Source: Synergistaceae bacterium (GTDB taxonomy: Bacteria; Synergistota; Synergistia; Synergistales; Aminobacteriaceae). From it: a stretch of DNA of 39,150 bases. A model generated the notes under the pieces. It was not told the origin of the DNA. It ran no database searches and worked only from the letters and a program-made list of their open reading frames with translations. Both the position numbers and the translations under genes were made by a program. Below, piece after piece: positions 1 through 39,150 of this stretch. The DNA lies in assembly GCA_018436595.1 (NCBI GenBank), contig JAHDLC010000024.1, positions 1 to 39,150 on the forward strand, read 5' to 3'. Numbering within the stretch: position 1 is the stretch's first letter; each line of letters opens with the position of its first letter.

Positions 1-1
1 C

Positions 2-343
2 GACAGGGTCTGTCTTCCCTTCGCGGAGTTCGGAAACGAACTTGTGCCGCTGCTCGTGGAACTGAAGGGCACTTTCGATTCGGAAAAAATGGACAGCATC
101 ATCGCGCTCTGTGAAAGATTTTCGGAAGGAGCGGCGAATATTGTCAGACAGGCGGCGGGCGGAACGTCGGCTCTTGCGCCCCGCGAACGGGAAATCGCCC
201 TGTTGGTGAAGGAAGGTTTCCAAACGGGTGAAATCGCAGCCCGGCTTTTCATATCCGAAAACACTGTAAAATCAGCCCGCAAGGTCATTTACGGCAAACT
301 CGGAATTCATTCGAGAGCGGAGCTGAAAAAAATAACGTTGTAA
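2..343 (+). CDS. LuxR-type transcriptional regulator, C-terminal part (5' truncated by window)
   Basis: The reading frame is open from base 2 to the stop at 343, so the gene starts outside the window. A GTG at 44 exists, but the residues before it (PFAEFGNELVPLL) are continuous with the protein and resemble the region just before the DNA-binding domain of large MalT-like (LAL) regulators. The last ~60 residues form a LuxR helix-turn-helix: LAPREREIALLVKEG, then ARLFISENTVKSARKVIYGK and LGIHSRAEL, all at the family's conserved positions. Such proteins bind DNA and activate transcription, usually through an upstream ATPase/TPR part that is not visible here. It lies upstream of a run of exported-protein genes in the same direction and could regulate them, but nothing in the sequence proves that. 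Confidence 0.85.
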   Translation, partial: DRVCLPFAEFGNELVPLLVELKGTFDSEKMDSIIALCERFSEGAANIVRQAAGGTSALAPREREIALLVKEGFQTGEIAARLFISENTVKSARKVIYGKLGIHSRAELKKITL

Positions 344-609
344 AGGGGCCGGCATTTTCCCCTGTTCTTCTTCAGCATCAAACTTCCGGACGGCAGGTTT
401 GGTTCGAAAAATCATGTTTTTCTTCCCTTCGAAATACGGCATTCCGAAGTTAATGGTCACCCCTCCTGAAACCCCCCCTTTCGGGGGAGGCGGGAAAATT
501 TTCTCTCAGTACAATGGTGCATAACAGAAAAATAAATGCCTGACACAAAATAGGTCCCGTACAACTGTGGGGACACTGTTGTTGTGTTGCCCCAACGCGG
601 GAGGATGCC

Positions 610-921
610 ATGGAGACACAATCGGGATTTTTTAGAAGCGTACACCCTCTGCCAATGCACACATTGGAGGTCGTGATGGAGACGGACACCCATATCGTGT
701 TCGATTTCACATCGCGCCTGGGCACCATGAGATTCGGGGCGCTCGTTGACGATGAACTGTTCAGCAGCGCCCGAACGGACGGGAATTTTATCCTGTTCGG
801 GAAACCCGGAGCGCCGGAAATCCGCATCGGACCGGCGGACTTCGCGGACCTGGTGCTCGTGGACCGGACGATGGACGGTCCGGATTACGGGTCGATTTTC
901 TCAAAAGAATTATATAAATGA
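610..921 (+). CDS. Small DUF2442-like protein of unknown function
   Basis: A 103-residue cytoplasmic protein without signal peptide or membrane segment. The ATG at 610 is preceded by GGGAGG at a normal distance, which favours it over the internal ATG at 655. The layout (HPLPMHTLEV, a strand-rich middle, then a phenylalanine-leucine DDELFSSAR segment and a final FADLVLVDR) resembles the small DUF2442 fold, but the match is by eye only. DUF2442 proteins have no firm function; some sit next to toxin-like DUF4160 genes, and no such partner is present here. The stop codon overlaps the Shine-Dalgarno region of the next gene, so the two may be co-transcribed. Confidence 0.6.
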   Translation: METQSGFFRSVHPLPMHTLEVVMETDTHIVFDFTSRLGTMRFGALVDDELFSSARTDGNFILFGKPGAPEIRIGPADFADLVLVDRTMDGPDYGSIFSKELYK

Positions 922-933
922 GGAGTGAACTGT

Positions 934-2190
934 ATGAAGTGCACAGGCAGGTTGTTCAGAATATGGTGTTTGGTTTTCAGCGCGCTGGTTTTGTTTTCCC
1001 TTTCCGCGTCTGTGGTGTGCGCGGCGGGAGAGGACGCGGGTGTCAAAGGATTGTGGCTCCGGATTCCGGAATTTCCGGACGATGCGGAGGTTGACGAGTT
1101 TTCCGCGGATGAGGACGGCGAAGTAACCTACATCCGCTCCATCGACGACGGCAGGTTTGTGCTGGGCATCTTCAGGATACCCGCCGGCGACGAAATGACG
1201 CCCGAAAAATTGAAGGAAACGATTGCGGAGAGCGTGACGAACAGAGGCGGTGACGCTGATGACATCGAGTTCGACGCCGGGGCGGAGGACTTCGCCGAAT
1301 TGCTCTCCTACCCGTGCCTGACCGCTGAATACGAAATCGGCGAGGACGAGGACGCCACAAAGTTCGGGGTCATCGGGGTGTTCACCCACAAGTACGTTTT
1401 CCTCGTCCAGGCGGCGGTCGATGAGGATTCGCTCGACGACTACAGCGACAGGACCCAGGTGTGGCTCGAGGGAATGAAACTCGTGGGCGGTGCAGAATCC
1501 GGAGAAGAGAAAAACGAAGGCGGAGAAGGCAGAGGCGATCTGTTCGACGACGAAACATCGGACAACGACGGAAAGACACCGGATTTCGTCGCAGTTGTCT
1601 ACTCGCTGCCGGAGTTTCGGGGCGTCTCGTGGCACATCCCCGCGCCGGGCGAATATGACCTGGGCAGCGGCTTCGGCCTGCCCAACGACAGCGTATGTTC
1701 CGTTGCCGTATGTCCGGGATACAGGGTCACGCTCTACCAGCACTCGGAATTCGGCGGTGAGAGCGCAGAATTCGAGGACAGCGAAGAAGACCTGGGCGAT
1801 CTGAAACGCTGGGCGTCGTCCCTGAAAGTCGAACAGATAGAGGAGCCGGACCCTGACCTTGCTCTTGCATGGTTTGAGGTCCAGGCGGAGAACGAGCAGG
1901 GTTTCGAGGAGATTGAACCCGCGCCGAAAGCACTGAAAACTCACGCAGAAAGAATAAAGCGCTTCCAGGCTGCGGGGGAGATGAACTGGTACGGCACGAC
2001 GAAGGACGCGGAGCGGGTCAAGCTTGGGGGAGAACTGATCGGGATTTTCACCGACCTGGGGGTTGATATGAGCAACTGGGAGGCAAACACTTTCGCCCAG
2101 ATGATGAACAATTTTTACGACTGGCGCAAGGACCTGAGCGTGTGGGATACGGCGTGCCTGATTCTCAACGTCGACCCGGAAACTTTTTGA
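934..2190 (+). CDS. Exported protein with a beta/gamma-crystallin-like domain
   Basis: A 418-residue protein. I chose ATG 934 because GAGGAG at 920-925 lies 8 nt before it; an in-frame GTG at 925 overlaps that site. Residues 1-28 look like a signal peptide (basic start, long hydrophobic core, cleavage near CAAG). Residues ~30-180 form a module shared with the next gene (VKGLW near the start, a SYPC motif, then a hydrophobic strand). An acidic linker follows (~185-217). Residues ~218-302 are a Greek-key beta/gamma-crystallin domain: FRGVSWHIP, GEYDLGSGFGLPNDSVCS and LYQHSEFGGESAEF. The first calcium half-site (NDSVCS, ~251-256) is close to the N/D-N/D-x-x-S/T-S consensus; the second (KRWASS) lacks the acidic pair. 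The C-terminal ~110 residues are unrecognised. It probably acts outside the cytoplasmic membrane; its binding partner is unknown. Confidence 0.85.
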   Translation: MKCTGRLFRIWCLVFSALVLFSLSASVVCAAGEDAGVKGLWLRIPEFPDDAEVDEFSADEDGEVTYIRSIDDGRFVLGIFRIPAGDEMTPEKLKETIAESVTNRGGDADDIEFDAGAEDFAELLSYPCLTAEYEIGEDEDATKFGVIGVFTHKYVFLVQAAVDEDSLDDYSDRTQVWLEGMKLVGGAESGEEKNEGGEGRGDLFDDETSDNDGKTPDFVAVVYSLPEFRGVSWHIPAPGEYDLGSGFGLPNDSVCSVAVCPGYRVTLYQHSEFGGESAEFEDSEEDLGDLKRWASSLKVEQIEEPDPDLALAWFEVQAENEQGFEEIEPAPKALKTHAERIKRFQAAGEMNWYGTTKDAERVKLGGELIGIFTDLGVDMSNWEANTFAQMMNNFYDWRKDLSVWDTACLILNVDPETF

Positions 2191-2340
2191 GCAATAGGAA
2201 AAAAAGCGCCGGGGAGAAAAAGAGACAGGATATGCGTTGAATACCTATTCGGCAGCGGTTTTGATGTTTGCTTCACCTTCGGCGGAGGGAACCCCGGTTT
2301 TCAGGTCCGGAACCATGCAGAGACAGGAGGTTTCAGTGAA

Positions 2341-3612
2341 ATGAGAAAGGTCATGCTGTACGTTTCGCTTTTCTGTGTTTTTGCCGCTGCGGCATTCTGC
2401 TTCGGAACTGCGGCGAACGCAGACGATTCACCGGATGGGTGGGTGAAAGGGCTGTGGATACAAGCGGCCGGGCTGCCCAAAGACGCGGTGATCGAAGATT
2501 TTTCCGACGGCGACGATGAAAAGCCATGGTTTGTCTACAGTTGGGGAAAGGGCAGCGACGGCCCTGCCGTGACGCTCGGTGTTGGGCGCTTTCCATCTTC
2601 TGCGGATATCGGGGAAAAACTGCTGAACCTCGACAAAAAAGTGCTTCGCGAATTCATCGGCTCGGAAGCTTTCTGGGAAAGCCCCGACGCGAAAAAGCTG
2701 ACATTCACGCAGGCCCCTGAAAAAATAAGCGCGGGCCTCTCCTACCCCTGCCAGATCGTGCGATACGCGGAATCGGATATGGGGCTCTCCCACATGGTCC
2801 TGTTCATAGAGACCGATCCGTTTCTTTTTATGGCTGAGATAACCTGGGAAACAGAGAACAAAAAGTTCAAAAAAAGCGACGGGGAAAAAATCCTGGCGAA
2901 TCTTGCTCTCGTCGAGCAGGAAGGGATGAAAGCCTCCGGGCCGGACGGTGACCTATTTTCACTGAAGGACGGGCGCCTTTTTATGGGCGAGGAAAGTGTT
3001 GAAGCGGAAGTGAACGAGGTGCCGCCGGAAATCGAAGGCCCGGTGCGTTTCTGGAGCGCCGTCGGGGCGGATGACTCGGGCCTCGTCAGGGAAAATGAAA
3101 CCGGCGTCCGGTTCTTTGCGGAAGACGGAGCCTTTCTGGCGTTCCTGCCCCTCGAAAGCGCGGACGAGTGCCAGGATATCATTTTCAGTCCGGACGGGAC
3201 TTTTTTCCTGCTGATGAGCGGAAGCGGGATCCGGGCCGACATGACGTACATACTCTACGATCCGGAAACAATGGAGAAAAAAATCGAAATTTCCGGGACA
3301 AGAGGATCCGCAGAGTGGATTGACGTCGGCCGTTTTGTGCTGACCCGGATCGACGATGTGCGCGAGACGGAAAGCGGGACTTTTTCCATGGCCGCGCTCC
3401 GCCTCTCGGCAGTGATGTATGACACCGTGGCGGAGGAGCTGGTCGTTCTGAAAGAAGCGACCGCGACGAAAAATTACTGGTGCGGCGGTTTGGCGGACGA
3501 CGGCGGCTCGCTCATCATCAGCGAAGATTCAGTGACGTCGGAAAAGGACTGGGGCGACGAGGAAAAAATCACAACGCGGGAAATAAAAATAGAGATTCCC
3601 GCGGCAGGATAA
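2341..3612 (+). CDS. Exported protein: shared N-terminal module plus propeller-like C-terminal half
   Basis: A 423-residue protein starting at ATG 2341, with CAGGAGG about 10 nt upstream. Residues 1-27 are a signal peptide ending in ANA. Residues ~33-200 parallel the preceding gene: VKGLW, P-x-DA, then DFS, a SYPC motif at a similar distance, and a hydrophobic strand before the domain ends. This points to a domain duplication. The C-terminal half (~215-423) has repeating beta-rich units such as IIFSPDGTFFLLMS followed by ILYDPETMEKKIEI, reminiscent of TolB/WD40-type beta-propeller blades. Only part of a propeller would fit in ~200 residues. No catalytic motif was seen. A role in the cell envelope or periplasm is inferred from the export signal only. 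Confidence 0.8.
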   Translation: MRKVMLYVSLFCVFAAAAFCFGTAANADDSPDGWVKGLWIQAAGLPKDAVIEDFSDGDDEKPWFVYSWGKGSDGPAVTLGVGRFPSSADIGEKLLNLDKKVLREFIGSEAFWESPDAKKLTFTQAPEKISAGLSYPCQIVRYAESDMGLSHMVLFIETDPFLFMAEITWETENKKFKKSDGEKILANLALVEQEGMKASGPDGDLFSLKDGRLFMGEESVEAEVNEVPPEIEGPVRFWSAVGADDSGLVRENETGVRFFAEDGAFLAFLPLESADECQDIIFSPDGTFFLLMSGSGIRADMTYILYDPETMEKKIEISGTRGSAEWIDVGRFVLTRIDDVRETESGTFSMAALRLSAVMYDTVAEELVVLKEATATKNYWCGGLADDGGSLIISEDSVTSEKDWGDEEKITTREIKIEIPAAG

Positions 3613-3641
3613 AGACCTGCCGAGGACCTGTGTTGTGGGGC

Positions 3642-3679
3642 GATTGTGCTGCGGGAGAGGAGACTCCCGCAGCACAATC
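3642..3679 (+). terminator. Strong 16-bp hairpin in the intergenic region (terminator or attenuator candidate)
   Basis: Bases 3642-3657 (GATTGTGCTGCGGGAG) are perfectly complementary to 3664-3679, with a 6-nt loop (AGGAGA). There is no T-run after it, so it is not a classic intrinsic terminator for the plus strand. It lies 30 nt after the stop of the propeller-like gene and 90 nt before the next start. It may stabilise the upstream mRNA end or cause partial termination. Confidence 0.6.
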
Positions 3680-3770
3680 AGGGTGCTGTTTCAGATTCCG
3701 CCTGTTAGCAATCGGCGGTGTTCTGTTTCAGAGAAGGGCGGAAAGCATATTCAACAAAGGGGGGCAAGAC

Positions 3771-4316
3771 ATGAGAGGAAAGAACAGGTTCGGACTGCTG
3801 GCGGGCATGGCGGTGCTGCTTGTGCTGGTGTTCGCCTCCGCAGCCCTGGCGAAACCCGACTGGGTGACTGTCAGGTACACGGGATGCAAACTTTCGACGG
3901 AAAAGAACACGAAGGTGACGGACGGCAACCACAGAAAACTGGTTCTGTACTTCGACGTCATCAACAACAGCAAGAGCGGCGATATCATTACGGCCATCTA
4001 CGACAGAAAAATAGGCTACAAAGGAGTGTTCACCATCCACAAGATGGAACAGGGCCTTGTCCAGAACGGCGTGATACAGTCGCAGGGATGGAGACCTGCA
4101 ACGTGGAACGTCAGTTATTCCGGCACATATACCAAACCGATAAAAGGAGAATGGTATCCCGGACAGGTGTACAAGTACGACATCTCCGTTTCCCTCAATA
4201 AACTCATCAAGCCTTTCGGGGGCAACTGGAAAAAGACCAATGAAGCGGCGTCCAGAGGCTTTAATTTCAAGCCGAATTCACTGTCTTTTGATTTCGGGGT
4301 CCGCAGCCACAAGTAA
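3771..4316 (+). CDS. Exported protein of unknown function (181 aa)
   Basis: The start at ATG 3771 is supported by AAGGGGGGC about 7 nt upstream and by the signal peptide that begins there (MRGKNRF, then a leucine/valine-rich core and cleavage after ALA at ~27). The frame is open further upstream, but that stretch holds the 3642-3679 hairpin and has no protein-like character. The mature ~154 residues are rich in tyrosine, tryptophan, lysine and beta-branched residues (LVLYFDVINNSKSGD, YKYDISVSLNK), as in an immunoglobulin-like beta sandwich, and contain only one cysteine. I do not recognise the family. The gene lies among other exported-protein genes on the same strand. Confidence 0.8.
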   Translation: MRGKNRFGLLAGMAVLLVLVFASAALAKPDWVTVRYTGCKLSTEKNTKVTDGNHRKLVLYFDVINNSKSGDIITAIYDRKIGYKGVFTIHKMEQGLVQNGVIQSQGWRPATWNVSYSGTYTKPIKGEWYPGQVYKYDISVSLNKLIKPFGGNWKKTNEAASRGFNFKPNSLSFDFGVRSHK

Positions 4317-4406
4317 GGCCGCTGTTCAAAAAATGATCGCCGGCTTTTGAAGCTGTGCGGAGGGAGCTTTCGAGGTGCGAAAAAGGAGGAGGCCGTTCTG
4401 AAAAAA

Positions 4407-5780
4407 ATGCCGATAGGGCTGCGAAGCCTGGCGGTCCTGTGTCTTGCCGCTCTTTTCCTGATGGGACCCCCGCCGGCGGCCTTTGCCCTGAAACTGACGA
4501 TCCGAAACGACTTCGCAGACAGCCTCAACACTGCCGTGGTCTACTACAGCGACTCCACCGGCGCATGGACCACCAGAGGCTGGTACGTGGTGAGGCCCCG
4601 CGAATCGCGGACCATCACCTTTTCCACCTCCAAACCGGCCATGTATCTCCATTCCTATCTCTCCGGCAGGAATACAATCTCCTGGGGAAAAGGGGACATT
4701 ACAAGGGTAGTCATGTCGAAGGCCTTTGTGTACGAGGACGGCGAAACATGCCCCGCCGGTCCCGGCAGGAGGACAGCGAAGTTCACCAGGTACGCGGCAA
4801 AAAACGGCCGTGTGAACTACAGTCCGGTGAAGACGGGGGAGCCCCTTCCCGCAGGGGGAGAAGACACTTCTTCGGCGGTACGCAATGAACTGCTGAAACT
4901 CATCAATGCCGACCGCAGAAAGACCGGCGCCCGGGATCTGAAACTGGATGCGACCCTGTCGAAGGCGGCGGCCCGCCGTGCTTCGGAACAGCCGAAGGTG
5001 TGGGGCCACACCCGTCCGAACGGAAAAAGCTACAGTTCCGTCTTCGCCGAGTTCAGTCTCAATCCGGCAAAAAGCGGCGAAAACGTGGCTTCAAATACGA
5101 AACCTCTGAAGGCCTCTTCTTTTCATGAACAGTTCATGAACTCTCCCGGGCATAAAAAAGTTCTGCTGAACCCGGAGTATTCCGCCGTGGGGCTGGCTTT
5201 TCACGAGGAAGGGGGCAGGACCTACTGCGTGGAACTCTTCACGGGAGAGGGCGGGGGAGCCGGAAACACCCCGTCCCCGCCCAGGGACGGTCTCGCTGTT
5301 GCGGCTGCCAATGTGGTGAACCTTATCAACAACGAGAGGACCCGTTCCGGACTTACACCCCTGTGGACGGGAGATGCCCTGACCAGCGCGGCCCTGACCA
5401 GGGCACGGGAGATGAACGTGAAATTCGACATCGTCACCAGGCCTGACGGAAGGACGTTCGATACTGTCCTGAGGGACAGCGGCCTGGTCTTTGCCGGGGC
5501 ATCGACATCGGGGGTTGACACGCCGGAGGCCGACGCACTCGAAATATTCCGGGAGTTTTTTAACGACAGAAAGACCCGAAATTCCATGATGGGCGGGGAG
5601 TATACTCATGTGGGGGCGGGAATCTGTCGGCTCGGCAGCGGATATTACACCGTTCTCCTCTTTGCCGGGGGCGGCGGAAGCGGCACGACAGAGACAGGCC
5701 TTGCCGGGGCGATGAATGAGCTGGAGAAGTCCCTCCAGGAATTTGAGGAGGCCCTCCGGCAGCTCGGCGATCTGTTTTAG
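4407..5780 (+). CDS. Exported DUF1036-like protein with two CAP (SCP/PR1) domains
   Basis: A 457-residue protein from ATG 4407. A CTG at 4398 is better spaced from the GGAGGAGG at 4385-4392 and would add LKK before the signal peptide, so the true start could be there. The signal peptide ends near AFA. Residues ~28-125 are DUF1036-like (LTIRND, then RGWYVVRPRESRTITF). Residues ~158-280 are a CAP domain with the expected ligands: His201 in GHTRP, Glu225 in GEN, and His249 in SPGHKK. Residues ~303-420 are a second CAP domain (VVNLINNERTRSGL) in which all three are missing. The C-terminus is a short amphipathic helix (LEKSLQEFEEALRQL). Bacterial CAP proteins are usually secreted and bind small ligands or act in the envelope; the exact role here is unknown. 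Confidence 0.9.
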   Translation: MPIGLRSLAVLCLAALFLMGPPPAAFALKLTIRNDFADSLNTAVVYYSDSTGAWTTRGWYVVRPRESRTITFSTSKPAMYLHSYLSGRNTISWGKGDITRVVMSKAFVYEDGETCPAGPGRRTAKFTRYAAKNGRVNYSPVKTGEPLPAGGEDTSSAVRNELLKLINADRRKTGARDLKLDATLSKAAARRASEQPKVWGHTRPNGKSYSSVFAEFSLNPAKSGENVASNTKPLKASSFHEQFMNSPGHKKVLLNPEYSAVGLAFHEEGGRTYCVELFTGEGGGAGNTPSPPRDGLAVAAANVVNLINNERTRSGLTPLWTGDALTSAALTRAREMNVKFDIVTRPDGRTFDTVLRDSGLVFAGASTSGVDTPEADALEIFREFFNDRKTRNSMMGGEYTHVGAGICRLGSGYYTVLLFAGGGGSGTTETGLAGAMNELEKSLQEFEEALRQLGDLF

Positions 5781-5899
5781 GTACGAAGGAACCTCGGGAG
5801 AACAGAAAGCCGGGAACAGTCACGGCGCCGGAGTTGAAAAATACGGTGCTGAAAGAGGCGGGTTGCATACTGTGAAGGTCCGAAAGGAGAAGTGACGGG

Positions 5900-6364
5900 G
5901 TGAAAAACTTTCTGAAATTCGTATCGGCATTCTGCGTTTTCGCGGCGGCATTGTCTTTTGCCTCATCGTCCTGTGCCGCTGTCTCAATCACGATACAGAA
6001 CAACCGCGAACACAATCTTTCGTTCGCTTTCTGCTGGGCCGGGTTCGACAAGCCCGACGACAGGCGGATCGGCTGGTACAACGTCAAGGCGGGAGAGTCC
6101 AAAACGTTCACCTTCAAGGATGCTCAGTACGCCCTCACTGCGCAGGACTTCGGGTATTATGCCATGGGCGGCGGAAAGGTCTGGACGGGGAAGGCGGATG
6201 ACGAGCGTCCTCTGCCCGTGATCATCCATCCGAAACAGGCATTCAAAGGGAGTCCGGAGGATTCTATCGACGGCGGCAGAAAAGTATATTTCAGGCACAT
6301 CAAACTGAAAGAAACCAGTGATGACAAGGTAAACGGAAGCGCGACCCTCACCTTCAACCCATGA
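5900..6364 (+). CDS. Exported DUF1036-like protein (stand-alone)
   Basis: A 154-residue protein from GTG 5900, with AAGGAGA 9 nt upstream. The signal peptide (MKNFLKFVSAFCVFAAALS, cleavage near CAA) is followed by one DUF1036-like domain: ITIQNN, GWYNVKAGESKTFTF, and a YYAMGGGKVWTG turn. It is a clear paralogue of the N-terminal domain of the preceding CAP protein: both have the I-R/Q-N start, the GWY-V motif, the ES-T-TF strand and a W-G-KG/KA element. It is separated from that gene by about 120 nt and followed by a terminator, so it probably closes the exported-protein cluster. Function unknown. Confidence 0.85.
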   Translation: MKNFLKFVSAFCVFAAALSFASSSCAAVSITIQNNREHNLSFAFCWAGFDKPDDRRIGWYNVKAGESKTFTFKDAQYALTAQDFGYYAMGGGKVWTGKADDERPLPVIIHPKQAFKGSPEDSIDGGRKVYFRHIKLKETSDDKVNGSATLTFNP

Positions 6365-6466
6365 CCGGGGAAACCCGGGGCGCGAGGGGGCATGCTCCGC
6401 GAAAAAGGGAAAGTTCTTTTTTCACCGGGGGAGAACGGCTGAGAAAAGAAACAAGAAAATAACTGA

Positions 6467-6510
6467 CCGGCGGACGGAGGATGGAACTCCCGGGTCCGCC
6501 GGTTTTTTTT
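6467..6510 (+). terminator. Rho-independent terminator after the exported-protein cluster
   Basis: The 9-bp stem CCGGCGGAC (6467-6475) pairs with GTCCGCCGG (6494-6502) and is followed by eight T (6503-6510). It separates the exported-protein genes from the VOC-TctBAC operon. Confidence 0.85.
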
Positions 6511-6539
6511 ACCCATTCCCTGCATCTTATATTATATAC

Positions 6540-6569
6540 TTGACAAAATAAACGTTTATCTGGTACTGT
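6540..6569 (+). promoter_or_regulatory. Sigma-70-type promoter of the VOC-tctBAC operon
   Basis: TTGACA at 6540-6545 is a perfect -35 box. TACTGT at 6564-6569, preceded by TGG (extended -10), follows after 18 nt. It sits just after the terminator at 6467-6510 and 60 nt before the VOC gene. The -10 match is only partial. Confidence 0.5.
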
Positions 6570-6628
6570 GATGGTGAAATCCGGTTTCCCTCAATGGGGG
6601 ATGCCGGCGAAAGAGGAGGGAAAACGCC

Positions 6629-7048
6629 ATGATTACCCAGATTGACCACATTGAGCTCATCGTGAAGGACGTCAAGGAGTACGTGGATTTTTACCAGAAG
6701 CTCGGTTTCAAGCTTCTCCGATGGACGGACCACCACGGCGGGTCGGCGGAGCTTCAGCTTCCCGGGCCGAACCAGCCCATTTTCGAGATCCACACCGTCA
6801 TTGACGAGGAAAACATCGGCGTCAACCACATCGCCTTCAAGACAGACGATCTTGTGAAGACCTATGAGGAGCTGAAGGCATCGGGAATCGAGTTCAGCAA
6901 CGAACCCTACAGGAACAGGCACACGGGGCGGGGCAATGTCCGCCTCCGGGACCCTGACGGATGGCGCCTTCAGATGTGCGACGGCGAAAGAAAAGAACCG
7001 GAAAAAGGGGTTCCCGAGTCCGAGGTAAAGGACGAGTTCAAACGGTAG
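6629..7048 (+). CDS. VOC-superfamily (glyoxalase-like) protein
   Basis: A 139-residue cytoplasmic protein with two beta-alpha-beta-beta-beta modules of the vicinal-oxygen-chelate fold: ITQIDHIELIVKDVKEYVDF at the start, FEIH near 52, then VNHIAFKTDDLVKTYEEL, and the closing DPDGWRLQM. His7 and His68 sit where family metal ligands are expected; the last ligand position is Gln (LQM) rather than the usual Glu, so the activity cannot be assigned. VOC enzymes include glyoxalases, methylmalonyl-CoA epimerases, dioxygenases and resistance proteins. It is the first gene of an operon with tctBAC (16 nt gap), so it may act on the imported carboxylate. GAGGAGG lies before the start. Confidence 0.85.
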   Translation: MITQIDHIELIVKDVKEYVDFYQKLGFKLLRWTDHHGGSAELQLPGPNQPIFEIHTVIDEENIGVNHIAFKTDDLVKTYEELKASGIEFSNEPYRNRHTGRGNVRLRDPDGWRLQMCDGERKEPEKGVPESEVKDEFKR

Positions 7049-7064
7049 GCCGGGTTCGGATGCC

Positions 7065-7532
7065 ATGCTGACGAAAAATCCTTCCACAATTCTGGGTTCA
7101 GGGCTGATTCTCTTCAGCGGGGGAGTGCTCTACCTCGTGTCGCGGTTTTCCACAGCGGCCGAGGAATTTCGGGCGCTTTCCCCGAAGTTTTTCCCTGATC
7201 TCCTGGGCTGGGCGCTCCTTTTCCTCGGAGGAGTGATTTTTGTCCAGGGAATGCGGCGCCCTCCCGCGCCGGTCTTCAGGGAACGGCCCGAGCGGGGGGC
7301 AGTGGTGCGGGCGATCCTCTTCATCCTGCTGGTAGGCCTCTATCTCAGGTTTTTGCCGGTCATCGGCTTCTTCTCCGTTACCGCCCTCTTCATGCTCCTC
7401 TCCCAGGCGCTCCTCGGCGAGAAGAGCATCGTTATGAATCTCCTCCGGACGGGCGTTTTCGTGTTTCTCGTGAATTATCTCTTCTCCGGCCTGCTTCACG
7501 TTCCCCTTCCCCTGGGGCCGTGGGGATTCTGA
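7065..7532 (+). CDS. tctB: TctB-family small subunit of a tripartite tricarboxylate transporter
   Basis: A 155-residue membrane protein with four hydrophobic segments (~11-28, ~44-62, ~84-110, ~120-148), the expected size and topology of TctB. The loop after the first segment contains FRALSPKFFPDLLG, similar to the typical TctB P-x-FFP-x-L motif. TctB is the small membrane subunit that pairs with TctA in TTT transporters, which are driven by ion gradients and take substrate from a periplasmic TctC protein. The gene lies between the VOC gene and tctA in the same direction, in the usual B-A-C order. Confidence 0.88.
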   Translation: MLTKNPSTILGSGLILFSGGVLYLVSRFSTAAEEFRALSPKFFPDLLGWALLFLGGVIFVQGMRRPPAPVFRERPERGAVVRAILFILLVGLYLRFLPVIGFFSVTALFMLLSQALLGEKSIVMNLLRTGVFVFLVNYLFSGLLHVPLPLGPWGF

Positions 7533-7565
7533 CGATGGCTTTCTCCGCCCGCCGTCAGTGAAAGG

Positions 7566-9050
7566 ATGACGTTCATGACTCTTTTGGCAGCTTTTCAGAC
7601 GGTATTCACTTTTAAAATGATCGCCCTCATCTTCGGGGGCAGCGCCCTCGGGATCATCGTGGGGGCGCTTCCGGGCCTCTCGGCCACCATGGGCATGGCC
7701 CTCATGCTTCCCATTACCTTCTACATGCCCCCTTCCGAGGGAATCCTCATGCTTCTCGGCCTGTACACCGGGGCCGTATTCGGCGGAGCCTACTCGGCCA
7801 TCCTGCTGAACATCCCCGGCGCTCCTCCGTCGGTCATGACCTCCCTCGACGGGTACCCCATGGCCCAGAGGGGTGAAGCCGGGCGGGCCATCAGCCTGGC
7901 CACGGTGGGGTCCACCCTCGGCGGTATCGCCGGTGTCATCGCCCTGATCATCATCGCTCCCATCCTGGCACGATTTGCCCTGAGGTTCGGCCCGGCGGAA
8001 TATACCGTCCTGGCTGTCTTCGGTCTGAGCGCCATTGTGGCGGTTTCGGGAAAGTCTTTGGCCCGGGGGTTTGCAGGCGCGGCTCTCGGCGTTCTTCTGT
8101 CCACGGTGGGCATGGACAACTTCACCAACGTGTCCCGGTTCACCTTCGGCTCCATTGAACTGATGTCGGGAATCAACTTCATACCAGTGGTGATCGGGCT
8201 CTTCGGCCTGGCGGAGGTTATCGCCCAGATCCTCGAAACCTCGAAGGAAGGGGTCATCACCAGGACCATAAACAGGCTCTTCCTCTCGGCGAGCGACTTC
8301 GGAAAAGTCCTGAAGGGACTTGTTCCGGCGAGCCTCATCGGCATCGTCATCGGCGTTCTTCCCGGGGCGGGAGGGACCATAGCGTCCATCATCAGCTACA
8401 ACCACGCCATGCAGTCCTCGAAGGACCCCGAAAAGTTCGGCACCGGCGCCCCTGAGGGCATTATCGCGGCGGAGACGGCAAACAACGCCTCCGTCGGCGG
8501 TGCCATGGTTCCCCTGCTGACGCTGGGCGTTCCGGGCAGCTCACCCGCGGCAATTCTGCTGGGAGCCCTCCTCATCCACAATCTCCGGCCGGGACCCATG
8601 CTTTTCACAACCCAGCCCGTGCTCATCAACACGATTTTCGTGGGGCTTCTTGCGGCCCAGTTTTCCCTGCTGCTCTGGGGACTGGCCACGGCACGGATCG
8701 CCCCGTGGATTCTCGCGGTGCGGAAGGAAATGATGCTCCCGACCATAGCCGTTCTCTGCGTTATCGGATCCTTCGCGCTCAAGAACAGCTTCTTCGACGT
8801 CGGTATCATGCTGGTATCGGGAGTTGCGGGCTTCTTCCTCAACAAGCTCGGGGTAAAGCCCGGAACGGTCATTCTCGGCCTGATCCTGGGGCCCATGTTC
8901 GAGAACAACCTCCGGAGCACCATCGAAATTTCCGGAGCGGCGCCCATTTTTACATCGCCCATCTGCATCGTCCTGTGGGTGCTGACGGCGGCGATGGTCC
9001 TGTACCCGATCTGCAAGATGTTCAGGCTCAGGAAATGCGGAACGGAATAA
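7566..9050 (+). CDS. tctA: TctA-family large permease of a tripartite tricarboxylate transporter
   Basis: A 494-residue protein (491 if ATG 7575 is used, which is better spaced from AAAGG at 7560). It shows about a dozen hydrophobic segments and the TctA signature near the N-terminus: GALPGLSATMGMALMLP, then GGAYSAILLNIPGAPPS and DGYPMAQRGEAGRA. A second copy of the signature (GVLPGAGGTIASIISYNHA, ~262-280, then GAMVPLLTLGVPGSSPAAI) reflects the internal duplication of the family. TctA forms the transport path for di- or tricarboxylates. The substrate cannot be read from the sequence. Confidence 0.95.
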   Translation: MTFMTLLAAFQTVFTFKMIALIFGGSALGIIVGALPGLSATMGMALMLPITFYMPPSEGILMLLGLYTGAVFGGAYSAILLNIPGAPPSVMTSLDGYPMAQRGEAGRAISLATVGSTLGGIAGVIALIIIAPILARFALRFGPAEYTVLAVFGLSAIVAVSGKSLARGFAGAALGVLLSTVGMDNFTNVSRFTFGSIELMSGINFIPVVIGLFGLAEVIAQILETSKEGVITRTINRLFLSASDFGKVLKGLVPASLIGIVIGVLPGAGGTIASIISYNHAMQSSKDPEKFGTGAPEGIIAAETANNASVGGAMVPLLTLGVPGSSPAAILLGALLIHNLRPGPMLFTTQPVLINTIFVGLLAAQFSLLLWGLATARIAPWILAVRKEMMLPTIAVLCVIGSFALKNSFFDVGIMLVSGVAGFFLNKLGVKPGTVILGLILGPMFENNLRSTIEISGAAPIFTSPICIVLWVLTAAMVLYPICKMFRLRKCGTE

Positions 9051-9069
9051 GAAAGGGGAGGTGCAGTTC

Positions 9070-10041
9070 ATGAAGTTGAAAAAGGCAGTTGCAGCGGCGG
9101 CAGTGTGTCTGGCGGTTCTTTTCGCGGTTCCCGCCCTCGCGGCGGATTTTCCCGCCCGTCCGGTGACCTACATCATCGGGTGGGCCACCGGCGGCGGCTC
9201 CGACCTGGTGAGCAGGGTCCTCTGCGCCGAGGCGGAGAAACACCTTGGGCAGCCTATCGTCATCGTCAACAAGCCGGGCGGCTCGGGTGCCAAGGCCTAC
9301 GTGGAGATTTCCCAGGCCAAACCTGACGGGTACACCATCGGCAACACCACCGGCACCATTTCGACCCACAAGTTCATGGGCGTCATTCCCATCGGCCACG
9401 AGGCCTTCGAAGTGGTCATCACCTTCAACTCCGATCCGGGCGGCCTCTGGGTGAAGAAGGACGCTCCCTGGAAGACCCTGAAGGAGTTTGTGGAAGATGC
9501 CCGGAAACGCCCCGGCGAAATCACCGTGGCGGCGTCCAACCCCGGCTCCATCACCCGTCTCGGCCTGCAGCTTCTCGAGCTGAAGGAGAACGTGAAGTTC
9601 AAGATCGCCAGCCAGTCGGGCGGCGAGTCCGCAGGTCCGTCCCTCGTGGCCGGCGGTCACGTTGACGCCTGCCAGGCGGCTCCCGTAACCGCGAAATCGC
9701 TCTATGACGCGGGCGAAATCCGCCCCCTCGGCATCATGAGCGAAACGCGGGTGGAAGCGTTCCCCGACGCCCCTACATGCATGGAGCAGGGATATGACGT
9801 GGTCATGCACAACGCCCGGCAGATTCTCGCCCCCAAGGGGACGCCCAAAGAAGTGGTGGACAAGCTCTACGCCGCTTTCAAGGCCGCTGCCGAGAGCGAG
9901 ACCTTCAAAAAGTTCATGAACGAGTCCGGCTCGATGATTCTCACCTGGGATCAGAAGCAGTCCACGGAGTTTCTCGAGAAGCAGGATGCCCAGTTCAAAG
10001 AACTTCTCCAGCAGGTGGGACTCTACAAGGAAGCGAAATAA
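9070..10041 (+). CDS. tctC: TctC/Bug-family periplasmic substrate-binding protein
   Basis: A 323-residue protein. ATG 9070 is chosen because GGGGAGG (9055-9061) lies 8 nt before it; GTG 9061 overlaps that site. A signal peptide ends at ALAA. The mature protein begins with the family motif FPARPVTYIIGWATGGGSD, followed by NKPGGSGAKAYVEISQAKPDGYTIG, the Bug/TctC ligand-binding loops. Bug proteins bind a carboxylate or amino acid between two lobes through water-mediated contacts. It is the last gene of the tctBAC operon and is followed by a terminator. Confidence 0.95.
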   Translation: MKLKKAVAAAAVCLAVLFAVPALAADFPARPVTYIIGWATGGGSDLVSRVLCAEAEKHLGQPIVIVNKPGGSGAKAYVEISQAKPDGYTIGNTTGTISTHKFMGVIPIGHEAFEVVITFNSDPGGLWVKKDAPWKTLKEFVEDARKRPGEITVAASNPGSITRLGLQLLELKENVKFKIASQSGGESAGPSLVAGGHVDACQAAPVTAKSLYDAGEIRPLGIMSETRVEAFPDAPTCMEQGYDVVMHNARQILAPKGTPKEVVDKLYAAFKAAAESETFKKFMNESGSMILTWDQKQSTEFLEKQDAQFKELLQQVGLYKEAK

Positions 10042-10060
10042 CGGACGTTTTTCGAAGTTT

Positions 10061-10119
10061 CTGCCGCCCGGTGCGGCAGTGTTTCCCTCCAGGGGGCTGC
10101 GTTCGCGCAGCCCTTTTTT
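10061..10119 (+). terminator. Double hairpin with terminator after tctC
   Basis: A first hairpin, CTGCCGC/GCGGCAG (10061-10079), is followed by GGGCTGCG-TTCG-CGCAGCCC (10094-10113) and six T (10114-10119). The second stem-loop with its T-run is a standard rho-independent terminator. Confidence 0.88.
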
Positions 10120-10131
10120 GTTGTCGGACTG

Positions 10132-10165
10132 TTGAATCCAAATTCATCGTATGATAGTATGAGAC
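10132..10165 (+). promoter_or_regulatory. Candidate promoter/operator of the GntR gene
   Basis: TATGAT (10150-10155) resembles a -10 box, and TTGAAT (10132-10137) a poorly spaced -35. The same stretch has GTATGA twice in direct repeat 8 nt apart (10149-10154 and 10157-10162), and TCAT...ATGA symmetry. It may be the autoregulatory site of the FadR-type protein encoded just downstream. This is a weak, by-eye call. Confidence 0.35.
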
Positions 10166-10190
10166 TATGAAAGGGAAGGAGGAACTGTCC

Positions 10191-10907
10191 ATGCCGTCGC
10201 CCCTGAGAGCGAAGAAGCTCACGGAACTGCTCATTGACGAGATCAAGGTGCTCATCGAGGCGGATTCTCTTCAGCCGGGGGACAAAATCCCCACGGAGCA
10301 GGAACTGATGAGGATCTTCAAGGTGAGCAGGACCTGCGTCAGGGAAGCCCTTTCGGTTCTCCGCCAGGAGGGTGTGGTGGAGATCATACAGGGAAAGGGA
10401 ACTTTTCTGAAAAAACACTATACCCCCCTTCCCGATATGGCCGATCCTTCCTCGAGCGCCCTGGCCCAGTTCATGGAGGCGAGGAAGGTGCTGGAGAGCA
10501 GCCTGGCCCGCCTCGCCGCCGAAAGGGCGTCAGACGAGGACATGGACCGGATGGAGTCGGTCCTGTCGCTTCTCGAAGGGACGGATGCTGACCTCGCCCC
10601 GGACAGGGTGGTCCAGTCGGACCTCGACTTTCATTACAGCCTCGCAAAAGCCGCGGGAAATCCCGTGCTTCTCCACCTTCTCCAGGAGGTGGATTCCCAT
10701 CTTCAGACAGGCCGTTCAACCACCATCACCTTTCCCCAGGGGCGGAAAAAAGCCCTCGAGGGACACAAAAGAGTGCTCCAGGCCCTGCAGAGGCGGTCGC
10801 CCGACGACGCAGCCCTTCAGATGGCCCGGCATATCGACGAAATAGAGAAGGCCCAGCGGTTCATCATGGCCCTCCAGGACGGTCCGGCGAAGGACGGAGC
10901 CGGATAA
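10191..10907 (+). CDS. FadR-subfamily GntR transcriptional regulator
   Basis: A 238-residue protein from ATG 10191, with AAGGAGG 8 nt upstream; an in-frame ATG at 10167 lacks such a site. Residues ~5-75 form the winged helix of GntR proteins: LLIDEIKVLIEADSLQPGDK, IPTEQELMRIFKVSRTCVRE, and VVEIIQGKGTFL. Residues ~95-230 are an all-helical FCD domain with the metal-binding pattern Asp-x3-His (SDLDFHYSLAKAAGNPVL) and two later histidines (EGHKRVL and ARHI). FCD proteins bind small organic acids and release DNA. The gene lies between the TTT operon and the TRAP operon, so it may control one or both in response to the imported acid. Confidence 0.92.
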   Translation: MPSPLRAKKLTELLIDEIKVLIEADSLQPGDKIPTEQELMRIFKVSRTCVREALSVLRQEGVVEIIQGKGTFLKKHYTPLPDMADPSSSALAQFMEARKVLESSLARLAAERASDEDMDRMESVLSLLEGTDADLAPDRVVQSDLDFHYSLAKAAGNPVLLHLLQEVDSHLQTGRSTTITFPQGRKKALEGHKRVLQALQRRSPDDAALQMARHIDEIEKAQRFIMALQDGPAKDGAG

Positions 10908-10989
10908 TCCGGGCTTGAAAGGGGGAAGAGGCCGGACGGAATCTGGTTTTTGTGCGTAGGGGAATCAGGAAAAGCTGCTGTGCGGGGGG

Positions 10990-12837
10990 ATGTATATTTT
11001 GGAATGTTTTCCTGAGAGAAAAACGAATCTCGTGATAACGGCCGTGTCAGCGGCCATGGGCATTTTCCACGTCTACACCGCGTTTTTCGGGGTGCTGACC
11101 GCACTGTGGCAGCGGAGCATCCATCTTACCTTCGGATTTCTCATCTGTTATCTGACCGTTGTGGGAGGAGCGTCCCTGAAGCGGGAAAAGATATTCCCGC
11201 TCATTGCCGCCGGGGCCTCCCTTTTCTGCCTGGGCCATTTCATCGTCAACTTCCAGGCCATGATTCTCCGTTTCGGAGAGCCTGATGCCCTGGACCTCGC
11301 GGTGGGGACCATGCTCATCGTGCTCGTTCTCGACTTCGCACGCCGGTCGGTGGGGAACATCCTTCCCGGGATCGCCGTGGTGTTTCTTCTCTACGCCGTC
11401 GCCGGCCCCTATCTTCCCGGGATGCTCTGGCACAGGGGGTACGATGTGACCCGGATCATCTACCAGATCTCCCTGAGCACCGAGGGCATTTTCGGCACGC
11501 CTCTCGGGGTGTCGGCGAGCTACGTCTTCATTTTTGTCCTCTTCGGGGCCTTTCTTGAAATTACCGGGGCGGGGCAGTTCTACATCGATTTCGCCGTGAA
11601 GGCAGTCGGAGGAAGCGCCGGAGGCCCGGCAAAGGCAGCCGTGGTAGCGAGCAGCCTCTTCGGATCCGTTTCGGGCAGCGCCGTGGCAAACGTCGCGGGT
11701 ACCGGGGCGGTGACCATCCCCCTCATGCGCTCCATCGGCTACAGGCCGGAGTTCGCCGCCGCGGTCGAGGCGGTGGCCTCCACGGGAGGGCAGATCATGC
11801 CTCCCCTCATGGGCGCGGCAGCCTTCATCATGGCGGAGATTTTGGCCGTTCCCTACTACAAGGTGGCCCTGGGAGCCCTTATTCCCGCCCTGATTTTCTA
11901 CGGAACGGTCTTCACCATGGTGCACTGCAGGGCGAAGGTGCTCAGCCTCTCCGGCGCGGCGAGGGACTCTCTCCCTCCCATGAAGACCCTGCTGCGGGAG
12001 CAGGGGATTTTTTTCATTCCCCTTCTCGTGCTGATTTACTTCATGATCATCGCCCAGTACTCCGTCATGAAGGCGGCCGTCTATTCTCTTCTTGCCACGG
12101 TCCTGGTGGGCTTTTTCAAGAAGCGGATGGCCTGGCGGGACATCCTCGGCGCATTTGAAAGCGGCGCGAGAGTTTCCCTGGTGGTCATCGCCTCGACTGC
12201 CTGTGCCGGGATCATCGTGGCCGTAATGAATCTCACGGGCCTGGGCATGAAGTTTTCGAGTCTCGTCCTTGCCGCCGGAGGGAACAGCCTTCTTCTTGTC
12301 CTCATCATGATCATGCTCGCCAGCCTGCTGTTGGGCATGGGACTCCCCACCACACCGGCGTATCTCATCCTGGCGGTCCTCGGGGCCCCCACCCTGGTGA
12401 AACTGGGAGTGGAACCCCTGGCAGCCCATCTCTTCGTGTTCTATTTCGGCTGCATGTCCATGATTACCCCGCCGGTGGGACTGGCCGTCTATGCTGCGTC
12501 CTGCATCGCCGAGGCGGATTTCTGGAAAACGTCGAAGCATGCCCTTCTCCTGGCCCTTCCGGCATTCCTGGTGCCGTACATGTTTGTGTTTCATCCGTCG
12601 CTGGTGGGGCTTGGAGATATGGTGTCCGTCCTCTCCGCGGCGGCGAGCGGACTGCTCGGGGCCGTTATCCTCGGGGCGGGTCTTTCCGGCTGGTATTTCG
12701 GGAAGGTCTCCCTTCCGGAGCGGGGTGTCCTCTGCGCCGCAGGCATTCTCCTTATTCTGCCGGGCTGGCTGAGCAACGCGGCGGGAATCCTGCCGGCGCT
12801 TGCGGTATGGGTATTCCGGAAGAAGCTGAAGAACTGA
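10990..12837 (+). CDS. TRAP transporter fused permease (4TM-12TM, DctQ-DctM type)
   Basis: A 615-residue integral membrane protein with the N-terminal small-subunit-like segments fused to the large DctM part, as is usual in TAXI-type TRAP systems. The DctM core is recognised by SSLFGSVSGSAVANVAGTGA, VTIPLMRSIGYRPEFAAAVE and STGGQIMPPLMGAAAFIMAE, and near the C-terminus by GMGLPTTPAYLI and MITPPVGLAVYAAS. The start at ATG 10990 has a poor ribosome-binding site, but the first hydrophobic segment begins soon after, so the N-terminus cannot be much shorter than GTG 11032. It probably imports a carboxylate or amino acid with Na+ or H+. The binding protein gene follows after 67 nt. Confidence 0.93.
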   Translation: MYILECFPERKTNLVITAVSAAMGIFHVYTAFFGVLTALWQRSIHLTFGFLICYLTVVGGASLKREKIFPLIAAGASLFCLGHFIVNFQAMILRFGEPDALDLAVGTMLIVLVLDFARRSVGNILPGIAVVFLLYAVAGPYLPGMLWHRGYDVTRIIYQISLSTEGIFGTPLGVSASYVFIFVLFGAFLEITGAGQFYIDFAVKAVGGSAGGPAKAAVVASSLFGSVSGSAVANVAGTGAVTIPLMRSIGYRPEFAAAVEAVASTGGQIMPPLMGAAAFIMAEILAVPYYKVALGALIPALIFYGTVFTMVHCRAKVLSLSGAARDSLPPMKTLLREQGIFFIPLLVLIYFMIIAQYSVMKAAVYSLLATVLVGFFKKRMAWRDILGAFESGARVSLVVIASTACAGIIVAVMNLTGLGMKFSSLVLAAGGNSLLLVLIMIMLASLLLGMGLPTTPAYLILAVLGAPTLVKLGVEPLAAHLFVFYFGCMSMITPPVGLAVYAASCIAEADFWKTSKHALLLALPAFLVPYMFVFHPSLVGLGDMVSVLSAAASGLLGAVILGAGLSGWYFGKVSLPERGVLCAAGILLILPGWLSNAAGILPALAVWVFRKKLKN

Positions 12838-12904
12838 CGCTCGGAGCAGCGTCCTTTCGGAGAGCAGTGAAAAGAAAGCACACCATTCAAAGGAGGAAGA
12901 GAAG

Positions 12905-13876
12905 ATGAAAGGAAAGGCATGGAAAGGAATCGCCCTTGCGGCAGCGCTCATGATGTGTTTCGGGTCACCTCTGACGGCTTCGGCCCTTGAGCTGAAGCAG
13001 ATTTCCATCGCGGGAGCCGGTACGGCGGGAACGTTTTACATCATGGCCGCAGGTATCGCCGACCTGTTCGGCAAACAGCTCGGCGTGAACTCCGTGGCCG
13101 AGGTGACGGCGGGTTCTGTGGAGAACGTCAAGCTCCTGGACAGCAAGCGGATTGAACTCGGCGTCATGCAGGTGGACGTCATGCAGAACGCGCTGGCGGG
13201 CAAGGCCCAGTTCAAGGCCCCGGTGGACATGGTGGCCATCGCTCCCCTGTACCCCAACGTGATCCAGATCGTCACGCTGAAGGATTCACCCATCAACACC
13301 TTCGCTGACCTGAAGGGCAAGAGGATCTCCGTGGGCTCTCCCGGAAGCGGCATTCTCGCCACGAACCAGATCATCCTGGAGACTCTGGGAATGACGCTGA
13401 ACGACATCCAGCCCCAGTACCTCTCCTTCGCCGAGACCACCAACGCCTTCCGTGACGGCTCCATCGACGCGGCCATCGTGAACACTGCCGCCCCTGCCCC
13501 CTGGGTGGTGGACCTGGAGACGAGCCACGAAGTGAAGCTTATCGAGCTTTCGAAGGAAGAGATTGAAAAGTTCACAGGAAAGTTCGGCCATTTCGTCGCG
13601 GCGGAAATCCCCAAAGAGGCGTACAAGTCCCTTGAAAAGGATGTCCCCACCTTTGCAGTGTGGATCACCCTGTCAGGCCGGGGCGACCTTCCGGAGCAGG
13701 ATGTCTACGACATGACGAAGACCATTTTCGATAACACCGATTTCCTGAAGGGCATCCACGCGGTGGGAAGCTACATCACCCTGGAGAACGTGTCGAAGAT
13801 CGCCTCCCTTCCCTTCCATCCCGGTGCCGTCAAGTTTTATGCCGAAAAGGGGATCGACGTTTCGCCGAAGAAATAG
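12905..13876 (+). CDS. TAXI-family TRAP transporter solute-binding protein
   Basis: A 323-residue protein from ATG 12905, with AAAGGAGGAAG upstream. The signal peptide ends near ASA. The mature N-terminus has the TAXI hallmark ISIAGAGTAGTFYIMAAGIA, followed by VTAGSVENVKLLDSKRIELG and the second-lobe loop DLKGKRISVGSPGSG. TAXI proteins (the glutamate-binding TtGluBP is the structural type) deliver ligand to fused TRAP permeases, as encoded just upstream. The adjacent aspartate dehydrogenase makes an acidic amino acid a reasonable ligand, but this is inference. Confidence 0.93.
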   Translation: MKGKAWKGIALAAALMMCFGSPLTASALELKQISIAGAGTAGTFYIMAAGIADLFGKQLGVNSVAEVTAGSVENVKLLDSKRIELGVMQVDVMQNALAGKAQFKAPVDMVAIAPLYPNVIQIVTLKDSPINTFADLKGKRISVGSPGSGILATNQIILETLGMTLNDIQPQYLSFAETTNAFRDGSIDAAIVNTAAPAPWVVDLETSHEVKLIELSKEEIEKFTGKFGHFVAAEIPKEAYKSLEKDVPTFAVWITLSGRGDLPEQDVYDMTKTIFDNTDFLKGIHAVGSYITLENVSKIASLPFHPGAVKFYAEKGIDVSPKK

Positions 13877-13891
13877 AGAGGAGGAGTACCG

Positions 13892-14716
13892 TTGAAAAAA
13901 CTGCGCGTGGCCATCCTTGGCTGCGGTACCATCGGGCGGTTTGTCCTTGATCACCTCGCCGACGGGGTCGTGCCCGGGTGCGAGCCGGTGGCGGTCTATC
14001 TCCGTTCGCCGGAATCCAGGGGGAGGGAGCATCTCGAGTCGAGAAAAATCCCCTGGGTCACCAGTCTCGAAGACCTCCTCGCGTTTTCGCCCGACGTGGT
14101 GGTGGAGGCGTCCACCCACGACGCCGTGGTGGCCATGGGGCCTGAAATACTGACAAGGGGTGTGGATTTCATCCCCCTGAGCCTCGGGGCCTTCGTGGAT
14201 CCCGGTCTTATGGAGATCATGACGGCGGCGGCCGAAAAGGGAGGGAGCAGGCTTCACATCCCCTCGGGGGGCATCGGCGCCCTGGACGCCCTGCAGACCG
14301 CCCTTATCGGCGGCGTGGAGAAGGTGACCATGACCACCAGGAAATACTCCACCACCTGGAAGGGCATTCCCGCCGTGGACGAGCTTGGCGTCGACCTGGA
14401 GAACCTGAAGGAGCCCCTGCTCCTTTTCGAGGGCCCGGCGAGGGAGTGCATGAAGAAGTACCCCCAGAGCATCAACATCGGTGCGGCCCTGAGCATCGCA
14501 GGGATAGGCTTCGACCGGACGATCATCAAAATCTACGCCGACCCCACGGTGGAATACAACACCCACGAGATACGCTGGGAAGGCGCCACGGGAAAAGTGA
14601 CGGTCCTCTTCGAGAACACGCCGGTTCCCACGAATCCGAAGACGACCTACCAGGCCTGTCTCAGCACTCTCTTCGTGCTGAAGAACATGACGGGGAGCAG
14701 GATCTTCGGCGCCTGA
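13892..14716 (+). CDS. nadX: L-aspartate dehydrogenase (EC 1.4.1.21)
   Basis: A 274-residue protein starting at TTG 13892, with GGAGGAG 5 nt upstream. The N-terminal Rossmann fold has ILGCGTIGRFVL, and the VVVEASTHDAVVAMGPEIL region matches the AspDH family. The C-terminal catalytic domain has IPSGGIGALDALQTALIGG, a RKYSTTWKG segment and the NIGAALSIAGIGFDRT helix typical of AspDH. The enzyme oxidatively deaminates aspartate to iminoaspartate/oxaloacetate with NAD(P)+. In some bacteria it feeds NAD synthesis (with NadA), but here no nad gene is adjacent. The gene follows the TRAP genes by 15 nt, so a catabolic role in using imported aspartate is more likely. Confidence 0.88.
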   Translation: MKKLRVAILGCGTIGRFVLDHLADGVVPGCEPVAVYLRSPESRGREHLESRKIPWVTSLEDLLAFSPDVVVEASTHDAVVAMGPEILTRGVDFIPLSLGAFVDPGLMEIMTAAAEKGGSRLHIPSGGIGALDALQTALIGGVEKVTMTTRKYSTTWKGIPAVDELGVDLENLKEPLLLFEGPARECMKKYPQSINIGAALSIAGIGFDRTIIKIYADPTVEYNTHEIRWEGATGKVTVLFENTPVPTNPKTTYQACLSTLFVLKNMTGSRIFGA

Positions 14717-14747
14717 CCCCCGCCGGAGAACCGAGAGAGAGCCGAAA

Positions 14748-14785
14748 AGAGAGCGGCCCGGGCGTTTTCGTCCGGGCCGCTCTCT
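14748..14785 (+). terminator. Long perfect hairpin after the AspDH gene
   Basis: Bases 14748-14761 (AGAGAGCGGCCCGG) pair perfectly with 14772-14785, and three more pairs extend into the loop, leaving TTTT. No T-run follows, so termination may be less efficient than usual, but the stem is the strongest in this stretch and ends the TRAP-AspDH operon. Confidence 0.75.
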
Positions 14786-14869
14786 CGTGCCGGGGCATCA
14801 GCTCCGGGAACCGGTACCTGAAAGAACCGGGCGGTTCCGGAAAAAACGGGGGTGCGGCAGCCGGGGTTA

Positions 14870-14880
14870 TGCTATATAGT
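14870..14880 (+). promoter_or_regulatory. Candidate extended -10 promoter of the 14953 gene
   Basis: TGCTATATAGT at 14870-14880 offers TGn followed by TATATA, or TATAGT at 14875-14880. No good -35 box is seen 17 nt upstream. It lies ~73 nt before the start codon and just after the preceding hairpin. Confidence 0.4.
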
Positions 14881-14952
14881 ACGGAACAGGGTGGGAAAGA
14901 GCCCTTTTCCGTTCCCGAATGTGCACCTATCTTGATTTCCGGAGGGGATAGT

Positions 14953-15408
14953 ATGAAAAAGACATTCAGGCAGGCGGGAGCCGTTCTCCTGTTGTGCATC
15001 GCCTGGGCATGCACGGCGTGCTCCGCCGGGGCGGACGAGGTCGTTCCCCTGCAGACGCCGGAAGCGGCGCTGGAGGTGACGGAAAAGATCATGGACAAGG
15101 TCTCGGCAGGGGATCTCGAGAGCGCCCTGCGGATGATGAGGCCCTACTTCCGCATACCCGACGCGGAGTTCAATATCCTGCTGGAGCAGAGCAAGATGCA
15201 GATTCCTGCCATCAGCAGCCGTTTCGGCGCCCCTCTTGAACATGAGCTGATCGAGCGGCGCAGCATGGGAAAATCCCTGATGATGATCGTCCATCTCCAG
15301 AAATACAAGTTTCACGCCATGAGGTGGGAGTTCCTCTTCTATAACCCGGAGGGATCGTGGTACATCAATTCCTTCAACTTCGACGACAAGATCAAGGAGC
15401 TTTTCTGA
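14953..15408 (+). CDS. Small exported protein of unknown function
   Basis: A 151-residue protein from ATG 14953, with GGAGGGG 6 nt upstream. The N-terminus (MKKTFRQAGAVLLLCIAWAC) is a signal peptide. Two cysteines follow closely (ACTAC), but neither has a clean lipobox, so lipidation is uncertain. The mature part begins with a helical segment (EVTEKIMDKVSAGDLESALRM) and ends in beta strands (MIVHLQKYKFHAMRWEFLFY, GSWYINSFNFDDKI), as in NTF2-like or DUF4864-type proteins with an alpha+beta cone. No catalytic residues are evident. It is a single-gene unit between two hairpins. Confidence 0.8.
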   Translation: MKKTFRQAGAVLLLCIAWACTACSAGADEVVPLQTPEAALEVTEKIMDKVSAGDLESALRMMRPYFRIPDAEFNILLEQSKMQIPAISSRFGAPLEHELIERRSMGKSLMMIVHLQKYKFHAMRWEFLFYNPEGSWYINSFNFDDKIKELF

Positions 15409-15411
15409 GAA

Positions 15412-15445
15412 AAAGGGGCGGGAGAAGTTTTTCTCCCGCCCCTTT
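15412..15445. terminator. Bidirectional terminator between convergent genes
   Basis: Bases 15412-15426 (AAAGGGGCGGGAGAA) pair perfectly with 15431-15445, with loop GTTT. A-rich and T-rich ends make it usable in both directions: it ends the plus-strand gene at 15408 and the minus-strand hydrolase gene ending at 15452. Confidence 0.85.
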
Positions 15446-15451
15446 CGCCTG

Positions 15452-16762
15452 TCACCTGAAAAGTTCGTCCAGCCAGTCGAGGGCCACCGCCCAGGAGAGG
15501 ACAGGGTTGTCGAGCTGGCAGTGGGCGTTCGCCCCGCTCTCCCTCTCAAAGACGTGGAGCGAGGCTTTCGGAGCCGTGGCCGCGAAATGTTCTCCCTGCT
15601 TGAGGGGCGTGGGGCCCTCTCCTGCGCTCACCAGTCCCAGGGCGGGCATGGCGAGGGACTTCAGCCGGTCGTCCGGTATGCGGAAGAACGAGAAGGCGTC
15701 AAGGGTTTCCGCGACGGAGGGTTTGCCGAACCGGATGCACAGGTTCAGCAGGGAAAGCCGGTATTTAAGGGGCATTTCCTTTTTAGGAATGCTTTTCAGA
15801 TCCTCCGTGGTGAGATTGTTCTTTTTGAGCATGCCCACGGTCTCTTCCCCCATGGAGGCAAAAAAGTACTCCTGCATGTCCGTCAGGGGGGAGTTGAGGA
15901 TGAGCGCCCCGAGGCGGGGTTCACCCAGGGCTCCGCTCAGGGCGAAGTATCCCCCGAAGCTCGCCCCGTAGAGGGCGATCTGCTTCTGGTTCACTTCGGG
16001 CCGCTTGAGCACGAAGTCCGTGACCGAGCGGACCGTCGGCCCCAGGTCGGAGACGAAGATCGAATCGGGGTGGAACCGCCGCTTTCCCGCCTGTCCCGGC
16101 CCTTCGAAGAGGAGGACATTGTAGCCCCTGTCAAGGGCGGCCCTTCCCACGGCGAGAAACATCTCTTCCGCGCTGCCGTCGAATCCGCTCTGGGCCATGA
16201 GGGTCTTCCGCCGTTCGCCGGGCTTCCCCTGGGTGATGAAGTAGGCCGGGTAAAAGTCCTCGCCCTTTCCGGAGGGGATGAAAACCGCTTCCGTTTTCCA
16301 GGGAAAATGATCCAGGGCCTTGAGGAAGGTCTCCCGGCACTTCATCCCCCATGACCGCGTGTCCGGGGACAGGGGATCCCCGTAGTATTCCGCCGCCCGG
16401 TAGTATGCCGATGCCCGGAGGTAGCTCTCCCTGGCGCTGACGGTGTGTCCCCTCTCGAGCCTGGTCGCCCCGTCCTCCTCGAGACGTTCCGCGAGGGAGA
16501 GGAATACCCCGGACCACGAGGCGGGATTTCCGTCCTCGATCTGCCGTGCCGCCAGCAGGATTTCCCCCGCGGTGCCTCCGCCGCTGCCGTCAGCGCCCAG
16601 GCTGCGGAGAATCTGGAAGTCCATCTCCGAATCGGTGAAAAGAGAAAGCCGCACCCCGCTCCTCGCCACCCCCCGAACCTCCGGTGTGCCGTCCGCCCCG
16701 GCCCCTGCGGCGAAAAGAATCACCAGCAGGAGCGTCGCTCCGAAAACCACGCTGTTTCTCAT
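15452..16762 (-). CDS. Exported alpha/beta hydrolase
   Basis: A 436-residue protein. The start at 16762 is set by GGGAGGTGG upstream and by the signal peptide that begins there (MRNSVVFGATLLLVILFAAG); the frame runs further upstream but into the nudC gene. A helical segment (~80-175) with SYLRASAYYRAAEYY precedes the hydrolase core, a layout found in the DUF1100/FrsA-like and dihydroxypseudooxynicotine-hydrolase groups. The nucleophile elbow is GASFGG with Ser268. His414 in NAHCQLD is the likely catalytic His. The acid residue was not assigned. Substrate unknown; it would act outside the cytoplasmic membrane. It follows nudC by 22 nt on the same strand and is probably co-transcribed with it. 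Confidence 0.85.
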   Translation of the reverse strand: MRNSVVFGATLLLVILFAAGAGADGTPEVRGVARSGVRLSLFTDSEMDFQILRSLGADGSGGGTAGEILLAARQIEDGNPASWSGVFLSLAERLEEDGATRLERGHTVSARESYLRASAYYRAAEYYGDPLSPDTRSWGMKCRETFLKALDHFPWKTEAVFIPSGKGEDFYPAYFITQGKPGERRKTLMAQSGFDGSAEEMFLAVGRAALDRGYNVLLFEGPGQAGKRRFHPDSIFVSDLGPTVRSVTDFVLKRPEVNQKQIALYGASFGGYFALSGALGEPRLGALILNSPLTDMQEYFFASMGEETVGMLKKNNLTTEDLKSIPKKEMPLKYRLSLLNLCIRFGKPSVAETLDAFSFFRIPDDRLKSLAMPALGLVSAGEGPTPLKQGEHFAATAPKASLHVFERESGANAHCQLDNPVLSWAVALDWLDELFR

Positions 16763-16784
16763 GGGTCCACCTCCCTGGTGTGCT

Positions 16785-17570
16785 CTATTCCTTCCTCCCG
16801 GCGAGCCAGTGCTCGATGAGCCTTCTTGATATGCTGATGGACGGGGGGATCTCGGGCATGGTGCGGGGCGTGAACCACCCGGCATCCTCGATCTCCTTCC
16901 CGTCGGGAGCCAGCTCCCCGCCGGCCCATTCGGCCGTGAACCCCAGCATGAGGGAATGGGGGAAGGGCCAGGGCTGGCTTCCGAAATAGGCGATGTTCTT
17001 TACCCGAATGCCGACTTCCTCGAAAATTTCCCGCTCCACTGTCTCCTCGAGGCTCTCTCCGGGCTCCACGAAGCCGGCGAGGACGCTGTACCGTCCCTTC
17101 GGAAAGTGGGGGCTCCGGGCAAGGAGGAGCCTGTCGTCCCTGGTCACCGCCACGATGACCGCGGGGCTGAGGATGGGATAGGCCATGTAGGCGCATTCCG
17201 GGCAGCCATAGGCACGATCGCTGTCCGCGAGGTTCATGGGGGCGCCGCACCGCGGGCAGAACCTGCTGTTCCGCTTCCAGTCCATCATCTGGAAGGCCGT
17301 GCCCGCCGCATGGAAGAGAGGTTCTCCCCCGAGGGCCCACAGTTCCCGCAGGCCCACTCCTTCATATCCCGGGGGCGGGGCATCGTCGCCGGGATATTCC
17401 CCCCAGGGGAAGCTTCCCCTGGTCGGAGGAAGGATGCCTGAGACCGTCAGGCGGTCCCGGAAGAGGGGTTCATCCTCCGACGACGGGAGGGAAAGAGGAG
17501 TTTTCGATTTGACGAGCAGAAGATCCTTGTGAAAGAGCAGCCATTCGCCTCCGGGGCGGGAGAACGTCAT
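16785..17570 (-). CDS. nudC: NAD(H)/NAD-RNA pyrophosphatase NudC
   Basis: A 261-residue protein, close to E. coli NudC (257 aa). The start at 17570 has GGAGG 8 nt before it. In order it has a divergent N-terminal domain, a zinc ribbon (FCPRCG and YGCPEC), and a Nudix box that fits G-x5-E-x7-R-E-U-x-E-E-x-G-U exactly (from GFVEPGE to REIFEEVGI). The motif SQPWPFPHS directly after the box is diagnostic of the NudC subfamily, which hydrolyses NADH to NMNH and AMP and removes NAD caps from RNA. The catalytic glutamates are all present, so it should be active. It shares a transcript with the downstream hydrolase. Confidence 0.95.
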   Translation of the reverse strand: MTFSRPGGEWLLFHKDLLLVKSKTPLSLPSSEDEPLFRDRLTVSGILPPTRGSFPWGEYPGDDAPPPGYEGVGLRELWALGGEPLFHAAGTAFQMMDWKRNSRFCPRCGAPMNLADSDRAYGCPECAYMAYPILSPAVIVAVTRDDRLLLARSPHFPKGRYSVLAGFVEPGESLEETVEREIFEEVGIRVKNIAYFGSQPWPFPHSLMLGFTAEWAGGELAPDGKEIEDAGWFTPRTMPEIPPSISISRRLIEHWLAGRKE

Positions 17571-17669
17571 AAAAGGGCCTCCAATGTCTGTATTTTTTGT
17601 CCCTGCCGGGCGCGGCAGCGGATTTCCCTTCCGGAAATCCCGCACTGCCCGGGCGGAACGGACAGAAAC

Positions 17670-17675
17670 ATTATA
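17670..17675 (-). promoter_or_regulatory. Candidate -10 box for nudC
   Basis: On the minus strand TATAAT lies at 17670-17675, about 100 nt before the nudC start and just after the 17681-17721 hairpin. No -35 box of note is seen, so this is a weak call. Confidence 0.35.
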
Positions 17676-17680
17676 TCCCA

Positions 17681-17721
17681 AAGAGAAGAGCCCCCGGAGT
17701 ATCTGCGGGGGCTCTTCTCTT
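17681..17721 (-). terminator. Hairpin after the Sel1-repeat gene
   Basis: AAGAGAAGAGCCCCC (17681-17695) pairs perfectly with 17707-17721, with an 11-nt loop. It lies 22 nt after the stop of the minus-strand Sel1-repeat gene. The stem ends in a CTTCTCTT stretch, but a pure T-run is absent. Confidence 0.7.
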
Positions 17722-17742
17722 CGGATTCTTCACAGCCGGGCG

Positions 17743-18564
17743 CTATTTCTTCTTTCCGTGTTTCGGCGGAGGCCCGTGCTTGGGGGGCGGCGCCTTCGGC
17801 TTGTCCTTCCCCGGACCTTTCGGCGGAGGTCCGTAGTGAGGGGGATGGTGGCCCGGTCCGCCTTTCGGCGGAGCGTAGTGGACGGGAGGATGGCCGTGAT
17901 GCCCGGGGGGATCCCACCTGTGGCGGGGAGGCATTCTCCGTCCATCGAGCCAATAGCGCCGGGGAGGGAAAGGAATCCTCCGTATGGAGTCGGAGTAGTG
18001 CCTCCTGGGGGGGAGGGGATGGCGGTACACGGGGCCCCGGGGGTGCCACCTGTCCCGGTCCCTGTAATAGAAGAGGTCGAGGATGAGGGAAGCGTAGAAG
18101 TTCCCTTTTTTGTATTCCAGCACCAGTCCCGGAAGGGCGTCACGCCAGAGAATGAGGGCCCGCCGTCTGTCCGGCCTGCGGCCGTACCCGGTGTGGTAAT
18201 GGTAGGCCAGCATGGCCCGGGCCATGGGGTTGCCTCCTGCGGCGCTCCGCTCGTACCAGTAGGCCGCCTGGAGAGGATCCTCGGCATAGCCCCTGTCGCC
18301 CCTGTCGAAGCCCAGACCGGCAAGGAATTCCATCTCCGGGTCTCCGTTTTCCGCTTCCGCCAGGACCTCCGGGAAGGAAAGCTCGTCGCCAGACGCTCCG
18401 CCGGGGAATGAGGAGGGAGCCGCAGGAATGGAAATGACGGCCGTACTCTTCGACGAAAAAGTGGGGGCTGCTTCGGCAGGAAGAGAGAAGGATGCCGCCG
18501 ACAGGACGGCAAGGGCTGAAATCAGGGCCAGGGGCGGGCAGAAACTGCGCGGTGTATCTTTCAT
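17743..18564 (-). CDS. Exported Sel1-repeat protein with His/Pro-rich C-terminal tail
   Basis: A 273-residue protein with AAGGAGG before ATG 18564. Residues 1-32 are a signal peptide ending in AEA. Residues ~62-150 hold about two Sel1-like helical repeats: AENGDPEMEFLAGLGFDRG, then DPLQAAYWYERSAAGGNPMA and RAMLAYHYHTGYG. From ~170 the protein turns into an Arg/His/Pro-rich stretch (WHPRGPVYRHPLPPRRHY). The last ~60 residues are almost only Pro, His, Gly and Lys (HHGHPPVHYAPPKGGPGHHP, ending PPKHGKKK). Sel1 repeats serve protein contacts. The tail is disordered, positively charged and could bind metal or the anionic cell wall. It stands alone between a hairpin and the divergent metzincin gene. 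Confidence 0.85.
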   Translation of the reverse strand: MKDTPRSFCPPLALISALAVLSAASFSLPAEAAPTFSSKSTAVISIPAAPSSFPGGASGDELSFPEVLAEAENGDPEMEFLAGLGFDRGDRGYAEDPLQAAYWYERSAAGGNPMARAMLAYHYHTGYGRRPDRRRALILWRDALPGLVLEYKKGNFYASLILDLFYYRDRDRWHPRGPVYRHPLPPRRHYSDSIRRIPFPPRRYWLDGRRMPPRHRWDPPGHHGHPPVHYAPPKGGPGHHPPHYGPPPKGPGKDKPKAPPPKHGPPPKHGKKK

Positions 18565-18757
18565 GAAAATTCGCCTCCTTTCTTTGTTCCGCCGCCGGAA
18601 AAAGGATCAAAGCGCGGCCGGCGGAAGATGAACAAAACGACCCATGGGTTTAATCTATATTTTAGGCGGAAGGCCGGGGGCGGGTACCGTTGTTCTACCG
18701 AACCGGAGTGTTAGCCGTCTTTACTTAGGGGCGGCTATATGTCGGAAAACTCTTTAT

Positions 18758-18766
18758 TGTTATAAT
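18758..18766 (+). promoter_or_regulatory. Extended -10 promoter of the metzincin gene
   Basis: TGTTATAAT at 18758-18766 is a perfect extended -10 (TGn-TATAAT), ~46 nt before the start codon. The -35 region is poor, which an extended -10 can offset. Confidence 0.6.
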
Positions 18767-18812
18767 ATGTGGTGCCCGGGCAGCCCGAAGAGAGCGGGAG
18801 GAGGTATCCGTC

Positions 18813-21260
18813 ATGAAACGATGGGCGTTTATTGTTTCGTTCGTGTTCCTCACCTGCGCCCTCGCCGCGGGAATCTGCGGTGCGGTGCCGGCGGAGGACC
18901 TGGAGCGGAGAATCGAAGAGCTTGAGAAAGCGGTCGAGGAGAGCGTGAAATCGGGCAGGGGCCTGTCCCCGGAATTGATGGAGGAACTGGCGAAAGCCGT
19001 GGAAGAACTGCTGAAAGGAGAGAAGGACAGGGAGGAGAGCGAAGGAAAGGAGCCCGGCGGCGGCTGGGAGGAAGTTCCTTTTTGGGGGGGCATAACGGTT
19101 TCCCGGAATTTGTCCGGTTCGGCGCTAATGAAAGAGGACGGGGAGGGCGGAACGGCCTCGGACCCCGGAAAAAGGGACTGGCGGTGGTCGGGGCGGAAGG
19201 AGAGCGGGGGGAGCCCGTCCTCAGGTCAGAAAGGCAGCTCTTCCTGGTCGGGGAGCAGTTCGGCCTTTCTTTCGGCCATGATCACAGGATCAGAGCCGAT
19301 CCCCGACAGGGACGGAAACGTGATCGGGTACCAGCCCGTGGGGTACGTGACGGGACGGGTGACGGAACGGGAGAAGTTTCGGGCGAAGCATGTTTCCATA
19401 ACGTCGCACTACTCCCGTTCCGCAAGGGAGGAGCATGCCTTCAGTCCTGAAAGCATCGACGGCTGGTGCAGGCTGACCGTCAACCCGAAGGAAGGGCGGT
19501 ACGCCCTGTCCTTTCCCTCAATTTACCTCGGGGACGGCACGGGGGAAACGGTGATGGCCTATTCCGGCCCGGATATGCGGCTCGAGGAACGGGAACCCTG
19601 GCACGGCCTTGGGCCCGTGGACTGGATTCCGTCGGAGCCGGACAGGGAGTCTCTCCTGTACAACCCTGACAGGGGCGTGGTGGCGGGCTCCTTCACCTAT
19701 GCACTGCCTCCCGGCGGGATTGACATGGACCTGATGCGCAGGGGGCTCGGTTTTATTCCCCCTGAGCTTTCCGGCCTGAAGGGGGAACTCCTCTCCGGGT
19801 ATTCCGGGCTCGCAAAAGAGTTCGCCGCCGCGGCGGGAAAGACCCCGGGAATGTACTCCGGAACGTGGACGGTCACGTGGAGCCTGAATATCGGGAAAGT
19901 ACCGGTCCGGGCGGAGCTGGAGCCCGGAGGGGACTACGAAAACTGGATGCCGGAGCTGATCTGGGGCGTGGGGAATTTCGTCCGGGTGAAGGCGAAGATC
20001 GTGGAGCCTGCGGGCCTGGAGGGTAAAATCCGGTTCACCCTTGAGGACGTGAGCCGGGAGCCGGGAGTCTGCATGAATTTTCCCTTTTATGACCGGGAGG
20101 AGGCTCCCGACCTGGTGATTTCGGAGATGAGCGGTTCAGGGCTGAACATCGCGGAGGACGGCCAGACCGCCGTGACCCTCGACGATGTGAACGAGGCGGA
20201 GATCGTGGTTCAGGCAAGGGATTTCGGTGCCCGGGGGAAGCTTTCCGCCACGGCGGTTGTCCTGGCGGGCGGAAAGGAGATGGAGGTCCGGGCGGTGCTG
20301 AAGAGGACCGGAGAGCACTGGGTGACCCTTCCCCTGGACGAGAACGGGAACGGTATCGCCGACTCCTGGGAGAAGGCAGGCGGCATGTGGCCCTGCGCCG
20401 CTGACTCGGACGACGACGGTGATCCGGAAGGAAAGGCCCCCGGGGACGGGCTCTCAGCTTACGAGGAATACCGGGGGTTTTTCGTGAAGGGCAGGCACGG
20501 ACGCCTCGACCCGAACAGAAAGGACCTCTTCGTGCACGATCCCGATGGGCTTGCGGAAAATGCCGGCTTCGGGCAGGTCACCGGGCTGGCGGTTCATTAC
20601 ATCGAACCGGAGGAAGGCCGGTGCACCGGGACTGATGACAGGGCACGGGTGGTGAATTTCCGGTCCGGCTTCTCCCACCTGGTGGACCAGCACTGCCTCT
20701 GGATAAAGAAGGACACTCTCCCCGAACCGGATCCCTTCAACTGGGGAGCCTGCGAGGGACCGCCGGAAATCGGGCCGCCCCGGACGGCCGACCGGTACGT
20801 GCTGGTCTACGCGGACCAGATCAGGGCGGACCTCGAAAGAACAGTGAGGGAGAACCGCCCCGAGATAACCAATGCCCTGGGGCAAAGAGGCCTTCGCCCC
20901 GACGCCGCCTGGTTCGAGGAGCAGGTCGCCGCCGCCGTGGCCATGACCGCGATCCACGAGGCCTGCCACGGGCTGGGGATTTCCCACCACTACCGGTCGC
21001 TCAGGGAGACCCTGCCGAAGGGTGCCGATGTGGAAAAGGCCATAATGGAGCTTGACATCAGCCCATCCACCGGGCAGATGAGCTGCGTGATGCGCTACAC
21101 CCGGGACTGGGGCAAGCACCCGCGGCTCACCTTCAAGGCGGAGAGCGAAACCCTCGACATGCTGCGGGGTCGTCCCTGGCCCCACACCCTGTGTGATACC
21201 CTGGACGACTGCCGGGGGCAGATGGTGGTCAGCGACAGGGAGACGGGGCACATTTTCTGA
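18813..21260 (+). CDS. Exported metzincin-like zinc metalloprotease with calcium-loop repeats
   Basis: An 815-residue protein with GGGAGGAGG 9 nt before ATG 18813. The signal peptide ends near CGA. A charged coiled-coil-prone segment follows (~28-75, EDLERRIEELEKAVEESV), then a Ser/Gly/Lys-rich linker, then a long unrecognised middle region. At ~509-550 are two Asp-rich calcium loops of the bacterial TSP3 kind (DENGNGIADSWE, then DSDDDGD and LSAYEEY). Residues 715-725 read HEACHGLGISH, an exact metzincin HExxHxxGxxH, and Met760 in SCVMRY is a fitting Met-turn 35 residues later. So the zinc site and general base (Glu716) are complete. It should be a secreted or surface protease. I cannot place it in a named metzincin family. 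Confidence 0.85.
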   Translation: MKRWAFIVSFVFLTCALAAGICGAVPAEDLERRIEELEKAVEESVKSGRGLSPELMEELAKAVEELLKGEKDREESEGKEPGGGWEEVPFWGGITVSRNLSGSALMKEDGEGGTASDPGKRDWRWSGRKESGGSPSSGQKGSSSWSGSSSAFLSAMITGSEPIPDRDGNVIGYQPVGYVTGRVTEREKFRAKHVSITSHYSRSAREEHAFSPESIDGWCRLTVNPKEGRYALSFPSIYLGDGTGETVMAYSGPDMRLEEREPWHGLGPVDWIPSEPDRESLLYNPDRGVVAGSFTYALPPGGIDMDLMRRGLGFIPPELSGLKGELLSGYSGLAKEFAAAAGKTPGMYSGTWTVTWSLNIGKVPVRAELEPGGDYENWMPELIWGVGNFVRVKAKIVEPAGLEGKIRFTLEDVSREPGVCMNFPFYDREEAPDLVISEMSGSGLNIAEDGQTAVTLDDVNEAEIVVQARDFGARGKLSATAVVLAGGKEMEVRAVLKRTGEHWVTLPLDENGNGIADSWEKAGGMWPCAADSDDDGDPEGKAPGDGLSAYEEYRGFFVKGRHGRLDPNRKDLFVHDPDGLAENAGFGQVTGLAVHYIEPEEGRCTGTDDRARVVNFRSGFSHLVDQHCLWIKKDTLPEPDPFNWGACEGPPEIGPPRTADRYVLVYADQIRADLERTVRENRPEITNALGQRGLRPDAAWFEEQVAAAVAMTAIHEACHGLGISHHYRSLRETLPKGADVEKAIMELDISPSTGQMSCVMRYTRDWGKHPRLTFKAESETLDMLRGRPWPHTLCDTLDDCRGQMVVSDRETGHIF

Positions 21261-21281
21261 CGGCCGAAGGTCGTGTTTTTT
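21260..21281 (+). terminator. Terminator after the metzincin gene
   Basis: ACGGCC-GAA-GGTCGT (21260-21274, one G-T pair) starts at the stop codon and is followed by G and six T (21276-21281). The stem is short, so efficiency is uncertain. Confidence 0.6.
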
Positions 21282-21288
21282 CGGTTTT

Positions 21289-21320
21289 GTCATCCTGAGG
21301 AGCGAAGCGAGGAAGGATCT
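21289..21320. repeat. REP-like intergenic repeat (GTCATCCTGAGG...GAAGGATCT family)
   Basis: The sequence starts GTCATCCTGAGG, continues AGCGAAGCGAGG and ends AAGGATCT. From memory, near-identical elements (CCTGAGCGAAGCGAAGGATCT type) recur in intergenic regions of many unrelated bacterial genomes. Here it is a single copy between convergent genes (metzincin and opgH). Its arms TCCT.../...AGGA are partly complementary around the AGCGAAGCGA core. Confidence 0.6.
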
Positions 21321-21334
21321 GCCCCTCGCTTTAT

Positions 21335-23443
21335 CTATTTCTTCTCTGGAGGGACCAGGCCCCACCGGGCGGCGGCTTTTTCGTCGCCGAGGCGCCACAC
21401 CTTCCTGTGAAGTTCCCTGAGATGGTGCGGTGCCCTGAGGAGAGCCATTCTCTCCTTCCTGGTCAGGCTGTCGGGGCCGCAGGCCAGGGCCTTTTCCACG
21501 ATCCTGTCCCGGGCCCGCTCCCGGGAAGGGGCGCCCCGTCGGAAGCGAAGGAGGAGGGACGTGTGGAGGCTGTGCACCAGGGGATCCACCACCGCCCGGA
21601 GAAAGCCCTTCTTCCGGGAAAAGGGAAAGGGAAAGAAGGGGTCGGGCCGGCTGAGGTTGTCCTCAAGGGCCCGAAGGGGCGGAGGCAGCTCCACCTCCTC
21701 GGGGATCAGGAAGAGCCCCGCCTTCCGGAACAGCCGTCCAACGGCGGCCCGTCCGGTGAAGACGGAGATGGGGGCGGAGAGGGCAAGGGAAAAGGTGATG
21801 GGTGAGATCCACCAGAAGAAGGACGGGGTGATCCAGTAGACCACCGCTCCCCAGCCTATGCCCAGAAGGGAGCCCCACCAGTGGGCCCGGAGGGCTTCCC
21901 TCCACGTGGTTCCCCGGTCGTCCCGGGACTGGGTTCCCCACCCCACGCTCTTTCCCAGGAGGGTGGAGACCACGAAGAGGCTGTGGAAGACCATCCGGAT
22001 GGGGGTGAGGATCATGGACAAAACCACCTCAAGGAGAATGCTCAGGAAAAGGCGGATTTTTCCCCCGTAGAGCCTGGCCTTGAAATCGGCGAGGAGGATG
22101 GGGAAGGCGCCGAGGAATTTCGGCAGGAAGAGGAGCAGTGTGGTGGAGCCGAGGAGCGATATGGCCCAGTGGGGGCGCCAGACGGGCAGCTCCGGGAGGA
22201 ATTTGCGCAGTATGGGCATGTAGACCGGCTCGAAGAGGACCTCCGAGATGGCCTGGGCGGAGTTAATGGTCAGGAAGATGAGCCAGAGGAGGGCCGAGCC
22301 GTAGGAGAGGATGCCGTTGATGAACAGCGCCCTGTGGGCCGGGAAAAACCCCCTGGTGAAGAGCAGGCGTGTGTGCTGGAGGTTCCCCTGGCACCACCGG
22401 CGGTCCCGCTTGAGTTCGTCGATGAGGGTGGGGGGCGTTTCCTCCCAGCTTCCCTTCAGGTCGTAGGTGAGCCAGATGCCGTAACCGGCCCGGCACATGA
22501 GAGCCGATTCAACGTAGTCGTGGCTGAGGATGTCGCCGCTCAGCGGTCCTTTGCCGGGAAGGCGGGGAAGTTCGCAGTGCTTCATGAAAGGTTCCACCCG
22601 GATAAGGGCGTTGTGGCCGCAGTACTGGGCGTCGCCGAGCTGCCAGAAATGGAGCCCTGCGGCCAGCAGGGGACCGTAGACGTGGTTGGCGAACTGCTGC
22701 ACCCGGGCGATGAGGGTTTCCCTGTTCACCGCCTTGGGGGGCGTCTGGAGGATACCGATGTCCGGCCGGGCCTCCATGATCTGAACCAGCCGCACCAGTG
22801 TCTCTCCCGTCATGATGCTGTCCGCATCGAAAACGGCCATGTACCGGTAGCTTTTTCCCCAGCGCCTGCAGAAGTCGGCCACGTTGCCGCTCTTCCGCTT
22901 GGTGTTGCTTGTCCGCTTCCGGTAGAAGACACGCCCGAAGGCGCTTTCTTCGATGCAGAAGCGGTGCCAGGCCTCTTCCTCCTCCACCCAGACGTCCGGG
23001 TCGGTGGTGTCACTCAGCAGGAAGAAGTCGAACCACTCCAGGGATCCCGTCTCCCGGACGGAGTGGTAGGTTGTCCGCAGCCCGGCGATGACCCGCTTCA
23101 CCTCTTCGTTGTATATGGGAATGAGGATGGCTGTCCGGGCGGAACGGTCGGCGATGGAAAGGTCGAGGCCGTCACAGGCCCTGGAGACCCGGTAGGCGTC
23201 CTTTTTCGTCAGCAGGATGACCAGTCCCGCGATAGAGGTCCAGAAGCCCACGGAAATCCAGGCGAAGAGGGTTGTGAACACCGCCACGAGGAAGGTGTCC
23301 AGCAGGATGCTTCCCCTGTCGGGCAGGAGCCTGGCCATGGTGTTGCTGGAGATGATGGTCGGGATGAGGACAATGAAGAGGAGCAGCAGGCGCCGCCTGC
23401 TCCCGGTGCGCCTCCAGGCCGGGACCGGTCCGCCGTCAGCCAT
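21335..23443 (-). CDS. opgH: Glucan biosynthesis glucosyltransferase OpgH, copy 1 (membrane and catalytic part only)
   Basis: A 702-residue membrane glycosyltransferase of family GT2; E. coli OpgH is 847 aa. The start at 23443 has GGAGGG 7 nt upstream. Membrane segments near ~17-40 and ~45-75 flank the start, then comes the cytoplasmic catalytic domain with DADS (206-209), HFWQLGDAQY, ILSHDYVESAL and DRRWCQGN (347-350). Further membrane segments and the SVGWGTQSRDDRGT loop follow. OpgH polymerises beta-1,2-glucose from UDP-glucose and passes it through the membrane. The ~120-residue N-terminal domain of E. coli OpgH is encoded separately by the overlapping upstream gene. Copy 1 has Cys275 and Cys317 where copy 2 and E. 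coli have Trp and Arg, so it may be specialised. Confidence 0.93.
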   Translation of the reverse strand: MADGGPVPAWRRTGSRRRLLLLFIVLIPTIISSNTMARLLPDRGSILLDTFLVAVFTTLFAWISVGFWTSIAGLVILLTKKDAYRVSRACDGLDLSIADRSARTAILIPIYNEEVKRVIAGLRTTYHSVRETGSLEWFDFFLLSDTTDPDVWVEEEEAWHRFCIEESAFGRVFYRKRTSNTKRKSGNVADFCRRWGKSYRYMAVFDADSIMTGETLVRLVQIMEARPDIGILQTPPKAVNRETLIARVQQFANHVYGPLLAAGLHFWQLGDAQYCGHNALIRVEPFMKHCELPRLPGKGPLSGDILSHDYVESALMCRAGYGIWLTYDLKGSWEETPPTLIDELKRDRRWCQGNLQHTRLLFTRGFFPAHRALFINGILSYGSALLWLIFLTINSAQAISEVLFEPVYMPILRKFLPELPVWRPHWAISLLGSTTLLLFLPKFLGAFPILLADFKARLYGGKIRLFLSILLEVVLSMILTPIRMVFHSLFVVSTLLGKSVGWGTQSRDDRGTTWREALRAHWWGSLLGIGWGAVVYWITPSFFWWISPITFSLALSAPISVFTGRAAVGRLFRKAGLFLIPEEVELPPPLRALEDNLSRPDPFFPFPFSRKKGFLRAVVDPLVHSLHTSLLLRFRRGAPSRERARDRIVEKALACGPDSLTRKERMALLRAPHHLRELHRKVWRLGDEKAAARWGLVPPEKK

Positions 23444-23777
23444 TGGTTTTCCCTCCGAAGAGCTCCCGCCTCCACCGCCGGAGAAACCGGACGAGGGATG
23501 TCCTCCAGGGAAGGCGGTCCATCTCTTCCGCCACCATGACGGTCCGGTTCAGGGGAGGGAAGGACGAAATCCGCCGCCCTCCCCGGTCCAGGAGGTCGGG
23601 AGAAAAGCCTTCCTCCCGGAGGAGCCGCTCAAGGGCGTCCATGGCACCTTCGGGAGATGACGGGGCTTCCTCCAGGCTCCGCGCAGCGAGGGCGAGGCCC
23701 CTGGCGGGCCGGATGCCGAGTCCCCGGACATAGAGAAGGACCCTGTCTCCGGCTGCCCTCTGTTCGGGGGTGTTCAT
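23436..23777 (-). CDS. Stand-alone OpgH N-terminal-domain protein, copy 1
   Basis: A 113-residue soluble protein. I chose ATG 23777 because the second copy starts in the same way (M-x-TP, then DRVLLYVR); the frame is open upstream to 23927, but that part is not conserved. The C-terminal third (ISSFPPLNRTVMVAEEMDRL, then PWRTSLVRFLRRWRREL) aligns by eye with the E. coli OpgH segment just before its first membrane helix ([20 protein letters not shown]). The stop TGA overlaps the opgH start by 8 nt (ATGGCTGA), so translation is probably coupled. In E. coli this OpgH domain binds FtsZ in a UDP-glucose-dependent way. Whether this protein does so is unknown. Confidence 0.85.
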   Translation of the reverse strand: MNTPEQRAAGDRVLLYVRGLGIRPARGLALAARSLEEAPSSPEGAMDALERLLREEGFSPDLLDRGGRRISSFPPLNRTVMVAEEMDRLPWRTSLVRFLRRWRRELFGGKTNG

Positions 23778-23914
23778 TGCGGGGGTTGCTTCCGGACGCT
23801 CGGCCGGAAAGGTCACGGCAGCCTCCGGGAAAAGGGGAATGACGCAAACGTCTTCTCTGGATACACCGGGAAAACCTCCTGGCGGATTGGTCTGATGTTC
23901 ATGATACCCGTGCC

Positions 23915-23943
23915 ATAATACGGGCATTCCTCCCGTCGTGCAA
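23915..23943 (-). promoter_or_regulatory. Promoter candidate before the copy-1 opgH pair
   Basis: On the minus strand TTGCAC (23938-23943) and TATTAT (23915-23920) are separated by 17 nt. The region around the -10 also has CCCGT/ACGGG arms. The same boxes with 16-nt spacing stand before opgG at 28150-28177. This would give copy 1 its own transcription start, partly inside the end of copy 2's transcript. Confidence 0.5.
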
Positions 23944-23954
23944 GGGACGGGGGG

Positions 23955-26075
23955 TTACTCTCCGCTCTCTGACGGGGGAAGGACCAGGCCCCACTGGGCG
24001 GCACCGTCGCGGCTCTCCGCCTCCCACACTCTCCTGTGGAGTTCGCCGAGATGGCGGGGATCTTTCAGCAGCTCCATTTTTTCCCGCCGGGTGAGGCTGC
24101 CCGGTCCTTTCACCGCCGCTTTTTCCACCAGTTCTTCCAGGGCGTTTTCCCGGGCCGGGGCTTTCTTTTTGTAGCGCAGGAGGAGGGATGTGTGGAGGGC
24201 GTGGACAAGGGGATCCACCACCGCACGGACAAATCCCTGCTTCCGGGAGAGGGGAAAGGGCGTATAGGGCTCGGGACGCCGGAGGTTTTCCTCCAGGCCG
24301 GCAAGTTCGTCGGGGAGTTCCACTTCTTCGGGGATGAGGAGCAGGCCTGCGTTGCGGAATGCTTTCCCGAGGGAGGCCCGGCTCGTGAAGACCGAGAGGG
24401 GCGCCGACAGGAGAAGGGACGCGACGATGGGGGATATCCAGGGGAAGAAGGACGGATTGGCCAAATAGACCAGCCCGCCCCATGCCGCGCCGAAGAGAGT
24501 ACCCCACCAGTGGGCGGCAACCGCCTCTCCCCAGGATGTTCCCCGGTCGTCCCGGGACTGGGTTCCCCACCCCACGCTTTTTCCAAGCAGGGTAGCGGTC
24601 ACGAAAAGGCTGTGGAAGATCATCCGCACAGGGGCGAGAAGGGTGGAGAGCCCCACTTCGAGCAGGATGCCCGAGGCGAGGTTTGCCCTGCCGCCGAAAG
24701 CCCGTGCCTGGGGATCCTTCACCAGGATGAGGACCATGCTGAAGAGCTTGGGGAGGAAGAGCAGCACCGCCGTGGACCCCAGCAGGGTGAGGGCCCAGTG
24801 GGGATGCCAGACCGGCCACTGGGGAAAGAGGGTCTTCGTTCCGGAGAAGTACACCGGTTCGAAGAAGACGTCCGCCACGGCCTGGGCCGAGCTCAACAGC
24901 AGGAAGGCCAGCCACAGGAGGGCGGATCCGTAGGAGAGGATTCCGTTGAGGAACAGGGCCCTGTGGGTGGGGAAGAGTCCCCTGGTGAAGATGAGGCGCA
25001 TGTGCTGGAGGTTCCCCTGGCACCACCGGCGGTCGCGCTTCAGCTCGTCCAGCAGGGTCGGCGGCGTTTCCTCCCAGCTTCCCCCGATGTCGTAGGCGAG
25101 CCAGACGCCGTAGCCTGCGCGGCGCATGAGGGCGGCCTCCACGAAATCATGGCTGAGGATGTCGCCGCCCAGGGGGCCCTTCCCCGGAAGACGGGGCACC
25201 TGGCAGTGCTTCATGAAGGGTTCCGTCCTGATAATGGCGTTGTGCCCCCAGTACTGGGCGTCGCCGAGCTGCCAGAAATGGAGGCCTGCGGCGAACATGG
25301 GGCCGTAGACGTGATTCGCGAACTGCTGGGCCCTGGCGATGAGGGTCTCCCTGTTCACACCCGCCGGAGGCGTCTGGAGGATGCCGATGTCCGGCCGGGC
25401 CTCCATGCTCTGCACCATGCGGACCATGGTGGTTCCCGCCATGACGCTGTCGGCGTCGAAGACGATCATGTAGCGGTAGTTCTTTCCCCATCGGCGGCAG
25501 AAGTCGGCCACGTTGCCGCTCTTCCGCCTCGAGTTGCTGGAGCGCCTCCGGTAGAAAACCCGCCCTGAGGCGTTCTCTTCCCGGCAGAACCGGTGCCAGG
25601 CTTCCTCCTCCTCCACCCAGATGTCGGGGTCGGTGGTGTCGCTCAGCAGGAAAAAGTCGAACAGACCGGAGGAGCCTGTTTTCCCGAGGGAGGTCCAGAC
25701 GGTGCGGAGCCCCGCCGTCACCCGTCTGACATCCTCGTTGTATATGGGAATGAGGACGGCGGTCCGGGCATCGGTGCCGGCGATGGTCAAATCCATCCCT
25801 TCGCCGGCCCGGGACACGGAGAACCGGTTGTTTTTGAACAGCAGGAGGACGAAGCCCATGGATGCCGTCCAGAATCCCACGGAAATCCAGGCGAAAAGCA
25901 CGGCAAACACCGCCACGAGGAGGATCTCCAGTGCGGTGCCGCCCCGGGAGGGAAGCAGTCCGGCCATGGTGCGTGCCGCTGCGAGAGTGGGAAGGAAGAC
26001 AAGGGTCAGAAGCAGGATGCGCCTCCAGCTGGCGGCGCGATTCCAGGAAGGGTTGGCCGTTCCGGCGTCATGCAT
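23955..26075 (-). CDS. opgH: Glucan biosynthesis glucosyltransferase OpgH, copy 2 (membrane and catalytic part only)
   Basis: A 706-residue GT2 membrane protein, strongly similar to copy 1 along its whole length. The start at 26075 (MHDAG) has GGGAGA 9 nt upstream. It carries the same motifs in order: PIYNEDVRRVTAGLR, DADSVMAG, LGDAQYWGHNAIIRTEPF, LSHDFVEAALMRRAGYGVWL and DRRWCQGN, then the SVGWGTQSRDDRGT loop. The Trp in DAQYWGHN and Arg in ALMRRAG match E. coli OpgH, so this copy looks like the canonical enzyme. As in copy 1, the cytoplasmic N-terminal domain is a separate gene overlapping it by 8 nt. It sits directly downstream of opgG and its N-domain gene, and 177 nt before the copy-1 N-domain gene. 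Confidence 0.94.
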   Translation of the reverse strand: MHDAGTANPSWNRAASWRRILLLTLVFLPTLAAARTMAGLLPSRGGTALEILLVAVFAVLFAWISVGFWTASMGFVLLLFKNNRFSVSRAGEGMDLTIAGTDARTAVLIPIYNEDVRRVTAGLRTVWTSLGKTGSSGLFDFFLLSDTTDPDIWVEEEEAWHRFCREENASGRVFYRRRSSNSRRKSGNVADFCRRWGKNYRYMIVFDADSVMAGTTMVRMVQSMEARPDIGILQTPPAGVNRETLIARAQQFANHVYGPMFAAGLHFWQLGDAQYWGHNAIIRTEPFMKHCQVPRLPGKGPLGGDILSHDFVEAALMRRAGYGVWLAYDIGGSWEETPPTLLDELKRDRRWCQGNLQHMRLIFTRGLFPTHRALFLNGILSYGSALLWLAFLLLSSAQAVADVFFEPVYFSGTKTLFPQWPVWHPHWALTLLGSTAVLLFLPKLFSMVLILVKDPQARAFGGRANLASGILLEVGLSTLLAPVRMIFHSLFVTATLLGKSVGWGTQSRDDRGTSWGEAVAAHWWGTLFGAAWGGLVYLANPSFFPWISPIVASLLLSAPLSVFTSRASLGKAFRNAGLLLIPEEVELPDELAGLEENLRRPEPYTPFPLSRKQGFVRAVVDPLVHALHTSLLLRYKKKAPARENALEELVEKAAVKGPGSLTRREKMELLKDPRHLGELHRRVWEAESRDGAAQWGLVLPPSESGE

Positions 26076-26436
26076 GGCCGTTTGTCTCCCAGGGTCCGAA
26101 CAGGTTCCGCCTCCACCGGCGGAGGAAGCGCCCAAGGGCGGATTTCCACGGAACCCTGTCGAGAGGCTCCGCCACCATGACGCCCCTGTTCAGGGAAGGC
26201 ATGGAGGAGATGTGCCTTCCCTCCTCGTCGAGGATCCCCCGGTCGAGGCCGTTTTCCGCCAGGAGTTCCCTGAGTTTTCTCATGGCCTCCGACACGGACG
26301 CGGGTCCGGCTGCCTTGAGACTCTCCACGGCAAGGTCGAGCCCCCGAAAGGGCGGCAGGTCAAGGGCGCGGACGTAGAGGAGCACCCTGTCCCTGGAGTA
26401 GCGCCACTCGTCGGGGGATCCGGCGGGGGTGCTCAT
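26068..26436 (-). CDS. Stand-alone OpgH N-terminal-domain protein, copy 2
   Basis: A 122-residue soluble protein. ATG 26436 is favoured by similarity to copy 1; an in-frame ATG at 26460 would overlap opgG by 17 nt. It shares with copy 1 DRVLLYVRALDL at the start and the C-terminal block ISSMPSLNRGVMVAEPLDRV, then PWKSALGRFLRRWRRNLFG. The middle is helical and less conserved. Its TGA overlaps the opgH copy-2 ATG by 8 nt (ATGCATGA), exactly as in copy 1. It lies 7 nt after opgG, so opgG, this gene and opgH form one operon. Its role is probably regulatory or structural for the glucosyltransferase; there is no direct evidence. Confidence 0.87.
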   Translation of the reverse strand: MSTPAGSPDEWRYSRDRVLLYVRALDLPPFRGLDLAVESLKAAGPASVSEAMRKLRELLAENGLDRGILDEEGRHISSMPSLNRGVMVAEPLDRVPWKSALGRFLRRWRRNLFGPWETNGHA

Positions 26437-26443
26437 TCCGGTC

Positions 26444-28096
26444 TCAGGGATGGAGGTCATAGGTCCACGTCTCCGTGAGGGGGTCGGGGAGGTTCTCTCC
26501 CTTTTTCAGCAGGGCGGAAAGGCGGATGCGAGGCCGCGACGGGGCAGTGGGGAAAAGGGTCTTGAATTTCCCCTCCGGATCCAGGGCGACGGTGAGGACG
26601 AGCCGCCATCCACCGGTGGCCCCGTTCTTGTGAAGCTGCTTCTCGAGAAGCCTGGCCCCATCGTCCAGGGTGACCACGCTCGTCAGTCCTGCGTCCGCCG
26701 GCAGGTCCTGGAGCTCTCCGCCCTCGAAATCCAGGACGAAACGTACCGTCCCTTCCTGGTTCCCGGCGGCCATCCGGGTCGCCGCAACCCTGCCGAGGGA
26801 GTGGAGGGGCTCCTTCGGGTTCAGCCAGCGCATCCGGTAGGCGAAGGCCATCGTCCGGGGATACTTCCCGGGGTCGCCGGCGGGCTGACCGTCGGGCCCC
26901 TTTTCCGCCCCTTTCCCGGGAACCCAGTAGGCCACCATGTTGTCGTGGATCTCAAGTTCCGATGGAATTTCCACAAGTTCCACCCATCCCCGCCCCCAGT
27001 TCCCCCGGGGCTCGATCCAGAGAGAGGGGCGCTTTTCGTACCGCGCTTCCAGGTCCTGGTAATGATCGAAGATCCAATCCCGCTGCATCAGGCCGAATCC
27101 GGCGGGGTTTTCCTGCGGGAAGGGAATGAGAGCCAGCCTGCCGAGGTTGGCCAGGGGACGCCAGATCCACTCTCCTGAATTTGTCCGGATCAGGAGGCCG
27201 TCGGAATCGTGGACCTCGGGACGATAGTCGCCGGGCCTGCCGTTTTCCGTCTCCCCGTAGAGAAACATGCTCGTCAGGGGGGCGATGCCGAGCTTCTGGA
27301 CGTCTTTCCTCAGAAAAAGAACGCACTCCGTGTCCATGGAGGTCTCCTTTCCGGGGATGATGGTGAAGGTGTAGGCTCCCGCAAGGCTCGGGCTGTCCAG
27401 GAGAGCGTGAACGGTGATGGAATCGCTGTCCTCCCGGGGTTTTTCAATCCAGAATTCCCGAAAATAGGGGAATTCCTCCCCCGACTGGAGAGCCGTGTCC
27501 ACTGCGAGGCCCCGGGCGGAAAGGCCGTACTGCCCGTCCCGGGCCACGGCACGGAAGTAGCTGGCCCCGAGGAAGACGGCAACCTCGTCCTTGTATTTTC
27601 CCGTGTTCAGGTTGTAGTGGATCCGGAAGCCGGCGAAATCGAGGGGCGTTCCGGCGACCTTCGAGGCGAATTCTTCATCACCGTATTCGAAGACGGACGG
27701 GGAGAAGGTGAGTTTCTCCGCGCGGCCGCCGTCCACGACGTTGACGGCCACCAGGCGGTTGTAGAAAAGGCCCGGATGGAAGAACTGCACCTCGAAAGGC
27801 AGCCCCTCTTTTCTCCACAGGGATTCGGAGGGATGGAACCTGATTTTCCTCCACTGGTCGTAGCTGATGTTCAGCAGAAAATCGGGAACCTGCCCTTCCG
27901 GATCCTCGAAGGGACGGGATGCCAGTTCTTCAGCCTTGTGCTTCACGTCAACGAAGGAAAAGGCATGGAATTCCGCCGGAGCGGAAGGGGGTTCCGACGC
28001 ACGGGACCTGGCGGGAAGCAAGCAAAACGCCGCCGCGAGGAGCGCGGCGACGGCAATCAGACGGTATGAGCGGCGGTGCTGGGCGCAGGGAAACAC
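26444..28096 (-). CDS. opgG: Periplasmic glucan biosynthesis protein OpgG
   Basis: A 550-residue protein from GTG 28096, with AAGGAGGG 8 nt upstream. The signal peptide ends near RASA. The mature protein matches OpgG throughout: FSFVDVKHKAEELASRPF, LPFEVQFFHPGLFYNRLVAV, GASYFRAV and GLSARGLAVDTA, then HDSDGLLIRTNSGEWIWRPL, ENPAGFGLMQRDWIF, HYQDLEARYEKRPSLWIEP and NWGRGWVELVEIPSE. E. coli OpgG is 511 aa. OpgG acts in the periplasm on the glucan made by OpgH; OpgG/OpgD-type proteins are now known as beta-1,2-glucanases (GH186). It heads the operon with two OpgH pairs. Confidence 0.96.
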   Translation of the reverse strand: MFPCAQHRRSYRLIAVAALLAAAFCLLPARSRASEPPSAPAEFHAFSFVDVKHKAEELASRPFEDPEGQVPDFLLNISYDQWRKIRFHPSESLWRKEGLPFEVQFFHPGLFYNRLVAVNVVDGGRAEKLTFSPSVFEYGDEEFASKVAGTPLDFAGFRIHYNLNTGKYKDEVAVFLGASYFRAVARDGQYGLSARGLAVDTALQSGEEFPYFREFWIEKPREDSDSITVHALLDSPSLAGAYTFTIIPGKETSMDTECVLFLRKDVQKLGIAPLTSMFLYGETENGRPGDYRPEVHDSDGLLIRTNSGEWIWRPLANLGRLALIPFPQENPAGFGLMQRDWIFDHYQDLEARYEKRPSLWIEPRGNWGRGWVELVEIPSELEIHDNMVAYWVPGKGAEKGPDGQPAGDPGKYPRTMAFAYRMRWLNPKEPLHSLGRVAATRMAAGNQEGTVRFVLDFEGGELQDLPADAGLTSVVTLDDGARLLEKQLHKNGATGGWRLVLTVALDPEGKFKTLFPTAPSRPRIRLSALLKKGENLPDPLTETWTYDLHP

Positions 28097-28149
28097 GAAG
28101 GACCCTCCTTGGCCGGATTTTCCGGACCGGTTGTGAAATCAGATACATC

Positions 28150-28177
28150 ATAATAAGCCTTTTTTGCCGGAGTGCAA
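28150..28177 (-). promoter_or_regulatory. Promoter candidate of the opgG operon
   Basis: On the minus strand TTGCAC (28172-28177) and TATTAT (28150-28155) are separated by 16 nt, ~54 nt before the GTG start of opgG. The same pair of boxes occurs before the copy-1 opgH genes. Confidence 0.5.
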
Positions 28178-28201
28178 GAGGGGAGGGAAATTTCTCTAAT
28201 T

Positions 28202-30694
28202 TCAGAAAACGTCGGGAAGTTCAGAGGCGAAGAACTGGGGAACCCGGTCCGGCGGCAGGGGACGGGAGAAGATATACCCCTGGATCGCGGTTTCCATGCC
28301 TTCGGGGACGAGGCTCCCGAGGATTTCCATCTGGGCTTTCGTCTCGACGCCTTCGAAGGTCACCTGCAGATGAAGGGCCCCGGCGAGGTGGATCATTGTG
28401 GAGACAACGCCCCTGGTCTTGTCGCTTTCGAGGTCCAGAATGAAGGACCTGTCGATCTTCAGCTCCGAGATCGGCAGCAGGCGGAGCTTCGCGAGAGAGG
28501 AGAAGCCGGTGCCGAAGTCGTCAAGGGAAAAGCGGATTCCCGCCTCTCCGAGCTCGGCCATGACCTTCTGGGCATGATCCGGATTTTCCATGAAGGCGGA
28601 CTCCGTGATCTCCAGATGGAGGAGAAAGGGATTCGCGCCGGTGCGCCCGACGGTTTCAAGGACGTCCCTGACGAAGAATTCCGAGGAGATCTGCTTCGCC
28701 GAGATGTTTACCGCCACCGGTATGTCCAGTCCCATTCCCGACCATTCCACGGACTGGCGGCATGCGCTCTCGAGGGCGAAGGCGCCGAGGGTTCCTATTG
28801 CACCTATTTCTTCTGCTATGGGGATGAATTCGTCCGGGGGGATCGAGCTCCCGTCTCCTGCCGTCCACCGCATCAGGGCTTCCGCACCTATGATCTTCCG
28901 CTCCGTCAGGCTGACCTTGGGCTGATAAAACAGGTGGAACTCTCCGGCGTCCACGGCCCGCCGCAGGTCGCTCTCGAGCCGCATCCTGTGCTGAACCTTC
29001 CTGTCAAGGTCTTCGGTGAACAGCCTCCATGAGTTTCCCCCTTCCCGCTTGGCCCGCTCCATGGAGAGGGAGGCGTTCTGGAGGAGTTCCTCGGGGGATT
29101 CGCCGTCCCGGGGATAAAAGGTGACTCCGGCGCTGGCGGTGATCCGGTAGGACTGTCCCCCGACGGAAAACGGGTTCCTGAGCGAGGCGAGCATCCGTTC
29201 CACAACCCTGAGACAGGAGGAATACGTCCCGCCCCAGGTGAGCAGGACGACGAACTCGTCCCCTCCGAACCGGGCAACGGCCCCCGGTTCAGCGGCCGCT
29301 TCGGAGAGTCTCTTTCCCGCCTCCTGGAGCAGTCCGTCCCCCACGGGATAGCCCAGGGTCTTGTTGACTGCCCCGAACCGGTCCAGGCCGATCATGATCA
29401 CCGAAAGGATACGACTTTTCTCCCGGGAGCGGGAAATGGCGAGAGCGAGCCTGTCGTGGAAGAGAAACCGGTTCGGCAGGCCCGTCAGCCCGTCGTGGTT
29501 CACCTCGTGCTGCAGCAGATCCCGGCTCCGGTGGAGTTCGCTCAGGTCCTGGTAGACGCCGATATAGCGGCTCACGTTTCTCTCCTCGCCGGTGTAGGCG
29601 AAGATGTTCAGCCGGGAGGGAAAGGCCTCGCCGTTCTTCCGGCGGTCCCATATCTCTCCCGACCAGTGGCCGTCCTTCCTGAGAGCGTCCCGCATCTCCC
29701 GGTAAAAATCGGGGCCGTGCTTGTCCGATTTCAGCATGTCCGGGGTGTTGCCTATCAGTTCTTCGGGACCGTACCCCGTGATGGCGCAGAAGGCCCGGTT
29801 GACCTCCAGGATGCGTCCGGCTGCGTCTGTGATGATGATTCCCTCGGCGGCGTTCCGGTAGATCTGGGTGATGAGGGCGAGCTGGCTCTCGGACCTGGCA
29901 AGCTCCAGGGTTTTTTCCTTCAGGCTCCGGTCCAGGAGCGCGGCCCGGGCTGCCTTTTTTCCGAGGAGGGCCGCCCGGAGGCTCAGGAAGAGAGAGACCG
30001 CACCCGCAGCGGCTATCGAAAGCAGCCCGGCGGCCACGAACCGCATTTTCCATGCGGCGATGCTTTTTTCCGCGTCGTCGATGTAGACTCCCGTTCCGAC
30101 GATCCAGTTCCACGGTTTGAAAAGGGCAACGTAGGATGTTTTGGGGGCCAGGGTGTTCAGTTCGTCCTTGAAGTGCCACTGGTAGTCCATTATTCCCCCC
30201 CCTTCGGGGGAAGAGACGGTGGTTTCGATCCGGTCAAAGAGCTGGCGGAGGATGAAGCCGTCCGGGCCGGCGGCGGTGTCGGGGTCCACGCCCTCCAGGT
30301 CGGGCCGGTAGGGGTGCATGAGGAGGGTCCTGTCGGGGCCGAGAATCCAGAAATAGTCCTTGTCCTCTTCCCCGAACCTGAGGGAGCGGATGCGGGCGAG
30401 AGCCCGGGCCTGGCCTTCCCCCGGCGGGATCTTCCCCGCCAGCTCCTCCCTGTGCAGGGCGTCCAGATAATGGAGCTGCACCAGGATCAGATTTCTGCAG
30501 AGGTTCCTTTTTTCCGCCATGTGGCTTTTTTCGAGGAGGGGGAGCAGAACGCCGAAAATCACGGCGAAAAGAATGACCAGGAGGAGAGAAACAGGAGCCA
30601 TGGTCTGGAGGAAGGTGCGAAGAAACACCCGCTCTCCGGCGGACTGAACGGCCTGTACCATGTTGTCGGCGGGAATCTTCGGTCTTTCCGCCAT
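28202..30694 (-). CDS. Membrane c-di-GMP protein: Cache-PAS-GGDEF-EAL
   Basis: An 830-residue protein with AAGGAGAG before ATG 30694. A first membrane helix (~33-53) is followed by a periplasmic single Cache (sCache_2) domain (KDYFWILGPDRTLLMHPYRP, then WNWIVGTGVYIDD), a second helix (~215-235), a PAS domain (GIIITDAAGRILEVNRAFCA), a GGDEF domain (GGDEF at 477-481, intact) and an EAL domain (EAL at 605-607). The EAL site also has VNISAKQI, LEITESAF, LDDFGTGFSS, LKIDRSF and FEGVET, so both halves could be active. The inhibitory RxxD site before GGDEF is absent (EPGA instead). It may sense a small carboxylate or amino acid and change c-di-GMP. It lies directly upstream of opgG on the same strand, but with its own promoter. 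Confidence 0.94.
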   Translation of the reverse strand: MAERPKIPADNMVQAVQSAGERVFLRTFLQTMAPVSLLLVILFAVIFGVLLPLLEKSHMAEKRNLCRNLILVQLHYLDALHREELAGKIPPGEGQARALARIRSLRFGEEDKDYFWILGPDRTLLMHPYRPDLEGVDPDTAAGPDGFILRQLFDRIETTVSSPEGGGIMDYQWHFKDELNTLAPKTSYVALFKPWNWIVGTGVYIDDAEKSIAAWKMRFVAAGLLSIAAAGAVSLFLSLRAALLGKKAARAALLDRSLKEKTLELARSESQLALITQIYRNAAEGIIITDAAGRILEVNRAFCAITGYGPEELIGNTPDMLKSDKHGPDFYREMRDALRKDGHWSGEIWDRRKNGEAFPSRLNIFAYTGEERNVSRYIGVYQDLSELHRSRDLLQHEVNHDGLTGLPNRFLFHDRLALAISRSREKSRILSVIMIGLDRFGAVNKTLGYPVGDGLLQEAGKRLSEAAAEPGAVARFGGDEFVVLLTWGGTYSSCLRVVERMLASLRNPFSVGGQSYRITASAGVTFYPRDGESPEELLQNASLSMERAKREGGNSWRLFTEDLDRKVQHRMRLESDLRRAVDAGEFHLFYQPKVSLTERKIIGAEALMRWTAGDGSSIPPDEFIPIAEEIGAIGTLGAFALESACRQSVEWSGMGLDIPVAVNISAKQISSEFFVRDVLETVGRTGANPFLLHLEITESAFMENPDHAQKVMAELGEAGIRFSLDDFGTGFSSLAKLRLLPISELKIDRSFILDLESDKTRGVVSTMIHLAGALHLQVTFEGVETKAQMEILGSLVPEGMETAIQGYIFSRPLPPDRVPQFFASELPDVF

Positions 30695-30753
30695 GAGAGG
30701 CTCTCCTTCCGGGTCGGGGGCCCGGAGGAAAACCTTTTCCGGGCCGTTCCGGT

Positions 30754-30762
30754 ATTATATCA
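30754..30762 (-). promoter_or_regulatory. Extended -10 promoter of the Cache-PAS-GGDEF-EAL gene
   Basis: On the minus strand TGATATAAT (30754-30762) is a perfect TGn-TATAAT, 60 nt before the start codon. The -35 region is poor. Confidence 0.6.
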
Positions 30763-30831
30763 GGAAAAAAATGCCTCAGGCAGAATCTATTGTTCTCAAT
30801 ACTGCTGGGTCCTGAGGCCCCGGGGGGCCGG

Positions 30832-30873
30832 AAAAGAAAGGCCCTCCCCGGAGATTCCCCGGAGAGGGCCTTT
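30832..30873 (-). terminator. Terminator after the HAD phosphatase gene
   Basis: AAAGGCCCTC (30837-30846) pairs with GAGGGCCTTT (30864-30873), with further CCGG pairing inside. On the minus strand the stem is followed by CTTTTCC. It begins 2 nt after the HAD gene stop. Confidence 0.8.
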
Positions 30874-30875
30874 GG

Positions 30876-31613
30876 TTACAGAAGGGGGTCGAACCACCGG
30901 AAAAAGTCGTCGGTGTCCAGGGCGTCGGGGCCTCCCGGAACGAGGTATGAGACTCTCCGGAAGAGAGGATCATCCGTCCTCTCCCCGGGGGCGGGCAGGG
31001 CCACGCAGGTCATTCCCGCGTTCAGGGCTGCCTCCACGCCGTACTTCGTGTCCTCGAAGACGATGGCCGACTCGGGATCGGCGTTCATCCTCCGGGCGGC
31101 CTCGAGAAAAATGTCCGGGGCGGGCTTCCCCCGCCGGACTTCCGACGAGGAGACGATATGGGTGAAAAAAGACCGGACGCCCAGAACCTCCAGGATCTCC
31201 GAGGCGATGGAGCTGTTGGATCCGGTGGCCACCGCCATGGGAAGTTTCCGTTCCGCGAGGCCCTCAAGGAGGGGTCTCATGGGTGGGTAAAGCCTGCTCG
31301 AGATGAGGGCGACCTTTCTGTACAGGGCGTTTTTTTCATCCACGAGGGCCTGCACGTCGTCTTCCAGGCCGTAGTTCGCCCTGATGCGCCGGACCATCTC
31401 GTAGATGTCCTTCCCCACGTAGGCGGCCTTGTCCTCCCTGGAAAAGGAGATGCCCCTCCGCGCGAGGAGGATCTCGTCGCTCTTGTAATGGTTCTCTTCA
31501 CTGTCGATGAGGGTGCCGTCCAGGTCAAAAAGGGCGAGAGTCAGCGTTCGGCTGACGGGGCCGGAGTTTTTTTCCCTCTCTCCGGCGAGAAAAGCCAGGG
31601 GAGATTCCATCAT
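30876..31613 (-). CDS. HAD-superfamily phosphatase (beta-phosphoglucomutase-like)
   Basis: A 245-residue cytoplasmic enzyme. All HAD motifs are present: I, LFDLDGTLIDSEENH; II, ATGSNSS; III, Lys in RRGKPAPDIF; IV, VFEDTKYGVEAA. The cap domain between motifs I and II is the small helical type of subfamily IA, as in beta-phosphoglucomutase, phosphoglycolate phosphatase and related sugar-phosphate enzymes. The substrate cannot be told apart from sequence alone. The start at 31613 has no strong ribosome-binding site, and the first ~22 residues are not conserved, so the true start may be further in. It is transcribed away from the divergent cyclophilin-like gene. Confidence 0.9.
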   Translation of the reverse strand: MMESPLAFLAGEREKNSGPVSRTLTLALFDLDGTLIDSEENHYKSDEILLARRGISFSREDKAAYVGKDIYEMVRRIRANYGLEDDVQALVDEKNALYRKVALISSRLYPPMRPLLEGLAERKLPMAVATGSNSSIASEILEVLGVRSFFTHIVSSSEVRRGKPAPDIFLEAARRMNADPESAIVFEDTKYGVEAALNAGMTCVALPAPGERTDDPLFRRVSYLVPGGPDALDTDDFFRWFDPLL

Positions 31614-31735
31614 GTAGTGTCCACATTCCCTTCGCTTCCGTTTTCCAGAATTGTACCACGGATCCCTTTTCAGAAAACAGCCTCCGCCGGTAGTATAGAA
31701 TGAATGGAGAAGAATGAAAAAGGAGGTTTCTGCCC

Positions 31736-32101
31736 ATGATCATCGAAACGGAAAAGCATGCCTTCGAGGTTGACCTCTGCGGCGGCTCCGCGGCCCGGAA
31801 CGTGGTGAAGACCCTGCCCCAGGAGATTTCCATGGCCCGCTGGGGGGACGAGTTCTACGGCACCCTGAAAGAAAAAGTGGAGTGCGGCCCCGACACGCTC
31901 CAGGACGTTTTTGAAATCGGCGACGTGGCTCTGTGGCCGGCAGGGAACGCCCTGTGCATCTTTTTCGGGCCCACGCCGGCCAGCAGCGGGGACGAACCGA
32001 GAATGGCCTCCCCGGGAGTCCTCGTGGGCAGGATCACAGGCGACGCGACTGTGCTGCGGGACTGCGGCCGGTCGCTGAAAAAGGTCCGGATAATGCCCTG
32101 A
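31736..32101 (+). CDS. TM1367-type cyclophilin-fold protein
   Basis: A 121-residue cytoplasmic protein with AAGGAGG 9 nt before ATG 31736. It shows the signature of the cyclophilin-like (PF04126/TM1367) group: WGDEFYGTLKE, GDVALWPAGNALCIFFGPTP, then SGDEPRMASPGVLVGRITGD. These proteins adopt the cyclophilin fold but lack the catalytic arginine and residues of prolyl isomerases; their function is unknown. It is a single-gene unit ending in a bidirectional terminator. Confidence 0.9.
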   Translation: MIIETEKHAFEVDLCGGSAARNVVKTLPQEISMARWGDEFYGTLKEKVECGPDTLQDVFEIGDVALWPAGNALCIFFGPTPASSGDEPRMASPGVLVGRITGDATVLRDCGRSLKKVRIMP

Positions 32102-32131
32102 TACCCGAAACCCGGAGGGGAATTCAGGAAG

Positions 32132-32173
32132 AAAAAACGGAGCGGGGGGAATTTTTCCCTCCGCTCCGTTTTT
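32132..32173. terminator. Bidirectional terminator between convergent genes
   Basis: AAAAACGGAGCGG (32133-32145) pairs with CCGCTCCGTTTTT (32161-32173), and further G-rich/T-C-rich pairing closes the loop. A-run and T-run ends serve both the cyclophilin-like gene (plus) and the Gly-rich gene (minus). Confidence 0.9.
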
Positions 32174-32192
32174 AAATACAGCCTCTTCCGGC

Positions 32193-32474
32193 CTATTTCT
32201 TCGGCAGGACCGGGCAGTCGGGATTGGTCCCGTCGCCGGGGCCGTACCCCGTGCCATCCCTGGGGCCGTTTCCGCCGTTGCCGGTGCCGTCTCCGGGCCC
32301 TTTGCCGTTTCCGCCGCCATTGCCTCCGCCGTTGCCTCCTCCGTTCCCGTTGCCCTTGCCGAGCGAAATTGAATTCTCAAAGGATGATCCCCCGTCGAAA
32401 ACGGACGCGAGGGCTGTGGAAGCGACGGATGCCGCAAGAATCACTACCAGAACTGCCGCCAGTATTTTTTTCAT
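32193..32474 (-). CDS. Small exported glycine-rich repeat protein
   Basis: A 93-residue protein with AGAAGGG about 10 nt before ATG 32474. Residues 1-23 are a signal peptide ending in ALA. After a short spacer (SVFDGGSSFENSISLGKG) comes a repeat of GNGG units, then PGDGTGNGG, PRDGTGYG and PGDGT units, then NPDCPVLPKK at the C-terminus with a single cysteine. The GDGTGNGG/DGTGYG pattern is seen, from memory, in small exported proteins of several anaerobic bacteria; their function is unknown. The Asp-Gly-rich loops could bind calcium. It lies between the cyclophilin-like gene and the metal-chelate ABC genes and is not clearly in an operon with either. Confidence 0.75.
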   Translation of the reverse strand: MKKILAAVLVVILAASVASTALASVFDGGSSFENSISLGKGNGNGGGNGGGNGGGNGKGPGDGTGNGGNGPRDGTGYGPGDGTNPDCPVLPKK

Positions 32475-32592
32475 GAGTGAATCCCTTCTTTCATCAGGCT
32501 GAAATCGAGTACGCCCGAATAATAGCCCTTCTTTCGGGAAGACACATTGTCACCGGTATCAATTATCCGCCCGGTAATTCCCGCAGTTATTT

Positions 32593-33345
32593 TTACGACG
32601 GCACCACCAGGGGAACGCCCTTGTGCCGGACGATGTCCACGGGCACGCCGTAAACCTCGGCGATGATTTCTCCCGGGACCTCCGACGGAAGGAACATCCC
32701 CCGGATGCATCCGTCCTTCAGGAAGAGCAGCCTGTCGGCGTACCGGAAGGCGGTGTTCAGGTCGTGGAGGCTCAGCAGGGCGGCCACGCCGTGCCCCTTG
32801 ACCACCTTCCTGAGGGTGGCCAGCATGTCGAGCTGGTTTTTCAGGTCGAGGCTGCTTGTGGGCTCGTCGAGGAGCAGCACCCGGGGTTCCTGGACCAGTG
32901 CCCGGGCAAGGAGCACTTTCTGGAACTCCCCTCCGCTCAGCTCGTCCAGGTATCGCAGGGCGAACCGCTCAAGGGAGAGGTTTTCGAGGGCGGATTCCAC
33001 TTTTTCCAGGTCCCGCCGCTCCACGGCCCACCCCAGGTGGGGTCGGCGTCCGAGGAGGACGGCGTCGAAGACGGTGAGCCGGACCGGCTCTCCCCGCTGG
33101 GGCACGTAGCCGAAGAACTTCGCCCGTTCCCGGGGAGAGCACGCATGGGCGTCCCTGGACTCCATGAGCACCGTGCCTCCCGCCGGGCGGAGGATGCCGT
33201 TGATTGCCCGCAGCAGGGTCGTCTTCCCCGTGCCGTTGGGGCCGAGAAGGGCCGCCATCTCCCCTTCCGCCAGCGAGAAGGTCACGTCCTCGAGCACCGG
33301 TACGCCCCTGTAGGCGAAGGAGATTCCATTCACCGAGAGGATCAT
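32593..33345 (-). CDS. FecE/BtuD-type ABC transporter ATP-binding protein
   Basis: A 250-residue ATPase of a metal-chelate importer. Walker A is GPNGTGKTT, the Q-loop is YVPQRGE, the signature is LSGGEFQKVLLARAL, Walker B is VLLLDEPTSSLD and the H-loop is SLHDLN. All are intact. The start at 33345 overlaps the permease stop by 4 nt (ATGA), a sign of translational coupling; the frame runs further upstream, but only as the permease shadow. The FecCDE/BtuCD group takes up iron siderophores, haem, cobalamin or related chelates. Confidence 0.95.
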   Translation of the reverse strand: MILSVNGISFAYRGVPVLEDVTFSLAEGEMAALLGPNGTGKTTLLRAINGILRPAGGTVLMESRDAHACSPRERAKFFGYVPQRGEPVRLTVFDAVLLGRRPHLGWAVERRDLEKVESALENLSLERFALRYLDELSGGEFQKVLLARALVQEPRVLLLDEPTSSLDLKNQLDMLATLRKVVKGHGVAALLSLHDLNTAFRYADRLLFLKDGCIRGMFLPSEVPGEIIAEVYGVPVDIVRHKGVPLVVPS

Positions 33346-34409
33346 GTCCGCCGCCTCCGGGCGATGAGGGCGAGGAAGACCGGTGCCCCGAGGAAGGCTG
33401 TGAAAACCGATACCGGGAGGGTCCGGGGCGCGAAAGCGAGCCGTGCGCCCGTGTCGGCCGCCAGCAGAAGCAGGCCTCCCATCAGCACCGAGCCGGGGAT
33501 GAGAAAGCGGTGGTCGGACCCGAGAAAGCGCCGGAGCATGTGGGGACAGACCAGCCCCACGAAGCCGATCACGCCGAGGAGGGCCACCATCACCGCCGAC
33601 AGCAGGGACGTGACCACCATGGCCTCCATGCGGACGCGGGACGCGGAGACCCCGAGCGACAGGGCCGTCTCGTCGCCGCAGTCGATGGCGTTGAGGTCGA
33701 ACCGTCGGAGGAAGAACAAAATGAAGGCCCCGGTCAGCAGCCCACCCATGAGGGGGATGTCCCGCCAGGAGGCCCGGGAGACGTCCCCGAAGGTCCAGAA
33801 GACTGTTGCGGCGATCTGGCTGTCGTCGGCGAAATACTGCAGGAACATGGTTCCCGCAGTGAAGAGGGAGCTGAGAGCCACCCCGGAAAGGATCATTCCG
33901 TCCGGCATGCCCCTGGTGACCGATGAGATGGCGAGCACCACCCCCATGCAGAGGAGGGAGGCGAGGAAGGCCGCGCCGGTGGTCAGCCACGGGTTGACGA
34001 TGGTGACGGCGTTTACGGCGCTGCTCTGCATGCTGCCCGTTCCCATCACGATGATGGAAAAGGCGGCGCCGAAGGCTGCGGCGTTTGACAGGCCGAGGGT
34101 GAAGGGGGAGCCGAGGGGGTTGCGAAGCACCGACTGCATCACCGTCCCCGCCAGGGAGAGTCCAGCGCCCGCAAGCAGGGCCGCGAGGGTCTGGGGAAGG
34201 CGGATGTTCAGCACGATGATGCGCCACTTCGCCTCACCGCCGCCGAGGAGGGTGCTCACCACGTCGGCGACCGGGATTGAGACGGCTCCCCGGGAGACGG
34301 AGAAAACCATCATCAGCAGGCAGGCGCCCGCCATCCCGAGCAGAAAGAGCCTCTTGCGCCCCACGTGCCGTTCGTAGTCCGGGGAGAGGGCGTGCCCTTC
34401 CAGGTGCAC
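33342..34409 (-). CDS. FecCD/BtuC-type ABC transporter permease
   Basis: A 355-residue permease with about ten membrane helices, starting at GTG 34409 with GAGGAG upstream. Recognisable elements are IIVLNIRLPQTLAALLAGAG, LSLAGTVMQSVLRNPLGSPF, TLGLSNAAAFGAA, then GFVGLVCPHMLRRFLGSDHR, the ATPase-contact loop of the family. The substrate is not visible. It lies 4 nt after the binding-protein gene. Confidence 0.95.
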   Translation of the reverse strand: MHLEGHALSPDYERHVGRKRLFLLGMAGACLLMMVFSVSRGAVSIPVADVVSTLLGGGEAKWRIIVLNIRLPQTLAALLAGAGLSLAGTVMQSVLRNPLGSPFTLGLSNAAAFGAAFSIIVMGTGSMQSSAVNAVTIVNPWLTTGAAFLASLLCMGVVLAISSVTRGMPDGMILSGVALSSLFTAGTMFLQYFADDSQIAATVFWTFGDVSRASWRDIPLMGGLLTGAFILFFLRRFDLNAIDCGDETALSLGVSASRVRMEAMVVTSLLSAVMVALLGVIGFVGLVCPHMLRRFLGSDHRFLIPGSVLMGGLLLLAADTGARLAFAPRTLPVSVFTAFLGAPVFLALIARRRRT

Positions 34410-34413
34410 GGCG

Positions 34414-35532
34414 CTACTCCTCGAGGACGATCTTCGAGAAAACCCGCCCCGAAAATCCCTCGTTTATGACCGAAAAGACCGGCTTCCCCACCAGGAACGT
34501 GAAGATCTCGTCGGCCTTCGCCGCCGGGTCCACGTCTTCGAACCGTTCGGGGCAGAGAACCTTGCCGACGAAATAGCCGTTGGCGAGCACCGATCCGTAG
34601 TTGATGGTGTAGGAGTTGTAGGGCAGGACGCCCCAGATTCTCCTCTCCCGGACGGCGGCCAGGGCGGAGAAGACCGGGTCATGCCGGAGCTGATGGAGGG
34701 AGTTGGCCTGCTCTCCCGCAGTGGTGGTGCTCAGGTCCACGAAAAGGATGTCCGGATCCCATTCGAGGAGTTTTTCTTTTGAAATCTGGACGACGGCGGA
34801 GGTCTTTTCTCCAGGCGCCGCCGCCGGGTTTTTCGCCCCCGTGTACAGGAATGGCGGGTACCCGGGTTCCGTGGAGGTGAAGCCGTGGGCTCCCCGGGAG
34901 GCCACGCCGCCGATATAGCAGGAGGGCCGCCTGCCGCCCGGGATGTCCGCCGCGCGGGCCGCAAGTTCCGCCAGGTGTCCCTTGAAGAAGGCGATGACTT
35001 CTTCAGCCCGTTCAGCTTTACCGAGGATTTTTCCCATCAGGCGGAGGGAGGAATAGAACTCCTCCCTCTTGTCGGTGAGGTTGCCGTACTCCAGGCCCAC
35101 CACGGGAATGCCCGTCTTGGCGGTGATCTGGTCCGGATGGGGGCCCGAGAGGGGGGAGACCTTGAAGATCACCTGAGGCTGGGGGGCGAGCCCGGCGATC
35201 AGCTCGGGGTTGTCCATCCCCCGGAACTCGCCGAAGACGGGAAGGTCCTGGAATTGAGGGTTGGCGATCGAATAGGGTCGGGCCGACGTCAGGACGGCAA
35301 GGCCGGGAACCCGCCGTTCGGCGGAGTCGACGGCGACCACCCTGTCCTGGGCCTGAAGATAGACGATCAGCCGGAGCGCCCCGGACCCCGAGCCGATAAT
35401 CCGCTCCGGGGACGCCGGGACGGCGACGGACCGGCCAAGGCTGTCGATCACGGTGATCTCGCCGGCACATGCCGGGATGGCGATGGAGAGGAAAACAAAG
35501 ACGTACAGGAAGCACGTGCGGAACCGATTCAT
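34414..35532 (-). CDS. FecB-like periplasmic metal-chelate-binding protein
   Basis: A 372-residue protein. ATG 35532 has AAAAGGAG 8-10 nt upstream and begins a signal peptide ending near ACAG. The mature part begins ITVIDSLGRSVAVPASPERI, typical of class III (TroA/BtuF-like) binding proteins with two lobes joined by one helix. The segment CYIGGVASRGAHGFTSTEPG, then YPPFLYTGAKNPAA, belongs to a subgroup usually annotated as iron-complex binding. The exact ligand (siderophore, haem, cobalamin, oxyanion) cannot be decided. It is the first gene of the three-gene ABC operon. Confidence 0.93.
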   Translation of the reverse strand: MNRFRTCFLYVFVFLSIAIPACAGEITVIDSLGRSVAVPASPERIIGSGSGALRLIVYLQAQDRVVAVDSAERRVPGLAVLTSARPYSIANPQFQDLPVFGEFRGMDNPELIAGLAPQPQVIFKVSPLSGPHPDQITAKTGIPVVGLEYGNLTDKREEFYSSLRLMGKILGKAERAEEVIAFFKGHLAELAARAADIPGGRRPSCYIGGVASRGAHGFTSTEPGYPPFLYTGAKNPAAAPGEKTSAVVQISKEKLLEWDPDILFVDLSTTTAGEQANSLHQLRHDPVFSALAAVRERRIWGVLPYNSYTINYGSVLANGYFVGKVLCPERFEDVDPAAKADEIFTFLVGKPVFSVINEGFSGRVFSKIVLEE

Positions 35533-35841
35533 GAAAGCCCACTCCTTTTCTGATGATGAACCTGGACGGCCATATGGTAGCACGAAACTATAATTTTGTG
35601 CCATTCCGTTTGTTGATGTGTGACCAGTGGTTTTGTTCTCAAGAGAAGGAATGAAAGAGGAGCCGAAATTTTTCTGTCCGGCGGTAAAGGGCATATTGTT
35701 CCTATTGATTATTATTGGTAATGCCGTTTTGTCCTATGATAAGTTATATTCTGACCGTTCTTGCTCATGATACCCGAAAAAAAAGTCGAAAAGAAAAGTA
35801 ATGGAATATTTAAACTTATTTTTTGAAAGAGGTGTTTGTCG
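35533..35841. promoter_or_regulatory. Divergent intergenic region with a palindrome (operator candidate) for the ABC operon
   Basis: This 309-nt gap lies between the divergent ABC operon and MCP gene. At 35580-35601 is a 22-bp imperfect palindrome: on the minus strand GCACAAAA, six spacer bases, then TTTCGTGC (7 of 8 arm pairs match). A minus-strand promoter candidate overlaps it: TCAACA at 35611-35616 and TATAGT at 35587-35592, spaced 18 nt. The palindrome is thus placed like a repressor site, for example for a metal-dependent repressor. From 35695 the sequence becomes AT-rich; TATGAT (35735) and TATATT (35745) are possible -10 boxes of the MCP gene. No ORF or RNA was seen. Confidence 0.45.
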
Positions 35842-37875
35842 ATGAAGGAAAAGAGCCGCAGAATGACCCTCATGATGAAGCTCGGCGGAGGCACCGCCCT
35901 GCTGGTAGTCCTCGTTACCGTGCTTTGTGTCGGAGCCGCCGTGATGATTTTTACCGGGTTTCTCGAGAACGATGCCAGGCAGAAGGCGGAGCTGGCCGTT
36001 GACGGGCTGGAAAACATTCTGACCTCCAAGAAGGACGAGACACGGGCAGTGACCCTCTTCCTGGCCCGGTACGGCAGCATCGCCGGGGACGTGGTCAGCG
36101 GGGACACGGCGGCGCTCATCGAAAAGCTCACCCCCATGTGGAAGGAGACCGACCTCGACTTCGTGACTGTCCTTGACGCCAGGGGAAATGTCCTTGCCCG
36201 CCTCCATGAGCCGGACAAGAAGGGGGACTCTCTTGCGAACCAGGCGAACGTCCGGGGAGCCCTGGCAGGGCAGGTGACCACCGTCGTCGAGCCCGGGACC
36301 CAGATTCCTCTTTCGGCCCGTACCGGGGTGCCAGTGAAGGACGCTTCAGGGAAAGTCGTCGGCGTTGTGTCCGCCGGGCTCTCCTTCTCCCGGGAGGCCT
36401 TCGTCGACCAGGTGAAGAAGCTTTTCAACGCCGAGGTGACCATCTTCGCCGGTGACACCAGGCTCATGACCACCATCATCCAGGACGGAAAGCGGGTCGT
36501 GGGGACGAAGCTCGATCCCGCCGTCGCCGCGAAAGTTCTTGGAGGGCAGCGGTTCGAGGGGCGGGCGGACATTCTCGGCATACCCTACGTCACGGCATAC
36601 CACCCTCTTCCCGGCCCGGACGGAAAGCCCGTAGGCATTTATTTCTCCGGCATTCCCATGAACGTCCTCGAAGAGACCCGGAATTCCGTGGTCCGGACGG
36701 TGGCTCTCCTGGCCGCGGCGGTGCTTGTGGTGGGGCTGCTCTTCCAGGGGTGGCTCGTGCGGAAGATCGTGAAGGGCGTCCGCTCCATGGTCCATTACAT
36801 GAAGGAGGCCGAGGAGGGCCGCCTGTGCGCTGCCCGGGAGGACTTCGACGTCCGTTCCCGGGATGAGGTGGGCGACATGGCCGATGCCCTCGCTTCCATG
36901 ACCTCGAAGCTCTGCGCCATCATCAGCGAGCTCCGGGAGGATGCCCTGGTGTCCGCCCAGAAGGCTCAGTCCCTGGCCGCACTCTCAGAGGAGACTCTTG
37001 CCTCCATGGAGGAAGTGGGCGGCGAGGTTGACAGAGTGACGGTCCTCTCGGAAGGCAGCGCCGCTGCTCTTGAGGAGACGGGCGCAGGTGTTCACGAGGT
37101 TGCGGAGAGCGCCTCATCGGCGGCCCGGGCTTCCGAGGAAGGGGCGGAGGCCGCTGCCGCGACGAGGGAGACCAGCGAAAAGGCCGTGAAGGAAGTGGAA
37201 CACTCCATACGCCTGATCCGGGACGGCGGGCAGAAAGTCCAGGAGACGGCAAGGGAAATGCAGGAAGTGGCGAAGGCAGTGGACTCCATTTCCGGATTTG
37301 TGGCCACCATCACCTCCATCGCCGACCAGACGAACCTTCTCGCCCTCAACGCCGCCATAGAGGCGGCCCGGGCCGGGGAACACGGCCGGGGATTTGCCGT
37401 CGTCGCCGACGAGGTGCGGAAGCTGGCGGAGCAGTCCGGCCACGCGGCCCAGGAAGTCCAGAAGCTCATTTCCGCCCTCGAGAATGGCGCTGAGCGGTCC
37501 CTTTCCGTCACCGGAGAAGCGAAGAGCATTATGGAGAACACGGTGAAATCCGCTGAAGGGGCCCTTCAGGAGCTCAACCGTGCCATGGCCCAGATCGCCA
37601 AGTCAACGGACGCCATGCAGGGCATCGCCGCAGTGGCTCAGGAGCAGGCGGCGTCTGCCGAGGAGATGACAGCGGGAGTGGAGCAGGTCTCCCGGTCCAC
37701 CGGGGAGGTCATGGAGGCCATCCGGCACATCAAGACCGCCTCGGGGGAGACTGTGGATGCGTCCCGCAACCTGGCGGTGGAAGCCCAGGCCCTGGCTGAG
37801 AACGCCGAGAAGATCGACAGGCTGCTTTCCGGGTTCGTGGTATCGAAAGAAGCGGGGCTTCTCCCCGCGAAGTAG
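35842..37875 (+). CDS. Methyl-accepting chemotaxis protein with periplasmic Cache domain
   Basis: A 677-residue protein from ATG 35842, with AGAGGTG 8 nt upstream; a TTG two codons earlier is less likely. Membrane helix 1 spans ~13-37, and a large periplasmic Cache region covers ~38-280 ([52 protein letters not shown]). Helix 2 spans ~282-304, then come a HAMP domain and a long cytoplasmic coiled coil. The signalling tip is at ~493-532 ([20 protein letters not shown], then [16 protein letters not shown]). No C-terminal CheR-docking pentapeptide is seen. It should sense a small ligand and control CheA. No other che gene is in the window. Confidence 0.96.
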
Positions 37876-37897
37876 GATTTTCCGGCAGGTGTCCAAA

Positions 37898-37930
37898 GCC
37901 GCCCCCGGATGCTCCGGGGGCGGCGTCTTT
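37898..37930. terminator. Bidirectional terminator after the MCP gene
   Basis: GCCGCCCCCGGA (37898-37909) pairs perfectly with 37913-37924, loop TGC, followed by GTCTTT. On the minus strand the stem is followed by TTTGGAC, so it can also end the convergent LysE gene. Confidence 0.8.
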
Positions 37931-37936
37931 ATCCGG

Positions 37937-38545
37937 CTATTTCAGAAGGATGTCCCCGAGGCCGGAGACGGAGAAGGCGCACCAGGCCAGCAGGGCTCCC
38001 ATGACGAGGTCCACGGTTCGTCCCTGCCCGGGCATGATCCGCTTCTGGGCCGCCCCGAGGGCGGTCCAGAGGGTCACTCCGCTCGAGCAGGCAAGGGCGA
38101 GGAAGAGCCCTGAGCCGAAGAGCCAGGCTTTCGAGGACGTCCAGGGGATTACGAAGGCGGAGAGGGCAGTCAGGCCGAAGAGGATCACCTTCGGGTTGAG
38201 GAACTGGAGGACGAAGCCCTGCCGGAAACCCGGCGCTTCGGGAAGAATCTCTTCACCCCGCCCTTTCCTCAGAGTGGGGAAAGCTACTTTCCATGCGAGC
38301 CAGAGGATATAGCACGCCCCCGCCGCCCGGAACCAGGGTAGCACCGCCGGCAGAAACTCCACCAGCAGAAGGTTGAATGCCGCGCAGCCCGTCATGATGA
38401 TAACGAGGCCGGAGATCATGCCGGACACCAGGGGCAGGGCACCGGCAAAGCCGTGGATCCTGGAAGTGTTCATGGCGAAGATGATGTTCGGCCCCGGGGT
38501 GTGGGACGCGATGAGAACATAGGTGAGAAAGGCTGTCCATTCCAT
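37937..38545 (-). CDS. LysE/RhtB-family amino-acid exporter
   Basis: A 202-residue membrane protein with about six hydrophobic segments and AAGGAGG 9 nt before ATG 38545. The family motif SHTPGPNIIFAMNTSRIHGF is near the N-terminus. A second conserved stretch, GFVLQFLNPKVILFGLTALS, lies in the middle. LysE/RhtB proteins export amino acids or similar compounds. The substrate is unknown; export of amino acids would fit an organism living on peptides. It starts 23 nt after the stop of the next upstream gene. Confidence 0.92.
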   Translation of the reverse strand: MEWTAFLTYVLIASHTPGPNIIFAMNTSRIHGFAGALPLVSGMISGLVIIMTGCAAFNLLLVEFLPAVLPWFRAAGACYILWLAWKVAFPTLRKGRGEEILPEAPGFRQGFVLQFLNPKVILFGLTALSAFVIPWTSSKAWLFGSGLFLALACSSGVTLWTALGAAQKRIMPGQGRTVDLVMGALLAWCAFSVSGLGDILLK

Positions 38546-38568
38546 GGCGGTACCTCCTTCGGTCCGGG

Positions 38569-39150
38569 TCAGGAGACCGGCCGCAGCCCCCCGATCTCCG
38601 TCAGGGATTTCATTTCGTCCGCCACCAGGGCGCGGACATGATCTTCAAGCTCGATCCCGGCCTCGGCAAGCCTGGAATCGAGCCATTCCTCCATGGCCTT
38701 TTCGAGATTTCTCTCCGCTTCCTCCATTCCCGCTTCCGTCACAAGAAGAGCCGCAACCCGGGGAGGGAGGGGAATGTCCTCGGCCATTTTTTTGACCCTG
38801 TCCCGCCCGCAGCGCACCAGGAGCGCTGACAGGACAAGCCCTGCCGCTCCCCCCACCGCAAGCCCCACTGGGCCGGCGGCCACGAGTGCCGTCCCCGTCC
38901 CCCCGCAGAGCAGGGCCGTCCCTGCGGTTACCAGGCTGCCGACCACGCCCGCGAGGACGTTCACGACGCCCTCCATCCCGGGGGTCTGAAAGGAGAAGGC
39001 CCCGCCTGCTTTTCCGCTTTCCTGCTCAAGGCGGAGGATTCTTCGGGGAGCCCTGACGCCGTGGGCGGCGAACCACCGGGCCGTGAGTTCCCGGGTTTCT
39101 TCCTCAAGGCCCCTGAGAACGGTGGGGAAGTTTTTTACCAGGCTTTCCCG
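38569..39150 (-). CDS. C-terminal part of an unidentified large protein (5' truncated by window)
   Basis: The frame is open from the right edge of the window to the stop at 38569 (193 codons visible), so the ATG at 38976 is internal. The visible part has a helical segment (ETRELTARWFAAHGVRAPRR), then a long Gly/Ala/Val-rich hydrophobic hairpin (GVVGSLVTAGTALLCGGTGT, then ALVAAGPVGLAVGGAAGL), then a charged helical end (EAERNLEKAMEEWLDSRLAE). Such a Gly-rich hydrophobic hairpin is found in some dynamin-like GTPases and membrane-associated ATPases/chaperones, but nothing here proves it. Function not recognised. Confidence 0.7.
   Translation of the reverse strand, partial: RESLVKNFPTVLRGLEEETRELTARWFAAHGVRAPRRILRLEQESGKAGGAFSFQTPGMEGVVNVLAGVVGSLVTAGTALLCGGTGTALVAAGPVGLAVGGAAGLVLSALLVRCGRDRVKKMAEDIPLPPRVAALLVTEAGMEEAERNLEKAMEEWLDSRLAEAGIELEDHVRALVADEMKSLTEIGGLRPVS

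Follow-up and report, generated by a model that had tools for sequence, protein, structure and literature searches.

An intact and a degenerate CAP domain in one DUF1036 protein of the Synergistaceae

Introduction

Why would a protein carry two CAP domains and keep the metal-site residues in only one of them? This question is raised by a gene at positions 4407–5780 in a stretch of 39,150 nucleotides from a member of the Synergistaceae (contig JAHDLC010000024.1), referred to below as the window. The accessible part of a review (PMC10189770) describes a CAP cavity in which 2 histidines and 2 glutamates coordinate divalent cations, and treats the biochemical activity of plant PR1 as an open question. 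A first-pass annotation of the window, made from the DNA letters, had described the protein as a DUF1036-like domain attached to an active and an inactive CAP domain, and had suggested that the pair serves ligand binding or a dimer-like assembly. We found no activity for CAP domains of this kind.

Results

A probably secreted protein with two CAP domains

The frame lies on the forward strand and is open and complete up to the stop codon at 5780. At the aligned start position, the window and genome G001 carry CTG (4398–4400 in the window, forward strand), and the orthologs of genomes G020 and G004 (L005 and L006) carry ATG, preceded by a similar Shine-Dalgarno arrangement. In the window, the Shine-Dalgarno-like sequence AAAGGAGGAGG was read on the same strand at 4382–4392. 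Because it lies just ahead of the CTG, and because 2 orthologs have ATG at this place, translation probably starts at CTG 4398 and not at the alternative ATG 4407; residue numbers are counted from ATG 4407 throughout. The N-terminal stretch (4407–4487) was judged by eye to be a Sec-type signal peptide, and no lipobox was seen by eye in the protein sequence. This stretch is under little constraint, with looser pN/pS values (0.66–1.04 in the 5 ortholog pairs with synonymous changes) than the domains that follow it. The protein is probably secreted.

Three Pfam domains make up the rest of the chain. The DUF1036 domain (PF06282; 4494–4808) scored 31.7 bits in the genome search and 28.3 in a second scan, against a cut-off of 23. 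Two CAP domains (PF00188, cut-off 21.1) follow, CAP1 at 4893–5231 with 51.4 bits and CAP2 at 5316–5657 with 36.4 bits; the total for PF00188 over both is 81.7 bits. A C-terminal tail ending in LGDLF (5682–5777), predicted with low confidence to be helical, closes the protein, and a similar tail is present in a single-CAP relative from genome G156. An open frame of 1122 residues in another genome (L067; G127, contig C460) has DUF1036-like matches at 6 successive places.

The tetrad was scored in the same order for all proteins: first His, first Glu, second Glu, second His. In CAP1, the 4 columns, assigned partly from the known CAP tetrad and partly from alignments, hold His201, Glu215, Glu225, and His249 (codons at 5007, 5049, 5079, and 5151). 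For CAP2, the columns were set by a profile of 14 CAP domains from which any CAP2 was excluded. They hold Val343, Asp357, Ser368, and Thr390 (codons at 5433, 5475, 5508, and 5574), so that both His and the second Glu are lost and the first Glu is replaced by Asp. The first-pass annotation had named His201, Glu225, and His249 as kept in CAP1 and their counterparts as gone from CAP2, and both statements agree with these columns, as does the pairing of an intact and a degenerate CAP domain with DUF1036. Its motif for the Glu225 counterpart, AGASTSG, places an alanine in that column, which the profile assigns to Ser368; the absence of an acidic residue holds under either alignment. The fourth site, Glu215 in CAP1 and Asp357 in CAP2, had been missed, and it is Asp in the CAP2 of all 4 proteins with this architecture. 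Functional His or Glu residues elsewhere in CAP2 would have told against a degenerate site; each CAP2 contains just one His, at a position that is not shared by all 4 proteins.

Comparison with narrower protein models placed the protein outside 2 known families. It matches the spore YkwD model TIGR02909 in 2 stretches with 99.9 bits, below the NCBIfam cut-off of 171, and DalA (NF052539, a divisome-associated lipoprotein) with 45.2 bits, below the cut-off of 200, and it is a member of neither. A literature search for DalA found nothing.

CAP2 is predicted to retain the CAP fold

A model of CAP2 alone, predicted from 13 aligned rows, reached a pLDDT of 87.7 and a pTM of 0.81. With this model, the top 3 Foldseek matches were solved CAP domains (4ifa, and 4h0a twice), and VIA-align gave Z 20.3 for 4ifa (rmsd 1.6 over 125 residues), 17.2 for 4h0a, and 17.0 for BB0689. 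The prediction is partly guided, because canonical CAP domains were included in its alignment; the Pfam score of CAP2 is separate support for the fold. At the level of sequence, the profile of the whole protein matched nothing in the PDB at 0.01, and a CAP profile searched with E up to 1 matched 8 sequences, led by 4ifa (3.4e-6), 4h0a (0.006), and 4d53 (0.055), with the remaining 5 weaker (0.22–0.76) and left out of the comparison. A prediction of the full-length protein from 3 rows had a pLDDT of 42.8, too poor to judge how CAP1 and CAP2 are arranged. CAP2 is thus predicted to retain the CAP fold. By its alignment and its model, it is a CAP-fold domain and not a canonical metal-site CAP domain.

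The degenerate domain is conserved in 4 genomes

The full DUF1036-CAP-CAP architecture was found in 4 of 185 genomes of the phylum: that of the window, G001 and G004 from the same genus, and G020 from another genus of the same family. The 3 orthologs are 93, 75, and 60% identical to the window protein. No match was found in G002 and G003, which also belong to the genus of the window. CAP1 reads HEEH in all 4 proteins, and CAP2 reads VDST, VDST, ADWI, and SDSC. As the same loss occurs in all 4 proteins, down to 60% identity, it is not the decay of a single gene.

CAP1 and CAP2 share 24–30% identity, and each makes up a single group across the 4 genomes; both domains therefore predate the splits among these genomes. 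Most simply, the loss of the tetrad in CAP2 also predates them. Selection on the domains was estimated by the method of Nei and Gojobori in the 6 pairs formed by the 4 orthologs, giving pN/pS values of 0.21–0.32 for CAP1, 0.28–0.45 for CAP2, and 0.28–0.52 for DUF1036. The values for CAP2 therefore indicate purifying selection, weaker than that on CAP1. Among the 4 proteins, 65 of the 130 columns of CAP2 are invariant.

In each of the 4 genomes, both CAP matches fall in this one protein, and the Pfam matches at E 0.001 include no further candidate partner for CAP1. The survey of the 185 genomes took in domains at E 0.001 or better only, so that a badly decayed partner domain would escape it.

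The gene appears to be an accessory member of a conserved gene group

Upstream of the gene lies a row of genes that begins behind a small LuxR-type regulator with a GerE domain (44–343, Pfam). It continues with a protein matching the crystallin family (925–2190; 19.7 bits, below the Pfam cut-off of 25), a protein of 423 residues (2341–3612), and a small protein that contains the motif KPDWVTV and begins like a signal peptide (3762–4316, forward strand). Downstream, at 5900–6364 on the forward strand, a small DUF1036-like protein is encoded, which weakly matches the window protein (E 0.006) and has no Pfam match at E 1. Several proteins of this neighborhood have signal-peptide-like starts. The KPDWVTV gene lies 5' of the CAP gene in all 4 loci, and the small DUF1036-like gene 3' of it in 2 of the 4. 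G004 has 2 adjacent copies of the KPDWVTV gene (L117:615-1783), 76% and 48% identical to that of the window, the nearer of which lies about 590 bases from the CAP gene.

The group as a whole (44–6364 in the window; L114, L115, L118, and L120) occurs in relatives with or without the CAP-CAP gene. The KPDWVTV gene was found in 10 of the 185 genomes, 6 of which have no CAP-CAP protein. Three genomes (G034, G071, and G072) carry the LuxR, crystallin-like, 423-residue, and KPDWVTV genes with no CAP-CAP gene beside them; the contig of G071 stops about 700 bases past the KPDWVTV gene, yet there is no full-length match in that genome. Because related genomes carry the group without the CAP-CAP gene, the latter looks like an accessory member, as judged from gene content. 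The group is possibly connected with the cell envelope.

Tandem CAP proteins with one histidine-less half occur elsewhere

Further tandem CAP proteins came from plasmid and phage records, which were searched at the protein level with queries that have one live and one dead CAP domain. Here, “dead” means that both His of the tetrad are lost. The searches matched 28, 154, 18, 76, 27, and 109 records, which overlap, and no place in these collections covered 80% of the window protein. We read 16 matched regions (12 from plasmids and 4 from phages), chosen either as apparent tandem CAP matches or as single-CAP comparisons. The wider pattern is biased toward live/dead pairs, because the queries were such pairs and only these 16 regions were read; the remaining matched records may contain more tandem proteins, live/dead or otherwise.

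In Sinorhizobium meliloti, of which strain LMB1 carries a tandem CAP gene on plasmid pC, the first CAP domain reads HDEH and the second KKGN. The order is reversed in 4 human-gut scaffolds, with YEET, YEEA, YEET, and YEEF in the first domain and HEEH, HEEH, HDEH, and HEEH in the second. These scaffolds were deposited as UNVERIFIED “Bacteriophage sp.” and may be bacterial. It is likewise reversed in 3 tandem proteins from Streptomyces, which read RAPW, VAEG, and RAEW in the first domain and HAEH in the second in all 3; in one of these (L142), the first CAP domain contains the annotated start and may thus not be fully made. Another of the Streptomyces loci, on a plasmid of Streptomyces fungicidicus (L141:631-1968), encodes a TerD-CAP-CAP protein with an N-terminal TerD domain, a first CAP domain without the His, and intact His in the second. 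All 4 dead gut domains retain both Glu, and 2 of the 3 from Streptomyces retain the second; judged by their tetrads, the dead domains outside the window family have lost less. The tandem CAP gene on a plasmid of Sinorhizobium fredii (L134:1112-2097) is split over 2 frames, by mutation or sequencing error, and both Glu and the second His are missing from its second domain.

From the 16 rows of tandem proteins, the repeats of the window and G001 were merged (L015/L004 and L016/L024), and the frame-broken S. fredii protein and L093, a tandem protein from genus g15, were set aside, leaving 12 unfragmented proteins in 4 lineages, including the family of the window. In each of the 12, one domain has both His and the other lacks both. 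For comparison, 31 single-CAP proteins were listed, and 8 were dropped: the S. fredii fragment, 3 proteins from genus g15 in which Pfam finds a tandem, 2 in which no domain passed, and 2 in which a single His column was aligned. Both His are present in all 23 that remained, which have both columns aligned and 10 of which are also in the profile. The second Glu column is Glu in 17 of the 23 (6 from g15 lack it), and the first Glu column varies widely. Because the Glu columns vary among single CAP domains, the wider comparison rests on the 2 His.

Viral contigs were also scanned with canonical single CAP domains, a scan that was seeded with the SPGH motif, and hence favors the second His, and that overlaps the set of 23. 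It gave 42 loci with 35 distinct CAP ORFs, none of which is tandem; 3 align in two pieces, and both His are present in 31 of the other 32. One viral contig encodes a protein of 655 residues (L126:399-2363) in which LysM-like and peptidoglycan-binding-like stretches were recognized by eye ahead of a C-terminal CAP domain with both His. Viral scans with A3 and A6 gave no confirmed relative.

The Pfam survey of the 185 genomes is the one sample not chosen through live/dead queries. It yielded 8 proteins with two CAP matches in one frame, of which 4 are the family of the window and 4, all from genus g15, retain both His in both halves, by calls made partly by eye. In these g15 loci (L084, L089, L092, and L093), 2 CAP proteins lie in a single open frame of about 700 residues with no stop between them. 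By eye, a stretch like a sorting tail directly precedes one like a signal peptide at the junction; in L093, the junction matches Synerg-CTERM (TIGR04564) with 19.8 bits, just below the cut-off of 22.5, and the other 3 have no match.

The histidines appear to have been lost at least partly separately

In a tree of 33 CAP domains (INDEPENDENCE), the label “dead” requires 3 changes, 2 of which are forced by well-supported (starred) branches. The dead domains from the gut scaffolds and from Streptomyces each sit with their own live partner (support 89/86 and 90/85, not starred). A single origin of the His-less domains, with all dead domains held as one clade, was rejected (lnL 23.9 lower, p-AU 0.004); the AU tests were chosen with the tree already seen. 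CAP2 and the second CAP domain of S. meliloti are weakly joined (54/64) on long branches, so these 2 losses may or may not be separate. Trees holding CAP1 and CAP2 together, or CAP2 with the CAP domain of G156, were not rejected (p-AU 0.289 and 0.438, respectively), and CAP1 groups with the stand-alone CAP domains of G012 and G032 (85/93, not starred). CAP2 may thus have arisen from CAP1 by tandem duplication or in another way, and either of the two may be the counterpart of the CAP domain in G156. From the tree, the losses of His in tandem CAP proteins appear to be at least partly separate.

Discussion

What the degenerate domain may do

We give about even chances to an arrangement in which the protein is secreted, CAP1 provides the metal site, and CAP2, conserved but dead, packs on CAP1 as its partner within the chain. 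The Sec route would take such a protein to the periplasm or the cell surface, with its N-terminal DUF1036 domain probably acting as a binding module. CAP1 would bind a divalent metal through its intact tetrad, as other CAP proteins do. CAP2, its fold presumably kept and its metal site lost, would pack against CAP1 to form a single-chain pseudo-heterodimer, in which it may stabilize or shape the cavity of CAP1. Because CAP2 is conserved and appears to retain its fold, because no other CAP domain was detected in the 4 genomes, and because similar pairs occur elsewhere, this dimer-like assembly, with CAP2 as pseudo-partner of CAP1, is, on these indirect grounds, the most likely reading of the alignments, the model, and the analogies.

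Alternatively, CAP2 may have taken on a new role as a binding domain in its own right, with a pocket that has no need of a metal and that accepts, for example, a lipid or a cell-wall component. A predicted fold that is kept and the invariance of half of its columns would fit this. There is also a precedent: according to the accessible part of a published study (PMC5893428), sterol is bound by HpVAL-4, a CAP protein that lacks the histidines, and this protein also has a palmitate-binding cavity. In the 4 CAP2 domains, however, just 1 of the 4 tetrad columns is constant (V/V/A/S, D/D/D/D, S/S/W/S, and T/T/I/C), so there is no sign of a fixed new ligand at this site, and we consider re-purposing unlikely.

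CAP2 could also be a relaxed remnant: if one site suffices, the second would decay, and the fold would survive since an unfolded domain harms the chain. CAP2 does change faster than CAP1 (57–59% versus 70–71% identity between the window and G004), and since it is the less constrained of the two, partial relaxation is possible. Loss of the His in either order across lineages is also what neutral decay would produce. Still, its pN/pS stays at 0.28–0.45, similar to that of DUF1036, and the domain is kept in all 4 full-length proteins, although the latter is a weak argument, since these proteins were recognized as full-length matches and the G156 protein has a single CAP domain. On balance, a remnant strikes us as improbable. 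Mis-assembly, a frame error, or a pseudogene can be dismissed almost entirely as the source of the degenerate CAP2: the tandem gene of the distantly related S. fredii does fall in 2 frames, but in the window family the frame is open in 4 genomes that agree in the same CAP2 features.

If the dimer-like assembly is carried over to the other proteins, a wider reading arises, which we put forward tentatively and regard as rather doubtful. Tandem CAP proteins would repeatedly have become in-chain pseudo-heterodimers, one half losing its His, in either order and several independent times, since the pair would need a single metal site and the dead half would complete or gate the cavity. The lineages behind it are those of the window, Sinorhizobium, Streptomyces, the gut bacteria, and a hookworm. 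Among the literature matches listed, no report of live/dead CAP pairs in bacteria was found, in a search whose coverage leaves out most subscription journals; DUF1036 was listed there in 1 paper. Their recurrence would be of more interest than the single protein of the window, a modest new variant. Proteins in which one CAP site of a linked pair has been disabled more than once amount to a natural experiment on CAP biochemistry, and if the dead half were always needed, the working unit of CAP would be a pair in which metal is needed once. Production of the bacterial tandem proteins, which are small, may be easier than that of the hookworm protein.

Comparison with known systems

Among known CAP families, the YkwD-type proteins resemble the window protein in the 2-stretch match to TIGR02909 and in providing the best structural matches of CAP2 (4ifa and 4h0a). 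Their model, however, is one CAP domain long (127 positions) and has no DUF1036. Borrelia BB0689 (PDB 4d53) is another bacterial CAP protein with a fold close to that of CAP2 (Z 17.0), but it is a single-CAP surface lipoprotein, as far as it is described in the accessible part of its source.

The nearest in architecture is the protein of G156 (L049/L119), which shares DUF1036, a CAP domain with HEEH, and a tail ending in LGDLFK. It belongs to another family of the order, is about 30% identical to the window protein, and has one CAP domain only; the second CAP domain therefore sets the family of the window apart. The tandem proteins of the Sinorhizobium and Streptomyces plasmids and of the gut scaffolds share with it the placement of both tetrad His in one CAP domain and neither in the other. 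They differ in that no DUF1036 match was found in those scanned (L132, L135, L140, and L141), and the His-less domain, which often retains Glu, is the first of the two in the Streptomyces and gut proteins.

The published parallel is Na-ASP-1 of the hookworm Necator americanus (PDB 3nt8). In the accessible part of the study cited above for HpVAL-4, its C-terminal CAP domain is described as having the metal-binding His, its N-terminal cavity is compared with one that lacks them, by which their absence there is implied, and the packings of Na-ASP-1 and of Pry1 are both said to connect the central cavities of the 2 domains (PMC5893428). Insofar as that account goes, Na-ASP-1 is like the window protein in joining two CAP domains in one secreted chain, with metal-binding His in one. 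Chain 3nt8_B matched the CAP2 model with Z 10.5 and 9% identity over the match. The order of the live and the dead domain is reversed in Na-ASP-1, and it is a protein of an animal parasite; we know of no DUF1036 domain in it. With the metal-binding His lacking from its N-terminal domain, as that account implies, it and the window protein both have two CAP domains with these His in only one. By analogy, Na-ASP-1 offers the best mechanistic precedent for a live/dead pair of CAP domains in a single chain.

Follow-up and report, generated by a model that had tools for sequence, protein, structure and literature searches.

The window, the whole 39,150-nt stretch of Synergistaceae DNA analyzed here, contains a gene (18813–21260, + strand) whose product can be read with good confidence as an exported zinc-dependent endopeptidase from an uncatalogued family of the metzincin clan. 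This clan includes many bacterial virulence and nutrition proteases, as well as the human MMPs and ADAMs. As judged from its zinc motif, Met-turn, and predicted fold, the protein is a metzincin. The family, which was absent from the curated sets searched (Pfam and NCBIfam), was filed as a new family within a known clan.

Gene and domain architecture

The ORF was intact, with an ATG start and 815 codons for amino acids, exactly as the earlier note had described it, and the gene was single-copy in its genome. Direct reading revealed a Shine-Dalgarno-like AGGAGG (18799–18804, +) 8 nt 5′ of the ATG, and a terminator-like hairpin followed by a T run was located at the stop codon (21260–21274, +), which was not clearly enriched relative to shuffled sequences. 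The upstream neighbors, a Sel1-repeat gene and a NudC-like gene, and the downstream neighbors, tandem OpgH-like glycosyltransferases and OpgG, all lie on the opposite strand, so that the protease gene forms a single-gene, monocistronic unit. A search of Rfam revealed no regulatory RNA 5′ of the gene.

The protein is apparently exported via a Sec-type signal peptide comprising residues 1–24 (18813–18884, +; MKRWAFIVSFVFLTCALAAGICGA), which has no clear lipobox and was modeled as a helix. In the full-length AF2 model (pLDDT 69.7), it was followed by a two-helix, coiled-coil-prone segment at residues 27–76 (18891–19040, +), with helices predicted at 27–47 and 53–76, in agreement with the coiled-coil-prone N-terminus proposed earlier. 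Residues 10–104 matched the nearest relative, L010, with an E value of 2e-13 (phmmer). The variable, beta-rich region at residues 86–340 (19068–19832, +) was modeled with pLDDT values mostly between 27 and 60 and aligned weakly with the relatives. The earlier note had called the region ahead of the calcium loops unrecognized, which held insofar as no Pfam or NCBIfam model matched it, but residues 348–507 (19854–20333, +) were predicted to form an Ig-like beta-sandwich domain, where the pLDDT mostly exceeded 90 from residue 371 onward. This domain was conserved in the family, its VSxEPGxCMN motif was common to the relatives too, and VIA-align matched it to the F-spondin reeler domain with Z 9.6 and to adhesin and cohesin-like domains with Z 8–9.

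The Asp-rich loops reported previously were indeed present. These TSP3/EF-like, putative calcium-binding loops, together with the sequence GDGLSxYEEYRGF, occupy residues 509–556 (20337–20480, +; pLDDT about 95), and D517, D533, D535, and the GDG at 544–546 were kept among the relatives. Temptin_C was rejected as an identity of the protein, since its weak match (E 0.07–0.24) covered the Asp-rich loops only and fell below the cut-off. The remaining residues 566–815 (20508–21257, +) constitute the metzincin-like catalytic domain, a reading supported by the AF2 model, VIA-align, the PDB profile matches, and dN/dS.

Relatives of the window protein

Searches with the window protein against Pfam, NCBIfam, and PHROGs produced no match with a useful score, and there was no match among PDB sequences, plasmids, or phages. 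Relatives were found by scanning GTDB genomes for EEYRGF-x14-DLF, a motif common to the window protein and a second Synergistota copy (G186), which yielded 73 stretches. The 46 in-frame relatives with a downstream HExxH were combined with the window protein in a 47-row alignment spanning at least 16 phylum-level groups, a count derived from the submitters' MAG names. ORFs without HExxH were excluded; most were truncated or frame-broken, L034 was diverged, and L044 and L066 truly lacked the motif. The weak genome matches L007 and L008 were discarded as unrelated proteins. The scan of viral contigs for the family confirmed nothing, and the plasmid and phage searches with the relatives as queries found none.

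The window protein carried the family pattern of GDGLSxYEEYRGF-x14-DLF, followed by HExxHxxxxxH and CxMRY. The earlier note had considered the placement of the catalytic site at the C-terminal end unusual, whereas it turned out to be the norm in this family. A single genome, G211 (Candidatus Schekmanbacteria), contained 16 family matches, mostly partial, in a lineage-specific expansion, one of which (L033) had the diverged zinc motif HEVGHAIGAAHY.

The putative active site

The zinc site HEACHGLGISHH at residues 715–726 (20955–20990, +) consists of HEACHGLGISH (715–725) followed by H726, and SCVMRY occupies residues 757–762. Both motifs, including Met760, lie at the positions given in the earlier note. 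The presumed zinc ligands are H715, H719, and H725, with E716 as the presumed general base, and the site lies on a helix predicted at residues 698–719. Among 200,000 shuffles of the window protein, HExxHxxGxxH/D arose 54 times, and only three times with MxY within 120 residues. The motif was also the sole instance across the six frames of the whole window.

HExxHxxxxxH was found in all 47 aligned proteins, of which the 46 relatives had been picked for a downstream HExxH, and this conservation carries more weight than the shuffle counts. The invariance of the EEYRGF and DLF columns is an artifact of how the scan was constructed, whereas the columns of the His residues, the Met-turn, and the Cys residues follow the scan motif at a distance of 100 to 350 residues. 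In the Met-turn CVMRY (residues 758–762; 21084–21098, +), M760 was conserved in 45/47, Y762 in 43/47, and the Arg in 42/47 sequences. Other conserved columns were H595 (44 of 47), E601 (43), N615 (45), and Q626 (46), as well as C758 (41), C794 (42), and C800 (41–44, depending on the alignment), the latter two located at 21192–21212 (+). The joint loss of C758 and C794 in a four-member Gammaproteobacterial clade suggests that these residues may form a pair.

Directly following the third zinc His, 40 of the 47 sequences had His, four Pro, two Tyr, and one Arg, with Pro confined to the four-member Gammaproteobacterial clade. The canonical Gly position was occupied by Gly in 18, Asn in 14, and Ser in nine sequences.

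Predicted fold

The AF2 model of residues 441–815 had a pLDDT of 85.7 and a pTM of 0.86, and all of its 50 best VIA-align matches were metzincins. The best was the archaemetzincin 2x7m (Z 7.5, rmsd 3.7, 139 aligned residues), followed by an elapid snake venom metalloprotease (Z 6.8), TACE (6.8), ADAM8 (6.7), and snapalysin (6.7); these Z values below 8 are middling and can reflect no more than a common arrangement. Foldseek with the predicted models produced no significant match (best E 0.18), so that the fold assignment leans on VIA-align and the sequence profiles. For the window protein alone, sequence support for a metzincin was nil, and it emerged only with the family profile. When the family profiles were compared with the PDB, nearly all matches were metzincins, the best being myroilysin with E values of 2.7e-5 and 1.6e-4, and one short non-metzincin entry (P4) was matched with E 0.002–0.01.

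Since the VIA-align list consisted of one clan and coincided with a zinc motif and a Met-turn, a different explanation of the domain is hard to find. The earlier description of a metzincin-like protease of no obvious family therefore stood, with the structural and PDB profile matches falling in the clan and the curated families unreached; these searches produced no clear match to a family of non-proteases, which would have refuted it.

Relation to named metzincin families

Astacins have a Glu directly after the third His, serralysins a Pro, and adamalysins an Asp, the latter combined with a Cys two residues before the Met-turn Met (CxMR). A Met-turn of the form MxY recalls astacins and serralysins, while CxM recalls reprolysins and archaemetzincins. 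Like the astacins and myroilysin (M12A), the window protein has predicted export, HExxHxxGxxH, and an astacin-type MxY Met-turn, here MRY, with a possible Tyr switch, but it has H726 in place of their Glu. It resembles the reprolysins/adamalysins (M12B) in fold (VIA-align Z up to 6.8) and in the Cys two residues before the Met-turn Met, but differs in having H726 instead of Asp, which followed the third His in 0/47 aligned sequences, and no disintegrin or Cys-rich domains were seen in it. The serralysins (M10B) differ in their Pro at the position of this His. The archaemetzincins (M54) provided the best structural match of the model and share CxM. Their fingerprint is HEXXHXXGXXHCX4CXMX17CXXC (PMC3427221), whereas the window protein has no Cys after the third His, its C794 and C800 lie 34 and 40 residues past M760, and it is a multidomain protein with a predicted signal peptide. 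CLCA metalloproteases also occur in Synergistota (PMC3650047), and this identity was rejected because no Pfam CLCA match appeared. In the window protein the third zinc His is followed by another His, where the named families have Glu, Asp, Pro, or Cys, and relatives frequently replace the Gly, so that none of the named families tested fits.

It is nevertheless conceivable, if unlikely, that the protein belongs to a metzincin family already described (M12A/myroilysin, M12B, or M54), within which it has diverged strongly, and does not deserve a family of its own. Myroilysin as the best profile match and an archaemetzincin as the best structural match would agree with this, as would the MxY and CxM features of the Met-turn and the weak matches of the Pfam reprolysin and astacin models to up to 10 of the 47 members (best E 4e-6), which did not include the window protein. 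However, among the matches listed, no member of the family reached the curated Pfam or NCBIfam cut-offs, the prevailing His after the third ligand and the minority of canonical Gly residues set the family apart, and its traits are a mixture from several families. We therefore retained the reading of a separate family within the clan.

A partner gene downstream of most relatives

Of the 41 proteases for which 500 nt or more of downstream sequence was available, 28 were directly followed by a partner gene on the same strand. It encodes an exported protein of approximately 250–400 aa with an N-terminal half that appeared beta-rich by eye and a TPR C-terminal half; Pfam recognized the TPR alone and no other family. 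The start of the partner's conserved part ranges from 22 nt upstream to 150 nt downstream of the protease end, and the partner gene often overlaps the protease stop codon. Its distribution extended over about 13 phylum-level groups and covered the locus of the other Synergistota copy, with L015, L016, L020, L032, L038, L042, L050, L055, L069, and L078 among the loci that bear it. Alternating protease-partner arrays or tandem protease duplicates were observed at L035, L057, L077, L014, L064, and L082. The partner is a candidate inhibitor, chaperone, or substrate of the protease.

No partner was located directly downstream of the window protease gene, and a search elsewhere in the genus returned generic TPR matches only, with no full-length homologue. 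The end of the window protein also lacked the GTGxN...P..GDA segment present in most relatives, and both the partner and the segment were missing in L010 and in the clade of L028, L043, and L063 as well. Since L058, L062, L081, L040, and L079 had the segment but no partner, the link between the two is partial.

In Listeria, a metzincin encoded together with an exported partner has been described (Mtz-Tim; PMC8235301). Most relatives studied here are similar in that the gene immediately after the protease encodes an exported partner, but their partner is beta-rich with TPRs and not TIMP-like, and the window copy has none. There is about an even chance that this family of at least 16 phyla is ordinarily a two-gene system, in which a co-translated partner would inhibit, fold, or target the protease or be cleaved by it, and that the window protein represents a stand-alone, partner-less subtype with an altered C-terminus.

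Evolution and selective constraint

Within the genus, the orthologue in G001 was intact and 90% identical, and G004 contained a 74% identical fragment at a contig end. The gene was not found in the genus members G003 and, apart from a scar, G002. The scar (L128 2144–2361, G002:C22) occupies the corresponding position, with the Sel1 gene and OpgH on either side, and preserves the beginning of the gene, a 31-bp stretch of its interior, and the final approximately 55 bp. These remnants indicate that the gene was once present and then deleted, and was consequently dispensable.

When 188 genomes of the phylum were searched with a profile, only one further copy emerged, in G186, which was 28% identical over the matched part. 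The distribution was sparse, with 3–4/188 Synergistota genomes and 5/289 genomes of the phylum to which the Verrucomicrobial genome G188 belongs. In the tree, the window protein was nearest to L010, from a Deltaproteobacterial/Myxococcota MAG, and not to the other Synergistota copy, with an SH-aLRT of only 81; L010 also resembles the window protein in its N-terminal helices and its short C-terminus. Together with the sparse distribution, this suggests horizontal transfer of the gene, with MAG binning errors as an alternative.

The gene is under purifying selection. The dN/dS between G000 and G001 was 0.17 (NG86) or 0.11 (YN00) for the whole gene and 0.20–0.25 for residues 86–340, and the strongest constraint was in the metzincin domain, with 0.095 (NG86) or 0.042 (YN00).

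These values bear on the possibility that the window copy is a degenerating leftover of the two-gene system, which has lost its partner and GTGxN segment and is gradually disappearing. The missing partner and the lack of a full homologue in the genus would be expected in that case, and so would the deletion in the sister species G002 and the absence from G003. However, dN/dS well below 1 and the intact orthologue in G001 argue against decay, and the sister lineage L010, which belongs to a different phylum, shares this architecture and likewise has no partner downstream. We thus consider decay improbable, and the window copy looks like a stable partner-less subtype.

Proposed mechanism

In the proposed scheme, the protein would exit the cytoplasm by Sec, and the Ig-like domain and calcium-stabilized Asp-rich loops would form a scaffold ending in the catalytic domain. 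Zinc would be held by H715, H719, and H725 above the Met-turn M760, while E716 would activate the water attacking the peptide bond. By analogy with astacins and serralysins, Y762 may act as an additional, switchable ligand of the zinc. The approximately 500 residues ahead of the catalytic domain, including the coiled coil, could position the enzyme, give latency, or bind substrate. Zinc and calcium binding, catalysis, export, and latency of the window protein are all inferred, and its target is likely an extracellular or periplasmic protein.

Alternatively, the protein may serve as a surface adhesin or scaffold, with a metzincin domain that has lost its proteolytic activity or retains it for self-cleavage only. 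The beta-sandwich and coiled-coil parts do resemble adhesion modules, archaemetzincins of similar fold displayed no activity in vitro (PMC3427221), and two relatives have lost HExxH, which makes a non-catalytic role possible for some family members. By contrast, the window protein has kept all zinc-site residues and the Met-turn in a strongly constrained domain, and HExxH loss is exceptional among the long ORFs, so that we give this alternative little credence for the window protein and favor an active endopeptidase. The two relatives are L044 (Planctomycetota; main ORF 1288–4860, neighbor 4728–6722) and L066 (Bryobacterales; main ORF 1539–3845), the latter of which reads HMLLHAVGVEHH at the motif. 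In both loci the partner gene still follows, and both products are possible pseudoproteases.

A widespread uncatalogued family would add to the clan a zinc-site variant with a His after the third ligand and a free Gly position, as well as a conserved partner protein. It would also make it possible to test which features of metzincins are truly required for activity, and would let annotators name proteins beyond the reach of curated models across many phyla.

Genomic surroundings

The adjoining Sel1, NudC-like, and OpgH genes were rejected as functional partners because they lie on the opposite strand and the Sel1 gene was kept in G002 despite the deletion of the protease gene. The OpgH-like glycosyltransferases beside OpgG are arranged in tandem (21335–26135 and 26444–28096) and are about 70% identical, and the pair was also present in G001 and G002. 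Upstream of the G002 scar, at about 2090–2145 of L128, there is an inverted repeat (CCTAAATCCGCA...TGCGGATTTAGG) that is absent from the equivalent site of the window and is perhaps a small mobile repeat. Downstream of the protease gene, the short repeat ATCCTGAGGAGCGAAGCGA (21292–21310) recurs in four near copies at other sites of the genome, compared with none for its reversed control, and a similar stretch lies beside the G002 deletion scar.
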